From Deltaproteobacteria bacterium (lineage in GTDB: Bacteria > Desulfobacterota > Syntrophorhabdia > Syntrophorhabdales > Syntrophorhabdaceae): 51,297 nt of DNA. The notes beneath the pieces were generated by a model. The model was given only the letters and a program-made list of their open reading frames with translations. It made no database searches and was not told where the DNA came from. The stretch spans positions 1 through 51,297 of the forward strand of contig JAKORG010000074.1 of the NCBI GenBank assembly GCA_029777945.1, in the 5' to 3' direction. Numbering within the stretch: the stretch's first letter is position 1; each line of letters begins with the position of its first letter. A program made the translations under genes and the position numbers. Shown one piece after another: positions 1-51,297 of this stretch.

Positions 1-200
1 AATCAATAAGTCATGCAAAAAAAGAGCTTAAAAAGTTTTTTGAAAGATATAATATACGAAGGCCTCACCAGGGCTTAGATTACAGAACACCGGATGAAGT
101 TTACTATGGAACATTACCAAAGATTAAGGATGCAGTATGATGAGGGTAGCAAACCACTTAAAAACTGTTGGATGTTGTTTAAAAAGACTTGACCAGCTCA
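1..200 (+). mobile_element. 3' end of an IS3-type insertion sequence (partial)
   Basis: The element runs in from the left edge. It contains the tail of an integrase-core transposase (3-140) and about 60 non-coding bases. I place the terminus at the CA of 199-200, because IS3-family elements end in TG...CA and because the hydrolase reading frame on the minus strand makes sense up to position 201 and no further. The other end and the target duplication lie outside the window, so the exact border is inference. Confidence 0.6.
3..140 (+). CDS. IS3-type transposase (rve integrase core), C-terminal fragment
   Basis: Only the last 45 codons are in the window, ending in TGA at 138-140. The protein tail contains RRPHQGLDYRTPDEVY, the typical C-terminal signature of IS3/IS150-like OrfB transposases (a Y/N-x-x-RPHxxL...TPxxxY pattern that follows the last catalytic Glu of the DDE integrase core). 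The catalytic residues themselves lie upstream of the window. It belongs to the element whose right end seems to have truncated the neighbouring hydrolase gene. The exact IS group cannot be told from this fragment. Confidence 0.75.
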   Translation, partial: SISHAKKELKKFFERYNIRRPHQGLDYRTPDEVYYGTLPKIKDAV

Positions 201-566
201 GCCTTCGAGGATCTGGGGAAAGACCTTAAGTTTTGCACCTGTTGCTATCAAGATGAGTCCTTTTAACACTTGAGGGTAAGAAATGGCAAAAGACAAGGCT
301 ATTGCACCACCTAAAGAATGACCTACCATATAACAGCCTTCCAGTTTTGATTCTTTTATTGCATTGAATATTGCATCCCTGTAGCCTTCTACAGAATCAC
401 ATCCATTACCAGGGGAATTTCCATGTCCTGGTAAATCGATCAATATCACTTCAAAAAAAGAGGAAAGATAATCCCTCTGTTTGTGCCAGATATTTGTATT
501 CAATCCAGAGCCGTGTATAAAAACAATCTTTTCGCCTTTTCCATATCTTTCAATATTTAAATTCAT
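198..566 (-). pseudogene. alpha/beta hydrolase, 3'-truncated by the IS end
   Basis: This is the N-terminal 122 residues of an alpha/beta-fold hydrolase. It shows the oxyanion motif HGSG (residues 18-21), LIDLPGHG (42-49) and the nucleophile elbow GHSLGG with Ser84. Family members are usually 250-280 residues, so the catalytic Asp and His and the whole cap/C-terminal half are missing. The stop TGA (198-200) is read from the terminal TG of the IS3-type element. I choose ATG at 566 because AAAGGAG sits six bases upstream; the longer reading starts at TTG 584 inside that ribosome binding site. It should be inactive: the fold cannot close without the last strands. Confidence 0.75.
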
Positions 567-584
567 ACCCAACTCCTTTTTCAA

Positions 585-896
585 TTTAATAAACTTTCAT
601 AGATAACTTTAATAGTCATGGATGTTGGCACTTAATAATCTATTATTGCAAGTTTATTTAAGCAGGCTATAATTATATCAGAAAAATAAAATTAAAAAAA
701 TATTTAAAGCTTGACAAAATTTTTACTAATTTTCTAAAATGGGTTATAAAGGGGTTAAGGTTCATATATATAAAAAAGGAGATTATGAGTAACAAATAAA
801 GTATAGGCAGAGGTTAAAACTTAATAGCATTAGGTTATATTTCCCACGGCTTATAAAAGTATTAAAAAGCATTTGATAAAAAAAAGGGGGTGTCAT
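585..896. other. AT-rich intergenic region with divergent leaders
   Basis: This 312-base gap separates the truncated hydrolase from the ATPase-linked operon. The only thing I can support in it is the plus-strand promoter at 711-740, which leaves a leader of about 150 bases before the first gene. I see no tRNA, riboswitch or terminator hairpin. Confidence 0.5.
711..740 (+). promoter_or_regulatory. sigma70-type promoter for the kinase-like/V-ATPase operon
   Basis: TTGACA (711-716), 18-base spacer, TAAAAT (735-740), embedded in A/T tracts. It is the best promoter match in the gap before the first gene of the V-ATPase cluster. No other strong one is seen until 10365, so it may drive the whole nine-subunit operon. 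Confidence 0.5.
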
Positions 897-1655
897 ATGT
901 GGGAAAATATAAGTTTTAAAAAATGTGAAGCCTTTCTCAGTTATCATTTTTATGCAAAAAACAAAGAAACAGCGTATATAAGACCGGCGATTACAATTTC
1001 AAGGGCAGAAGGTGCAGGGGGTCATACTGTTGCATCTGAGCTGGCCAATTATTTACACGAAAAAACATATACACACAGTGAATGGACTGTATTTGATAAA
1101 AATCTTGTTGAAAAGGTTATAGAGGAATACAATCACCAAAAAAGAATAGCCGAATTTATGGAAGAAGGTCATAAATCTATGATTGTTGATGCATTTGAAG
1201 AATTAATAGGTCTACATCCATCGACATGGAAACTCATAGAGCAAACAAATGTAACCATTTTAAACCTTGCAAAAAAAGGCAATGTTATCATAGTGGGAAG
1301 GGGTGCCAATATTATTACAAAATCTCTTGAAAATGCCTTTAGTGTTCGTCTTGTCGGCACATTCGAAAAAAGGGTAAAACAAATTCAAAAAGTCTATAAC
1401 ATGAATGAAGAGGATGCCATTAACTATGTTAAAAAGGAGGATGAGGCAAAGTCACGTTATATAAAAGACAATTTTGGTGAGGACATAAACAATCCCCTAT
1501 TGTACCATCTCATAATAAATACAGACCTTATAAGCCATGAAGAGGCTGCAAGATTAATTGGCGATGCGGTAATAAAACGTTTTAAACTCGATGTGCCTGA
1601 AAAAAGAACATATAAAAAAGAGGTTACTTTTGTAAATAAAGAGGTTCGACTATAA
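897..1655 (+). CDS. cytidylate kinase-like family protein
   Basis: A 252-residue P-loop kinase of the cytidylate-kinase-like family (AAK6/Cytidylate_kin2 type). The sequence shows AITISRAEGAGGHTVA (residues 31-46), the family's variant of a nucleotide-binding loop, and NVIIVGRGAN near residue 130, typical of this family. The substrate of this group is not generally established, so I do not claim CMP kinase activity. The start is ATG 897, preceded by AAGGGGGTG; the longer frame begins with a weak TTG at 873. Its stop lies 10 bases before the first V-ATPase gene, so it is probably the first cistron of that operon, an unusual partner for an ATPase. Confidence 0.85.
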   Translation: MWENISFKKCEAFLSYHFYAKNKETAYIRPAITISRAEGAGGHTVASELANYLHEKTYTHSEWTVFDKNLVEKVIEEYNHQKRIAEFMEEGHKSMIVDAFEELIGLHPSTWKLIEQTNVTILNLAKKGNVIIVGRGANIITKSLENAFSVRLVGTFEKRVKQIQKVYNMNEEDAINYVKKEDEAKSRYIKDNFGEDINNPLLYHLIINTDLISHEEAARLIGDAVIKRFKLDVPEKRTYKKEVTFVNKEVRL

Positions 1656-1665
1656 AGAGGTAAAT

Positions 1666-1980
1666 ATGAAAGAGGTAATCGAAAAAATAGTTTCCACTGA
1701 AAATGAGGCTAAATCCATAATAGAAAGGGCAAGGATAGAAGCGGATCGGATAATAGCAGAGGCAAAAAGAAAGGCCCAGGACATTATAGATAAAACAAGA
1801 AGAGATGCAGTCATTGAAGCCCAGAAAATAATCGATTCAGCTATAGAAAAGGCAGAACAGGAAAAACAGAAACAGCTAACCCAGAAATCTCAAAAGATAA
1901 CAAGCCAATTTGTCCTTAATGAGGAGGCAAAGCAAAAAGCCATAGAATGGATAATTAAAGTGGTATGCAAGAAATCATAA
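1666..1980 (+). CDS. ahaH: V-type ATPase subunit H/G-like peripheral stalk protein
   Basis: A 104-residue, highly charged alpha-helical protein with continuous heptad character (ENEAKSIIERARIEADRIIAEAKRKA and similar) and no membrane segment. This is the pattern of the small peripheral-stalk subunit (AhaH, also called G or NtpF) that pairs with subunit E in A/V-type ATPases. Its place as first subunit gene of the operon supports the call. ATG follows AGAGGT. The gene overlaps the next one (subunit C) by 16 bases, indicating coupled translation. Confidence 0.8.
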   Translation: MKEVIEKIVSTENEAKSIIERARIEADRIIAEAKRKAQDIIDKTRRDAVIEAQKIIDSAIEKAEQEKQKQLTQKSQKITSQFVLNEEAKQKAIEWIIKVVCKKS

Positions 1981-3071
1981 CAGAAGATAAGGATGTTTTG
2001 ACTGTTCGAAAAAAACTGACAAAGGCAGGTGATTTAGATTTTCTTGCTGCCCTTTTACATGCCCGATACAGTAAAATGGTAAAAGGTGACAGGCTAATTG
2101 AATTAAGTCGTATTCAAAACTTATCCGATTTATTTCAGTCAGTTTACCCAGATAAGACCATAGAAGATAATAATGATTTTCAAAAAAAGATATTATTCGA
2201 TTTTATATCAGAGTTATATGGCTTTTATGCTTATTTAAGCAAAGAACATATTTGTTTTATTAATTGGCTTACCATGCGGTTTCAACTGGAAAATCTTAAG
2301 ATACTCCTGAGAGGGTTTTTTAATAAAATACCATTCCTTAGGATAAAGAGTTTTATAATAAATTTACCTGGTGCACTTTCATTAAACTTAAAAAAACTAT
2401 CTGAGGCAGAGACTTTTGATGACTTTATCAAAAATAGCCCAAAGGGTTTTTTTCAAGACACCCTTAAAAGTGCTGCTAAAATATATGGTGATAAGGCAAA
2501 ACCCTTTTTTATAGAAGCCTTTCTGGATAGCGCGTATTTTAACGAACTTATTTCAAAAACAAACAGTTTAAAATCCACTGACCGTGATTATATAAAACCT
2601 ATTGTTGATCAAGAAATCGATATATTTCATCTTATGTTGATTACAAGGGGTGTGATGAATTACAATCTGCCGCCAGACCAGTTAAAATTATTCCATGTTA
2701 AAGGAACAGCTATTCCAAAAAGGATATTTACTGCCCTTTTAAACGAATCGGATTTGGGATTGTTCATAAAAAAATTAGAAGGCCGTGTTATAGATTTTAT
2801 ACCTTTGGAATTGACTAAAACAGACCAATCTACAGCATTGGACCTATCAATACTTGAGTCCTTGGCATGGAAGAGGTTCAATCATTTGTGCCACAGGGTT
2901 TTTTATACAAATCATATGGGATTTGGTGCTGTTATAGGTTATATCGGTTTAAGACGGATCGAAATTTTCAATCTTATAGTCTTGTCAGAAGGAATAAAAG
3001 AAAAGTTTGGTTCTGATTTTATTCGTAAACACCTTATTTTAAAAGACTATGGTGAGGCCTCCCATGTTTAA
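1965..3071 (+). CDS. atpC: V-type ATPase subunit C (AC39/d-like)
   Basis: A 368-residue soluble protein of the vATP-synt_AC39 family, the funnel-shaped adaptor that sits on the K ring and couples the central stalk to it. Length and position between the stalk gene and subunit I fit. Recognisable features include the N-terminal LLHARYSKMVKGDRLIELS segment and the C-terminal GFGAVIGYIGLRRIEIFNL region, which resembles the conserved end of family members. It begins inside the preceding gene and its last 8 bases overlap the start of subunit I, so the three genes are translationally linked. Confidence 0.88.
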   Translation: MQEIITEDKDVLTVRKKLTKAGDLDFLAALLHARYSKMVKGDRLIELSRIQNLSDLFQSVYPDKTIEDNNDFQKKILFDFISELYGFYAYLSKEHICFINWLTMRFQLENLKILLRGFFNKIPFLRIKSFIINLPGALSLNLKKLSEAETFDDFIKNSPKGFFQDTLKSAAKIYGDKAKPFFIEAFLDSAYFNELISKTNSLKSTDRDYIKPIVDQEIDIFHLMLITRGVMNYNLPPDQLKLFHVKGTAIPKRIFTALLNESDLGLFIKKLEGRVIDFIPLELTKTDQSTALDLSILESLAWKRFNHLCHRVFYTNHMGFGAVIGYIGLRRIEIFNLIVLSEGIKEKFGSDFIRKHLILKDYGEASHV

Positions 3072-5052
3072 GCCTGAACCTATGGTTTTTTTAGAGATAA
3101 TAATTTTATCCAGCGATGAAAGGGATGTTTTAAAAGAAATAGGAAGGTTGAATAAAATCCATCTTGAGAGATCAAAATCAGGTTACGGAGAAGAGGTTGC
3201 AGAATCAGCCAATATACCTTCAGATTTATTAAAATTTGAACATTTACGCATAAGGATTCAAGAGCTACGACAGACGCTTAGTATACCACCTGCGGAAAAG
3301 ATGTATTTTTCAAAGGATATGACTGTTGAAAAGGCAGAAGAAATATTAAATGAAATAGATGATAAATCAAAAAAATTATTAGAAGAAAAGGAGAGGCTTT
3401 TAAAAAAGCAGAAAGAGATTAAGGAAACCATAGACAGGTATTTATTATACAGAGGGTTTGATCTTCCCCTTTTAAACGAGAAAAATTTTACCTTCCTTCA
3501 TTTTATAACAGGTAGTATTGCCTGGGATAGATTTGATTTTCTAAACAAAAACTTAAGCAAAAATACACTCATATTTCCATTGTCAAGACTGAAGAATCAA
3601 CAATATTTATTTATAATAACTACAAAGGAAGAAAGGGGTGAAATAGAGTCTTTACTCGAACAAGCAGGTTTTCAGAAGGAATTTTTGCCTGTAGTTGAAA
3701 AGGAAACAATTGACGGTTTTTTGAAAAAACAGGATGAAGAATTAAGAAGGATATCCGACGATATAGAAAAGATAAACTTAAAAAAAGACGAATTAAAAGT
3801 TGAAATAAAAGATATTTTAGACGAGATAGAGAGATTTATTGAATTTGAGTACAAATTAATAAGTGCTGGTCAAAAGTTTTTGAGAACAGAAACTACGGTT
3901 GTCCTTTCAGGATGGGTTCCTTGTAATGAAATTCATTTAATAGAAAAGGTTATTAAAGAATCGACAAAAAATAGATACATAATGAATGTAAGAAAACCTG
4001 ACGATTCTATGGAGCAAGAAGTGCCTGTGCTTTTAAAGCATCCAAGGATTTTAAAGCCCTTTGAAATGCTTGTCTCAGCCTATGGGCTTCCGAGTTACAA
4101 AGAGCTCGAGCCGACCCTTTTTGTTGCAATAAGCTATATCCTTATGTTTGGCATGATGTTTGGTGATGTGGGTCATGGTTTTGTTTTAGCCTTATGCGGA
4201 ATGTTTGCTTTAACAAAGGGTAAAACAAAACAGATAAAAGATTTCGGCATTTTACTTATATCAGCAGGTATTTCAAGTATGATTTTTGGGGTGATATATG
4301 GAAGTTATTTTGGTATAGAAGCACTAAAAAGATATGCCATATGGCATGATCCTATTGATTGTGACCCAATAAAACTCATGTATTTTGCAATTTCAATAGG
4401 GATTGTGCTGATAAGTATTGGTTTAATATTAAATGCATTAAATCATTTTAAACGGGGTGATGTAATAGGGGGTATTCTCGATAAATTTGGTTTAATTGGC
4501 ATTGTGTTTTACTGGGGTGCAATAGTTATACTTATTAAAAGTGCTTCATTAAAGGCACAGGGGTTATTGGGATACTTTCTCTTTATGTTTATAATCATAC
4601 CTATTATAGGCTGGGCAATTAAAGAACCCCTCGAACACATTGTAAGGCATAAAAAAGGTGTGCATCATAAAGGGGATGAGGGATTGGCCGTAGCAATTAT
4701 GGAATCATTTATAGGTGCCTTTGAGGCAATACTTAGCTATCTTGCCAATACCATTAGCTTTGTCCGTCTTGCTGCCTATGCCATGAGCCATGCGGCATTA
4801 CTCTTTGCGGCATTTATGGTAGCCCATGAATTAAAAGGTGTTGCCTATGTGGGAGGCGGTCTGAGTCTTTTTATAATCGTATTAGGTAATTTTATAGCCA
4901 TTGTCCTTGAAGGGGTAATCGCATCAGTGCAGGCATTACGTCTTGAATATTATGAATTTTTTGGAAAGTTTTTTTCAGGTAGCGGTAGACCCTTTGAACC
5001 TTTTTATATTTCCATTGGGGAAGAGAGAAGGGTTTATGAGAAAAAAGAATAA
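3064..5052 (+). CDS. atpI: V-type ATPase subunit I (a subunit)
   Basis: A 662-residue membrane subunit that, with the K ring, forms the ion path. The N-terminal half (to about residue 340) is soluble, with coiled-coil stretches around 80-130 and 220-280. The C-terminal half is hydrophobic with about seven or eight membrane spans, beginning near MFGMMFGDVGHG (about 360-372). The essential channel Arg is visible in SFVRLAAYAMSHAALL (Arg568). I start at ATG 3064 because GGTGAGG lies seven bases upstream; the longer frame starts at 3049. It overlaps the end of subunit C by 8 bases. Confidence 0.95.
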   Translation: MFKPEPMVFLEIIILSSDERDVLKEIGRLNKIHLERSKSGYGEEVAESANIPSDLLKFEHLRIRIQELRQTLSIPPAEKMYFSKDMTVEKAEEILNEIDDKSKKLLEEKERLLKKQKEIKETIDRYLLYRGFDLPLLNEKNFTFLHFITGSIAWDRFDFLNKNLSKNTLIFPLSRLKNQQYLFIITTKEERGEIESLLEQAGFQKEFLPVVEKETIDGFLKKQDEELRRISDDIEKINLKKDELKVEIKDILDEIERFIEFEYKLISAGQKFLRTETTVVLSGWVPCNEIHLIEKVIKESTKNRYIMNVRKPDDSMEQEVPVLLKHPRILKPFEMLVSAYGLPSYKELEPTLFVAISYILMFGMMFGDVGHGFVLALCGMFALTKGKTKQIKDFGILLISAGISSMIFGVIYGSYFGIEALKRYAIWHDPIDCDPIKLMYFAISIGIVLISIGLILNALNHFKRGDVIGGILDKFGLIGIVFYWGAIVILIKSASLKAQGLLGYFLFMFIIIPIIGWAIKEPLEHIVRHKKGVHHKGDEGLAVAIMESFIGAFEAILSYLANTISFVRLAAYAMSHAALLFAAFMVAHELKGVAYVGGGLSLFIIVLGNFIAIVLEGVIASVQALRLEYYEFFGKFFSGSGRPFEPFYISIGEERRVYEKKE

Positions 5053-5118
5053 TTTAGAGGCCTTTCTTTGTCTGTTTTTTAAGGATAAGATTCAAATAAA
5101 TCCTTTTGGAGGTGTTAC

Positions 5119-5460
5119 ATGTTTAAGTTGCCTTTCTGGCAAGTAGGATTAATAGCAGGTTTGTTGGTATGGTTTTTACTACCCGATTCACTATGTTATG
5201 CTCAAGAGGCTGCCAAAAGTGGTGCAGGTTTGGATGCATCGGCAATTTACAAGATTGGATTAGGCTTTTCAGCAGCGTTTGCCATTGCAGCCACAGTATG
5301 CGGTGCAGCGTATGCAGTTGGCAGAATCGGTTCTGCAGCCTTAGGTGCTGCTGCTGAAAAACCTGAATTACTCACCCGTAGCATCCTTTTTGTAGCATTG
5401 GCAGAAGGACTTGCAGTATTAGGCTTTGCTATTGCAATGATGCTTATACAGAAGATGTGA
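5119..5460 (+). CDS. atpK: V-type ATPase subunit K (proteolipid, single hairpin)
   Basis: A 113-residue proteolipid that builds the rotor ring. Residues 1-29 form a signal-like hydrophobic segment ending CYA-QE. The mature part has two membrane helices (about 45-68 and 88-110) joined by the polar loop RIGSAALGAAAEKPEL. The ion-binding carboxylate is Glu96 in FVALAEGLAVLG. It therefore has one hairpin, F-type size, not the duplicated four-helix form of Enterococcus NtpK. The residue after Glu is Gly, not the Ser/Thr of known sodium-binding c rings, so proton use seems more likely, but this is inference. The ATG follows a strong GGAGGTG. Confidence 0.93.
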   Translation: MFKLPFWQVGLIAGLLVWFLLPDSLCYAQEAAKSGAGLDASAIYKIGLGFSAAFAIAATVCGAAYAVGRIGSAALGAAAEKPELLTRSILFVALAEGLAVLGFAIAMMLIQKM

Positions 5461-5467
5461 AAAAAAG

Positions 5468-5776
5468 ATGAAATTTTTTTGTATCGGAGACGATTATACA
5501 ACCCATGGATTTAGTCTTATAGGGATTGATTCTGTTGTGGTAACAACCCCTAAAGAGGCTGAAACTGCACTTATGGGGATTCTGTCAAAACAGGATTACG
5601 GTATCATCATAATAAACGAGGAGGTAGCAAATTGGATTCGACCTCATATTGACAAAATAAGGATGGAGCTGTCAAGACCATTAATAGTAGAGATACCGGG
5701 ACCGAAGGGGCCAGCAAAATTAAGAAAGAGTCTACGTGAATTTGTACAGGAGGCTGTAGGAATAAGTGTTTCATAA
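5468..5776 (+). CDS. atpF: V-type ATPase subunit F
   Basis: A 102-residue central-stalk subunit with the family's Rossmann-like fold. It opens with FFCIGDDYTTHGFSLIGI, the usual GDxxTxxGFxLxGI motif, followed by YGIIIINEEVANWI (strand and helix of the core) and IVEIPGP near the end. It interacts with subunit D to form the rotor shaft. The gene lies 7 bases after subunit K and 12 before subunit E. Confidence 0.92.
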   Translation: MKFFCIGDDYTTHGFSLIGIDSVVVTTPKEAETALMGILSKQDYGIIIINEEVANWIRPHIDKIRMELSRPLIVEIPGPKGPAKLRKSLREFVQEAVGISVS

Positions 5777-5788
5777 AAGGGGCAAAAT

Positions 5789-6439
5789 ATGACATCAGAA
5801 TTAAATCAAACGGAAAGGCTTCGGGAAGAGATTCTCAAAGACGCTAACAAAAAGGCAGAAGAATTAGTTAATAATGCTAAAAATGAAGCAGAGGCTATTT
5901 TAATTAACGCCCATGTTCAAGCCGAAAAGATTAAAAAGGAAATCATTGAAAATGCTTACCAAGAGGCTGAAAGGAAAAGTGAGCTCATTTTGGCAACGGT
6001 GCCTGTAGAGATTGCGAGGTTTAAGGCAGAACATATAGAATCTTTACTCGATACAATTTATCAAGGGGCCTATAAAAGATTGCAGAACCTTGAAGGTATA
6101 GATTATACAGAGGTATTAATCAACCTTGCCTTTGATGCTATAAATAAAATGGCAGGCGATATATTTAATATAAAGATCTCATGGGCAGGTTTTAATCTGG
6201 ATGGTGATTTTTTAGCCCAGGAAATAACAAATCGTATAGATAGGCCTGTTACAGTTACTATATCAGAAGAAACCAATATAGTGGGTCCAGGTATAATCAT
6301 TGAAGACAACGAAGGAAGACAAATCTGGGATAATCGTCTCACAGAGAGGTTAAGGCGTCTTTGGCCTGCCCTGAGACGGAAGATTGCATCTGATATTGGT
6401 CTTGCCATGGAAAAGGAAAAGCAGGAGGTCATTAAATGA
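5789..6439 (+). CDS. atpE: V-type ATPase subunit E (peripheral stalk)
   Basis: A 216-residue protein of the vATP-synt_E family. Residues 1-75 are a long charged helix rich in Ala/Glu/Lys ([18 protein letters not shown]), which pairs with the H/G-like subunit. The C-terminal half is the globular head that contacts subunit B, including GGxxxxxxxGRxxxxNxLxxRL-like [23 protein letters not shown]. The stop overlaps the start of the A gene by four bases (ATGA). Confidence 0.92.
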
Positions 6440-8247
6440 CTATAGCCTATAAGATAAGCGAACCTGTTGTTACGAGAATTAGCGGTCCTATTGTGACAGC
6501 AATAGGTATGCATGCGTCTCAGATGTATGAGGTAGTGCAGGTAGGGGAATTAGGACTTGTTGGTGAAGTGGTAAGGTTGATAGGTGATCAGGCAACCATT
6601 CAGGTGTATGAAGACACGACCATGTTAAAACCAGGTGCCCCAATTAAAAGGACAGGTGCGCCATTATCTGTTTGGCTTGGTCCAGGACTTGTAGGTAATA
6701 TCTATGATGGTATTCAAAGACCCTTACCAGGTATTCAGGCACGTAGCGGTGCATGGATAAAAAGGGGCGAAAAGGTTGACCCGCTCGATACAGAAAAAAA
6801 ATGGACATTCGAGCCGATTGCGAAAGAAGAAGATGATGTAATGCCCGGTCAACCCATAGGAAAGGTAATCGAGACCCCACTGGTTGACCATGTGATTATG
6901 ATTCCACCGGGAATTTCAGGTAAGATAAAAAAGATTGCAGAAAAAGGAAATTATACAGTAAACGAAGTTATTGCAATAATCGATACGGGTATCGAAACTA
7001 TAGAGCTGACTATGATTCAGAAATGGCCTGTAAGGTTACCACGGCCAATAAGAGAAAGACTGAGGATTAATAAGCCTTTAATAACAGGTCAACGTATAAT
7101 CGATACGTTTTTCCCCATTGGTAAAGGTGGTGCAGCGGCCATTCCCGGTGGTTTTGGAACAGGTAAGACCATCACACAGCATCAACTTGCAAAATGGTCA
7201 GATGCAGATATCATTGTGTTTATAGGATGTGGAGAAAGAGGAAACGAAATGACAGAAGTGCTTCGAGAGTTTCCGGAACTTACTGACCCCCGTTCAGGAA
7301 GACCGCTTATGGAAAGAACCATACTCATTGCAAATACATCCAATATGCCTGTTGCTGCAAGAGAGGTTTCCATCTATACTGGTATAACTATAGCCGAATA
7401 TTATAGGGATATGGGGCTTAATGTGGCAGTATTTGCAGATTCAACGAGCAGATGGGCAGAGGCATTAAGGGAACTTGCAGCCCGTCTGGAGGAGATGCCT
7501 GCTGAAGAAGGTTTTCCAGCTTCTCTACCTACAAGGCTTGCCCAGTTTTATGAACGGGGTGGTGCAGTTACAACCCTTGCCGGTAAACTGGGTTCTGTAA
7601 GTATAGTAGGTGCTGTAAGTCCACCGGGAGGCGATTTTTCAGAGCCAGTTACACAACATACAAGAAGGTTTATCAGGTGTTTTTGGGCCCTTGATACTGA
7701 ACTTGCCAATGCAAGGCATTACCCCTCAATCCACTGGTTACATTCATATTCAGAATATGTTGAGGATGTGAGTGCCTGGTGGCAGAGATAGGTCCCTGAT
7801 TGGATAGAGATGAGAAATGAGGCCATGACAATTCTTCAGAGAGAGGAAAGGCTTCAGCAGATAGTAAAGCTTGTTGGACCAGATGTTCTGCCAGACAGTC
7901 AGAGGCTCATACTTTTTGTGGCGGAAATGATAAAAGATAGTTTTTTAACCCAGAGTGCATTTGATGAAAACGACATGTACTGTTCACCGGAAAAACAAGT
8001 CGTTTTATTACGTCTTATTCTGAATTTCTATAAAAAGGCAAGGGATCTGATTCAATTAGGTGTGCCATTATTGCGGATAAGGTCATTAAAATGCGTTCCC
8101 CAGATAATAAGGGCTAAGATCACATATGGCAATAAGGAACTCGATAATATAGCCCAGCTTGAAAAATTAGCCATGGAGGAAATGGATGCTTTGGAAAAAG
8201 AATTTTATCTCACTAATGAGGGCAGTGTAATATGCAAAACAATTTAG
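6436..8247 (+). pseudogene. atpA: V-type ATPase catalytic subunit A, interrupted by in-frame TAG
   Basis: The reading frame encodes the catalytic A subunit over 603 codons, close to the family's usual 580-600. N-terminal beta-barrel (1-70), the A-type non-homologous insert (about 110-185), P-loop GGFGTGKT (238-245) and GERGNE (266-271) are all present. TAG at 7789-7791 stops it after ...SAWWQR. The same frame resumes at once with VPDWIEMRNEAM and continues to TAG 8245-8247 through the conserved QQIVKLVGPD and YCSPEKQ segments of the C-terminal domain. The two halves are in one frame (1374 bases between their first ATGs), so this is a nonsense codon, not a frameshift. The second half has no ribosome binding site. 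Without readthrough the helical C-terminal domain, and probably ATPase function, would be lost; a sequencing or assembly error is the main alternative. It overlaps subunit B by 16 bases. Confidence 0.9.
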
Positions 8248-9662
8248 ATTTTGAAGACAAAGGTTTACAGTATATTGGTGCTACAAGGATAGAAGGTCCC
8301 CTTGTTGTGGTTGAAAGGGTAAGGGATGTTGGTTTTGATGAGATAGTAGAAATAATTGATGCAGAAGGTAGGCCTCGCTTTGGTCGTGTTCTGGACATAT
8401 CGGACAGACAGGCTATTGTCCAAGTTCTTGAAGGAACAACAGGATTATCCAATCGGAATATAAAAGTTCGTTTTTTAGGTGAAAGTTTTCGTCTTCCCGT
8501 TTCGAGGTTTATGTTGGGGCGTATCTTTGATGGTCTTGGAAGACCAGCAGATGGAGGACCGCCTCCCCTTTCCACTGAATTACGGGATGTCAACGGCATG
8601 CCTATCAACCCTTTTTCAAGACGTTATCCCAGAGAATTCATTCAGACAGGACTATCTGCTATAGATGGGATGAATGCATTGGTGAGGGGCCAGAAACTTC
8701 CCATATTTTCAGGAAATGGATTACCCCATGATAGACTTTCTGCTCAGATTATGAGACAGGCAAGGCTTCTTGATGAGACAGTGGAGTTTTCAATGGTCTT
8801 TGCCGCCATGGGGGTAAAACACGATGTTGCAGAGTTTTTCATAAGAAACTTTCGCGAATTAGGCGCACTTGCAAGGGCCGTTATGTTTTTCTCCCTTGCA
8901 GATGCACCGAGTGTTGAGAGGCTTTTAACACCAAGGGTTGCCTTAACCCTTGCAGAGCACCTTGCCTTTGATTGTGGTCAGCATGTCCTTGTGCTCCTTA
9001 CTGATATGACTAATTATTGTGAAAGTTTGAGAGAAGTGGGCACTGCAAGGGGTGAGATACCTGGACGTAAAGGTTATCCTGGATATCTTTATTCTGACCT
9101 GGCAAGTATTTATGAGAGGGCAGGCCGTATTGAAGGTTCTCCAGGTTCTATTACCCAGATGGCAATATTGACCATGCCTGCCGATGATATTAGCCACCCT
9201 GTTCCAGACCTTACAGGCTATATTACTGAGGGACAGATTGTTCTCGATAGGGATTTGTTCCAAAGGGGTGTTTATCCACCCATAGCAGGACTGCCGAGCC
9301 TTTCCCGTCTCATGAAGGATGGGGTTGGAAAAGGTTATACAAGGGAGGATCACCCAATCCTTGCAAGTCAACTTTTTGCCTGTTATGCCTATGTTAAGAA
9401 AGTAAGAGGTCTTGCAGATGTTATAGGTGAGGAAGAATTAAGTGCCCTTGATAAATTGTATCTAAAATTTGGTGAAGCATTTGAGATGAAGTTTTTAAGA
9501 CAAGGTGAGTATGAAAATAGAACTATTGAAGAAACCCTTGAAATTGGTTGGGATGTATTGTCAATACTGCCAAGGGATGAGCTCCACAGGGTAAGTGATG
9601 CGCTTCTTGATAAACATTATAGGGAAAAGGCAGAAGAAAATGTATGTGAAGAGGGATTTTAA
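8232..9662 (+). CDS. atpB: V-type ATPase subunit B (non-catalytic nucleotide subunit)
   Basis: A 476-residue subunit of the alternating A3B3 hexamer. It shows the beta-barrel start [60 protein letters not shown]-type hexamer core and the [30 protein letters not shown] segment typical of B. The degenerate P-loop region reads [11 protein letters not shown], lacking the GKT lysine, as expected for the non-catalytic subunit. The gene starts within the end of the A gene, so translation of B is likely coupled to A and the nonsense codon upstream in A could reduce it. Confidence 0.96.
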
Positions 9663-9689
9663 GGCCTACTAAGAAAGAAAAGGTTCAAT

Positions 9690-10337
9690 ATGGGCAAACT
9701 TAATGTGGCACCTACAAAATCTAATCTTTTGAATTTGCAGAGACAACTTGCCTTTGCTGAAGAAGGATATGATTTACTTGAACAAAAAAGACAGATTCTG
9801 ATTTTTGAGTTGATGAGCAGATTAGAAAGGGCAAAAAATGCTGAACAAAATGCAGAGGATGCCCTTAAAAAAGCCTTCGATGCATTAAAAGAGGCTTATA
9901 TGGATATAGGTTCAGAAGGTATTGAGAAATCAATCTGTGGAATAAAAATGGAACATGAAATAGAGATAACTGATCAGCATTTAATGGGTTTAAAAATACC
10001 TAAGATTAAGGCAAAGGTTGAACCTTTGAGTGTTCAATATGGATTAACAGGCACATCAGGTAATCTGGACAGGGCAATGAAGCTTTTTTTAGAGGTTTTG
10101 CCTATATTGTGCGAATTAGCAGAACTTTCAAATGCAGTGATAAGATTGGCACAGGAATTGAGAAAGACTCAGAGAAGATGCAATGCATTATCAAAAATAT
10201 TTATGCCTGCGTATCGGGAAACGATAAACTATATTATAGGAACATTAGAGGAAAGGGAAAGGGAATCTTTTGTAATCATGAAGATGATAAGGGATAAGCT
10301 TGAAAAGAGTTTATCAGAAGCTATGCAAAGTAAATAA
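9690..10337 (+). CDS. atpD: V-type ATPase subunit D (central shaft)
   Basis: A 215-residue helical protein of the ATP-synt_D family, which forms the rotating coiled-coil shaft. It starts with the conserved PTKSNLLNLQRQLAFAEEGYDLLEQKRQILIFEL segment and ends with RRCNALSKIFMPAYRETINYIIGTLEERERESFVIMKMIRDKL, the family's C-terminal helix. It lies 27 bases after B and is the last structural gene of the ATPase operon. Confidence 0.95.
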   Translation: MGKLNVAPTKSNLLNLQRQLAFAEEGYDLLEQKRQILIFELMSRLERAKNAEQNAEDALKKAFDALKEAYMDIGSEGIEKSICGIKMEHEIEITDQHLMGLKIPKIKAKVEPLSVQYGLTGTSGNLDRAMKLFLEVLPILCELAELSNAVIRLAQELRKTQRRCNALSKIFMPAYRETINYIIGTLEERERESFVIMKMIRDKLEKSLSEAMQSK

Positions 10338-10364
10338 GAAATATTTCCTTATGTGTTTAAAATA

Positions 10365-10393
10365 ATGACAAGAGTAATTTTGTATGTTATATA
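10365..10393 (+). promoter_or_regulatory. putative promoter before the PhoU-like gene
   Basis: ATGACA (10365-10370), 17-base spacer, TATATA (10388-10393) in the 100-base gap after the ATPase operon. The match is fair, and the gap size suggests that the next gene can be transcribed independently. Confidence 0.35.
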
Positions 10394-10437
10394 AGAATGA
10401 GGTTGACTAAATAACATAATTCACTAAGGAGGGATAG

Positions 10438-11022
10438 ATGGAGGCTCAAGAAATCACTAAAACATATGTAAATATGTTTGACGAGGTTATTCCATTACTC
10501 ACGAGTATATATAAGGGGTTTGTAAGTCAAAAAATCGAACTATTAAAAGAAAGCAGAACTAAATTAAGAGAGGTATGGAAAAAACATCTTCCCGAAACAG
10601 AGCATATAATAAGCGAAAAGGAAAAGACAGAGGCAGAAAAAAGGTTTATTATTGCACTACCGCACTTACAACGTGTTGCCCTTGCCATTGACAATCTTAT
10701 AGACAGGATGGAAACAAAGATTCAGGCAGATGTATTATTTTCACCAAAGGCAATTGAAGAGATAAAACAGCTTATGCTTACAATAGGGACAGAATTTAAC
10801 GATGTAAAGAACTATTGTGTAAACAAAAATGAAGAAAACAAGAAAAAGGTAAAAGAAGATCTTGAAAAAGTATGGAAACTTGCATCTGATTTTGAGATTA
10901 CGCATCAGAACCGTTTGATATTAGGCGTATGTATGCCAAAGGCATCCTATCTTTACATAGATATAACCGATTCATTAAAAAGAATCGCAAGGGAACTTTC
11001 AGAATTTGCCGAATATGCATAA
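10438..11022 (+). CDS. PhoU-like helical bundle protein
   Basis: A 194-residue, all-helical protein with no membrane segment. The repeated long amphipathic helices and the C-terminal PKASYLYIDITDSLKRIARELSEFAE pattern resemble PhoU domains, such as those attached to sodium/phosphate symporters, but the protein is a single domain rather than the usual duplicated PhoU. The ATG has an excellent AAGGAGGG upstream. It follows the V-ATPase operon by 100 bases and is probably linked to ion or phosphate homeostasis, though no function can be shown. The family assignment is moderate. Confidence 0.6.
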   Translation: MEAQEITKTYVNMFDEVIPLLTSIYKGFVSQKIELLKESRTKLREVWKKHLPETEHIISEKEKTEAEKRFIIALPHLQRVALAIDNLIDRMETKIQADVLFSPKAIEEIKQLMLTIGTEFNDVKNYCVNKNEENKKKVKEDLEKVWKLASDFEITHQNRLILGVCMPKASYLYIDITDSLKRIARELSEFAEYA

Positions 11023-11043
11023 ATAAAAATAAAAAGCATCGGG

Positions 11044-11655
11044 TCAAAAAAAGTATTTTATAATAACAAAGCCACCTATCAATAAAAGGGTGAATATTAT
11101 TGTCAAAAGATTGAAATATTTGTCTATAAAAATTTTGATGGGATTGCCAAAAATATAGATAAGGCCAGCAACGAGAAAGAAACGAAGGCTTCTTGAGATT
11201 ATAGAGGCAATCATAAACACATTAAAAGAGATTTTAAATGCCCCAGCACTTATTGTAAATACCTTGTATGGGATAGGGGTAAAGCCTGCTATGCCTACTG
11301 CCCAGGCATCGTATTTCATATAAAGTTGCTGGACATATTGATATTGTCCCTGAAAACCATAAATTGAAAGTATCTTCATTCCTATTGTGTCCATAAATGT
11401 CAAACCTATGAGATACCCAAACGCCCCTCCTAATACAGAACCAATGGAACAAATTAAGGCATAATAAAAAGACCTTGTTGGTATGGAAAGGCATAGGGCA
11501 ATTAAAAGTACATCAGGTGGGATGGGAAAGAAAGAGGATTCAGTAAATGCCAGGATGAATAGGGCAGGTGTGCCATAGGGTGTCTTTGCCCAGTGAAGGA
11601 TCCAGTCGTACATCCTTCTTATAAGATTCTGTTTGGTGGCTAATGCATTTTCCAA
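11044..11655 (-). CDS. YqaA/DedA-type (VTT domain) membrane protein
   Basis: A 203-residue integral membrane protein with about five hydrophobic stretches. It has the family's hallmarks: FTESSFFPIPPDVLLIALCLS (a re-entrant E-x-x-x-P-x-P-x-D segment), GGAFGYLIG, and FTPIPYKVFTISAGAF (TPxPxKxxxxxAG). These fit the SNARE-associated/VTT superfamily, YqaA branch, whose members are linked to lipid scrambling and membrane homeostasis. The start is probably TTG at 11655, with AGGAG nine bases upstream. Four bases past its stop the AT-rich plus-strand gene end is met, so the PhoU-like gene and this gene converge. Confidence 0.85.
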   Translation of the reverse strand: MENALATKQNLIRRMYDWILHWAKTPYGTPALFILAFTESSFFPIPPDVLLIALCLSIPTRSFYYALICSIGSVLGGAFGYLIGLTFMDTIGMKILSIYGFQGQYQYVQQLYMKYDAWAVGIAGFTPIPYKVFTISAGAFKISFNVFMIASIISRSLRFFLVAGLIYIFGNPIKIFIDKYFNLLTIIFTLLLIGGFVIIKYFF

Positions 11656-11674
11656 TTCAATTTTCTCCTGTTTT

Positions 11675-11887
11675 TCATTTATTTATGGTTTTCTTTATTT
11701 CAGTTTCTTTTTCACTTAAACGCAAGGATTTTTGATGGCAGGGCATATTTTTTTGAACAAAAGTCTTTTTTAGATTGCAATAAATGGCGATAAATGTTCT
11801 GCAACTCCCAGAACCATCAAGCCCTTCCTTTTGAGGTATCTGGGCGTATTCACACATGAGATCATAAAAGTTAAAGAGATTTTTCAT
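11675..11887 (-). CDS. small cysteine-containing protein, unknown function
   Basis: A 70-residue soluble protein. Its start codon overlaps the stop of the upstream flavodoxin-like gene (ATGA at 11884-11887), which supports it as a real, coupled cistron. Four cysteines (12, 29, 37, 50) and the patch GLDGSGSCRTFIAIYC stand out. They could hold a metal or respond to redox state, but no known motif spacing is met. The C-terminal 20 residues are charged and likely disordered. It lies at the end of a run of oxygen-defence genes. I do not recognise a named family. Confidence 0.65.
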   Translation of the reverse strand: MKNLFNFYDLMCEYAQIPQKEGLDGSGSCRTFIAIYCNLKKTFVQKNMPCHQKSLRLSEKETEIKKTINK

Positions 11888-12453
11888 TGGATAAGCCTTT
11901 CAATAGCGTCTTTAACATTTTTTATTGCCGTTGGATGTTCGAGAATATCCCTCTTTTTTTCAATGCCTGCGAAACCTATTATTTCATGGTCTCGTATGCT
12001 TATTGATATAAAAAAGGCCTTTACTGTCTCTCTGCTACATTTTATGTCTATATCGTTTTTTCTTCCCCCAACAGTTATAAAAAGGCCTTTTCTTCCATAA
12101 AGAGGGCCCTTTAGTTCTTTTTTCAAAAGATATTTCTCACACCAAAAGCTCTGGCATCTATCTATCATTATTTTTGTCTGAGCAGATACACTGGAAAAGA
12201 AAACAGGTGAGGCAAGGATTATCCTGTCAGCCTCCCTTATGGCATTATAAATTAATTTCATATCATCTTCAATAATACAAACTCCTGTATTGTCACATCC
12301 ACCGCAATCCTGACATGGTTTTATATCCATTCCATTCAGGTTAAATACTTTAACTTTATGTTTTGTTATATCAATAACTTTCAATGCCTCTTCAAGAAGT
12401 AAATCAATGTTGCCTTTTACTTTGGGGCTGCCATTAAAAACGATTATGTTCAT
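11884..12453 (-). CDS. flavodoxin-like/NADPH-dependent FMN reductase family protein
   Basis: A 189-residue flavodoxin-fold protein. It opens with IIVFNGSPKVKGNIDLLLEEAL, the FMN-phosphate-binding loop GSPxxxGN. CQDCGGCDNTGVC (residues about 48-60) is the cysteine cluster found in iron-sulfur flavoproteins and related reductases, followed by the D-D-M segment and ASPVFFSSVSAQTKIMIDR, the usual SPxYxxxxSxxxKxxxDR. It probably transfers electrons in the same anaerobic defence pathway as the neighbouring rubrerythrin and flavodiiron protein. It lies 17 bases after rubrerythrin, with a weak ribosome binding site, and is coupled to the following small gene. Confidence 0.88.
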   Translation of the reverse strand: MNIIVFNGSPKVKGNIDLLLEEALKVIDITKHKVKVFNLNGMDIKPCQDCGGCDNTGVCIIEDDMKLIYNAIREADRIILASPVFFSSVSAQTKIMIDRCQSFWCEKYLLKKELKGPLYGRKGLFITVGGRKNDIDIKCSRETVKAFFISISIRDHEIIGFAGIEKKRDILEHPTAIKNVKDAIERLIQ

Positions 12454-12470
12454 CTATAATTTTTACTTTT

Positions 12471-12968
12471 TCAGCTTACTTTATAAAATGCAACTTTTTT
12501 TGCGCCGCATACAGGACATGTCTCAGGTGCCTCTTTTTCTGCAGTGTATCCGCAAACTTTGCAAATATAATAATCAAATTCTTCTTCCTGCTTTCCCAAA
12601 TTTTCAAGGGCTTTTTTATACAAATTTGCATGGATTTTTTCAACCTCATTGGCTAAATGAAAACTCCTTGCCGCACTTTTATTTCCTTCTTTATTGGCAT
12701 CTTTTATCATTTCAGGGTACATGTTTTGAAACTCATGTGATTCACCGTTTATTGCCTCTTCAATGTTCTCTTTTGTAGATTTAATTCCTTTTAATTCTCT
12801 CAAATGATTGTGGGCATGGACTGTTTCAGCCTCTGCTGCAGCCCTGAAAAGTTTTGCCACCTGTTTATATCCCTCTTCCTCTGCCTTTTTTGCAAAGGCA
12901 AGGTATTTTCTGTTTGCCTGCGATTCCCCTGCAAAGGCCTCTTTTAAATGCTTTTCTGTTTTTGACAT
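12471..12968 (-). CDS. rbr: rubrerythrin
   Basis: A 165-residue peroxide-scavenging diiron protein of anaerobes. The N-terminal ferritin-like four-helix domain supplies the Glu/His iron ligands (EAFAGESQANRKY, EAETVHAHNH, EEAINGESHEF, EVEKIHANLYKKAL). The C-terminal rubredoxin domain has two CxxC pairs (CKVCGYT and CPVCGAKKVAFYKV). The usual role is NADH- or rubredoxin-dependent reduction of hydrogen peroxide in the cytoplasm. AAGGAG lies nine bases before the ATG. It lies 24 bases downstream of the flavodiiron gene and forms one oxygen-defence operon with it. Confidence 0.97.
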   Translation of the reverse strand: MSKTEKHLKEAFAGESQANRKYLAFAKKAEEEGYKQVAKLFRAAAEAETVHAHNHLRELKGIKSTKENIEEAINGESHEFQNMYPEMIKDANKEGNKSAARSFHLANEVEKIHANLYKKALENLGKQEEEFDYYICKVCGYTAEKEAPETCPVCGAKKVAFYKVS

Positions 12969-12992
12969 GCTATAATTCTCCTTTTTAAGTTT

Positions 12993-14219
12993 TTACTTTT
13001 GGTTATTAACAACCCCATGATATTCTTTAACCTTTTTTGCAAAGTCTCTGCCGAAATTGTAGCACTTTTCTTTATCATCTTCCTTCGGTCTATACTGTAA
13101 CTGAAGACCAGGTTCAAATATTTCAAGTCCTATTTTTTTGAACATGTCATATGCCTCTTTTACACCACCTCCACCCCAGCCAAAGCTACCGAATGCCCCC
13201 ACTATTCTGTTCTTAGGTCTAAGCCCTCCGAGATGGTACAAAAATTCGGCAATTGATGGAAACATTACGTTATTTACTGTTGGTGTCCCAATAAGCGAAC
13301 CCCTTGCCTTCCAGAACTCTTTTATTGCCACACTCATTGGCGTTGCCCTAAGTTTTAGGGCATTGCATTCAACACCTTCATCCTTTATACCCTGCATCAA
13401 GGGAATGGTCATCTGTTCGGTACTGTGCCACATGGTATCGTATATAATGGCAACACTCAAATTTGCCTTTCCATTGGCCATATCGAGATATGATTGCATG
13501 ATTTTTTCAGGGTTTCTTCTCCAGATTACACCGTGGTCAGGCGCTATCATATCTATTTCAATACCGAGTTTTACAATTTCAGCTATCTTTGTTTTTATTA
13601 GCTGTCCAAAAGGCATCAGTATATTTGCATAATAATCTATAACAGCATCATCGAGCTCTGATTGAGATGAACAGGCAACAAATTCATCGTCGAATCTCGA
13701 GGATGAGGCAATGTGCTGACCGAATGCATCTTGAGAGATGAGTAGTTTTGCCTCTTTCACATACGTCACCATTGAATCAGGCCAGTGTAGCATAGGTGTT
13801 TCAATAAAAAGAAGGGTGTATGTTCCAGTTGATAATGTATCTCCGTTTTTTACTATCTTGAATTGCCAGTTGGACGTATCAAAATATCTGTCCAGTCCCC
13901 TTTTACCCCTCTCTGAGATATAAATAGTTGCTTGGGGGCATAGTAACATGATTTTGTCTATACTGCCTACATGGTCAGGTTCAATGTGATTTATAACGAT
14001 GTTTTTTATTTTCTCCAATCCTGTAATTCTTTTTATATTGTCTAAGGTTACATCACAGAAATCCTCCTTGACAGTATCTATAAGCGTAATGTTTTCATCC
14101 ATTATGAGATAATTGTTGTATGTTGTTCCCCTTTGCGTGATATATCCGTGGAAGTCCCTTATTGCCCAATCTATTGCCCCTACCCAGAATATGTTAGGCT
14201 TAATTTCTACAGTTTTCAT
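12993..14219 (-). CDS. fprA: flavodiiron protein (FprA/ROO, A-type flavoprotein)
   Basis: A 408-residue oxygen or nitric-oxide reductase. The N-terminal metallo-beta-lactamase-like domain carries the diiron ligands in NHIEPDHVGS (HxExDH), MLHWPDSM and APDHGVIW. The C-terminal flavodoxin domain starts at VAIIYDTMWHSTEQM (FMN-binding loop) and includes GAFGSFGWGGGGVKEA. There is no rubredoxin extension, so an external donor such as the rubredoxin domain of rubrerythrin or a flavodoxin is needed. AGAGGTG precedes the ATG. It is first in the defence operon fprA-rbr-flavodoxin-like-small Cys protein. Confidence 0.96.
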   Translation of the reverse strand: MKTVEIKPNIFWVGAIDWAIRDFHGYITQRGTTYNNYLIMDENITLIDTVKEDFCDVTLDNIKRITGLEKIKNIVINHIEPDHVGSIDKIMLLCPQATIYISERGKRGLDRYFDTSNWQFKIVKNGDTLSTGTYTLLFIETPMLHWPDSMVTYVKEAKLLISQDAFGQHIASSSRFDDEFVACSSQSELDDAVIDYYANILMPFGQLIKTKIAEIVKLGIEIDMIAPDHGVIWRRNPEKIMQSYLDMANGKANLSVAIIYDTMWHSTEQMTIPLMQGIKDEGVECNALKLRATPMSVAIKEFWKARGSLIGTPTVNNVMFPSIAEFLYHLGGLRPKNRIVGAFGSFGWGGGGVKEAYDMFKKIGLEIFEPGLQLQYRPKEDDKEKCYNFGRDFAKKVKEYHGVVNNQK

Positions 14220-14265
14220 AACGCACCTCTTAAAAAATTAATGTTAATTTTTATGTTAAAATGGG

Positions 14266-14277
14266 GAATATATATTC
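14266..14277. promoter_or_regulatory. palindrome in the fprA leader
   Basis: GAATATATATTC is a perfect 12-base palindrome between the promoter and the start codon of fprA, a position suited to a repressor. Alternating AT palindromes occur by chance in AT-rich DNA, so this is only a candidate operator for the oxygen-defence operon. Confidence 0.3.
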
Positions 14278-14295
14278 TATATTAAATTTAATTTT

Positions 14296-14324
14296 AAATT
14301 ATTACAATTTTGAAATAATGTCAA
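14296..14324 (-). promoter_or_regulatory. promoter of the fprA-rbr operon
   Basis: On the minus strand: TTGACA (14324-14319), then 16-17 bases, then ATAATT/TAATTT. Perfect -35 box and fair -10, about 75 bases upstream of the fprA start. Confidence 0.5.
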
Positions 14325-14440
14325 GTCAATTTTACCCCTTTTTTGGAGAACGCTAAAATTATAAACAATGCAAAGAAATTATAAAATTCGAGGAAATGTT
14401 TGACTAAAGGGATATGAGTGATTAATTTATAATAAAAAAA

Positions 14441-14525
14441 TGCCGAAGACGGGACTCGAACCCACACAGGCGTAATGCCTACTAGATCCTGAATCTAGCG
14501 CGTCTACCAATTCCGCCACTTCGGC
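14441..14525 (-). tRNA. tRNA-Leu (anticodon CAG)
   Basis: The 85-base class II tRNA folds from the minus strand. Acceptor stem GCCGAAG pairs with CTTCGGC, the discriminator is A, the D-arm holds GGAATTGGTAGACGCG, the anticodon stem CTAGA/TCTAG encloses TTCAGGA (anticodon CAG), a long variable arm TAGGCATTACGCCTG follows, and the T-arm is GTGGGTTCGAGTCCCGT. CCA is not encoded: the discriminator is directly followed by seven T, which may also serve as a termination run. Confidence 0.97.
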
Positions 14526-14534
14526 ATGATATTA

Positions 14535-14564
14535 AGATTAGTAGATATTAAATGATTATGTCAA
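14535..14564 (-). promoter_or_regulatory. promoter of tRNA-Leu
   Basis: Minus strand TTGACA (14564-14559), 18-base spacer, TAATCT (14540-14535), about nine bases before the first tRNA base. The -35 box overlaps the ribosome binding site of the divergent ribF gene (AGAGGTG at 14564-14570). Confidence 0.5.
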
Positions 14565-14573
14565 GAGGTGTGT

Positions 14574-15509
14574 ATGAAAATTTTCTATTCCGTTAACGAG
14601 ATGGATAAATTCCCAAACCCTGTTTTGACCATAGGAAACTACGATGGTATCCATATAGGGCATAGGCAAATAATAAAAAAGGTTTTTGATTTGGCAAAAA
14701 AGATTAACGGGACATCAATGCTTATGACCTTTGAACCCCATCCGTTGAGTATATTAAAACCTGAAAAGCTAATCGGTCGCATCACACCTTTTCATGTAAA
14801 GAAAAGGATTATAGAAGAAAACGGTATTGAAGTGATGATAGTTGTGAATTTTAATGATGAGTTAAGGCAGATGACCCCTGAGGATTTTTTTAATAAAATC
14901 TTATTAGATAAAATTGGTATTCAAGCGCTTATTGTAGGATACGACTTCAAATTCGGAAAAGGCGGTGCGGGAAATATTCATACATTAAAAACCCTTTGTG
15001 AATCAGCGGGAATCTACTTTGAGTCTGTTGATGCTATTACCTTTGAAGGCGATAAGGTTGGAAGTAACAGGATTAGAAAATTATTGATAGAAGGTAATGT
15101 CTATAGGGCATCCAGACTTTTAGGCAATTGGTATTCAATTGAAGGTCGAGTGATTAAAGGAGAGGGAAGGGGCAACAAACTCGGCTTTCCCACAATAAAC
15201 ATAGAAACAGGATATGAAATCATTCCTAAGGAAGGTGTTTACATCACAGAAGTAGAATTGGATGGCAAAATATATCCTTCTGTAACGAATATTGGTTTTA
15301 ATCCTACCTTTGAAGGAAAACGTTTGAGTATTGAAACACATATTATTGATTTTACAGGGGATATCTATGGAAAGGATGTTATCCTTTATTTTCACGAGAG
15401 GATAAGAACAGAAATCAAGTTTAATGATGTAGAAGAACTAAAAAGACAGATTCAAACTGATGTTAATTCAGCGAAACTCTATTTTAAAGAACAGGGCATT
15501 ATAATTTAA
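14574..15509 (+). CDS. ribF: bifunctional riboflavin kinase/FAD synthetase
   Basis: A 311-residue enzyme that phosphorylates riboflavin to FMN and adenylates FMN to FAD. The N-terminal nucleotidyltransferase domain has GNYDGIHIGHRQII (the HxGH site, His27-His30) and TFEPHP. VGSNRIRKLL ends that domain. The C-terminal riboflavin kinase domain begins near residue 185 with GRVIKGEGRGNKLGFPTINI (GxxxGRxLGFPTxN). I start at ATG 14574, with AGAGGTG just upstream; the alternative is GTG 14568. The last 11 bases overlap the convergent lipoprotein gene. Supply of flavins suits the many flavoproteins nearby. Confidence 0.95.
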   Translation: MKIFYSVNEMDKFPNPVLTIGNYDGIHIGHRQIIKKVFDLAKKINGTSMLMTFEPHPLSILKPEKLIGRITPFHVKKRIIEENGIEVMIVVNFNDELRQMTPEDFFNKILLDKIGIQALIVGYDFKFGKGGAGNIHTLKTLCESAGIYFESVDAITFEGDKVGSNRIRKLLIEGNVYRASRLLGNWYSIEGRVIKGEGRGNKLGFPTINIETGYEIIPKEGVYITEVELDGKIYPSVTNIGFNPTFEGKRLSIETHIIDFTGDIYGKDVILYFHERIRTEIKFNDVEELKRQIQTDVNSAKLYFKEQGIII

Positions 15510-16227
15510 AAACTATCTGTTTGAGTATGCCCGTATCTTCTTCTTTTATCTGGATACGCAATTCTTTTGGTTTTTTCGATTCTCCAGGAAAGAATATAAA
15601 ACCGTGTGCCACCTCACCCTGATTTATGGGTTTATTTTTAAGGTTCCTTGATTGCAAATCCTTTTTTATCGTATCCTTTGCATCCTCATCCATTAAGCCT
15701 TTTACTCCACCTGCAGTGAGTCCTGCTGCTGCACCCAAAGCAGCACCCTTTCCTGCAGATTCTAACACATTCTGACCTGTAACGATACCTATTGCTGCCC
15801 CTATTGCACTTCCGGCAATACCGGCAAGGACTGCACCTTTTGTGCCCTCTGTGACCATTGGCCCGTATTTTGTCTTTGAATGGATCCTTTCATAGGCTAT
15901 ATTAGAATCAAGGATAGGCCAGAGATTATCTTCAACATCCACAAGAAAAGTCTGGTTTGAAACAATAGAAAGTTTGTGCGTGCCTTTATTGTCAAAGACA
16001 ATCTGAACAGGTAGCACACCAGATGAGAGGATATCAAAGCCGAATACATTTTCAGCCTCTTCTTTGTTGTCAAATACACGGGCAGCTATATCTGCCCCGG
16101 ATATATTTATCATATTCGGATAATTAGAGGGGAGTTTAAAGGGAACGACCTGTGTTTTATAACTCTGGCAAGAAGTAATGAATCCACATAAAAAAATTGC
16201 AACAAAAATTATTAAGTATCTTTTCAT
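15499..16227 (-). CDS. glycine-zipper lipoprotein, unknown function
   Basis: A 242-residue exported lipoprotein. Residues 1-20 form a type II signal peptide with lipobox FITSC (Cys20). Between about residues 128 and 182 lies a Gly/Ala-rich hydrophobic glycine-zipper segment (GAVLAGIAGSAIGAAIGIVTG and GKGAALGAAAGLTAGG), as in membrane-active or SlyB-like outer membrane proteins. The flanks are beta-rich. It could insert into the outer membrane or oligomerise there. No named family recognised. It converges with ribF with an 11-base overlap and is 54 bases downstream of pyrC on the same strand. Confidence 0.7.
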   Translation of the reverse strand: MKRYLIIFVAIFLCGFITSCQSYKTQVVPFKLPSNYPNMINISGADIAARVFDNKEEAENVFGFDILSSGVLPVQIVFDNKGTHKLSIVSNQTFLVDVEDNLWPILDSNIAYERIHSKTKYGPMVTEGTKGAVLAGIAGSAIGAAIGIVTGQNVLESAGKGAALGAAAGLTAGGVKGLMDEDAKDTIKKDLQSRNLKNKPINQGEVAHGFIFFPGESKKPKELRIQIKEEDTGILKQIVFKL

Positions 16228-16281
16228 TTTTTCCTCGCTTTCAAATCATTTTAATTAAGGTATCTTCTTATGTCAAAGCAA

Positions 16282-17565
16282 TCATATTAACCCATCTCTA
16301 TAGACAATTTTTCCGTCCACTATAGTTAGAAGGTTTTTTCCTTTTAATTTCCAGCCGTCAAAAGGTGTATTTTTTCCTTTTGATAAAAATGTGTTTTTAT
16401 CCACAATCCATTCTATATATGGATTAAACACAATTACATCAGCAGCGTTTCCTTCACTTAAGTCACCATAAGGGAGTTTTAAAAGTCTTGCCGGATTTAC
16501 TGTAAATTTTTTTACAAGTTCTCCCAGAGTCAATACACCTTCGTGAAAGAGTGTTAAGGATAGAGCAAGGGCAGTTTCTAACCCTGAGATACCTGATGCT
16601 GCCAAATTGAATTCCATATCCTTTGATGGTAAATCGTGAGGTGCATGGTCTGTTGCTATTATGTCGATTATGCCGTTCTTTAAACCCTCTTTTATAGCCT
16701 CTATATCCTTTTTTGAGCGAAGGGGAGGGTTTACCTTAGTATTAGTATCGAATTTAAGGGTTGCATCTTCTGTTAGTGAAAAATAATGGGGGCAGGTATC
16801 ACAGGTAATATATTTATAGTTCCTTTTTTCCCTGGCTATGATATCTACGCTACCTGCTGTCGATATGTGGGTTAAATGGATATTTGCATTAACATATTTT
16901 GCAATCATAATGTCTCTCTGCACTATTATCTCTTCTGCAATAGAGGGAACTGTATCAAGACCTGATAAAACAGAGGCAACACCTTCATTTATGAAACCGT
17001 GGGATAAATCAGTATCCTCACAGTGAGAAATTACAGGTATACCAAATATCTTTGAATATTCAAGGGCTTTTCTTAACACACCAGAGTGTTTCACAGATTT
17101 TCCGTCATCGGAGATTGCTACAATCCCCGCATCGAACATATCCCCTATCTCTGAAAGCTCTTCACCTTTTAGTCCTTTTGTAATGGCACCACAGGGAAAG
17201 ACCCTGCAAGAACCTTCTAATTTAGCCTTTTTTATTATGAACTCTGTAATGCTTCTATTATCGTTTACGGGCTCAGTATTTGCCATACATACAACAGATG
17301 TGAAACCGCCTTTTGCAGCAGCCATAGTCCCTGTTTTTATAGTTTCTTTATATTCGTAACCAGGCTCCCTCAAATGCACATGCACATCAATAAAACCTGG
17401 TGCCACTATATGATCTGTGGCATCAATGACAAAATCTTCAACCCCTTTTTCTTTTATGTTTTTACCAATTTTTTCTATAATATTACCGTTTATATATACA
17501 TCGAGTATTTCATCAATGTTATTCTTTGGGTCTATTACCCTACCTTTTTTTATTAAAATTTTCAT
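16282..17565 (-). CDS. pyrC: dihydroorotase (class I)
   Basis: A 427-residue zinc amidohydrolase that interconverts carbamoyl-aspartate and dihydroorotate in pyrimidine synthesis. It shows the metal site HVHLREPG (His62, His64), [22 protein letters not shown] and ATDHAPH (the catalytic Asp), and NPARLLKLP. The length matches the 420-430 residue class I enzymes. ATG overlaps the pyrB stop (ATGA), so the genes are coupled. The pyr operon is ordered ferredoxin, pyrR, pyrB, pyrC. Confidence 0.97.
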
Positions 17566-18485
17566 TGCTCACGCCCTGTGAGAAGATAAAGTATTGCCAT
17601 CCTTACTGCAACACCATTTTCAACCTGGTCCAGTATAACAGAATATTCACCGTCTGCTACCTCATCTGATATCTCAACGCCCCTGTTCATAGGCCCTGGA
17701 TGCATAACTATTACATCTTTTTTTGCTTTTTCCAGATGCGCCTTCTTTAGGCCGTACAAAATCGCATATTCTCTTATTGAAGGTATATATGATATCCTAC
17801 CTCTTTCTTTCTGTATCCTAAGCATCATTACTACATCTGCATCTTTTACTGCCCTATTTATGTTATATTCTACAGCAATACCGAGTTTTTCAATATATGG
17901 TGGTATCATGGTTGCCGGACCGCAACATACAATCTCTGTATCGAATTGTTTTAATGCGAAAATGTTTGACCTTGCCACCCTGCTGTGCATAATATCGCCT
18001 ATTATCACAATCTTAAGTCCATCTATCTTTCCCTTTTTCTCTTTTATGGTAAAAAGGTCAAGGAGTGCCTGAGTTGGATGTTCGTGTGCACCGTCTCCTG
18101 CATTGATTATTGAAGATTTCAGGGTTCTTGCCAGTATGTGGGGTGCACCGGGCATACTGTGTCTTATTATAATTACATCTGGTTTCATAGATTCGAGATT
18201 TTTTCCCGTGTCTTTTAGTGTTTCCCCTTTTACAAAACTACTCGTGCTGGCAGAGATGTTTATCGTATCTGCACTTAACCTTTTTGCAGCAATTTCAAAA
18301 GATGTCCTTGTTCTCGTGCTCGGTTCGTAAAAGAGCGTAATTACAGTTTTACCTCTTAATGTGGGGACCTTTTTAATCTCCCTGAGGGATATCTCTTTAA
18401 AAGATTCTGCTGTTTCAAGGATGAGAAGTATCTCATCTTTAGTTAGGTCTTTTATCTCAAGAAGGTCTTTTTTTGTCCAGTTCAT
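17562..18485 (-). CDS. pyrB: aspartate carbamoyltransferase catalytic subunit
   Basis: A 307-residue enzyme that makes carbamoyl-aspartate from carbamoyl phosphate and aspartate. Carbamoyl-phosphate motif [12 protein letters not shown] (residues about 53-64), the [12 protein letters not shown] loop, and [12 protein letters not shown] are intact. [11 protein letters not shown] marks the aspartate-binding end. No regulatory pyrI is seen, so control is likely by PyrR encoded upstream. Start and stop overlap its neighbours by four bases (ATGA on both sides). Confidence 0.97.
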
Positions 18486-19015
18486 TGTGTACCTACTATA
18501 ATAACCTCATCTTTACCATCATTCTCTTTTAATTTCACAAGGATCTCTTCGCCTGCACCAATTGCATAAAAAATGCCGGCAAAGTCTGGATGTATGGGTA
18601 GTTCCCTATTGCCTCTATCCACAAGGACTGCAAGCTGAATTTTCTTAGGCCTGCCTAAGTCCATAAGGGCATCAATGGCTGCCCTTATTGTCCTTCCTGT
18701 GTGCATAACATCATCTATAAGTAGAACAATTTTGTTGTTTATATCAAAGGATATATCTGTCTTTTTCACAACAGGCAGTTTAATCTTGAATAGGTCATCC
18801 CTATACATGGTAATGTCCAGTATCCCCAGCGGCAATTCCTTTTTCTCTATTTTTTTTATCTTCTCCTGAATCCTTTTTGCAAGAAAAACACCCCTTGTTC
18901 TAATTCCGATCAGACATAAATCCTCACAGCCTTTATTTTTTTCGAGTATCTCGTGGGTAATCCTTGTAAGAGTTCTGTCAATGGCCTTTTTATCCAAAAA
19001 AACCTTTTTTTTCAT
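18482..19015 (-). CDS. pyrR: bifunctional pyr operon regulator/uracil phosphoribosyltransferase
   Basis: A 177-residue PRTase-fold protein. The PRPP loop is [21 protein letters not shown] (about residues 95-115), followed by [17 protein letters not shown], diagnostic of PyrR. In known systems it binds pyr mRNA in response to UMP/UTP to cause attenuation. No clear PyrR-binding loop or terminator is visible upstream here, so its regulatory role in this operon is unproven. I start at ATG 19015; the longer frame adds a TTG. This start shares one base with the stop of the ferredoxin gene (TGATG). Confidence 0.93.
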
Positions 19016-19194
19016 CAATCACCCATATAAATGGCCTTTTTATGGCATGTATCAATGCATGACATACATTCTATGCAATCTTCAGGGAATGAGACAATCA
19101 CTTTGTTTTCATTATAGCTAAAGACATCGTTCGGGCAAGATTCAATACACTCAAGACAGAGGTCGCATTTGTCAGGATTTATTATAGGCTCCAT
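19015..19194 (-). CDS. 2[4Fe-4S] ferredoxin, 59 residues
   Basis: This short gene reads [20 protein letters not shown] onward and ends KKAIYMGD before TGA at 19015-19017. Two clusters of cysteines follow the bacterial ferredoxin pattern CxxCxxCxxxC: Cys10-13-16-20 (the last followed by Pro) and Cys40-43-46-50. In the second cluster the residue after the last cysteine is His instead of the common Pro. It is the first gene of the pyr operon and is coupled to pyrR by TGATG. The ribosome binding site is weak. It could supply electrons for a pyrimidine-linked step such as dihydroorotate oxidation, but that is inference. Confidence 0.9.
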
Positions 19195-19270
19195 TTTTTA
19201 TTAACTATAACAATGTTTAATAAAAAAAATCAATTACAAAGTATGAGGAGATTTCATAACAAAATTTCTC

Positions 19271-19297
19271 TTGACAAAAATTAAAGATGATTATAAC
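19271..19297 (+). promoter_or_regulatory. putative promoter of secDF
   Basis: TTGACA (19271-19276) and TATAAC (19292-19297), 15 bases apart, about 50 bases before secD. The spacing is shorter than ideal, but the same pair and spacing recur at 27603-27629. Confidence 0.4.
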
Positions 19298-19349
19298 TTT
19301 GTATGTTTTTTCTCATAACGATTCTAAAAAATTAATTTGAGGTATGTAG

Positions 19350-20942
19350 GTGTTTAAATCAATAAAGTTAAGGTTTATCCTTGTATTAATCTTTTTGATA
19401 GTTTCGGTAATCTTTTGCATTCCCAATGTAATAGAACTCAAGGGGAAATGGAAAGAATATCTTCCATCGGATAAAATCCATCTCGGCCTTGATTTAAAAG
19501 GGGGTATGCACTTACTTTTAGAGATGGACACATCAAAGATGATGGATAATATCCTTGAAAGAAGATTTAATCATGTTAAAGATGCAATGATAAAAGAGGG
19601 TATACGCTTTCTCGATATAATTAAAAAAGATAACGGTATATCCATAGTAATTAAACAGGAACAAAAAGACAAACTTTACAATCTAATAGGTAAAGACTTC
19701 GTTGATTTTAAGGCAGGCGGACAGAAGGCAGAAGGAGAAAATCTAATAATAGATTTTATTCTGTCAGAAAAGGATATAGCCCACATTAAAGAAAATGCAC
19801 TAAACCAAGCCCTTGAGACCATAAGAAACAGGATTGACCAATTCGGTGTAACAGAACCTGTTATTGTAAAACAGGGAGATAAACAGATACTTGTCCAGTT
19901 GCCTGGTATTAAGGATCTTCAAAGGGCACTGGAGCTTATCGGTAGAACAGCCCAACTTGAGTTTAAGCTCGTAGATGAAGAAAATATGGGTAGATACACA
20001 GGTGGTCCCACACCGGAAGGGGATGAGGTCTTACCTTTAAAAACAAAGAATCGCGAGACAGGCATAGTAACGACAGTGCCTATCCTATTGAAAAAACAGA
20101 CGCTTCTTACAGGTGATTTTTTAACTGATGCAAAGGTAAAAATCGGGGGAGAGTTTAATAACGAACCTTATGTAGCCATAGAATTTAATTCAGAAGGGGC
20201 GAGGATTTTCGATAAGATTACGGCAGAGAATATAGGAAAAAGGATAGCCATAATACTGGATAATACAGTATATTCAGCGCCTGTTGTTAAAGAAAGGATT
20301 TCCGGTGGAAAGGCATCTATAATAGGCGGTTTTACTATGGATGAGGCAAAGGACCTTGCTATTGTATTGAGAGCAGGTGCATTACCTGCCCCTGTTAAGG
20401 TAGTCCAGAATATTACAATAGGTCCTACACTCGGGCAGGATTCAATAAGAAAGGGAATAAGCGCTGCCGTATTGGGCGGTGTTATTGTTATTGTTTTTAT
20501 GATTTTTTATTATAGATTTTCCGGCGTTATTGCAGTTGCTGCCCTTATATTAAACATTATTTACCTTCTTGGTGCATTTACTGCCCTAAAGGCTACGATG
20601 ACCCTCCCAGGCATTGCCGGTATAATATTGACCATAGGAATGGGAGTTGATTCTAATGTGCTTATCTTTGAAAGAATAAGAGAGGAATTAAGGATTGGTA
20701 AGACTGTAAGGGCTGCAATAGATAGCGGATACGAAAAGGCATGGGTCACCATATTTGACTCTCATATTACAACCCTTATAACAACGTTTATACTTTTTAT
20801 TTTTGGGACAGGTCCCATAAAAGGATTTGCCGTTACACTAAGTATAGGAATAATTATAAACCTTTTTACATCGGTTTTCGGCTCAAAGGCTATGTTTGAC
20901 TGGCTAATTGCAAAGTACAAACCAAGGAGTCTAAGCATCTGA
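19350..20942 (+). CDS. secD: protein translocase subunit SecD
   Basis: A 530-residue inner-membrane RND-type protein that uses the proton motive force to pull secreted proteins across the membrane with SecYEG. After one N-terminal membrane span comes the first periplasmic motif LGLDLKGGMHLLLEMD (about 45-60). The P1 head follows, with RNRIDQFGVTEPVI and GRTAQLEFKLV. LGQDSIRKGI opens the C-terminal bundle of five spans, where PGIAGIILTIGMGVDSNVLIFERIREEL holds the conserved Asp/Arg. The GTG start follows GAGG. secF starts on the last base of the stop (TGATG), so the pair is coupled. Confidence 0.97.
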   Translation: MFKSIKLRFILVLIFLIVSVIFCIPNVIELKGKWKEYLPSDKIHLGLDLKGGMHLLLEMDTSKMMDNILERRFNHVKDAMIKEGIRFLDIIKKDNGISIVIKQEQKDKLYNLIGKDFVDFKAGGQKAEGENLIIDFILSEKDIAHIKENALNQALETIRNRIDQFGVTEPVIVKQGDKQILVQLPGIKDLQRALELIGRTAQLEFKLVDEENMGRYTGGPTPEGDEVLPLKTKNRETGIVTTVPILLKKQTLLTGDFLTDAKVKIGGEFNNEPYVAIEFNSEGARIFDKITAENIGKRIAIILDNTVYSAPVVKERISGGKASIIGGFTMDEAKDLAIVLRAGALPAPVKVVQNITIGPTLGQDSIRKGISAAVLGGVIVIVFMIFYYRFSGVIAVAALILNIIYLLGAFTALKATMTLPGIAGIILTIGMGVDSNVLIFERIREELRIGKTVRAAIDSGYEKAWVTIFDSHITTLITTFILFIFGTGPIKGFAVTLSIGIIINLFTSVFGSKAMFDWLIAKYKPRSLSI

Positions 20943-21847
20943 TGAAACAAATTGAAATTATAAAGGATACAAATATCGATTTTATTAAGCAAAGGAAAAA
21001 GGTATTTGTTATATCAGCGATAATTGTGTGTTTAGGTTTTTTTGCATTTATAATGGTATGGCTTGGTAAGGCAAACTTAAGTGTAGATTTTACCGGAGGG
21101 ATTCAACTACACATAAGATTCGATAAAAAGGTAGATATAGGTGCATTGAGAGATGTTTTTGCTAAAAACGATATTAAAAATGTCCAGATTCAGGAGATAA
21201 GCGGCACAAATGAATTTCTGATAAAGACAAAAAGTGTGGAAGAGGAAAAAAATATTCAGGATAAAATCGAAACGGTTTTAAAGAATACCTTTGCCGATAG
21301 AGGATTTCAAGTGCTTGCAACTAACATGGTAGGTGCATCTGTGGGTAAGACATTGAAAAAGGATGCCCTGTTAGCCATGACCATTTCTTTCATATGCATT
21401 ATCATTTACATAGCATGGAGGTTTTCGTTTATCTTCGGTGTTGCTGCAACAATTGCCACTTTTCATGATGTGCTCGGAGTTCTTGGTATTTTTTATATTT
21501 TAAATATGGAGATGAATATACTGTTTATTACAGCTCTTTTGACCATTGCCGGGTATTCTTTGACGGATACAGTCGTTGTTTTTGATAGAATTAGGGAAAA
21601 TATGTCAAGGATGAAGTCAAAATCGGATTTTGGAGAAGTTATAAATAAAAGTATAAACGAGGTATTAAGAAGGACATTAATTACCTCACTAACAACTTTA
21701 CTTGCAGTTGGAGCTATACTCTTTCTCGGAGGAAAGACCTTATTAGATTTTTCTCTGGCACTTTTTATAGGCATTATAATAGGCACATATTCTTCGATTT
21801 TTGTTGCAAGCCCTTTAGTTTTCCTTTGGAGGAAGAGGGTTAGATAA
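20942..21847 (+). CDS. secF: protein translocase subunit SecF
   Basis: A 301-residue partner of SecD with six predicted membrane spans. It shows the SecF motifs VDFTGGIQL (about 41-49), AWRFSFIFGVAATIATFHDVLGVLG and GYSLTDTVVVFDRIREN, with the Asp and Arg residues of the proton path. It shares one base with the end of secD and ends 53 bases before the HD/NTPase gene. Confidence 0.97.
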   Translation: MKQIEIIKDTNIDFIKQRKKVFVISAIIVCLGFFAFIMVWLGKANLSVDFTGGIQLHIRFDKKVDIGALRDVFAKNDIKNVQIQEISGTNEFLIKTKSVEEEKNIQDKIETVLKNTFADRGFQVLATNMVGASVGKTLKKDALLAMTISFICIIIYIAWRFSFIFGVAATIATFHDVLGVLGIFYILNMEMNILFITALLTIAGYSLTDTVVVFDRIRENMSRMKSKSDFGEVINKSINEVLRRTLITSLTTLLAVGAILFLGGKTLLDFSLALFIGIIIGTYSSIFVASPLVFLWRKRVR

Positions 21848-21880
21848 GATTTAGGTAAGATAGATAATTTTGATAGTTTT

Positions 21881-21923
21881 ATATCTTCCAAATAAGACTG
21901 ATGCAGTCAAGGCTTGAAGATAT
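21881..21923 (+). promoter_or_regulatory. hairpin presenting the start codon of the HD/NTPase gene
   Basis: ATATCTTC (21881-21888) pairs with GAAGATAT (21916-21923), and inside it GACTG (21896-21900) pairs with CAGTC (21904-21908). The three-base loop is the ATG start codon. No ribosome binding site is visible upstream. The structure could limit translation, but function is inferred only. Confidence 0.45.
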
Positions 21924-24192
21924 ATTAAAAAACAAAGAAAGAGAGCTAAAGCTTTACCAGAGGTTTCTCGAACTTAAAAGGGTATGCGAAGAAGAAATAT
22001 TTCCATCGTCTAAGCTACCGTTAAAAAAGCACATAGAAGATTTAAAGACACTTATAGAAACCCTTTTGCCTGAACCGAGAGATAAGACAGAAGAGATGTT
22101 TTCCGGTGAGATTTTTACCCTTCTCGGTATCATATATCTTCACGATATTGATAAATTAAGAGAATACAGATGGAAACCAGAATCTTTAATATTAAAAAAC
22201 ATATTTAATTATAACAAGGAAATAATAAAAAATAACGGTCTGAGAATCCCAGAAGTAGCCATGGAGGTGATAAGTTATTTTTCATTTTCTAATAAACTAA
22301 GGATGTTGCCCATCGAACTGGAGATAACAGAAGATAATAAAAAGGCTATAATAAGGAACACAAGGGTGATTGGGCACATATTCAATTTTGCCCATCTTAT
22401 TTACGATATCTTTTTCTCAGATGTAAAGTTTTCTCAACTTAGAAGATTTAACGAATCAAAGGTATTTTTAAAGAAAGATGATGTAAGCCTCTCCATAGAG
22501 AGCAGAGAGGGTATTATATCCATCGGATATACGGCAAAATTTCCATACGAGATACATATGCTTAATAATGCTAAGGCATTAATTGAGGATATGTTTTACG
22601 AGTTTAAAGAGAATGTTAATGGTAAATACGGTTTAAACTACAAAGAGATACTCTGGAATATTAAAAATGACTTTAACTATGAGAGGGATTTATTTGAAAT
22701 ACCAAGGTTTTCTCCTTACAATGAATATGAGGGCCCACCTGTAGAAAGGTGGGAAAAGGCATCTTTGATACTCGATAAGCTATTCAACAGTGGTAATGCC
22801 ATAGTTGTAGGAGAAGAATCAACGGGTAAGACAACTGTACTGAAATCGTTTGTAATGCCTCAGTTATTTTTATTGAGTAAAAATGTGTTTTATTGCGATA
22901 TTTGGGAAAGACCAATAAGTGAACTGAGAAATATTATATGTAAAAAATATAACCAATTTACCCAGACCGGACTTGACATTATTTCAATTTGCAAAAGGCT
23001 GTTAGAAGACGAACCTTGTTATTTTATTATCGATAATTGTGAGCGGTATATAAATATCGGAAAATCAGAACAGGAAAAATTCGAAAGATTTATAAAATTC
23101 TCCATAGAAAACGATGGAGTATTTATAATCGCATCTGGAGACAAAAGTAATTTCTTTGAATGGTTTAAACCCTTTGAAAGTTTTAGCTTATCCTCAATCT
23201 GTGAAGTAAAACCAATAAAAGGGTCTAAGGTTAAGGAAGCTTTCGATGAAGAGAGATTATTATGGAACCAGGAGGCTACATACAAACCCATAGAGCTTGC
23301 AATGATAAGGGCAAGATTAAACCCTGAAAGTATTCTACATGACCTGTTGAAAGAATTAAAAGATGAATACGATTTTAGAAGTTTAATGGCAGTACTTGTT
23401 GATAAAAATGAAAAAATTTTAAAGAGATTCACTATAGAAGAGCTATATTTTTGGACATGCATACCTAAAAAACGCATTACAGGTTATCTGAACATCTTAA
23501 AAGACAAGGACATAGTTTTGCAAAGGGAAACACCGGATAAAATATTCTATCACCTTTCAGGCAGACACTTGATAGATCCCATTTATAATGTCCTTAAACT
23601 TTATGAGTTCGATGAAAGAAAGAGATTAAAAAATCACCTGAATAATTCAGTTATAAATAATACTTTGGTCAGCAAAGAAGACGTTGAGGTTTTACACAGA
23701 TGGAAAAATACAATGATTTTTTCAAAAGAAGAATCAGGGGTTATCCTTGCAAGCCTTATCTTTTATTCAGAGGATTATTCAGATTTTCTTGAAAAGGCTT
23801 TAAAAGAAGGAAGGGGGATAGACATTCAACCAATACTTAGGTTACTATACCTTGATGACGTTAAACGGAGAATAGAATCAATAAAAGTTTTAATAAAAAT
23901 TAAAGACAAGGATATGATTAATCCCCTGCTTGAACATCTTAAAAAAGAAGAGGTGCCGGAAATAAAAGACCTTTTAATTCAGGGTATATGTATAACAAAG
24001 AAAAAAAGGGCAATACTTGCCATAGTAAATACATTAAAGGAGATAGGGGATAAAGAGCTTTTGCTCAAGGCAATAGACTTCTTCTATTATCTTTTAGGGG
24101 CTAACTCCAGAGGTCTTTTGATCGAGATAAAAGAAAACGAACATGACCCCCAGGTGCTTAAAAAGTTAGAGCAAATCCTTTCTATGATTTAG
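21901..24192 (+). CDS. HD-like domain / P-loop NTPase / helical-repeat protein, unknown
   Basis: A 763-residue soluble protein I cannot assign to a named family. Residues 40-235 look like an HD phosphohydrolase-type helical domain: His44 in [16 protein letters not shown] with His81-Asp82, then [20 protein letters not shown]. Residues 285-430 are a P-loop NTPase: Walker A GEESTGKT (304-311), Walker B-like CYFIIDNCE (373-381), with a third strand IIASGD. The region 500-600 resembles a winged-helix ([32 protein letters not shown]). The last 130 residues are short repeated helices like HEAT repeats ([42 protein letters not shown]). This order recalls STAND-type signalling or defence ATPases. Transcription probably continues from secDF; translation may be gated by the start-codon hairpin. 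It converges with serS, overlapping 11 bases. Confidence 0.75.
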
Positions 24193-25456
24193 GAAATATC
24201 TCTAATCCATTCATATAAGGTATAAGGGCATCGGGCACCTTAATCGAACCATCCTTTGTTTGATAATTTTCAAGGACAGCCATAACAGTCCTGCCTATAG
24301 CAAGACCTGATCCGTTTAAGGTGTGGACAAAATCGTTTTTGCCGTTTTCCTTTTTGTATCTTATCATCGCCCTCCTTGCCTGAAATGCCTCAAAATTACT
24401 ACAAGAAGATATTTCCCTGTATATATTTTGTCCTGGCAACCATACTTCGATATCATAAGTCTTTGCAGAGGAAAAGCCGAGATCTCCAGTGCATAGGACC
24501 GTTACCCTGTAATGAATATTGAGTTTCCTTAATACCTCTTCTGCATCATTCAACAGACTTTCCAGTTCTTCATAGGATGATTCAGGTGTTGTAAATTTTA
24601 CCAGTTCCACTTTGTTAAATTGATGTTGTCTTGTGAGGCCTCTCGTGTCCTTTCCATGGGCACCTGCTTCTTTTCTAAAACACGGTGTATATGCTACAAA
24701 TTTTATAGGAAGGTCTTTTTCCTTTAATATTTCATTGCTGAATATGTTTGTAACAGGAACTTCTGCAGTGGGTATGAGAAAAAAATCAAGACCTTCAAGT
24801 TTGAAAAGCTCATCCTCGAATTTGGGTAATTGACCTGTTCCTGTCATTGTTTGCCTGTTAACCATAAAAGGCGGCAAAACCTCAATGTATCCATGCTCTC
24901 TTGTGTGAAGGTCTAACATAAAATTTATCAATGCCCTTTCCAGCTGGGCACCAAAAGACTTATAAAGTGTAAAACGAGAGCCTGTTATCTTTGCTGCCCT
25001 TTTAAAGTCAAGTATATCGAGCTTTTCCCCCAAATCCCAATGGGCAAGGGGTTCAAAATCGAATTTTGGTTTTTCTCCCCAGACCTTTACAACTTTGTTG
25101 TCTTCATCTGTGGCACCAACAGGGACAGAAAAATGAGGTATATTGGGTATCAAAAGCATCATGTCTTCCCATTCTTTTTCAACATTTCTTAATTCCTGTT
25201 CAAGATTTGAGATCTCTGCACCAATGTTTTTAAGATATGTAATCCTTTCTCCTACATCTTCACCTTTTTTCTTTGATCTGGCAATCAAGTCTGATAAAGA
25301 ATTTCTTTCGCTCTTTAAGCGTTCCGTCTCTTTTATGAGATTTCTTCTTTTTTCGTCTAATCGAAGGACCAAATCTAAATTAAAATCAATCCCTCTTTTT
25401 TTTAGACTTTCATAGACCAAATCAATATTTTCTCTTATTGTTTTTGGGTCGAGCAT
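24182..25456 (-). CDS. serS: serine--tRNA ligase
   Basis: A 424-residue class II synthetase. The N-terminal tRNA-binding antiparallel coiled coil spans about residues 30-100 ([23 protein letters not shown]). Motif 2 is [21 protein letters not shown] and motif 3 [21 protein letters not shown] and the serine-site region are intact. It ends with TAG, showing that UAG acts as a stop in this genome. It is the last gene of a minus-strand group and lies directly after the GerMN gene with no gap. Confidence 0.98.
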
Positions 25457-26017
25457 TTAATCCTCCAATAGGTTTTCGTTATAAAATATAGGGTTATAAG
25501 TATATATTATGCCATTTAAAGTATAAACTGGCTGACCTTCTATTAAGAGTTGAACAGCCTTTGCATCAGGTATATTTGCGAGAAAAGTATTAACAAGGGA
25601 AAATATCACAGTAATTTCCTTTTCAGGCTCTTTTGTCTCTTCTACAAGATGTTTTGAAAAATTTGCATATATTATACTTCTTTCATCTAATGCAAATTCA
25701 TAAAGTGTAAGTCCTTCTGGGATGGCCTTTAGTTCCTTTAAAGTCTTCAGCGCCAAATCTATTCTATTTTTTTCTTGTATGCCCTTTTGTAGTTTTAGGG
25801 TTGTTTTTGCAAGCTTTAATCCCTCATCTGGGTGAAAGATTACGAGCTCTTCTTTTGCCTCAACATCTTTGTTTTGAACAATAACATTATTGTTAAAAAA
25901 TTGATTATGCCTTATAAAAATTGCAAAACCCACCAATATGATAGCGATTAATAAAAAAATTATCCTTTTCTTTTGTTTCTTTTTTTTTATTTCCTCTTCG
26001 AGTTCTTCGATAAGCAT
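25457..26017 (-). CDS. GerMN domain membrane-anchored protein
   Basis: A 186-residue protein. A short charged coiled-coil N-terminus (EELEEEIKKKKQKKR) is followed by one membrane span (residues about 19-37) and a periplasmic GerMN domain (about 55-180). The domain is recognised by VIFHPDEGLKL, IPEGLTLYEFALDERSIIYANFS, TVIFSLVNTFLANIPDAKAVQLLIEGQ and GIIYTYNP. GerMN domains were named from spore germination proteins but occur widely in non-sporing bacteria, where their job is unclear. No spore gene lies nearby. It directly precedes serS. Confidence 0.85.
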   Translation of the reverse strand: MLIEELEEEIKKKKQKKRIIFLLIAIILVGFAIFIRHNQFFNNNVIVQNKDVEAKEELVIFHPDEGLKLAKTTLKLQKGIQEKNRIDLALKTLKELKAIPEGLTLYEFALDERSIIYANFSKHLVEETKEPEKEITVIFSLVNTFLANIPDAKAVQLLIEGQPVYTLNGIIYTYNPIFYNENLLED

Positions 26018-26026
26018 AAGTTGTAA

Positions 26027-26596
26027 TCAATCTGTCTTTGTTTTTTCATACAATTTCAAAAATTCAGAAGAACTCATAATCCTGAAAATTGGATATATGG
26101 CCGATTTTCTGTATGCATCCATAAATCCTTCGTGTATGTTTTTTTTGTAACAGGCACTTAAATCTTCAAGTATAATGGTGTAAAAATCATGACATAGGGC
26201 ATCAAAGGCAGTGGCCAATACGCAGAAATGGGTATTTATGCCTGTCACAAGGACAGTATCAATACCCCATGTTCTCAATGTCTGGTCAAGGTCTGTTTTG
26301 AAAAATGCACTGAACCTCCTCTTTTCAAGGATCGTATCTTTTTCATCAGGTTCGAGTTCTTTTAAGGGTAAGGTGTCTTTTGTTCCTCTTATTGTATGGG
26401 GTTTCATTCTTCCTTTAAAGATAAAGTCTTCTTTTAAAAAGCTATCGCACGCAAATATTATGGGTATTCCATAATTTCTACATTTTTTTATAAAATCTCT
26501 AAGAGGGATTATTATCTTTTCTTCTTCTTTTTCTCCTGTTATGTTTTTTGAAAAGTTTCCCTGTAACATATCAACAATAATTAAAGCAGGCTTCAT
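26027..26596 (-). CDS. isochorismatase-family cysteine hydrolase
   Basis: A 189-residue alpha/beta/alpha hydrolase. The catalytic triad is visible: Asp9 (ALIIVDMLQGNF), Lys92 (EKRRFSAFF) and Cys125 (INTHFCVLATAFDA), with the cis-peptide region before the cysteine. Family members hydrolyse isochorismate, nicotinamide, N-carbamoyl compounds or similar; the substrate here cannot be told. The start overlaps the tatD stop (ATGA), indicating coupled translation. A second, distinct member lies at 43836-44627. Confidence 0.9.
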   Translation of the reverse strand: MKPALIIVDMLQGNFSKNITGEKEEEKIIIPLRDFIKKCRNYGIPIIFACDSFLKEDFIFKGRMKPHTIRGTKDTLPLKELEPDEKDTILEKRRFSAFFKTDLDQTLRTWGIDTVLVTGINTHFCVLATAFDALCHDFYTIILEDLSACYKKNIHEGFMDAYRKSAIYPIFRIMSSSEFLKLYEKTKTD

Positions 26597-27384
26597 TGAT
26601 TATTCCCTTCATTGGCATTTGAACTATTTAGAAAGAGATTTTTAAAATTTTCAAAAATAGCTATTTTTACTTCTTCTATATTTATACCTTTTAATTGGGC
26701 TATTGTCTCTACAGTGTATTTTACATATAAAGGTTCGTTTCTTTTTCCCCTAAACGGAACAGGTGCCAAAAAAGGTGCATCTGTCTCTGATAAAAGTCTG
26801 TCCATGGGGATATATCTTACAACATCTACGGCATCCTGTTTTTTTCCGTATGTTATGGTCCCTGAAATAGATATATAAAACCCCAAGTCCAAAAATTTTT
26901 TTGCATATTCTTTATTGTAAGAATAACAGTGTATTACACCTTTTGTTGCTTTGGTATCCTTCAATATCTTCAGAGTATCTTCTTTAGCGTCTCTTGAGTG
27001 TATTATGATAGGTAGCTCAAAATCTTTTGCCAGTAAAACCTGTCTGATAAAGACCTCTCTCTGAATATTCTGGGGTGAATAGTTTTTAAAAAAATCAAGT
27101 CCAATCTCTCCGTAAGCAACAATTTTTTTGTTTATGTTTAAAAATTCTTTTATTTTTTTTTCAGTATGCTCATTTAGTTGTGTGCTGTTATGGGGATGAA
27201 TGCCTATGGCACCGTATAAATTTTTATATTGTTTTGTAAGCTCAGATACTGTTTTAAAGTATTTTTCCTCTGTCCCAACTGTAAGTATATATAATATATT
27301 GTCATTTAGTGCCCTTTTTATCACTTCATCTCTGTCTTTTTTAAAAGATTCCATTTCAAGATGGCAGTGGGAATCGATAAACAT
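26593..27384 (-). CDS. tatD: TatD family metal-dependent hydrolase
   Basis: A 263-residue TIM-barrel hydrolase related to TatD/YcfH deoxyribonucleases. Metal ligands appear in FIDSHCHLE (His6, His8), GEIGLDFFKN (Glu), IIHSRDAKEDTL, VIHCYS and LSETDAPFLAP. Such enzymes act on DNA 3' ends or D-aminoacyl substrates in the cytoplasm. It is the first gene of the minus-strand group tatD-isochorismatase-GerMN-serS. Confidence 0.94.
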   Translation of the reverse strand: MFIDSHCHLEMESFKKDRDEVIKRALNDNILYILTVGTEEKYFKTVSELTKQYKNLYGAIGIHPHNSTQLNEHTEKKIKEFLNINKKIVAYGEIGLDFFKNYSPQNIQREVFIRQVLLAKDFELPIIIHSRDAKEDTLKILKDTKATKGVIHCYSYNKEYAKKFLDLGFYISISGTITYGKKQDAVDVVRYIPMDRLLSETDAPFLAPVPFRGKRNEPLYVKYTVETIAQLKGINIEEVKIAIFENFKNLFLNSSNANEGNNQ

Positions 27385-27602
27385 AAGCTTTTTATAACAT
27401 ATTTTATGTCTTTAGAGTATAGAATTTGTCTTGAAAAAGCGTTGACTTATAAAAAGATAGAATGTAAAAAATAATAAAAACTACTTTAAATTTACTTTAA
27501 TATCAATATATTATGTAAAAAAACAATCCCATATCCCCTTTAATAATAATTTAAAATTTTTTCTGAAATTTTTAAAAAAATTAAATTTTTTTAATTTTTT
27601 TC

Positions 27603-27629
27603 TTGACAATTTTTTTTAGTTATTATAAC
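27603..27629 (+). promoter_or_regulatory. promoter of the HD-GYP gene
   Basis: TTGACA (27603-27608) and TATAAC (27624-27629) with a 15-base spacer, preceded by about 60 bases of uninterrupted A/T tracts that could act as an UP element. The start codon lies 40 bases downstream. The gap from 27385 contains nothing else I can support. Confidence 0.45.
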
Positions 27630-27669
27630 ATCGCAAACTAGAAATATATTAGTTTTATAAAGGAGATAG

Positions 27670-28836
27670 ATGGAAGAATTAGCGACCATCGAAAGGGAAA
27701 TAGAAGAACTTAAATCAAAGTCTAAAAGTGTTTACTGGAATGACGAAATAATTTTAAAAACCTTAAACGACTGTGCTAATTATTTCTTTGATTTAATAGG
27801 CGGTGAAAGTTGTTATTTTTATCTTGCATCGTCCAGAGGCAAAGAAGTTGAATATGAATATGTGATATCCCGTAAGATCAGAACAGGGATAACAAAAAAT
27901 ACAGATCAGATACCAAACAAGGTTATCTCTTCATATCTTGGCAAAGATAAACAAAACTCAATAGGTTGGGTAAGATTAACGTATAGCGATGCAAACGGCT
28001 TTAGCTTTACTCCTGCTGATAAAAAACGCCTATCCGATATGGCCCAAATTGCTGCCCTTGCCATAGAAGATTTTATTAAGTATGCCAACAATGCCATAAT
28101 TGCAGAGTGCAATCAATTAGCAGTGATCCTTGCCTTTGTCAGAATAATTGAGGCAAAGAGTAAATGGACATTAGGCCATAGCGAAAGAGTAACGAATGTA
28201 GGCGTAATGTTATTAGAGGCAGCACTGGGTGATCAGGAATGGGTTATGTCCATTGACCAGGATGAGGTATATAAACTGGAAAGATGGTTCAAATTTGCCG
28301 GTTTACTTCATGACCTCGGTAAGGTGGGTATAAGCGATGCATTGATCGATAAACCGGGAAGATTAACGGATGAAGAATTCGAAAAGGTTAAGCTTCACCC
28401 AGGTATAGGCGGTTCACTTATGGATGTTTTGGGGCTCGAATGTACAAAGGCGATAGTGCCTATGATTGAGCACCATCATGAAAATTATGACGGAACAGGT
28501 TATCCTGAAGGGTTAAAGGGTGAGGAAATCCCACCTGGTTCGAGGATACTAAAGATTGCCGATGTATATTGTGCAATAACAGAAGCAAGGCCTTATAGAA
28601 CTCCTTTGGCTCACTGGGATGCAATAGAAGAAATTAGAAGAAATAGCGGAAGATTCTTTGATCCAAAACTCGTAGAGATTTTCTGTAAATTACCATTTGA
28701 GAATTTAGATAAAAAAGTTGAACAGGCAACGCAACAGGGCGAACCCAAAGAAGAAGGGCCTTCTGAAGAGCAATATGTTGAAGATCCATACCACATACCA
28801 TCAATAAGAAAATATTCGGTCTATACAAAAAAATAA
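27670..28836 (+). CDS. GAF-like/HD-GYP cyclic-di-GMP phosphodiesterase-type protein
   Basis: A 388-residue cytoplasmic signalling protein. Residues 20-140 look like a GAF-type sensor (FFDLIGGESCYFYLASSRGKEVEYEYVISRK through IGWVRLTY to AALAIEDFI). Residues 148-335 are an HD-GYP domain: GHSERV (His170), LLHDLGKVGI (His214-Asp215), HPGIGG, and EHHHENYDGTGYPEGLKGEEIP, close to the HHExxDGxGYPxGLxGxxI consensus. IADVYCAITEARPYR closes the core. HD-GYP proteins break down cyclic-di-GMP. The last 40 residues are acidic and Gln-rich, likely disordered. AAAGGAG precedes the ATG. It has its own promoter and stands alone. Confidence 0.9.
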   Translation: MEELATIEREIEELKSKSKSVYWNDEIILKTLNDCANYFFDLIGGESCYFYLASSRGKEVEYEYVISRKIRTGITKNTDQIPNKVISSYLGKDKQNSIGWVRLTYSDANGFSFTPADKKRLSDMAQIAALAIEDFIKYANNAIIAECNQLAVILAFVRIIEAKSKWTLGHSERVTNVGVMLLEAALGDQEWVMSIDQDEVYKLERWFKFAGLLHDLGKVGISDALIDKPGRLTDEEFEKVKLHPGIGGSLMDVLGLECTKAIVPMIEHHHENYDGTGYPEGLKGEEIPPGSRILKIADVYCAITEARPYRTPLAHWDAIEEIRRNSGRFFDPKLVEIFCKLPFENLDKKVEQATQQGEPKEEGPSEEQYVEDPYHIPSIRKYSVYTKK

Positions 28837-29080
28837 AATAAAAAAGAGGTTTTTCAGAAATAATCAAATCCATTGTCCCCCTTTTGCTTATCCTATCTCT
28901 TAATTAATCAGTATTTTTCATAAGTTAAAATAGTATGATTTTTTATTTAATGGATAAAATATTTATCCTTTTAAAATTTTATTTAAAAAAAATAATAGAT
29001 ATGTTAAAATCCAGTGTTTGTGAGTGATTAATTAGTTATGTAAAAATTATTTCTTCAACAAAAAAATATCTGGAGGTTAT

Positions 29081-30661
29081 ATGATTCACGGTGAAACTGG
29101 AGAGTTTTTTAATGTAGCTGATTATTTTATTGATAGAAATATAAGACAGGGAAAAGGACACAAAGTTGCTGTCTATACCGAATATAGGAATTACACATAT
29201 AACGATATTCAGAAGATGATAAATAAAACAGCAAATGCATTTAGAGAATTGGGAGTGAGGGTTGATGACAGGATAATCATAATCATGCTCGATGTTCCTC
29301 AGTTTTATGCTGTTTTTTATGGCGCAATTAAAATAGGTGCCGTACCCATTCCCCTAAATACAATGCTCACACCTGATGATTATGAATATTATCTCAACGA
29401 TAGTAGGGCAAGGTGTCTTGTTGTATCTGAAGAGCTTTTACCTGTTATTACAAATATAAAAGGTGACTTGAGGTATTTGAGGGACATGGTTGTTATCTCA
29501 GAAAAAAAGGGCGCCCATATACCCTTTAAACAGAAATACAAACACGCGCCTGAGACAATAAAAACTGAATATACAACGAAAGATGATGTGGCCTTCTGGC
29601 TCTATAGCTCAGGGTCAACAGGCTCTCCTAAAGGGGCAATACATTCTCAAAATGATATGGTTGTTGTATCTCAATCTTATGGTCAAGGTATCCTTGGTCT
29701 AAGAGAAGATGATATATTGTTTTCAGCAGCAAGGCTCTTTTTTGCGTATGGACTGGGCAACTCTGGTTATCTTCCCTTTTCAGTTGGGGCTTCGGTTGTT
29801 TTAAACCCTGAACCACCAAAACCAGAAAACATTTTCAGGCATCTTATTCGCTTTAGACCCACTATATTCTTCGGTGTGCCAACGTTATACGGCCAAATTC
29901 TTGATTATGCAGAAAAATTAGATGCTGAAAGGGGAACAAAACTCGACCCAAACCAGAACCACGAATTTTCATCTGTAAGAATATGTGTTTCTGCAGGTGA
30001 GGCCTTGCCCCCTGATATCTATTATAGATTTAAAAAGCGTTACGGCATTGACATACTTGATGGTATAGGTTCAACTGAGATGTTACATATATTCATTTCC
30101 AATAGACCTGGAGAGATAAAACCAGGTTCAACGGGTAAGCCTGTGCCTGGTTATGAGTTAAAGCTTGTAGACGATGAAGGCAAGGAGGTGCCTCAGGGTG
30201 AAATTGGGACGCTTCTTGTAAAAGGAGAAAGTGCAGCCCAGCAGTATTGGAGAAAAAGGGAAAAAACAAGATTAACCATGCAGGGCGAGTGGATAAACAC
30301 TGGTGACAAATATTACGTGGATAAAGACGGGTTCTATTGGTTTGCCGGCAGAGGCGATGACATGCTAAAGGTAGGCGGTATATGGGTTTCCCCCATTGAA
30401 GTAGAAAATTGTATAATGGAACACCCTGCAGTATCTGAAGTTGCAGTTATTGGACAAAAAGACGAGAAAAACCTTATAAAACCAAAGGCATATGTAGTTC
30501 TGAAAAAAGATTATAGCCCTTCAGAGGCATTAAAAAAGGAAATACAGCAATGGGTATTAGATCGTATGGCAAAATATAAGTATCCAAGATGGGTTGAATT
30601 CGTAAATGAATTGCCTAAAAGCGCAACAGGGAAGATCCTGAGATCTAAACTGAGAAGTTAA
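29081..30661 (+). CDS. benzoate-CoA ligase-like aryl/acyl-CoA synthetase
   Basis: A 526-residue AMP-forming CoA ligase. It shows the P-loop YSSGSTGSPKG (175-185), GVPTLYGQIL (A4-like aromatic pocket), GEALPP, DGIGSTEMLHIF (A5), GEWINTGDKYYVDKDGFYWFAGRGDDMLKVGG (A7-A8) and the C-terminal lysine of PKSATGKIL (near 518). LFFAYGLGNSGYLPFSVGASVVL and STEMLHIFISN resemble benzoate-CoA ligases such as BadA, which start anaerobic aromatic breakdown by forming benzoyl-CoA. No other benzoate genes are in the window, so the exact acid is inference. GGAGG lies before the ATG. Confidence 0.87.
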   Translation: MIHGETGEFFNVADYFIDRNIRQGKGHKVAVYTEYRNYTYNDIQKMINKTANAFRELGVRVDDRIIIIMLDVPQFYAVFYGAIKIGAVPIPLNTMLTPDDYEYYLNDSRARCLVVSEELLPVITNIKGDLRYLRDMVVISEKKGAHIPFKQKYKHAPETIKTEYTTKDDVAFWLYSSGSTGSPKGAIHSQNDMVVVSQSYGQGILGLREDDILFSAARLFFAYGLGNSGYLPFSVGASVVLNPEPPKPENIFRHLIRFRPTIFFGVPTLYGQILDYAEKLDAERGTKLDPNQNHEFSSVRICVSAGEALPPDIYYRFKKRYGIDILDGIGSTEMLHIFISNRPGEIKPGSTGKPVPGYELKLVDDEGKEVPQGEIGTLLVKGESAAQQYWRKREKTRLTMQGEWINTGDKYYVDKDGFYWFAGRGDDMLKVGGIWVSPIEVENCIMEHPAVSEVAVIGQKDEKNLIKPKAYVVLKKDYSPSEALKKEIQQWVLDRMAKYKYPRWVEFVNELPKSATGKILRSKLRS

Positions 30662-30712
30662 AAAACAATCAACTGTTTACTGGATGCCTGAAATCTGTTA
30701 AGTTATATCTTT

Positions 30713-33559
30713 GTGGACTGGATTATAGTAAAAGGTGCAAGGCAGCACAATCTAAAAAATTTAGATGTAAAGATCCCCAGGAATAAGATGGTGGTGATAA
30801 CAGGACCCAGTGGTTCTGGTAAATCCACCCTTGCCTTTGATACCATCTATGCAGAAGGTCAAAGAAGATATGTAGAGTCTTTATCTTCATATGCCAGACA
30901 ATTTCTTGAACTCATGGATAAACCAGATGTGGATTACATCGAAGGTTTGTCCCCTGCAATAAGCATTGAACAAAAGACGTTAAGTAAAAATCCAAGAAGC
31001 ACCGTTGGAACAGTAACAGAGATATATGATTATTTGAGACTCCTTTTTGCAAGGATAGGCCATGTATATTGTTATAGCTGTGGCAAAGAAATAAAGAGTC
31101 AGCATGCACCCCAGATAGTAGATACCATCCTTTCATATGGGGCAGGGACCATGCTTACCATACTTGCTCCCATAGTGAGGGGTAGAAAAGGGGAGTATAG
31201 AAAAGAATTGGATGAGTTGAGAAAACAAGGCTTTACTAAAATAAAACTAAACGGAGAGATAGTAGATTTATCAGAGGATATTACCCTTGATAAAAATAAA
31301 AAACACGAGATAGATGTTATTATTGACAGGATAAAGATCAGAGATGGCATTGAAAGAAGACTTTTTGAGGCAGTAGAGCTTGCCCTTAATAAGGCAGATG
31401 GTCTTTTAAAGGTTGAATTAGAAGGTAAGGGTGTATATATCTTTAGCGAAAAATTTGCCTGCCCTGAATGTGGTATAAGTTATCCTGAGATTACACCGCG
31501 CATGTTTTCTTTTAATAATCCCTATGGTGCGTGTCCCACATGTTACGGTCTTGGGGTTAAAGAATACTTTGACCCTGATTTAATAGTGCCTAACCAGGAC
31601 CTTTCTTTGAGGGAAGGTGCTGTTATTCCCTGGAGTGAAAAAAACCCTGTTCATTTTTTGCCTTTTATTGAAGGTTTTGTAAAACATTACAAGATTGATA
31701 TAAGACAACCTTTTAAGGCCCTACCCAAGCATGTGAGGGATGCCATTTTTTATGGGACTGGTAATGAAGAAATAGAATTTTACTATGATAGGGGTTCAAG
31801 AAGAGAAGTTGTAAAAAGACCATATGAAGGTGTGATAAAAGAACTTGAAAGGGAATACCAGTATGCAGGTTCATATGAAAAAGATAGATATGAAAGGTTT
31901 ATAAATCTCATTCCCTGTCCTGTTTGTAATGGTGCAAGGCTTAAAAAAGAGATGCTATGGGTGAAAATTAATGGCTTAAATATTGATGAAGTATCAAGGA
32001 TGACCATAGTCCAATGTTTAGAATTTTTTAAAAACTTAGAATTAAGTGAAAAAGAAACAGAGATTGCAAAGACCATTTTAAAAGAAATCACGTCCAGACT
32101 TAATTTTCTTGTAGATGTGGGTCTTGACTATATTACCTTAAGCAGAAATTCTGCCACATTATCATCTGGAGAATCACAGAGAATAAGGCTTGCAACGCAG
32201 ATAGGTTCAGGGCTAACCGGTGTCTTATATGTCCTTGATGAACCAAGTATTGGACTGCATCAGAGAGACAATGAACGCCTTTTAACAACACTTAGAAGAT
32301 TGAGGGACCTTGATAATACTGTAATTGTAGTGGAGCATGACTATGAAGCTATTGTCTCTGCTGATTATGTTGTGGATTTGGGTCCAGGTGCCGGTGAAAA
32401 CGGTGGTTATGTTGTTTTTCAAGGCACACCCCATGAACTTTCCCTTCATGAAGAATCAATAACAGGTAAATACATTTCAGGAAGAGAAGAGATAAAGATT
32501 CCCGATATACGACGTAAACCTAAAGGATTTATAAGGATAAAAGGGGCAAGAACGAATAATCTTAAAAATATAGATGTTGATTTACCCCTTGGTGTTTTTA
32601 CAGTAATCACAGGTGTTTCAGGATCAGGAAAGAGCTCCCTTATAGTGGATACGTTGTATCCTCTTTTAAAACAGAAATTGTATAGGTCAAAGGATAGGGT
32701 AGGGGATGTGGACGGTATTGAAGGATATGAGGCAATAGATAGCGTAATAGATATTGACCAGTCTCCTATAGGCAGAACACCAAGGTCAAACCCTGCAACG
32801 TATACCGGTGTGTTTACATATATCAGAGAGCTTTTTGCAAAGCTGCCTGAATCACGGATAAGAGGTTATAAAGAGGGGAGATTTAGTTTTAATGTAAAAG
32901 GCGGTAGATGTGAGACGTGTGCAGGGGAAGGTTATGTAAAGATTGAGATGCAGTTTCTTCCCGATGTTTATATTGTATGCGATATATGTAAAGGAAAGAG
33001 ATATAATAGAGATACCCTTGAGGTAAGATACAAAGGAAAAAATATTGCCGATGTCCTTGAGATGACTGTTACCCAGGCAATGGAATTTTTTGATTCTATC
33101 CCTCATATAAAAAATAAACTTAAAGTATTGAATGATGTAGGTCTTGGATACATTAGACTTGGCCAGGCTGCAACAACCCTTTCAGGGGGTGAAGCGCAGA
33201 GGATAAAGCTCTCAAGGGAACTTTCAAAAAAGGAGACGGGGAAGACATTTTATATCCTCGATGAGCCTACAACAGGTCTTCATTTTGCAGATATTGAAAA
33301 GCTCATAAGGGTTTTAAATGAGCTTGTAGAAAGAGGCAATACAGTTTTAGTAATCGAGCATAATATGGATGTTATAAAGTGCGCAGATTATATCATCGAT
33401 TTAGGTCCTGAAGGTGGTGAAAGGGGAGGAAAGATTGTTGTTAAAGGCACACCTGAAGACGTAATAAATTGCACAGAGAGCCATACAGGCAGGTTTTTAA
33501 AAAAATATCTAACAGGTAGTATTGATTTATCGAGTTACAGGCGAAAAAAGTCACTGTGA
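30713..33559 (+). CDS. uvrA: excinuclease ABC subunit A
   Basis: A 948-residue DNA damage-recognition ATPase of nucleotide excision repair, the usual length. It has two ABC modules: Walker A GPSGSGKSTL (about 30) and GVSGSGKSSL (about 640), and signatures LSSGESQRIRLA and LSGGEAQRIKLS. Three zinc modules are intact: CYSCG, CPECG with CPTC, and CETC with CDIC. The start is probably GTG 30713, with little ribosome binding site; the first residues read MDWIIVKGARQHNLKNLDV, as in orthologs. It ends 8 bases before kdsB, so the two may be cotranscribed. Confidence 0.97.
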   Translation: MDWIIVKGARQHNLKNLDVKIPRNKMVVITGPSGSGKSTLAFDTIYAEGQRRYVESLSSYARQFLELMDKPDVDYIEGLSPAISIEQKTLSKNPRSTVGTVTEIYDYLRLLFARIGHVYCYSCGKEIKSQHAPQIVDTILSYGAGTMLTILAPIVRGRKGEYRKELDELRKQGFTKIKLNGEIVDLSEDITLDKNKKHEIDVIIDRIKIRDGIERRLFEAVELALNKADGLLKVELEGKGVYIFSEKFACPECGISYPEITPRMFSFNNPYGACPTCYGLGVKEYFDPDLIVPNQDLSLREGAVIPWSEKNPVHFLPFIEGFVKHYKIDIRQPFKALPKHVRDAIFYGTGNEEIEFYYDRGSRREVVKRPYEGVIKELEREYQYAGSYEKDRYERFINLIPCPVCNGARLKKEMLWVKINGLNIDEVSRMTIVQCLEFFKNLELSEKETEIAKTILKEITSRLNFLVDVGLDYITLSRNSATLSSGESQRIRLATQIGSGLTGVLYVLDEPSIGLHQRDNERLLTTLRRLRDLDNTVIVVEHDYEAIVSADYVVDLGPGAGENGGYVVFQGTPHELSLHEESITGKYISGREEIKIPDIRRKPKGFIRIKGARTNNLKNIDVDLPLGVFTVITGVSGSGKSSLIVDTLYPLLKQKLYRSKDRVGDVDGIEGYEAIDSVIDIDQSPIGRTPRSNPATYTGVFTYIRELFAKLPESRIRGYKEGRFSFNVKGGRCETCAGEGYVKIEMQFLPDVYIVCDICKGKRYNRDTLEVRYKGKNIADVLEMTVTQAMEFFDSIPHIKNKLKVLNDVGLGYIRLGQAATTLSGGEAQRIKLSRELSKKETGKTFYILDEPTTGLHFADIEKLIRVLNELVERGNTVLVIEHNMDVIKCADYIIDLGPEGGERGGKIVVKGTPEDVINCTESHTGRFLKKYLTGSIDLSSYRRKKSL

Positions 33560-33566
33560 GGAGGCA

Positions 33567-34310
33567 ATGATTTCAAAGAAAAAGAATGTGATTGTAATAC
33601 CTGCAAGGTATGCTTCTACAAGATTACCTGGTAAACCCCTTGTTGAGATAAAAGGTAAACCCCTTATCCAATGGGTGTTTGAGAATGCTATGAAGTCTCA
33701 ACTAAAAGACGAGATTTACATAGCCACCGATGATAAAAGGATAATGGAAAGGGCAAGGGCATTTGGTGCAGAGGTTATTATGACTTCAAAGGACTATTCA
33801 AGTGGCACAGAAAGAATCTATGAAGCATTAAAAGAAAAAGAAGCGGATATTATAGTAAATGTTCAGGGTGATGAACCTTTTATCCGATATGATATGATAG
33901 ATGCTCTCTTTTTAGAGATGAAAAAAAAGAGAATTTATATGGCAACCCTGTGCTGTAAAATAAATGATATGAGTGAAGTTGACGACCCCAATACCGTTAA
34001 GGTCGTTTTAAATAAAAAGGGCTATGCGCTCTATTTTTCCCGTTCACCTATACCGTATTTTAGAAATAATTCTCATACAAAGAAAAAGCTCGTGTATAAA
34101 CATATTGGCGTTTACGGGTACACGAAAGACTTTCTGAAGAAATATATTAATATGAAGAGGAGTTTTCTTGAAGAGGCAGAATCTCTTGAACAACTAAGGG
34201 TATTGGAAAACGGTTATAAAATTAAAGTATTGATTACTGAATATGATGGTTTTGGTATAGATACTAAAGATGACCTTTTAAAGGCTGAGAAATATTTAGA
34301 AGAGAGGTAA
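33567..34310 (+). CDS. kdsB: 3-deoxy-manno-octulosonate cytidylyltransferase
   Basis: A 247-residue enzyme that activates KDO as CMP-KDO for lipid A core assembly, which points to a Gram-negative outer membrane. It shows VIPARYASTRLPGKPL (residues 8-23), NVQGDEPF, SRSPIPYFR and HIGVYGYTKDFL. I choose ATG 33567, with GAGGAGG a few bases upstream; the open frame extends back into uvrA. It lies 8 bases after uvrA and 3 bases before yjbQ. Confidence 0.97.
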   Translation: MISKKKNVIVIPARYASTRLPGKPLVEIKGKPLIQWVFENAMKSQLKDEIYIATDDKRIMERARAFGAEVIMTSKDYSSGTERIYEALKEKEADIIVNVQGDEPFIRYDMIDALFLEMKKKRIYMATLCCKINDMSEVDDPNTVKVVLNKKGYALYFSRSPIPYFRNNSHTKKKLVYKHIGVYGYTKDFLKKYINMKRSFLEEAESLEQLRVLENGYKIKVLITEYDGFGIDTKDDLLKAEKYLEER

Positions 34311-34313
34311 AAG

Positions 34314-34730
34314 ATGGTGCACTCTGATACATTAAATTTTGATACAAAAGGATTTGGTGATACCATTGATATAACAGATAAAGTTATCCAGATATTAAAA
34401 AAATCAGGCATAAAAAATGGGTTAGTCACCCTATTCTGTCCTGGTTCAACAGGCACAATAACAACCATTGAATTCGAATCAGGTGTTATAAAGGATTTGG
34501 AAAATGCCCTTGAAAGACTTGTGCCTTCCAGTATCCCCTATGAACATGACTATAAATGGCATGATGGAAACGGTTTCTCCCATGTGAGGGCAGCACTTAT
34601 GAAGCCATCATTGACAATACCAATAATTCAAGGAGAAATGACTTTAGGGACCTGGCAACAGGTAGTGTTTATTGATTTTGACAACAAAAGCCGCAGAAGA
34701 AATATAGTTGTCCAAATAACAGGGGAATAA
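34314..34730 (+). CDS. YjbQ family protein (UPF0047)
   Basis: A 138-residue single-domain protein of the YjbQ/UPF0047 family. Signature stretches are VTLFCPGSTGTITTIEFESGV, WHDGNGFSHVRAALMKPSLTIPIIQGEMTLGTWQQVVFIDFDNKSRRRNIVVQ, and the His-containing YEHDYKWHD. E. coli YjbQ has weak thiamine-phosphate synthase activity, but the physiological role is uncertain. The ATG starts three bases after the kdsB stop, using the GAGGT at the kdsB end as ribosome binding site. Confidence 0.93.
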   Translation: MVHSDTLNFDTKGFGDTIDITDKVIQILKKSGIKNGLVTLFCPGSTGTITTIEFESGVIKDLENALERLVPSSIPYEHDYKWHDGNGFSHVRAALMKPSLTIPIIQGEMTLGTWQQVVFIDFDNKSRRRNIVVQITGE

Positions 34731-34743
34731 TTTTAAAAAAATA

Positions 34744-34772
34744 TTGAACATTGGGCCTTTAAGGTTTATAAT
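34744..34772 (+). promoter_or_regulatory. promoter of the TM1266-like/hydG operon
   Basis: TTGAAC (34744-34749), 17-base spacer, TATAAT (34767-34772). This is the best sigma70-type match in the window with a perfect -10, placed about 95 bases before the first gene. Confidence 0.55.
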
Positions 34773-34866
34773 AATTTTAGCTTTATCTTTTGGGTGCTAT
34801 ACCTGAAAGAGAAGGGTAAAATATGAAACCGAGATCAAGGGGATACCTGAGATCAAAGGAGTTAAG

Positions 34867-35121
34867 ATGGACCATAAAGTCGGCATCATCGGTATAATTG
34901 TAAAAGACCGCAAAAAAAATTCCCCCCAGGTAAACAAGATATTAACTGACCATTCAGAAATAATAATCGGCAGGATGGGTATTCCCCAGAGGCAAGAGGA
35001 CATAGGTTTTATATCCCTTTTTGTGGAGGGAAACACGGACAGAATAGGCTCTCTTACAGGAAGGTTGGGCAGCTTAAGTGGAGTTGTTGTAAAAAGTCTT
35101 TTAATACCATTATCAAAATAA
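34867..35121 (+). CDS. TM1266-like putative iron-only hydrogenase system regulator
   Basis: An 84-residue ACT-like protein with beta-alpha-beta pattern: KVGIIGIIVKDRKKNSPQVNKIL, IIIGRMGIPQRQEDIGFISLFVEG, then DRIGSLTGRLGSLSGVVVKSLL. This is the TM1266 family, small proteins coded next to [FeFe]-hydrogenase genes and proposed as regulators. It is directly followed by a HydG-type gene (12 bases). It lacks a DNA-binding domain, so any regulatory role would need a partner or ligand. AAGGAG precedes the ATG. A second family member is at 44892-45149. Confidence 0.88.
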   Translation: MDHKVGIIGIIVKDRKKNSPQVNKILTDHSEIIIGRMGIPQRQEDIGFISLFVEGNTDRIGSLTGRLGSLSGVVVKSLLIPLSK

Positions 35122-35133
35122 AGGGGTTTAAAT

Positions 35134-36636
35134 ATGCTTGCAGTTTTAAGTAAAAAAGAAAGAGATTGGGTAAAAAGTGTAATCAAGGAAGAAGAGATTG
35201 AAAGATACATGCAAAACGGAAGGGATTTTATAGATGATGATGAGATATGGGAGAAGTTAAGGAAGAATGTAAAACCGGATAAAAAAAGGATAGAGGATAT
35301 CATTCAAAAATCCATGGAGATTCAAACCCTTGAACCTGATGAAACTGCATGTCTTTTAAATATAGAAGACCCTGAGATATGGCAGCAGTTATTTAAGGTG
35401 GCAAAAGATATAAAAAAGAAGGTTTATGATAATAGGATTGTAACCTTTGCCCCATTATACTGTGGGGATCTGTGTGTGAATAATTGTCTATACTGTGGTT
35501 TTAGAAGAGAGAATGTTGTGATAAAAAGAAAAAGGCTTACCCTTGAAGAAATACGAAGAGAAACAGAAGTTTTGGCAGGCGAGATAGGTCACAAGCGTCT
35601 CATCGTTGTATACGGTGAGCATCCATCAACAGATGCAGCCTACATTGCCGACACAATAAGAACCATTTATGATGTAAAGGTTAAGACAAAAAATGGTTAT
35701 GGACAGATTCGCAGGGCAAATGTAAACATTGCTCCCATGTCCATAGATGATTTAACCTTATTGAGGGACGTAGGTATAGGCACATACCAGGTGTTTCAGG
35801 AAACCTATCACCATGAGACATATAAAAAACTTCACCCCGAAGGAACCTTAAAGGCTCACTACCAGTGGAGGCTTTACTGTCATCACAGGGCACTTGAAGC
35901 AGGGGTAGATGATGTGGCCCTGGGTGCCTTATTCGGGCTTTATGACTGGAAGTTTGAAGTAATGGGATTATTATATCATGCAAGGGATTTGGAGAGGCAG
36001 TTTGGCATAGGTCCTCATACCATATCATTTCCAAGGCTTGAGCCTGCAGCAAATACACCGTTTATACAACAGACGAAATACAAGGTATCTGATGAAGATT
36101 TTAAAAAAATTATTGCAGTTATAAGATTATCTGTGCCTTATACAGGTATGATCCTTACAGCCCGTGAGCCTGCTTACATTAGAAGAGAGGTTATACCCAT
36201 AGGCATTACCCAGACCGATGCATCCACAAAGATCGGTATAGGTGCCTATTCTGATAGGTATACTGACCAGGAAGAAGACAGGCAGCAATTTATTTTAGGG
36301 GATACAAGGAGTCTCGATGAGGTAATAAGAGAGTTAGCCCAGATGGGATATATAACGAGTTTTTGCACAGCAGGATATAGATGCGGTAGAACAGGAGATC
36401 GTATAATGACCCTTTTGAGAACAGGAAGAGAGGCTGTATTCTGTAAATTAAATGCAGTTCTAACATTTAAAGAATGGCTTGATGATTTTGCCTCTATCGA
36501 AACAAAAAAAGTGGGAGAAGAGATGTTAAAAAGAGAGATGGAAGAGATAAAAAACAAACTTCCCCAGAATGTATATGAAAAGCTCCTTGAATATTACGAA
36601 AGAATCGAAAATGGCGAAAGAGACCTTTATTTTTGA
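35134..36636 (+). CDS. hydG: HydG-type radical SAM enzyme with altered auxiliary cluster motif
   Basis: A 500-residue radical SAM protein. In [FeFe]-hydrogenase assembly HydG cleaves tyrosine and makes the CO/CN-bearing iron unit. The radical SAM site is CVNNCLYCGF (Cys114, 118, 121). HETYKKLHPEG, DVALGALFGLYDWKFEVMGLL and ASTKIGIGAY match HydG. The canonical C-terminal CX2CX22C motif that binds the second [4Fe-4S] cluster is altered: Cys411 and Cys437 are in place, but the middle cysteine position (414) is Gly, with a cysteine three residues later (Cys417). So the motif reads CTAGYRC instead of CTACYR. This could shift the cluster ligand or mark a non-maturase paralog. No hydA, hydE or hydF is in the window. 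AAGGGG precedes ATG. Confidence 0.9.
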   Translation: MLAVLSKKERDWVKSVIKEEEIERYMQNGRDFIDDDEIWEKLRKNVKPDKKRIEDIIQKSMEIQTLEPDETACLLNIEDPEIWQQLFKVAKDIKKKVYDNRIVTFAPLYCGDLCVNNCLYCGFRRENVVIKRKRLTLEEIRRETEVLAGEIGHKRLIVVYGEHPSTDAAYIADTIRTIYDVKVKTKNGYGQIRRANVNIAPMSIDDLTLLRDVGIGTYQVFQETYHHETYKKLHPEGTLKAHYQWRLYCHHRALEAGVDDVALGALFGLYDWKFEVMGLLYHARDLERQFGIGPHTISFPRLEPAANTPFIQQTKYKVSDEDFKKIIAVIRLSVPYTGMILTAREPAYIRREVIPIGITQTDASTKIGIGAYSDRYTDQEEDRQQFILGDTRSLDEVIRELAQMGYITSFCTAGYRCGRTGDRIMTLLRTGREAVFCKLNAVLTFKEWLDDFASIETKKVGEEMLKREMEEIKNKLPQNVYEKLLEYYERIENGERDLYF

Positions 36637-36886
36637 GTTAAAAGAGGCATTTAATATTATTGCCGATGAGATTAAAAGAGAATATAATGCCCATATATGG
36701 TTGATAGAGGTATTGGGAAAGAGGTATTCTTATATAGCAGGGTGTAAAGATGATTCTTTTCTGCCGCCAGAATTCATCTATATAAGTGAAAAATTTGCCG
36801 TTGCTTCAAGTGACTGGGGAAAACTACCCATTGAGAAAAAAGAAGAATTATTTTCTTTTTTGAATAAATATGTTAACAAAACCTGA
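36611..36886 (+). CDS. small conserved-looking protein overlapping hydG, unknown
   Basis: A 91-residue soluble protein with alternating helices and strands and no recognised motif. ATG 36611 lies within the last 26 bases of hydG, after GAAAG, so translation may be coupled to hydG; the open frame extends further upstream but that part is out of frame within hydG. A central segment KRYSYIAGCKDDSFLPPEFIYIS is the most distinctive part. It sits in the same operon as hydG and a TIGR04076 protein. The function is unknown. Confidence 0.6.
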   Translation: MAKETFIFELKEAFNIIADEIKREYNAHIWLIEVLGKRYSYIAGCKDDSFLPPEFIYISEKFAVASSDWGKLPIEKKEELFSFLNKYVNKT

Positions 36887-36929
36887 TAGAAACAATTTTT
36901 TATAAAAACTCTGCCAAAAAGGGGGTCTT

Positions 36930-37208
36930 ATGGCTTTTGATCCAAAGATAGGATATAAGGTCATAGCAACTGTAACAGGGGTTAAGGGTAATTGCAATGC
37001 AGGTCATAAGGTTGGGGATAACTTTGAAATAAGCTGTCATAATCCAGCGGGGCTTTGTGGCTTTTTTTACCATGACATATTTCCCACCCTTTCTACCTTT
37101 CAATTTGGAGGGTCTATGCCATGGTGGGAAGGTGATACTATTGAAGTTCAATGTCCTGATGCATTTAACCTTGTAACCATGAAACTTGAGAGATTTAAAA
37201 GAGGCTAA
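36930..37208 (+). CDS. TIGR04076 family protein
   Basis: A 92-residue small protein with the typical TIGR04076 layout. It begins with a strand-rich KVIATVTGVKGNCNAGHKVGDNFEI segment, continues with CHNPAGLCGFFYHDIFPTLSTFQFGGSMPWW and ends EVQCPDAFNLVTMKLERF. The Cys at 22, 36, 43 and 75 and the many Gly/Trp residues recall family members in anaerobes, where function is unknown. AAGGGGG precedes the ATG. It is 43 bases downstream of the small 36611 gene and ends the operon. Confidence 0.85.
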   Translation: MAFDPKIGYKVIATVTGVKGNCNAGHKVGDNFEISCHNPAGLCGFFYHDIFPTLSTFQFGGSMPWWEGDTIEVQCPDAFNLVTMKLERFKRG

Positions 37209-37340
37209 GTCAATAACCGTTTCTAATAAAGGGGCATAATAGAAAAATTGTAAACTACTATGGGCATTATTTTAAAACCTGATTTTGGTGGACATTATGA
37301 GGTAAATCTATATTTCTTATATTTTTTGTTTCTTATAATG

Positions 37341-37745
37341 TTAAACCAAATCTATATCCTTTGGTTTTCCACCCATTGAGAAAAGTTTGGCTTCAGCCTC
37401 TTTGAAGTAGAAGGTTACGAATATTTCATCGTCCGCACCTTTTGGATATATTTTTAGAAGTTGAGGAGACTCTTCAAAAACCTGCGCCTTTGCGTCTTTA
37501 GATTCATCAAACACAATAGTTCCTCTTACCCTGAGCCAGGTTAAACCGTCTTTCCCAACAGCAGATATTTCAGTAAAAGGGTTTTCTATTAAGTTTCTAT
37601 AGACCTCCTTGTTTTTGTTTGTGCAAAAATAGAGCTTATTGTTTCTTTTCATAACAAATCCAAAGGGTCTTACCCTGGGTTTTCCATTATCTATGGTTGC
37701 TATGTGGAAAATATTGGCTTTTAAAAAATCATATGCAGTCTCCAT
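37341..37745 (-). CDS. pyridoxamine 5'-phosphate oxidase-like flavin-binding protein
   Basis: A 134-residue single-domain split-barrel protein. It opens with METAYDFLKANIFHIATIDNGKPRVRPFGF, a typical PNPOx-like entry, and has NNKLYFCTNKNKEVYRNLIENP and the FMN-phosphate-contact region. It probably binds FMN or F420-like cofactors; substrate unknown. GGAGG precedes the ATG. It stands alone on the minus strand between two short intergenic stretches. Confidence 0.88.
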   Translation of the reverse strand: METAYDFLKANIFHIATIDNGKPRVRPFGFVMKRNNKLYFCTNKNKEVYRNLIENPFTEISAVGKDGLTWLRVRGTIVFDESKDAKAQVFEESPQLLKIYPKGADDEIFVTFYFKEAEAKLFSMGGKPKDIDLV

Positions 37746-37860
37746 ACTGATAACCTCCGCATATATTCAAAATTTTAAATTTTCATAGATTATGCCATTG
37801 AAAAGACTTTTTTTCAAGTGCATATGTTGTGGATAAATTTTTTTTAAAAATAATAAATAA

Positions 37861-37893
37861 AAAAGCAGGCCGGAAAATCCAGCCTGCCAGTGA
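37861..37893 (-). terminator. Rho-independent terminator of the cold-shock gene
   Basis: On the minus strand, GCAGGC (37887-37882) pairs with GCCTGC (37870-37865), with GG/CC extending the stem past one mismatch and a short loop. It is followed by a T run (37864-37859), directly after the cold-shock stop codon. Confidence 0.85.
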
Positions 37894-37895
37894 AT

Positions 37896-38096
37896 TTACT
37901 CTTTTGTCACATTTGACGCTGCAGGACCTTTTGGGCCATTGACCACATCAAAAGTGACCGAGTCACCTTCGTTTAGGGATTTGAAACCGTTTCCTTTGAT
38001 AGAGCTATGATGAACAAACACATCTGTGCCGTCATCTTTTGTAATGAAACCAAACCCTTTTGCATTGTTGAACCACTTAACTGTTCCTTTTAACAT
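37896..38096 (-). CDS. cold-shock protein (CspA family)
   Basis: A 66-residue single cold-shock domain that binds single-stranded RNA/DNA as a chaperone. Both RNA-binding motifs are intact: KGFGFI (RNP1) and VFVHHSSI (RNP2), with [11 protein letters not shown] before them. ATG follows GTGAGG. A strong terminator lies directly downstream, and a promoter about 110 bases upstream gives a long leader, as known for cold-induced csp mRNAs. Confidence 0.97.
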
Positions 38097-38510
38097 AAAA
38101 CTACCTCACTTTTTTTTATTGAAGAATTACGGTGCTATGTTAAGAAGATACTACAAAAACGAAAATTTCTGCGGTTACTGCTAACAAATGCTTCCGAAAA
38201 CTTCTTGAGCCATTATCCCATAATAATAAGAAGAAAGCAATAATTATTTTTTTAAATGGGAAAATGTTATGTAAAAGATAGAAGAAAACTTTAACAAGTG
38301 TTTATAGTTTCTCTGAATAATTTCGTTTACAATGTCTATCATTCATTTAAAATATTTGTCCCTGCCAACTTTTTACTTTTTTATACATGGCCTTGATTTG
38401 AAAGTGTCTTTATATAATAATCTACGATTACATAAATTATGGGAAATCTCTTGCTAATATGAGTTTGATAATCATATTGAATGGTGTGTTATACTTTTTC
38501 AATTCATTTT
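38097..38510. other. AT-rich gap between csp and the molybdoenzyme gene
   Basis: About 410 bases without a gene. The right-hand end is downstream of the broken molybdoenzyme gene. The left-hand third is the leader and promoter of csp. I see no tRNA, CRISPR repeat or strong terminator in the remainder. Confidence 0.5.
38212..38240 (-). promoter_or_regulatory. promoter of the cold-shock gene
   Basis: Minus strand TTGCTT (38240-38235), 17-base spacer, GATAAT (38217-38212). Transcription would start near 38205, giving a 5' leader of about 105-110 bases, consistent with thermosensing leaders of other csp genes. Confidence 0.45.
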
Positions 38511-40616
38511 TTACTTGATAATATCACGGGAATGTTTTTTGATCCTGCAATGAATGCCCCGTAGCCTGGGGGTCCCAAACTCGGCACCAAATGGTGGATC
38601 ATCATGAATGAGCATGTTTAGGTTCGATTCATCCCAACCGAACATGGGGTCTGATTCTCTTTCTGGGAACCACCAGGCAAAATCAACAAGAATGACATGG
38701 GGATGCATGCCGATATCAAAGGATGCCTTTTGGGTAATGAACCCATGCCTTGTTTGAATTGTTACAAGTTCTCCTTCCCTTATGCCTGATGCCTTTGCCG
38801 TGTCGGGATGAATAAGGACTCTGGGTGAAGGATGGGCATTTCTCAGGGAGGTGATCTGCCGCCCTCCTGAGTGACGGTAAGGGCCTACCTTATTGGAGGT
38901 TAAAATAAGAGGATAGTCCTCTTATGTTTCATTAATATTGTTTACTTCAATTTCAGTGGTTGGCTTAGGTAGTGGCGCAAATCCCCAGCTTTCAAGCCTC
39001 GTTGAATATAGCTCGACCTTTCCGGAGGGTGTGGGGAATGTGTTATGAACATCATCCCTATATAACTTTCGTCCTTCCAGGACCGCTATGTCCCGAAACT
39101 GGGCGAATGTTATGTTGGAAGGCGAGAGGATAAAATCGAGGCATTCTTCTTCAGTGGGCCAGAAGATATTTGCAAGGCCAAGCCTGTCCGCTAGCCCCTT
39201 AAGTATTTCATAATCGGAACGGCACTCACCTACACGGGTTGCCTTTTGCTGTATCGAGGTGACGGCTAAAGAATATGGGGCGTTGACTATACTGTCAAAT
39301 TCGAGGTATGTTGCAACGGGAAGCACAATGTCAGCAAGTGATGCTGTGGGGGTCATGAACATATCCGATACTGTTAAGAAATCCACTGCCTCAAGCGCCT
39401 TACAGACCTTGCGGGGATTGGGGTAGGTGAGAAGTGGATTACATCCTTGGATGTAGCAGCTTTTTATGGGATAGGGAACACCCGTTATCATTGCTTCTAT
39501 CAGGGCTTGGGGCAAAGCATAAAACTGGTTGGGAAGGAGGGCATTCCCTTTTGTGATCCTTTTCGCACGCACTTCAGGGGGTATATGGTCATGGAGGCTA
39601 AAGGCAACAGAGCCCCTCTCTATAAGGGCAGGATTTGTCCATTGGACATCGCCGCCTGGTATGCCAATGTTTCCTGTTATAGCCCTGAGAATGCAGATAG
39701 CTCTGGCAGTCTGAAAATTGTCAGGGGTATGGTCGATGCCATTGCCCCATTGTATAGCCGACGGTTTATTGAGAGCATAAACCCTGGCAAGGTGAACAAT
39801 GGTATCTGCGGGTATCCAGGTTACCTCGCTTACCTGCTCTGGTGTATAGGCGGACACATGATTTGCGAGTTCTCGAAATCCAGTAGTATACTGTTCGACA
39901 AAGTTTTTATCGTAAAGACCCTCCTTGATGATTACATGGAGCATAGCGAGAATAAGATGGAGATCTGTAGTAGGTTTAGGTTTCAAAACCATGCTGGCTT
40001 CCCTTGTGACCCGATTTGATCCAGGGTCCACAACTATTAGAACAGCACCCCTCCGTACTGCATTGCACAACCTCTCATACACATGAAAAAGGGTATCAGA
40101 TATATTTGCCCCCCAAACGATTATTGTCTTGGGTGGATAATCGAGGTCAGGTATTGCATAGAATCCGTAGGTTATCATTGATGCGGCATAACGTGGAATA
40201 AAACAAACGTAGGCCATGGAAGTTATATTTGGGGAACCAAAGGCATTTGCAAACCGCGTGAGGTAAGAATCCTGGAGGCCTTTAGCGGCACCGCGGATAA
40301 AAGCAACGGATTCAGGCCCAAAGGTCTTTTTATGTTCTATGAACTTGTCAGCTATTATATTTAGTGCTTCGTCCCACCCTACAGGCATCCATTTCCCTTG
40401 TCCGCGAGCACCAACCCTTTTAAGTGGTTTTGTAATTCTCTTTGGGTGATAAAGATATTCTAAGGAAGCATAACCTTTTTGACATAGTTTACCCTTGTTC
40501 AGAGGGTGTAATGGATCGCCTTCGATTTTTATAGGCCTGCCATTTGTAAAATGGACAAGGGCACCGCACCCTATCTGGCAAATCCCGCAGGTTGTTCGCA
40601 AAACGCCATCTTTCAT
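38511..40616 (-). pseudogene. molybdopterin oxidoreductase, interrupted by in-frame TAA
   Basis: The gene encodes a DMSO-reductase-family (CISM) catalytic subunit of about 701 codons. The N-terminal [4Fe-4S] site is Cys10-x2-Cys13-x3-Cys17...Cys45. Cys138 in YVCFIPR is the likely Mo/W ligand. SGANISDTLFHVYERL-like, VDPGSNRVT and GCNPLLTYPN motifs contact the cofactor. TAA at 38922-38924 interrupts it after ...NNINET, at the start of the C-terminal cofactor-binding domain. The same frame goes on with EDYPLILTSNKVGPYRHSGG and further MopB-like sequence to 38511. There is no Tat signal, so the protein is cytoplasmic. Composition is GC-richer than the flanking DNA. AAAGGA precedes ATG. The preceding gene codes for a TRAP binding protein. 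A nonsense mutation or a sequence error are the two explanations. Confidence 0.85.
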
Positions 40617-40632
40617 GTTGTTCCTTTTTTTA

Positions 40633-41661
40633 TCATTGATTTTTGTTTAGAAAATCAATACAAAACTTAAGGGCTTTATCACCAGGGAGGTTTTTTGTCT
40701 CCATAGACTTTACATAAGCATCAAGAATAGGTCTAACCTTGGATGCCCATTTTTCATCTTCCTCTTTTGAAAGAGATATAAATTTTATGCCCTTATTTTC
40801 AGCAAAAACCTTATCTTCCTTGTCTAATTGATCCCATAATTGGTCTGTTTTTTCTATCCATTCTTTGTTTATATCCTCAATAATTTTTTGGATATCAGAT
40901 GGAAGGCTGTTCCATTTCTTTTTATTCATTATACAGAAACCAGTTGTTGTATAAGCGGACCCATAATTTTCAGTAACATATTTTATATAATCTGCAAGTT
41001 TCCACTGCTGCAATGCTTCAACTGTTACACTAATACCTTCAACAACGCCAGTTCTTAAAGTATCATAGGCATCGGAAATTGGCATTCCCACAGGGGCGCC
41101 TCCAAGCGTTTCAACTATCTTTGCACTTAAACCTGTTGCACGGATTTTCATACCCTTGAGGTCTTCGAGTTTATGTACAGGTTTTTTTGCTGTTAGTAAA
41201 ATTCCAGGACCATGGGCATGGAGATACATGACCTTCACATCATCCAATTCTTTTGGTTTAAACTGTTTATAAAATTCGTTTGCCAGCTTTGTTGCAACAT
41301 AACCGCTTTTATATCCAAGTGGCAGATCAACAACTTCAGAAAGAGGGAATTTACCCCGTGTGTAAGCTAAAAAAGACCACCCTATATCTGCTATTCCTTT
41401 TACTACCCCATCATACATAAGTGGTGCATTTATCAGTGTGCTTCCTGGATAAAATTTAATCTTTACCCTGCCATTTGTTCTCTTTTCTACTTCCTTACAC
41501 CATTGTTCAGCAAGCTGTGCCTGTTTTGTCACAGTGGGCATAAAGTGTGCGTAGTTCATATTAATTACATTTTCTTGAGCATGTGCTGAGAAAATAATGA
41601 TGTTAATTATCAAAAAAGCTGTAAAAAGAATACCAATACCATGTGTTTTTAAATGATTCAT
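40633..41661 (-). CDS. TRAP transporter solute-binding protein (DctP type)
   Basis: A 342-residue periplasmic binding protein. Residues 1-28 form a signal peptide ending AHA-QE. The DctP family layout is clear: NMNYAHFMPTVTKQAQLAEQWCKEVEKRTNGRVKIKFYPGSTL, IADIGWSFLAYTRGKFPL, GMKIRATG (the Arg that grips the carboxylate of the ligand) and DTLRTGVVEGI. The natural ligand is an organic acid, unknown. No DctQ/DctM membrane genes are in the window, so it is an orphan that may serve a distant transporter or act as a sensor. It lies in the minus-strand operon between the dehalogenase-like gene and the molybdoenzyme. Confidence 0.93.
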   Translation of the reverse strand: MNHLKTHGIGILFTAFLIINIIIFSAHAQENVINMNYAHFMPTVTKQAQLAEQWCKEVEKRTNGRVKIKFYPGSTLINAPLMYDGVVKGIADIGWSFLAYTRGKFPLSEVVDLPLGYKSGYVATKLANEFYKQFKPKELDDVKVMYLHAHGPGILLTAKKPVHKLEDLKGMKIRATGLSAKIVETLGGAPVGMPISDAYDTLRTGVVEGISVTVEALQQWKLADYIKYVTENYGSAYTTTGFCIMNKKKWNSLPSDIQKIIEDINKEWIEKTDQLWDQLDKEDKVFAENKGIKFISLSKEEDEKWASKVRPILDAYVKSMETKNLPGDKALKFCIDFLNKNQ

Positions 41662-41693
41662 CTTTACCCCCCCTTTTTTTGTTTTTATTTTTT

Positions 41694-42875
41694 TTATCTT
41701 TCCTCAAATTCACTTTTTACATTTTTAGGTATTTCAAGAACTCCATTTCCATTGACATCTTCGAGGTCAAACCACCACTTATTTTTATAGTCGGGTTTAC
41801 CATATCCAAGAAGGTCATCCCCCCAGATAGCAAACCTTCTTGCTATGGCGGAATGTCTCATAGCCCATCCAACTGCCCTGTGAAAAAGTGTATAGGGTTT
41901 ACTCCATGGGCAGACCTTGATGCATGTTCCACAGCCAGAACCTCTTTGGTTTCCTACCCTCATACCTGTGCATTTCTTCTTATCTAAAGGCCATTTTTCA
42001 TATCCATTATACATCTCCTTTTTACCATCACTTATTGCTCCGCTGGGACACTCACGGGCACACTTCTTACATTTTGAACAGAAATCCTGGAGACCAAAAT
42101 CGATGGGTTTGTCAGGAAGAAGGGGTAAATCAGTTGTTACAACTGCTGCCTTGAAGCGTGGTCCAAGAAAAGGATGGACTACTGTATCACCTATCCTACT
42201 CATCTCTCCAAGCCCTGCCAGAAGGATTATGGGAGGAACAACAATATCATAAAAAGGGGCATAGTGGGCTTTTGCGGGATATCCTAATCTTCGAATGTAA
42301 TCTGCAAGAATAATGGCGATAAACCCAGATGTTGCATACGACATCATGCTCATGGCGTTGCTAATCCAGTCACTGCCAGTATAGGCTTGGGATGTTCGAT
42401 AATCCTGATCCACAAGGATCGCAATGGCGTATTTATGTTTTAGCTCAATGGGCACTGGAGGGGCATCTGGATTTTTAAAGTCAAATTTATGGCTATAGAC
42501 TGCATACTGAGGAAGTTCACAAATACCTACTGCATCAGCCCTTAAAAAATAGGCAGTTTCTTTAATATGGCGTGATAAAAGTGCTGGATCATCAGGCAAC
42601 GGGGCTTTTTGTATTGCCACCAAGCCATCAACAAGAGGCTTCATAGCATACCGAATAGCTGCTGTCGCAGCAGATAAAGGATGTTTTTCAACAAACCTTC
42701 TTACTTCTTTTTGCAGTTTTGGCCCATAATCACCTGCTGCTGCCTTACAGAACCCTGTCTCCCTCTCGCTTACCCTTTTGACTTTATCTTCATCAATTCT
42801 TGTGGTGGGTTTATCTACCCTTTTTATTGTATCCATTGGAAACGGTTCCCAATCCCGTTTTAGATAACCTGCCAT
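41694..42875 (-). CDS. reductive dehalogenase-like corrinoid/iron-sulfur protein without Tat signal
   Basis: A 393-residue protein of the reductive dehalogenase fold. The start IKRVDKPTTRI resembles mature RdhA N-termini, but the Tat leader is absent, so it should stay in the cytoplasm. GLGEMSRIGDTVVHPFLGPRFKAAVVTTDLPL is the signature block of the corrinoid domain. Two [4Fe-4S] clusters follow: Cys266, 269, 272, 276 (CSKCKKCARECP) and Cys302, 315, 318, 322 (CTGMR...GCGTCIKVCPW). Known RdhA enzymes remove halogen from organohalides using cobamide. No RdhB anchor is seen. It could instead reduce a non-halogenated substrate or be related to epoxyqueuosine-reductase-like proteins. AAAGGAG precedes the ATG. 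It is second in the regulated operon. Confidence 0.85.
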   Translation of the reverse strand: MAGYLKRDWEPFPMDTIKRVDKPTTRIDEDKVKRVSERETGFCKAAAGDYGPKLQKEVRRFVEKHPLSAATAAIRYAMKPLVDGLVAIQKAPLPDDPALLSRHIKETAYFLRADAVGICELPQYAVYSHKFDFKNPDAPPVPIELKHKYAIAILVDQDYRTSQAYTGSDWISNAMSMMSYATSGFIAIILADYIRRLGYPAKAHYAPFYDIVVPPIILLAGLGEMSRIGDTVVHPFLGPRFKAAVVTTDLPLLPDKPIDFGLQDFCSKCKKCARECPSGAISDGKKEMYNGYEKWPLDKKKCTGMRVGNQRGSGCGTCIKVCPWSKPYTLFHRAVGWAMRHSAIARRFAIWGDDLLGYGKPDYKNKWWFDLEDVNGNGVLEIPKNVKSEFEER

Positions 42876-42887
42876 AAAAATACTCCT

Positions 42888-43604
42888 TTACTTTTTTTTA
42901 GTTGAAAGGCTTTTTTGCAAGTGATTTTTCAAAAAATCCATATCTTTATAAAATAATCTTTTTGCCTCCTTTGTTTTTCTTTTTGTTATGGCTTCTGCAA
43001 GCTCTTTATGGATATTAAATAGGTTTTGCTCAAATGTAAGGTCCAGAAAATTGAATGCCACTTCAGCAAGTATCTCAAGGAGGGCCTTTGTAAAAATAGA
43101 TAATATGGGATTTCCTGACATATTTGCTAATATCACATGGAATTCAATATTTTTATTTTTTAGATATACAGGGTCATCAAAATGCATTTCTGCATCTTTG
43201 AATAGAGAATTGAGCTTAATAATATCTTCTTTCTTTGCATTCTTTGCTGCCTTCATAATAATATATGGTTCAAAATTCAAACGCACATCCCATATATCAT
43301 CAACAGTGATCTGTCCATTGTCTGCCATTGTCTTTAATGATACACTTATAGGTTTATGATATACATTACTTACAAAAATTCCACCCTTAGGTCCTTTTTT
43401 TATCTGTATATGTCCAAGTGAGTCAAGGATTCTCAATGCCTCTCTTACAACAGCACGGCTTACATTCAAATCCTCTGCTAACTGACGTTCTGTTGGTAGT
43501 CTTGAACCAACCAGTATATCTTCCTTTATAATTTTTTTCTGAATGAGGCTTGCAATTTGTTCTGAATATCTTTTTTTCTTAAAAGGTTCAAACATTTTTT
43601 TCAT
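42888..43604 (-). CDS. FadR-type (GntR family, FCD domain) transcriptional regulator
   Basis: A 238-residue repressor-type regulator. The N-terminal winged helix reads SRLPTERQLAEDLNVSRAVVREALRILDSLGHIQIKKGPKGGIFV, the classical GntR pattern. The C-terminal all-helical FCD domain (about 90-225) has FEPYIIMKAAKNA, NIEFHVILANMSGNP and IHKELAEAI, with His residues that bind metal plus a small organic acid in homologs. The 17-base palindrome 22 bases upstream of the gene is a likely operator. It heads the operon regulator, dehalogenase-like protein, TRAP binding protein, molybdoenzyme, so it probably controls them in response to their substrate. The ribosome binding site is poor. Confidence 0.95.
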   Translation of the reverse strand: MKKMFEPFKKKRYSEQIASLIQKKIIKEDILVGSRLPTERQLAEDLNVSRAVVREALRILDSLGHIQIKKGPKGGIFVSNVYHKPISVSLKTMADNGQITVDDIWDVRLNFEPYIIMKAAKNAKKEDIIKLNSLFKDAEMHFDDPVYLKNKNIEFHVILANMSGNPILSIFTKALLEILAEVAFNFLDLTFEQNLFNIHKELAEAITKRKTKEAKRLFYKDMDFLKNHLQKSLSTKKK

Positions 43605-43625
43605 AAAAAATAGTTTATAATTTAT

Positions 43626-43642
43626 TATAGGTCTGACCTATA
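43626..43642. promoter_or_regulatory. operator-like perfect palindrome upstream of the FadR-type gene
   Basis: TATAGGTCTGACCTATA is a 17-base palindrome perfect around a central T. The core GGTCTGACC fits the GGT-N3-ACC pattern typical of FadR-subfamily operators. It lies 22 bases before the regulator's ATG, suited to autorepression of the whole minus-strand operon. Confidence 0.65.
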
Positions 43643-43787
43643 TCACTTTTAAAATCTTTTGATTATTTTTGTCAAGAAAAATCTGTGCTTTGTTATTTAA
43701 GACTGAAAGGTAGACTCTTTTTATTTAAAAGTGAGCTTATAAATATGAGCTAAATAAGTTATTTTTTATATACCAGCAACATTCTTT

Positions 43788-43804
43788 AGGCAGTTAGGCC
43801 TTAA
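43788..43804 (+). repeat. short direct repeat, copy 1
   Basis: AGGCAGTTAGGCCTTAA. A nearly identical copy is at 44839-44854 in the same orientation, and together they bracket the nicotinamidase-like gene. Each copy lies 30-40 bases after the stop of a minus-strand gene, so a terminator-like role is possible. Confidence 0.4.
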
Positions 43805-43835
43805 GGCGTAAATAAAACAAATCTCTATTTTAAAA

Positions 43836-44627
43836 TTAAACAAAATCCCATGTGTTTGATATTTTCATACCTTTAGATTTCATATCTTTTATAAAATCTG
43901 CGGCAAGATTTTCAAATCCTTTAACAGGGCTTGTTGCATCATCCAGTAGCACAATCCTTGATAAATATTCATCTCCAAGGGTATCTGCAATGTCTTTTAT
44001 GGTGTTTGCAACACAATGTGAGAGTGCTTCGCCTGCAACGACTATAAAATCAGCGTGTTGCAAAGCATCTATTAAAGTTTTATTTATCTCTGTCTTAGGA
44101 TCAAAAGGGTCTGGCACCTCAGCCTTAATAGCAGAGTAATGCTCTGTCCAAATGTTTTCGCCTTTCGTAAAAATATTTACTGTTGAAAACCTATCTATTT
44201 CCCAGGATTTCAATGCCTCATGGAGGACAGGCATTATGGTTGCCCCTAAACTCCCTATGATACAATGGGGTGGCCATATGGAAAGCTCATATCTACCTTT
44301 TAGTGAAAGTTCTTTTATATATGATGTGGCCTTTTCCATCATGAAACTCTTTGTAGTTTTCCAATTACCTTTTATCACATCATCCAATGTAATGACAGTA
44401 AAAGGTTCAGGATGCCTCCCTTGAGGATCTACCCAGAAAACAGGATGGGCAATATGGATTATGTTGTGCTGATCAAGGGTTATATGAATAGCATCTATTT
44501 TTCTCTTGCTACGGTTAATCATATTGGCAAGTCTTTTCATGTCGTCATCTGCGCCATAGACATATAGACTTCCCTCGGGATGGCAAAAATCATACTGAGG
44601 ATCAATGATCAATAAATCAATCTTCAT
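43836..44627 (-). CDS. nicotinamidase/isochorismatase-like cysteine hydrolase
   Basis: A 263-residue hydrolase. The catalytic Asp9 (LLIIDPQYDF), the metal-type motif TLDQHNIIHIAHPVFW (Asp52, His54), WPPHCIIGSLGA (typical of nicotinamidases) and the nucleophile Cys205 (AGEALSHCVANTI) are all visible. These features place it nearer to nicotinamidase (PncA) than to simple isochorismatases, though it has a longer insert with CMP-unrelated charged residues (about 145-180). The family acts on amide bonds in the cytoplasm. It is a separate transcription unit with similar 16-17-base repeats on both sides (43788 and 44839). Confidence 0.85.
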   Translation of the reverse strand: MKIDLLIIDPQYDFCHPEGSLYVYGADDDMKRLANMINRSKRKIDAIHITLDQHNIIHIAHPVFWVDPQGRHPEPFTVITLDDVIKGNWKTTKSFMMEKATSYIKELSLKGRYELSIWPPHCIIGSLGATIMPVLHEALKSWEIDRFSTVNIFTKGENIWTEHYSAIKAEVPDPFDPKTEINKTLIDALQHADFIVVAGEALSHCVANTIKDIADTLGDEYLSRIVLLDDATSPVKGFENLAADFIKDMKSKGMKISNTWDFV

Positions 44628-44838
44628 CTATAACCTTATGAAAAAGATTTTTTTAATTCCCATGTTTTTATTATCATGTTTTTCTTAAAAAGCAAATAAG
44701 ATTCTAAATATAAAAAACGACAAGTTTTTTAAATAGTTTAAAATTAGGCCATTTAAATATTAGTTTTTGATCCATTCTATTTGAATATATAATTTCGAGG
44801 GCTATGACCAATTAGCAAAGGAATGTAAAATACAATTA

Positions 44839-44854
44839 AGGCATTAGGTCTTAA
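44839..44854 (+). repeat. short direct repeat, copy 2
   Basis: AGGCATTAGGTCTTAA (one base shorter and one substitution compared with copy 1 at 43788). TTAAG at 44836-44840 and CTTAA at 44850-44854 can pair, and it is located about 38 bases downstream of the TM1266-like gene on the minus strand. Confidence 0.4.
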
Positions 44855-44891
44855 CATTAAAACTAAACCCCCAACTTTATTGTTTGTAACA

Positions 44892-45149
44892 TCAGACTTC
44901 AAAAATCATCTTTTGTACTTGAAGTCCTTTAATCTGTTTTAATTTATCTTCTACCTCACTACAGGCCTTTTCACCCCCGAATATTTCAAGGATTATAAGG
45001 CCTGTGGGGGAGCATATATTTTCTGTAACCTCGTGCAGGCCAAGTCTTGTTTTGATGTAGCACCCGCATTCTGTTAGTGCATGCTGAATCTGTGAAGCAT
45101 TTTCTATACGGTTTGTTACAAGCACCCCTATAACACACCTTTGCGCCAT
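44892..45149 (-). CDS. second TM1266-like ACT-fold protein
   Basis: An 85-residue protein with the TM1266-type beta-alpha-beta pattern: RCVIGVLVTNRIENASQIQHALTECGCYIKTRLGLHE, then SPTGLIILEIFGGEKACSEVEDKLKQIKGLQVQKMIF. Its Cys (5, 28, 30, 46, 62) are not present in the first copy at 34867. No hydrogenase gene is near, so it is an orphan relative of the proposed hydrogenase regulator. AAGGAGG lies upstream of the ATG. Confidence 0.8.
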   Translation of the reverse strand: MAQRCVIGVLVTNRIENASQIQHALTECGCYIKTRLGLHEVTENICSPTGLIILEIFGGEKACSEVEDKLKQIKGLQVQKMIFEV

Positions 45150-45334
45150 ATATTATTCCTCCTTAGACTGTTTAATTGTTTTTTCCTAATCCATGCAAAA
45201 ATGCCTTTACTAAAATCAGATGTAAGTTGCAAAATGTATTCTTTATCTTTTTCAAATTATGTCACTCCAGTGTAATAGATAAACTTTTTTAGCCCCTTTG
45301 TCTTATCTTGTTTTTTTATAATTAATGTCCAAAA

Positions 45335-45628
45335 TTATCTTTTTTTGCCATATGTTTTAGATAGATAATCTGTTATGGCTTCTGCCTCTTCATCCGTAAT
45401 ATTTGCATTTTTTTTGCTTTTCATACGCCATACTGTAGTTTTCCATTCATCAGGGGTCTTCTGAGTAGAGGTCGTTCTATTTAGGTTATGGCAGGCGCTA
45501 CACTTTTTCTCAAACACCTCTTTTGCATCTAAACTATCTTTTTTGTTTTTTACAGTTTCAGCGCCATAGATAATACTGCAAAATAAAAAGATAAACATGA
45601 TTGAAGATAATATTATTTTTTTCTTCAT
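45335..45628 (-). CDS. small monoheme cytochrome c
   Basis: A 97-residue exported cytochrome. Residues 1-23 form a signal peptide (IILSSIMFIFLFCSIIYGA). The haem attachment motif CSACH (Cys43-His47) follows EVFEKKCSACHNLNR, typical of class I cytochrome c. Met in VWRMKSKKNA is a candidate sixth ligand, and DEEAEAITDYLSKTYG forms the C-terminal helix. It probably carries electrons in the periplasm. Its partner is not in the window; proximity to the molybdoenzyme operon is suggestive only. AGGGAAG precedes the ATG. Confidence 0.93.
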   Translation of the reverse strand: MKKKIILSSIMFIFLFCSIIYGAETVKNKKDSLDAKEVFEKKCSACHNLNRTTSTQKTPDEWKTTVWRMKSKKNANITDEEAEAITDYLSKTYGKKR

Positions 45629-46155
45629 AATCTTCCCTAATGATTCTAAAATTTTTTTTATTTATATGAATAAACAGTTTATAGTTTCTATATTACAGGA
45701 TTTTAAGATATTTGCAACAGGATTTTGAGAAATTTTTTATCTATAACATATCAGGCTTGCAGTAGATTTAATAAAGAAATTTACCTGTTAAAAACACCAC
45801 AATTCCACAGTAAAAGGCCATTAAAATTTCTTGTTAAAGATTACTATACCTTTTTGCCTGTTTTTGAAAAAGAGGCGCAAGTCCAACTGCAACATGGCAC
45901 TAGTCAAATTAGCTCCAAAGTCTGGGGCAAATGGCATAATCTGTAAATTTACATACAATTTCACTTTTTTATTGGCAATATCTTTGATTGCCTCCTTCCT
46001 TTTAAATTGATAATCCACCTTCTAAATTCATCTTTACTGCTTCTTTCTTAAACTATTTTGTAAATGCTACCTCTGTAAAGGCATCTATGGTAATACCTCT
46101 GTTATTGGTGTATTAGGCTATAACTTTGATGTCTATCAAATTCATCATAGATCAC
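45629..46155. other. 527-base AT-rich gap without a supported gene
   Basis: It holds only two overlapping weak frames on opposite strands with no motif or good start context. The minus strand at about 45990-46150 looks like degraded coding sequence (fragments in three frames), but I cannot name a source. No tRNA or repeat is seen. Confidence 0.4.
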
Positions 46156-49020
46156 TCAAAACAGGATCCTCAAGCCAGCGTTTATGCTGTGGGCAGTGTA
46201 TTTGTTGTCGCCGAATTGGGCATCATAGTTGATGGAGAAAGATATATCATCTCCAGTAACCATCGTGATGCCTGCGCCAAAGACTGCAAAACTCCTGTTA
46301 GGTGATGCAGTTTTGATGCTGAAAGGAGAACTCCCCTGGGCCAATCGGGAGGTAATGTTTCTGCTGTCCCTCAAGAACTCGTATCCGTATGATGCGCGGA
46401 TATTCGGTAAGAAAAGCCTTTTGTCTGCCTGCCATGTGTAAGATACCTTCCAGCCGATACTGGCCTGAAATGATTCCATATCCTGTCTGTCAACATCAAG
46501 GTTCAATGCGTCTGCCCCTGATTCGGTATAGCTATCAACATTTAGCTTTATATACTGTGCAGACACGGTTGGTGTGATTGTCCACCTTTTCACAGAGAAT
46601 TCGTATCCTGCGCCTCCATAGGCAGTGAATTGCCTGCCGTTTGGCGATGATGTGGCAGTGCGATCTACACCGGGGAATACGATGCGGCGGGTGTTATCAT
46701 AGCTTGCGTAGCCGTAGCTTAGCTGTCCATCCACAAAAAATCCCTTTTTAAAATAGGTCCCATAAGTCCCAAATGTATAGCCTTCCATCTTCACCTTGCT
46801 GCCCACATTGTCGGTATTGGCCCTGGAAGTATTGACCCCAACCATGAGACCTGCAATAAAATTACTGGTTAACCGGTAATCAGAGCCCATGGTGATACCC
46901 ATGTTGGTGTAGTCATAACCTGTCTGTCCCGAGGTGTCTCGCTGATCCCCAAAGACTGCATTTCCCTTTACAAAGAATCCGAAACGTTCATCTATAACTG
47001 AAGGTCTCATGCCGGTCAAGTAAGGGGATGAGCTGGCAAGAAGTATGGGTTTTTCCATCCAGTTGCCTGTGAAATCCCTGTTTATGATGTTGAGTCCGTT
47101 GACACTTATTCCCCGCGCACCTTGCCGGAGATCGCTTAAGCGTCCCGATATATTGCCGGCCTGGAATGATGCTGCGTTGATTCTCATGCTGGATCGGGCA
47201 TCGCTGCCTTTTGGCGCAAGCTGGTCTATGGCATTCGCTGCCTGTGTATATGTGGGGAGGGCATCGATAGCGGAAAGGATTGTATTTAGGTCGCCCGTAG
47301 CAGATTTGGCAGCACCATTGAGCATGGAGCTCACCGCCCTCTGATTGGGTGTTAGGTATGTAAGTAAGGTCTCGTTTGAGTAGTCACGCTCCACTACAAG
47401 ATACACCTGGTTGGGCACATCATATCTGGGCTTGAAGACCACTGTGGGCGTGATGTTGGTGCGAAGATTAGAGAACGTTCCAGTCACACCAGATGCAGCT
47501 GTAAGGATCGTCCCAAACGTTGTGCCTATTGCGGGTGTGGCACCGCCCGTCCACGATGTCTCGAGGGTTCCGTCCAGGGAGGCACATCCGGCGACAGCAA
47601 GGACATCGTTACTTGTGGGAGAGGCGACCTCTATGCTCAATTTTCCACCAGAACCCTGCGTATAGTTGCCGCTGACATTTAAGGTACCAATAGACCTACC
47701 TGGTTTTACTGTCCCGGCGTTTGCAAGACCACCGACAACACTGCCGGTGCCGCTTAAGATTCCCCCTGAATCCACATTCACCCCCGCTACCTTGCCAGTA
47801 TCACCCAGGATGGCAGTAGCACCTGACTGTATGGTTAGAGGTGCCTGGGAGTAATCACCCTGGACGTCGAGCGTGCCTTCAGAGACGGTAATTCGTTGAG
47901 CGTAAGAACTGGTGCCGGGATTGAGCGTTAGAGTGCCTTTACCGATCTTTTGAATGGCTATACCCCAGCCGTTTCCCTGATAATAATCGGTAAGGATATC
48001 AGAGTTGATTGATTGACTGACATTGTTGCCCCCGAATTTTCGTAAGGTCAGCGTGTATTCATACGTATCGAAAAGGTGCCATGTATCAGTCAAGGTATCA
48101 TAGGTATAATGCTCGATAGTGACTCTATTGCCGTTGACCGTCACCATGTTGTATCCATATTTACCCTCTTGATGACTTTCTCCTATAACGCGGGTGTCAG
48201 GATATGTCCCGTCCCAGGTGTCCAGCAATCCTCCTCCTGTGCCGACCACGATTTGTTGTATCTCAGGTCCCCCATCTATGGAGATCTTTGCCCTGTTATA
48301 GAGATGGATGTGTCCGGAAAAATAGACATTGACGCTGTAATCGCCTAAGCTTTTCCAGAAGACATCACGCTCAGCCGGATAGTTTGCCAGGGTATTGGCA
48401 GGGGCTACCTCAAAGGCTGGGTAATGACCGTATACAAAGGTAAAGGGGAGCGTATTTGTTGCTAATTGTTCGTTGAGCCAGGTCTGGTTTACCCTGTATT
48501 CATTGCCGGTATAGCCTTCTTCGAGCCCGATAATGAAGACATTGTTCTTGGAAAAGCTGTAGGTCATGCCCTTTTCATTGGGGGGACCGTTCATGGGGAT
48601 CTGCGGCATGTGATTGATCATATGGAGCTTCCATTCTTTGGCGTAATCGAGACCAGGGGTATTGACGTCTCCGTATGTTTCATGGTTTCCCCTGATGGGG
48701 TAGGTAATGTTAAGGAGGGACGCCATAGCAGCCCTATAGTGGGCATACTGATCGATAAGCGGGTTCTGTCCATGTCTGTCAACCCCGTGGACCTCATCGC
48801 CTCCGGCTAGAATGAAGCTCGGGTTCTTGCTTTGAATTTCCGCGGCCATTTTTTCTACGATCTCTTTATTGATGCCGTATGAACCATCCTTGTCCTGCTG
48901 ATCGCATACGACCACAAAAGACCAGGATGCCGCACGGGCTGTCCTGACAATTGCGCCTACAGCGAAAAAGGTCATAATAAGAATAACAATATATCTTCTG
49001 AGAAATTGCACTTCAGCCAC
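46156..49020 (-). CDS. autotransporter with metallophosphoesterase passenger
   Basis: A 954-residue type Va secreted protein. A signal peptide (about 1-31, ending ARA-ASW) is followed by a calcineurin-type phosphoesterase (about 35-320): VVVCDQQD, GGDEVHG, RGNHETYG, VYGHYPAF, FSGHIHLY. Then comes a short beta-helix with passenger-associated repeats (GKGTLTLNPG...GTLDVQGDYSQ...PGRSIGTLNVSGNYTQGSGGKLSIEV), an alpha-helical linker region and a C-terminal beta-barrel of about 280 residues ending in Phe (RILF). I start at GTG 49020 because AAAGGAG is eight bases upstream; the open frame runs 23 codons further. The DNA is visibly GC-richer than flanking genes, suggesting transfer. Phosphoesterase substrate is unknown. 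Confidence 0.92.
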   Translation of the reverse strand: MAEVQFLRRYIVILIMTFFAVGAIVRTARAASWSFVVVCDQQDKDGSYGINKEIVEKMAAEIQSKNPSFILAGGDEVHGVDRHGQNPLIDQYAHYRAAMASLLNITYPIRGNHETYGDVNTPGLDYAKEWKLHMINHMPQIPMNGPPNEKGMTYSFSKNNVFIIGLEEGYTGNEYRVNQTWLNEQLATNTLPFTFVYGHYPAFEVAPANTLANYPAERDVFWKSLGDYSVNVYFSGHIHLYNRAKISIDGGPEIQQIVVGTGGGLLDTWDGTYPDTRVIGESHQEGKYGYNMVTVNGNRVTIEHYTYDTLTDTWHLFDTYEYTLTLRKFGGNNVSQSINSDILTDYYQGNGWGIAIQKIGKGTLTLNPGTSSYAQRITVSEGTLDVQGDYSQAPLTIQSGATAILGDTGKVAGVNVDSGGILSGTGSVVGGLANAGTVKPGRSIGTLNVSGNYTQGSGGKLSIEVASPTSNDVLAVAGCASLDGTLETSWTGGATPAIGTTFGTILTAASGVTGTFSNLRTNITPTVVFKPRYDVPNQVYLVVERDYSNETLLTYLTPNQRAVSSMLNGAAKSATGDLNTILSAIDALPTYTQAANAIDQLAPKGSDARSSMRINAASFQAGNISGRLSDLRQGARGISVNGLNIINRDFTGNWMEKPILLASSSPYLTGMRPSVIDERFGFFVKGNAVFGDQRDTSGQTGYDYTNMGITMGSDYRLTSNFIAGLMVGVNTSRANTDNVGSKVKMEGYTFGTYGTYFKKGFFVDGQLSYGYASYDNTRRIVFPGVDRTATSSPNGRQFTAYGGAGYEFSVKRWTITPTVSAQYIKLNVDSYTESGADALNLDVDRQDMESFQASIGWKVSYTWQADKRLFLPNIRASYGYEFLRDSRNITSRLAQGSSPFSIKTASPNRSFAVFGAGITMVTGDDISFSINYDAQFGDNKYTAHSINAGLRILF

Positions 49021-49421
49021 GATCAGGGCTCCTTTGCTTGCACAAGGGAATCTCCTGGATCGGGGAATTATGGCATATACAAGCATCAACTGGAAACAAA
49101 TTACTGACCTTTTTACAGCCAGAATAACAAATTTTGTAGAGGAGGTATAGAAAAAACGTTGTGGGTAAAGTAAATCTTGTCCACAAAATATAGAATGCAG
49201 CGCCGATGATCGAGGAAAGGGATAATGAATTCAATTAGTTAGATGGAGCGGGCAACGGGGGTTCGAACCTGATTTATATAGTAGTGTATTACAGGAGATA
49301 AATCAAAACTAATTGTATTTTTCTATGAGGTATTAGGGTAGTGTAAATTCTCTTATGTAAATTCATTTAAGGGATGAAAAAAGGATGTACCTCCTCTTCT
49401 AATGAAGTTTGTCAAGCACAT
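49021..49421. other. gap between the autotransporter and the IS1111-type element
   Basis: About 400 bases with no convincing gene. It contains the tRNA-like 3' remnant at 49244-49270. The open frame at 49013-49234 on the minus strand overlaps the autotransporter start and has no supporting motif. Confidence 0.45.
49244..49270 (-). other. tRNA-Gly-like 3' end remnant, possible attachment site
   Basis: The minus strand reads GGTTCGAACCCCCG then TTGCCCGCTCCA. T-loop, acceptor 3' strand and CCA resemble tRNA-Gly (usual ending TTGCCCGCTCCA), with one extra C in the arm. No 5' half precedes it, so it is not a functional tRNA. Integrases commonly leave such 3' tRNA copies at one end of an island. 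Confidence 0.5.
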
Positions 49422-49437
49422 AATTACAATCTGTTAA

Positions 49438-49628
49438 AGTTCTTTTTGTTGTGATGGCCTCCAGCCTTTTTTATCCCCTTTATCTAACCTCTTTTGTTCT
49501 ACGAGCCTTATAGCCCAACTTACTTTATACAGATCAAAGGGGCGGTGGAAGTTGACCAAGCTAAATCATACGGGCCTTATTGCCCACGAGGTATCACGAT
49601 CCTTCTTCCACCACAACGCTATTCTCCT
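49438..49628 (-). ncRNA. candidate bridge/seek RNA of the IS1111-type element
   Basis: The stretch after the transposase stop folds on the minus strand. GGTGGAAG (49612-49605) pairs with CTTCCACC (49551-49544) and encloses the loop TGGGCAATAAGGCCCGTA (49586-49569). A second copy with 16 of 18 matches, TGGGCTATAAGGCTCGTA, is at 49517-49500 outside that stem. IS1111-group elements are known to code their guide RNA in the 3' non-coding end. Coordinates are those of the gap, not of mapped ends. Confidence 0.5.
49500..49586 (-). repeat. paired near-identical hairpin loops in the IS non-coding end
   Basis: The 18-base units at 49500-49517 and 49569-49586 differ at two positions. Each can form a short GGGC/GCCC (or GGGC/GCTC) stem around ATAAG. 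Duplicate loops are what a bispecific guide RNA, with donor and target loops, would show. Confidence 0.5.
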
Positions 49629-50891
49629 TTATGCCGCCAGTTTAAGGTGGCTTGTTTCTGTAAACATTCTTCTATCTCTTAAAAGTGCAAATATAACCTT
49701 AATAAGTTTTATAACCACTGCACAGAGAGCTTCCTTTTTCTTCATGGTTTTCTGCTTATTCTCATAATATTTTTTAAAGAAGGGGCTTCTATGAACTATC
49801 CCCATTACCATAAAGTAGAGGTATTTGCGAAGCAGCCACCTTCCTTTTTTTGAGATAATCTTTCTTCCTTTTTTCTGCCCCGAATCATGTTCCTGGGGAT
49901 CATATCCCGCATATTTTACAATCTGTTTGGGGCTTTGAAAGTTATAGGGGTTGCCTATTTCTCCGAGAAAAACTGCACAGGTCATTACACCGATACCCGG
50001 TATCGAAAGGATATGCCTGGCAAAGGGGATATTTTCCAAAATTGCTTTCATCTGTAATTCTATCTCTTTTAGCTGTGACTCTGAATGTTTTATGTCTGAA
50101 AGATAGGATGCTACCCGGTAACGGTCTGCTTCTCCTATGTTCTTAAGCCCTACGCTAGTTTGTGCGGCATGGTATATCTGGTGCGCCTTCTTTTTGGCCT
50201 TTGCCTTCCTCTTTGTGTTTTCTGCAATGAGTTTTGTTAATTTATCTATGCCCATTGAGAGCACATCTTCAGGAAAGGGGCATTGTTCAAGAATTGCCCA
50301 GAGACCTCTTGCCTTCATCGACCAGAATATGTTTTTTAGCTCAGGAAAATAATCTTCCAACGCACTCTTTAATGCGTACTTTGAACCTGTATTGGAACGG
50401 CAGATCCGCTCCCTTGTATGGGCTAATGTGCGTAGCTGACGAAAGACGCCGTCTTCTATTATGGTGTCAATATATTTTCCCTCTCTTACAATGTTTGCTA
50501 TTGTATAGGCATCTCTCATATCGTTTTTTGCAGAGGAGCTTTCATCCAGTTCCCTTTGATGCTTTAAAGCAGTAGTACGGATGAACCTTACTTCACAGCC
50601 TTTATCCATGGCGAAGAAGGCGATCTTTCTCCAATAATGTCCAGTGGGTTCCATACCGATTAAAACATCAGTGAATCCATATTTGTTCTTTGCTGTTTCG
50701 ATGATATCATGGAAATAGTCAAAACCCTTCCTGGAATTGTATATCTTAGGATATCTTCCAAGGACAGTCCCTTCTTTGTTCATTAAACACATAGCGTTAA
50801 ATTCGCATCCTATATCCATACCGACAATTAAAGTTTTATTCGTTATACGTTGACGCTTTTCTACCTGTTTGTTATTATTTCTTTTATGCAT
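49629..50891 (-). CDS. IS110/IS1111 family transposase
   Basis: A 420-residue recombinase. The N-terminal DEDD (RuvC-like) domain shows Asp26 (IVGMDIG), Glu81 (GMEPTGHYW), Asp124 and Asp127 (SAKNDMRDAY). The C-terminal Transposase_20 domain begins at LSIPGIGVMTCAVFLGEIG and contains IVKYAGYDPQEHDSG with the conserved Ser. I choose ATG 50891 (reads MHKRNNNK), preceded by GGAGGAGT; the longer frame from 50981 crosses the inverted repeat and is flanking DNA. Enzymes of this family are guided by an RNA from the element itself. The frame looks intact, so the element may be active. Confidence 0.92.
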   Translation of the reverse strand: MHKRNNNKQVEKRQRITNKTLIVGMDIGCEFNAMCLMNKEGTVLGRYPKIYNSRKGFDYFHDIIETAKNKYGFTDVLIGMEPTGHYWRKIAFFAMDKGCEVRFIRTTALKHQRELDESSSAKNDMRDAYTIANIVREGKYIDTIIEDGVFRQLRTLAHTRERICRSNTGSKYALKSALEDYFPELKNIFWSMKARGLWAILEQCPFPEDVLSMGIDKLTKLIAENTKRKAKAKKKAHQIYHAAQTSVGLKNIGEADRYRVASYLSDIKHSESQLKEIELQMKAILENIPFARHILSIPGIGVMTCAVFLGEIGNPYNFQSPKQIVKYAGYDPQEHDSGQKKGRKIISKKGRWLLRKYLYFMVMGIVHRSPFFKKYYENKQKTMKKKEALCAVVIKLIKVIFALLRDRRMFTETSHLKLAA

Positions 50892-50954
50892 GGCTTTTAC
50901 TCCTCCTGTTAAGAAATTTCTTTCAGCGGAAATTATCCTTAACAGATTGTAATT

Positions 50955-51297
50955 GCCATGCTCTTTTATTTCAATATTCATCTTTGGTTCTTTCTCTTTG
51001 GGCTTACTTCTTTATAGTAAGCTATAAAATAAAGTGATCAACCATAATCACAGATATTTTAAAAAGGAGGAACATCCATGGAACTAAGAGTGAGTGTATC
51101 AGAAGTATTAACCCAAGTTTGTCAATTTTTTGTGTAACATATTGATATTATTGGGTTTGCATTTTTAATTTCCCACTACAAATTTCTATTTTATGGTGAT
51201 AAGCCGCTTTAGTGGCTTGGGATGGATTTTTAGGGCATTGTAGATCTCTAAGTGAATGGGTTCTGGCTCTGAGGTGTGTCGAATATGTATGACTTGG
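50955..51297. other. right-hand flank with a possible decayed IS fragment
   Basis: About 340 bases with no full gene. A well-placed ribosome binding site (AAGGAGG) at 51064-51070 precedes a 19-codon frame, 51078-51137, which may be a gene remnant. AAGCCGC (51201-51207) and GTGGCTT (51212-51218) form a seven-pair hairpin (one wobble pair) with loop TTTA, of unknown role. Confidence 0.4.
51078..51137 (+). pseudogene. 19-codon remnant, perhaps the start of an IS256-like transposase
   Basis: ATG 51078 reads MELRVSVSEVLTQVCQFFV and stops at TAA. The opening recalls IS256-type transposases (M-x-x-R-V-S-x-x-E-V). The bases around 51116-51139, GTTTGTCAATTTTTTGTGTAAC, resemble IS256-type terminal repeats read from the other strand. 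If so, this is a deletion derivative in which the N-terminus is joined to the right end. The evidence is only pattern resemblance. Confidence 0.25.

Follow-up and report, generated by a model that had tools for sequence, protein, structure and literature searches.

A probable bridge RNA downstream of the recombinase gene of an IS110-superfamily element, with guides that resemble anti-Shine-Dalgarno sequences

Elements of the IS1111 group encode an RNA 3' of the transposase gene (tnp), in which a sequence complementary to the top strand precedes one that matches the bottom strand; their recombinases are 330–350 aa long and carry a GL-P----S(t)G motif, and their inverted repeats have terminal extensions of 7 and 3 bp (PMC11187229). 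The RNA of IS621 forms pseudo-symmetric target and donor loops (PMC11208158). A further element, IS900 of Mycobacterium avium subsp. paratuberculosis, is reported to target translation-initiation signals, according to the title of a paper (Doran, 1997) cited in PMC8141618.

Here we analyze an element near one end of a 51,297-nucleotide deltaproteobacterial contig (the window), where a first-pass annotation made from the sequence had proposed a candidate bridge or seek RNA in the 3' end of an IS1111-type element. The observation as a whole holds on the minus strand, the strand of all element features given below. From sequence comparison, we put the probability that positions 49438–49628 encode a bridge (seek) RNA belonging to an element of the IS110 superfamily at roughly 0.9.

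Recombinase and element boundaries

The DEDD recombinase gene (49629–50894; ATG at 50894, stop at 49629) is intact, as had been annotated, and encodes a protein of 421 aa with the active-site motifs MDIG, MEPTG, DMRDA, and DSGQ. Its Pfam matches, DEDD_Tnp_IS110 and Transposase_20 (7.5e-26 and 4e-22), are both IS110-superfamily domains, and it scores 201 bits against NCBIfam NF033542 (cut-off 140). The protein therefore has the DEDD RuvC-like domain and the Transposase_20 domain with its serine motif by which the superfamily is recognized. Its C-terminal half resembles the solved IS621 and ISCro4 proteins, with an E value of 3e-14 for IS621. Instead of the IS1111-group motif it contains GYDPQEHDSG, and the median length of its relatives is 428 codons.

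DNA and protein searches found no second copy of the element in its own genome, and related genomes were therefore used. Queried with the two flanks of the window joined as ATTTTAT-AG-GAGGTACATCC, three related genomes (G016, G005, and G006) gave six matches to the element-free site ATTTTAT|AG|GAGGTACATCC, with one mismatch in G006. These uninterrupted sites define an element of 1,630 bp at 49394–51023, counting both copies of a shared AG core, one at the left end (51022–51023) and one at the right end (49394–49395). The left target half is ATTTTAT (51024–51030), and the right target half, which the guide comparison described below also identifies, is GAGGTA (49388–49393). The stretch at 49438–49628 lies wholly within these limits; the first-pass annotation had named ends that exclude it as an outcome that would count against an RNA.

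The perfect 16-base inverted repeat of that annotation is present, with its left copy AATTACAATCTGTTAA at 50939–50954 and its right copy TTAACAGATTGTAATT at 49422–49437, but the copies are 67 and 26 bases inward of the left and right cores, far from the ends that an IS1111 label implies, and so the 7- and 3-bp layout of that group does not apply. Ends placed by the 7/3 rule were rejected, because conservation among copies passes the repeats on both sides, extending to AGCTTACTATAA (left) and TTAGAAGAG (right), and because the uninterrupted sites give other ends. A proposal that the target repeat is the conserved right-end sequence itself was weakened by the presence of the element's repeat upstream in 10 of 11 pattern matches, a count that includes matches in which a contig edge leaves only part of the repeat. 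Despite its distance from the true ends, this long inner repeat is conserved, with several copies carrying it as CTTTAACAG/CTGTTAAAG.

Joining the two ends would produce a predicted circle junction ..TTAGAAG-AG-CTTAC.., that is, ..TTAGAAGAGCTTACTAT.. When the predicted junction was scored, TTGACA (49410–49415) and TACTAT (51014–51019) fell 18 bases apart in the joined circle, as the −35 and −10 elements of a plausible promoter for both the recombinase and the RNA.

The sequence on either side of the element (49240–49393 and 51024–51297) contains direct repeats (TGTAAATTCTCTTA/TGTAAATTCATTTA) as well as a truncated plus-strand ORF (MELRVSVSEV), and is presumably the end of an IS21-like element. 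Judging from the short direct repeats and a repeated flank, the IS110-superfamily element appears to be nested within it. The 190 bases at the end of the contig (51108–51297) are found again in two further contigs of the same genome (L171 and L174). Farther away, positions 46156–49089 hold a 977-aa ORF that by eye resembles a fusion of a metallophosphoesterase with an autotransporter-type barrel.

Fold and guides of the downstream RNA

The body of the putative RNA, GUUGUGGUGG...CACAAC at 49448–49617, was delimited by an alignment of eight copies, covariation, and a covariance model. It follows the recombinase stop codon at 49629, within a long non-coding region downstream of tnp as in the IS1111 group, and about 130 nt precede tnp. 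The 191-nt stretch folds with a free energy of −54.3 kcal/mol (z −2.5), which 2 of 200 dinucleotide shuffles equaled. The structural alignment (the window copy, L003, L005, L007, L009, L030, L031, and L032; 176 columns) yields a consensus fold of 39 pairs in six helices, in which 96.8% of cells are paired. Changes on both sides occur at 8 pairs, as compared with 3.2 in shuffles, and none of 500 shuffles reached 8; when partners were slid by one to three columns as a control, the paired cells dropped to 30–55%. These compensatory changes answer a second reservation of the first-pass annotation, that structure might not be conserved in related copies. The covariance model (R1) gives 189 bits for the window copy, which is itself among the copies used to build it, and also matches just 3' of three distant recombinases (L034, L035, and L052) with an identity of about 35% or less. 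A scan of viral contigs for the non-coding-region and right-end patterns returned chance matches only. In L030, the RNA and the right end are several hundred bases apart, with other sequence (about 1640–1970) between them.

Two similar stem-loops, capped by the matching hairpins of helices 3 and 6, parallel the pseudo-symmetric arrangement of target and donor loops in the IS621 RNA (PMC11208158). Both apical stem-loops are structural: that of the target loop spans 49569–49587 (helix 3, with three pairs changed on both sides), and that of the donor loop spans 49500–49518 (helix 6). As annotated, the 18-mers TGGGCAATAAGGCCCGTA and TGGGCTATAAGGCTCGTA carry the same base at 16 positions, and the first is closed by a GGTGGAAG/CTTCCACC stem. 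The idea that these 18-mers are themselves guides was dropped because they pair as caps. What stands of the proposed two-loop pattern is a pair of stem-loops, one for the target and one for the donor, with the guides on the strands that flank the caps.

The target guides are the 5' and 3' strands beside the first cap. In the window copy, the right target guide AUACCUC (49588–49594) pairs with the right flank GAGGTA at six of six positions, and the left target guide GAUUUAG (49561–49567) resembles the left flank plus the core, weakly, with TTT vs. TAT. Across six positions in seven copies, the right guide matches each copy's own right flank 38 times out of 42 (28/28 at the first four positions), the highest count among 2,394 registers and a maximum over registers that 2 of 5,040 permutations reach, in copies that are related and hence non-independent. 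A copy outside the permutation test whose right end was recognized afterwards (L030) agrees at seven of seven positions (GAAGGCA). The left guide is weak in the close copies (13/18; 34 of 720 permutations, all registers considered), with a mismatch at position −2 in the window copy. Among distant relatives, the left guide matches at 221 of 306 positions in 51 elements (158 ± 6.6 expected) and the right guide at 95 of 132 in 22 elements (63 ± 4.5 expected), with none of 20,000 permutations as high in either case, in a register picked after examples had been read, the registers having initially been spotted by eye. The complement of the top strand lies 5' of the match to the bottom strand, which is the guide order of the IS1111 group, and the distant relatives support both orientations. 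Judged by its guides, the window copy is programmed for AG|GAGGTA, with TTTTATAGGAGGTA as its natural target, a site found empty in three relatives.

The strands beside the second cap relate in the same manner to the ends of the element. The 5' strand carries the complement of the bases with which the left end begins, and it differs between groups as the left ends differ: an exact complement is present in 7 of 7 copies with CATCC, 32 of 34 with CTTCC, and 3 of 3 with CTTAC, in only 10 of 21 with CATTCC, and in neither the single CTTGC copy nor the two TATTC copies. In the window, this right donor guide, UAUAAAGUAAGUU (49517–49529), is complementary to the left-end sequence CTTACT. The 3' strand is similar to the right end: the left donor guide GUAGAACA (49495–49502) matches TAGAA within the right-end sequence TTAGAAG|AG, and in L007 guide and end both have TAAAA (both comparisons read by eye). 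By these sequence comparisons the RNA is structured and its guides follow both target and element ends, as expected of a bridge or seek RNA, and the first-pass reading is right in kind.

The fold, guides, ends, core, and empty sites, as read from the sequence, suggest how such an element may move. In the first loop, the 5' strand complements the right target half and the 3' strand is similar to the left half and the core AG; in the second, the 5' strand complements the left end of the element and the 3' strand matches its right end. By analogy with IS621, ISEc11, and their relatives, the recombinase would bind the bridge RNA (PMC11208160, PMC11187229), the bound RNA would bridge the circular element and its target, and strand exchange would take place at the shared AG core.

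Shine-Dalgarno-like targets and alternative readings

In distant relatives, 56 of 60 targets specified by the guides contain a Shine-Dalgarno core, as compared with 17% by composition. Among the 22 distant insertions with a recognized right end and enough sequence, 15 are followed by an ORF of 50 codons or more that starts 4–17 nt past the core, vs. 12–29% at control positions. Because the guides of the wider clade mostly spell a Shine-Dalgarno sequence, insertion often places the right end directly before such a sequence and a start codon. In nine cases among the matches listed for close relatives, an AG|GAGG right end precedes the start codon of a long ORF, and by reading one such end (L014) precedes an ATG; most of these are element remnants. 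The site of the window copy is Shine-Dalgarno-like, but without a gene start 4–17 nt downstream. Right ends or short remnants lying directly before a Shine-Dalgarno sequence and a long-ORF start codon were seen in L008, L011, L012, L013, L015, L020, L025, and L028.

We lean, by a little better than even odds, toward a reading in which a broad clade of the IS110 superfamily, extending from deltaproteobacterial genomes to Firmicutes, carries 3' bridge RNAs whose target guides mimic the anti-Shine-Dalgarno sequence, such that translation-initiation sites are preferred, and in which guide order is set by the position of the RNA and not by the type of recombinase. The bias could also, with a good deal less probability, be one of survival, in which insertions at other sites disappeared and guides drifted toward those that survived, an explanation compatible with a guide role. 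Shine-Dalgarno sites in the near clade are often right-end remnants without a remaining element, which fits loss of this kind, but the distant elements in which 56 of 60 guides spell the sequence are apparently whole, though selection on the guides would fit survival as well.

It is very improbable that the stretch serves instead as a structured 3' untranslated region, or as a regulatory leader, with no guide role. A conserved, folded RNA immediately after a gene is what such a region would look like, and because Rfam has no match for the stretch at E values up to 1, assignment to a family cannot settle the matter; the variable positions, however, track the flanks copy by copy, which is not predicted for a regulatory RNA. 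Slimmer still is the chance that the protein alone picks Shine-Dalgarno-like sites and that the guides agree through shared ancestry or coincidence, since, although targets within the clade are often alike and the title cited in PMC8141618 places IS900 at translation-initiation signals, close copies with the divergent flanks GATGGG, GCGTAA, and GAAGGC carry matching guides and composition-keeping permutations fail.

If guides that mimic the anti-Shine-Dalgarno sequence do direct these elements, they would offer an RNA explanation for the old observation that IS900, an IS110-family element, inserts at translation-initiation signals, and would suggest a guide whose near-universal target lets it work in nearly all bacteria. 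A literature search of partial coverage found no report of an RNA basis for translation-initiation targeting, and the point appears unreported in the papers covered. The copies analyzed here also supply natural pairs of guide and target for testing programmable recombinases of another layout, and they show that long inverted repeats do not reveal the ends in this element group.

Relation to described elements

The element shares with the IS1111 seekRNA elements ISEc11, ISKpn4, and ISPa11 an RNA 3' of the recombinase gene, the order of the guides, and subterminal repeats. It differs from them in the length of its recombinase (421 aa vs. 330–350 aa) and in its repeats, which are set 67 and 26 bases inward from the cores and not 7 and 3 bp from the ends. 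The label "IS1111-type" given in the first-pass annotation therefore suits the position of the RNA and the guide order, but not the recombinase length or the distance from repeat to end. With IS621 (PMC11208160, PMC11208158; PDB 8wt6), the element has in common two loops that each place two guides around a stem-loop, a core dinucleotide, the DEDD and serine motifs, and the C-terminal similarity of the recombinase (E 3e-14). Unlike the present RNA, that of IS621 lies upstream in the left end, with the guide order reversed, and its core is CT as opposed to AG. The likeness to IS900 is the reported targeting of translation initiation, a comparison drawn from the title of that report. Judged from these sequence features, the element is best described as a member of the IS110 superfamily with a 3' bridge RNA.
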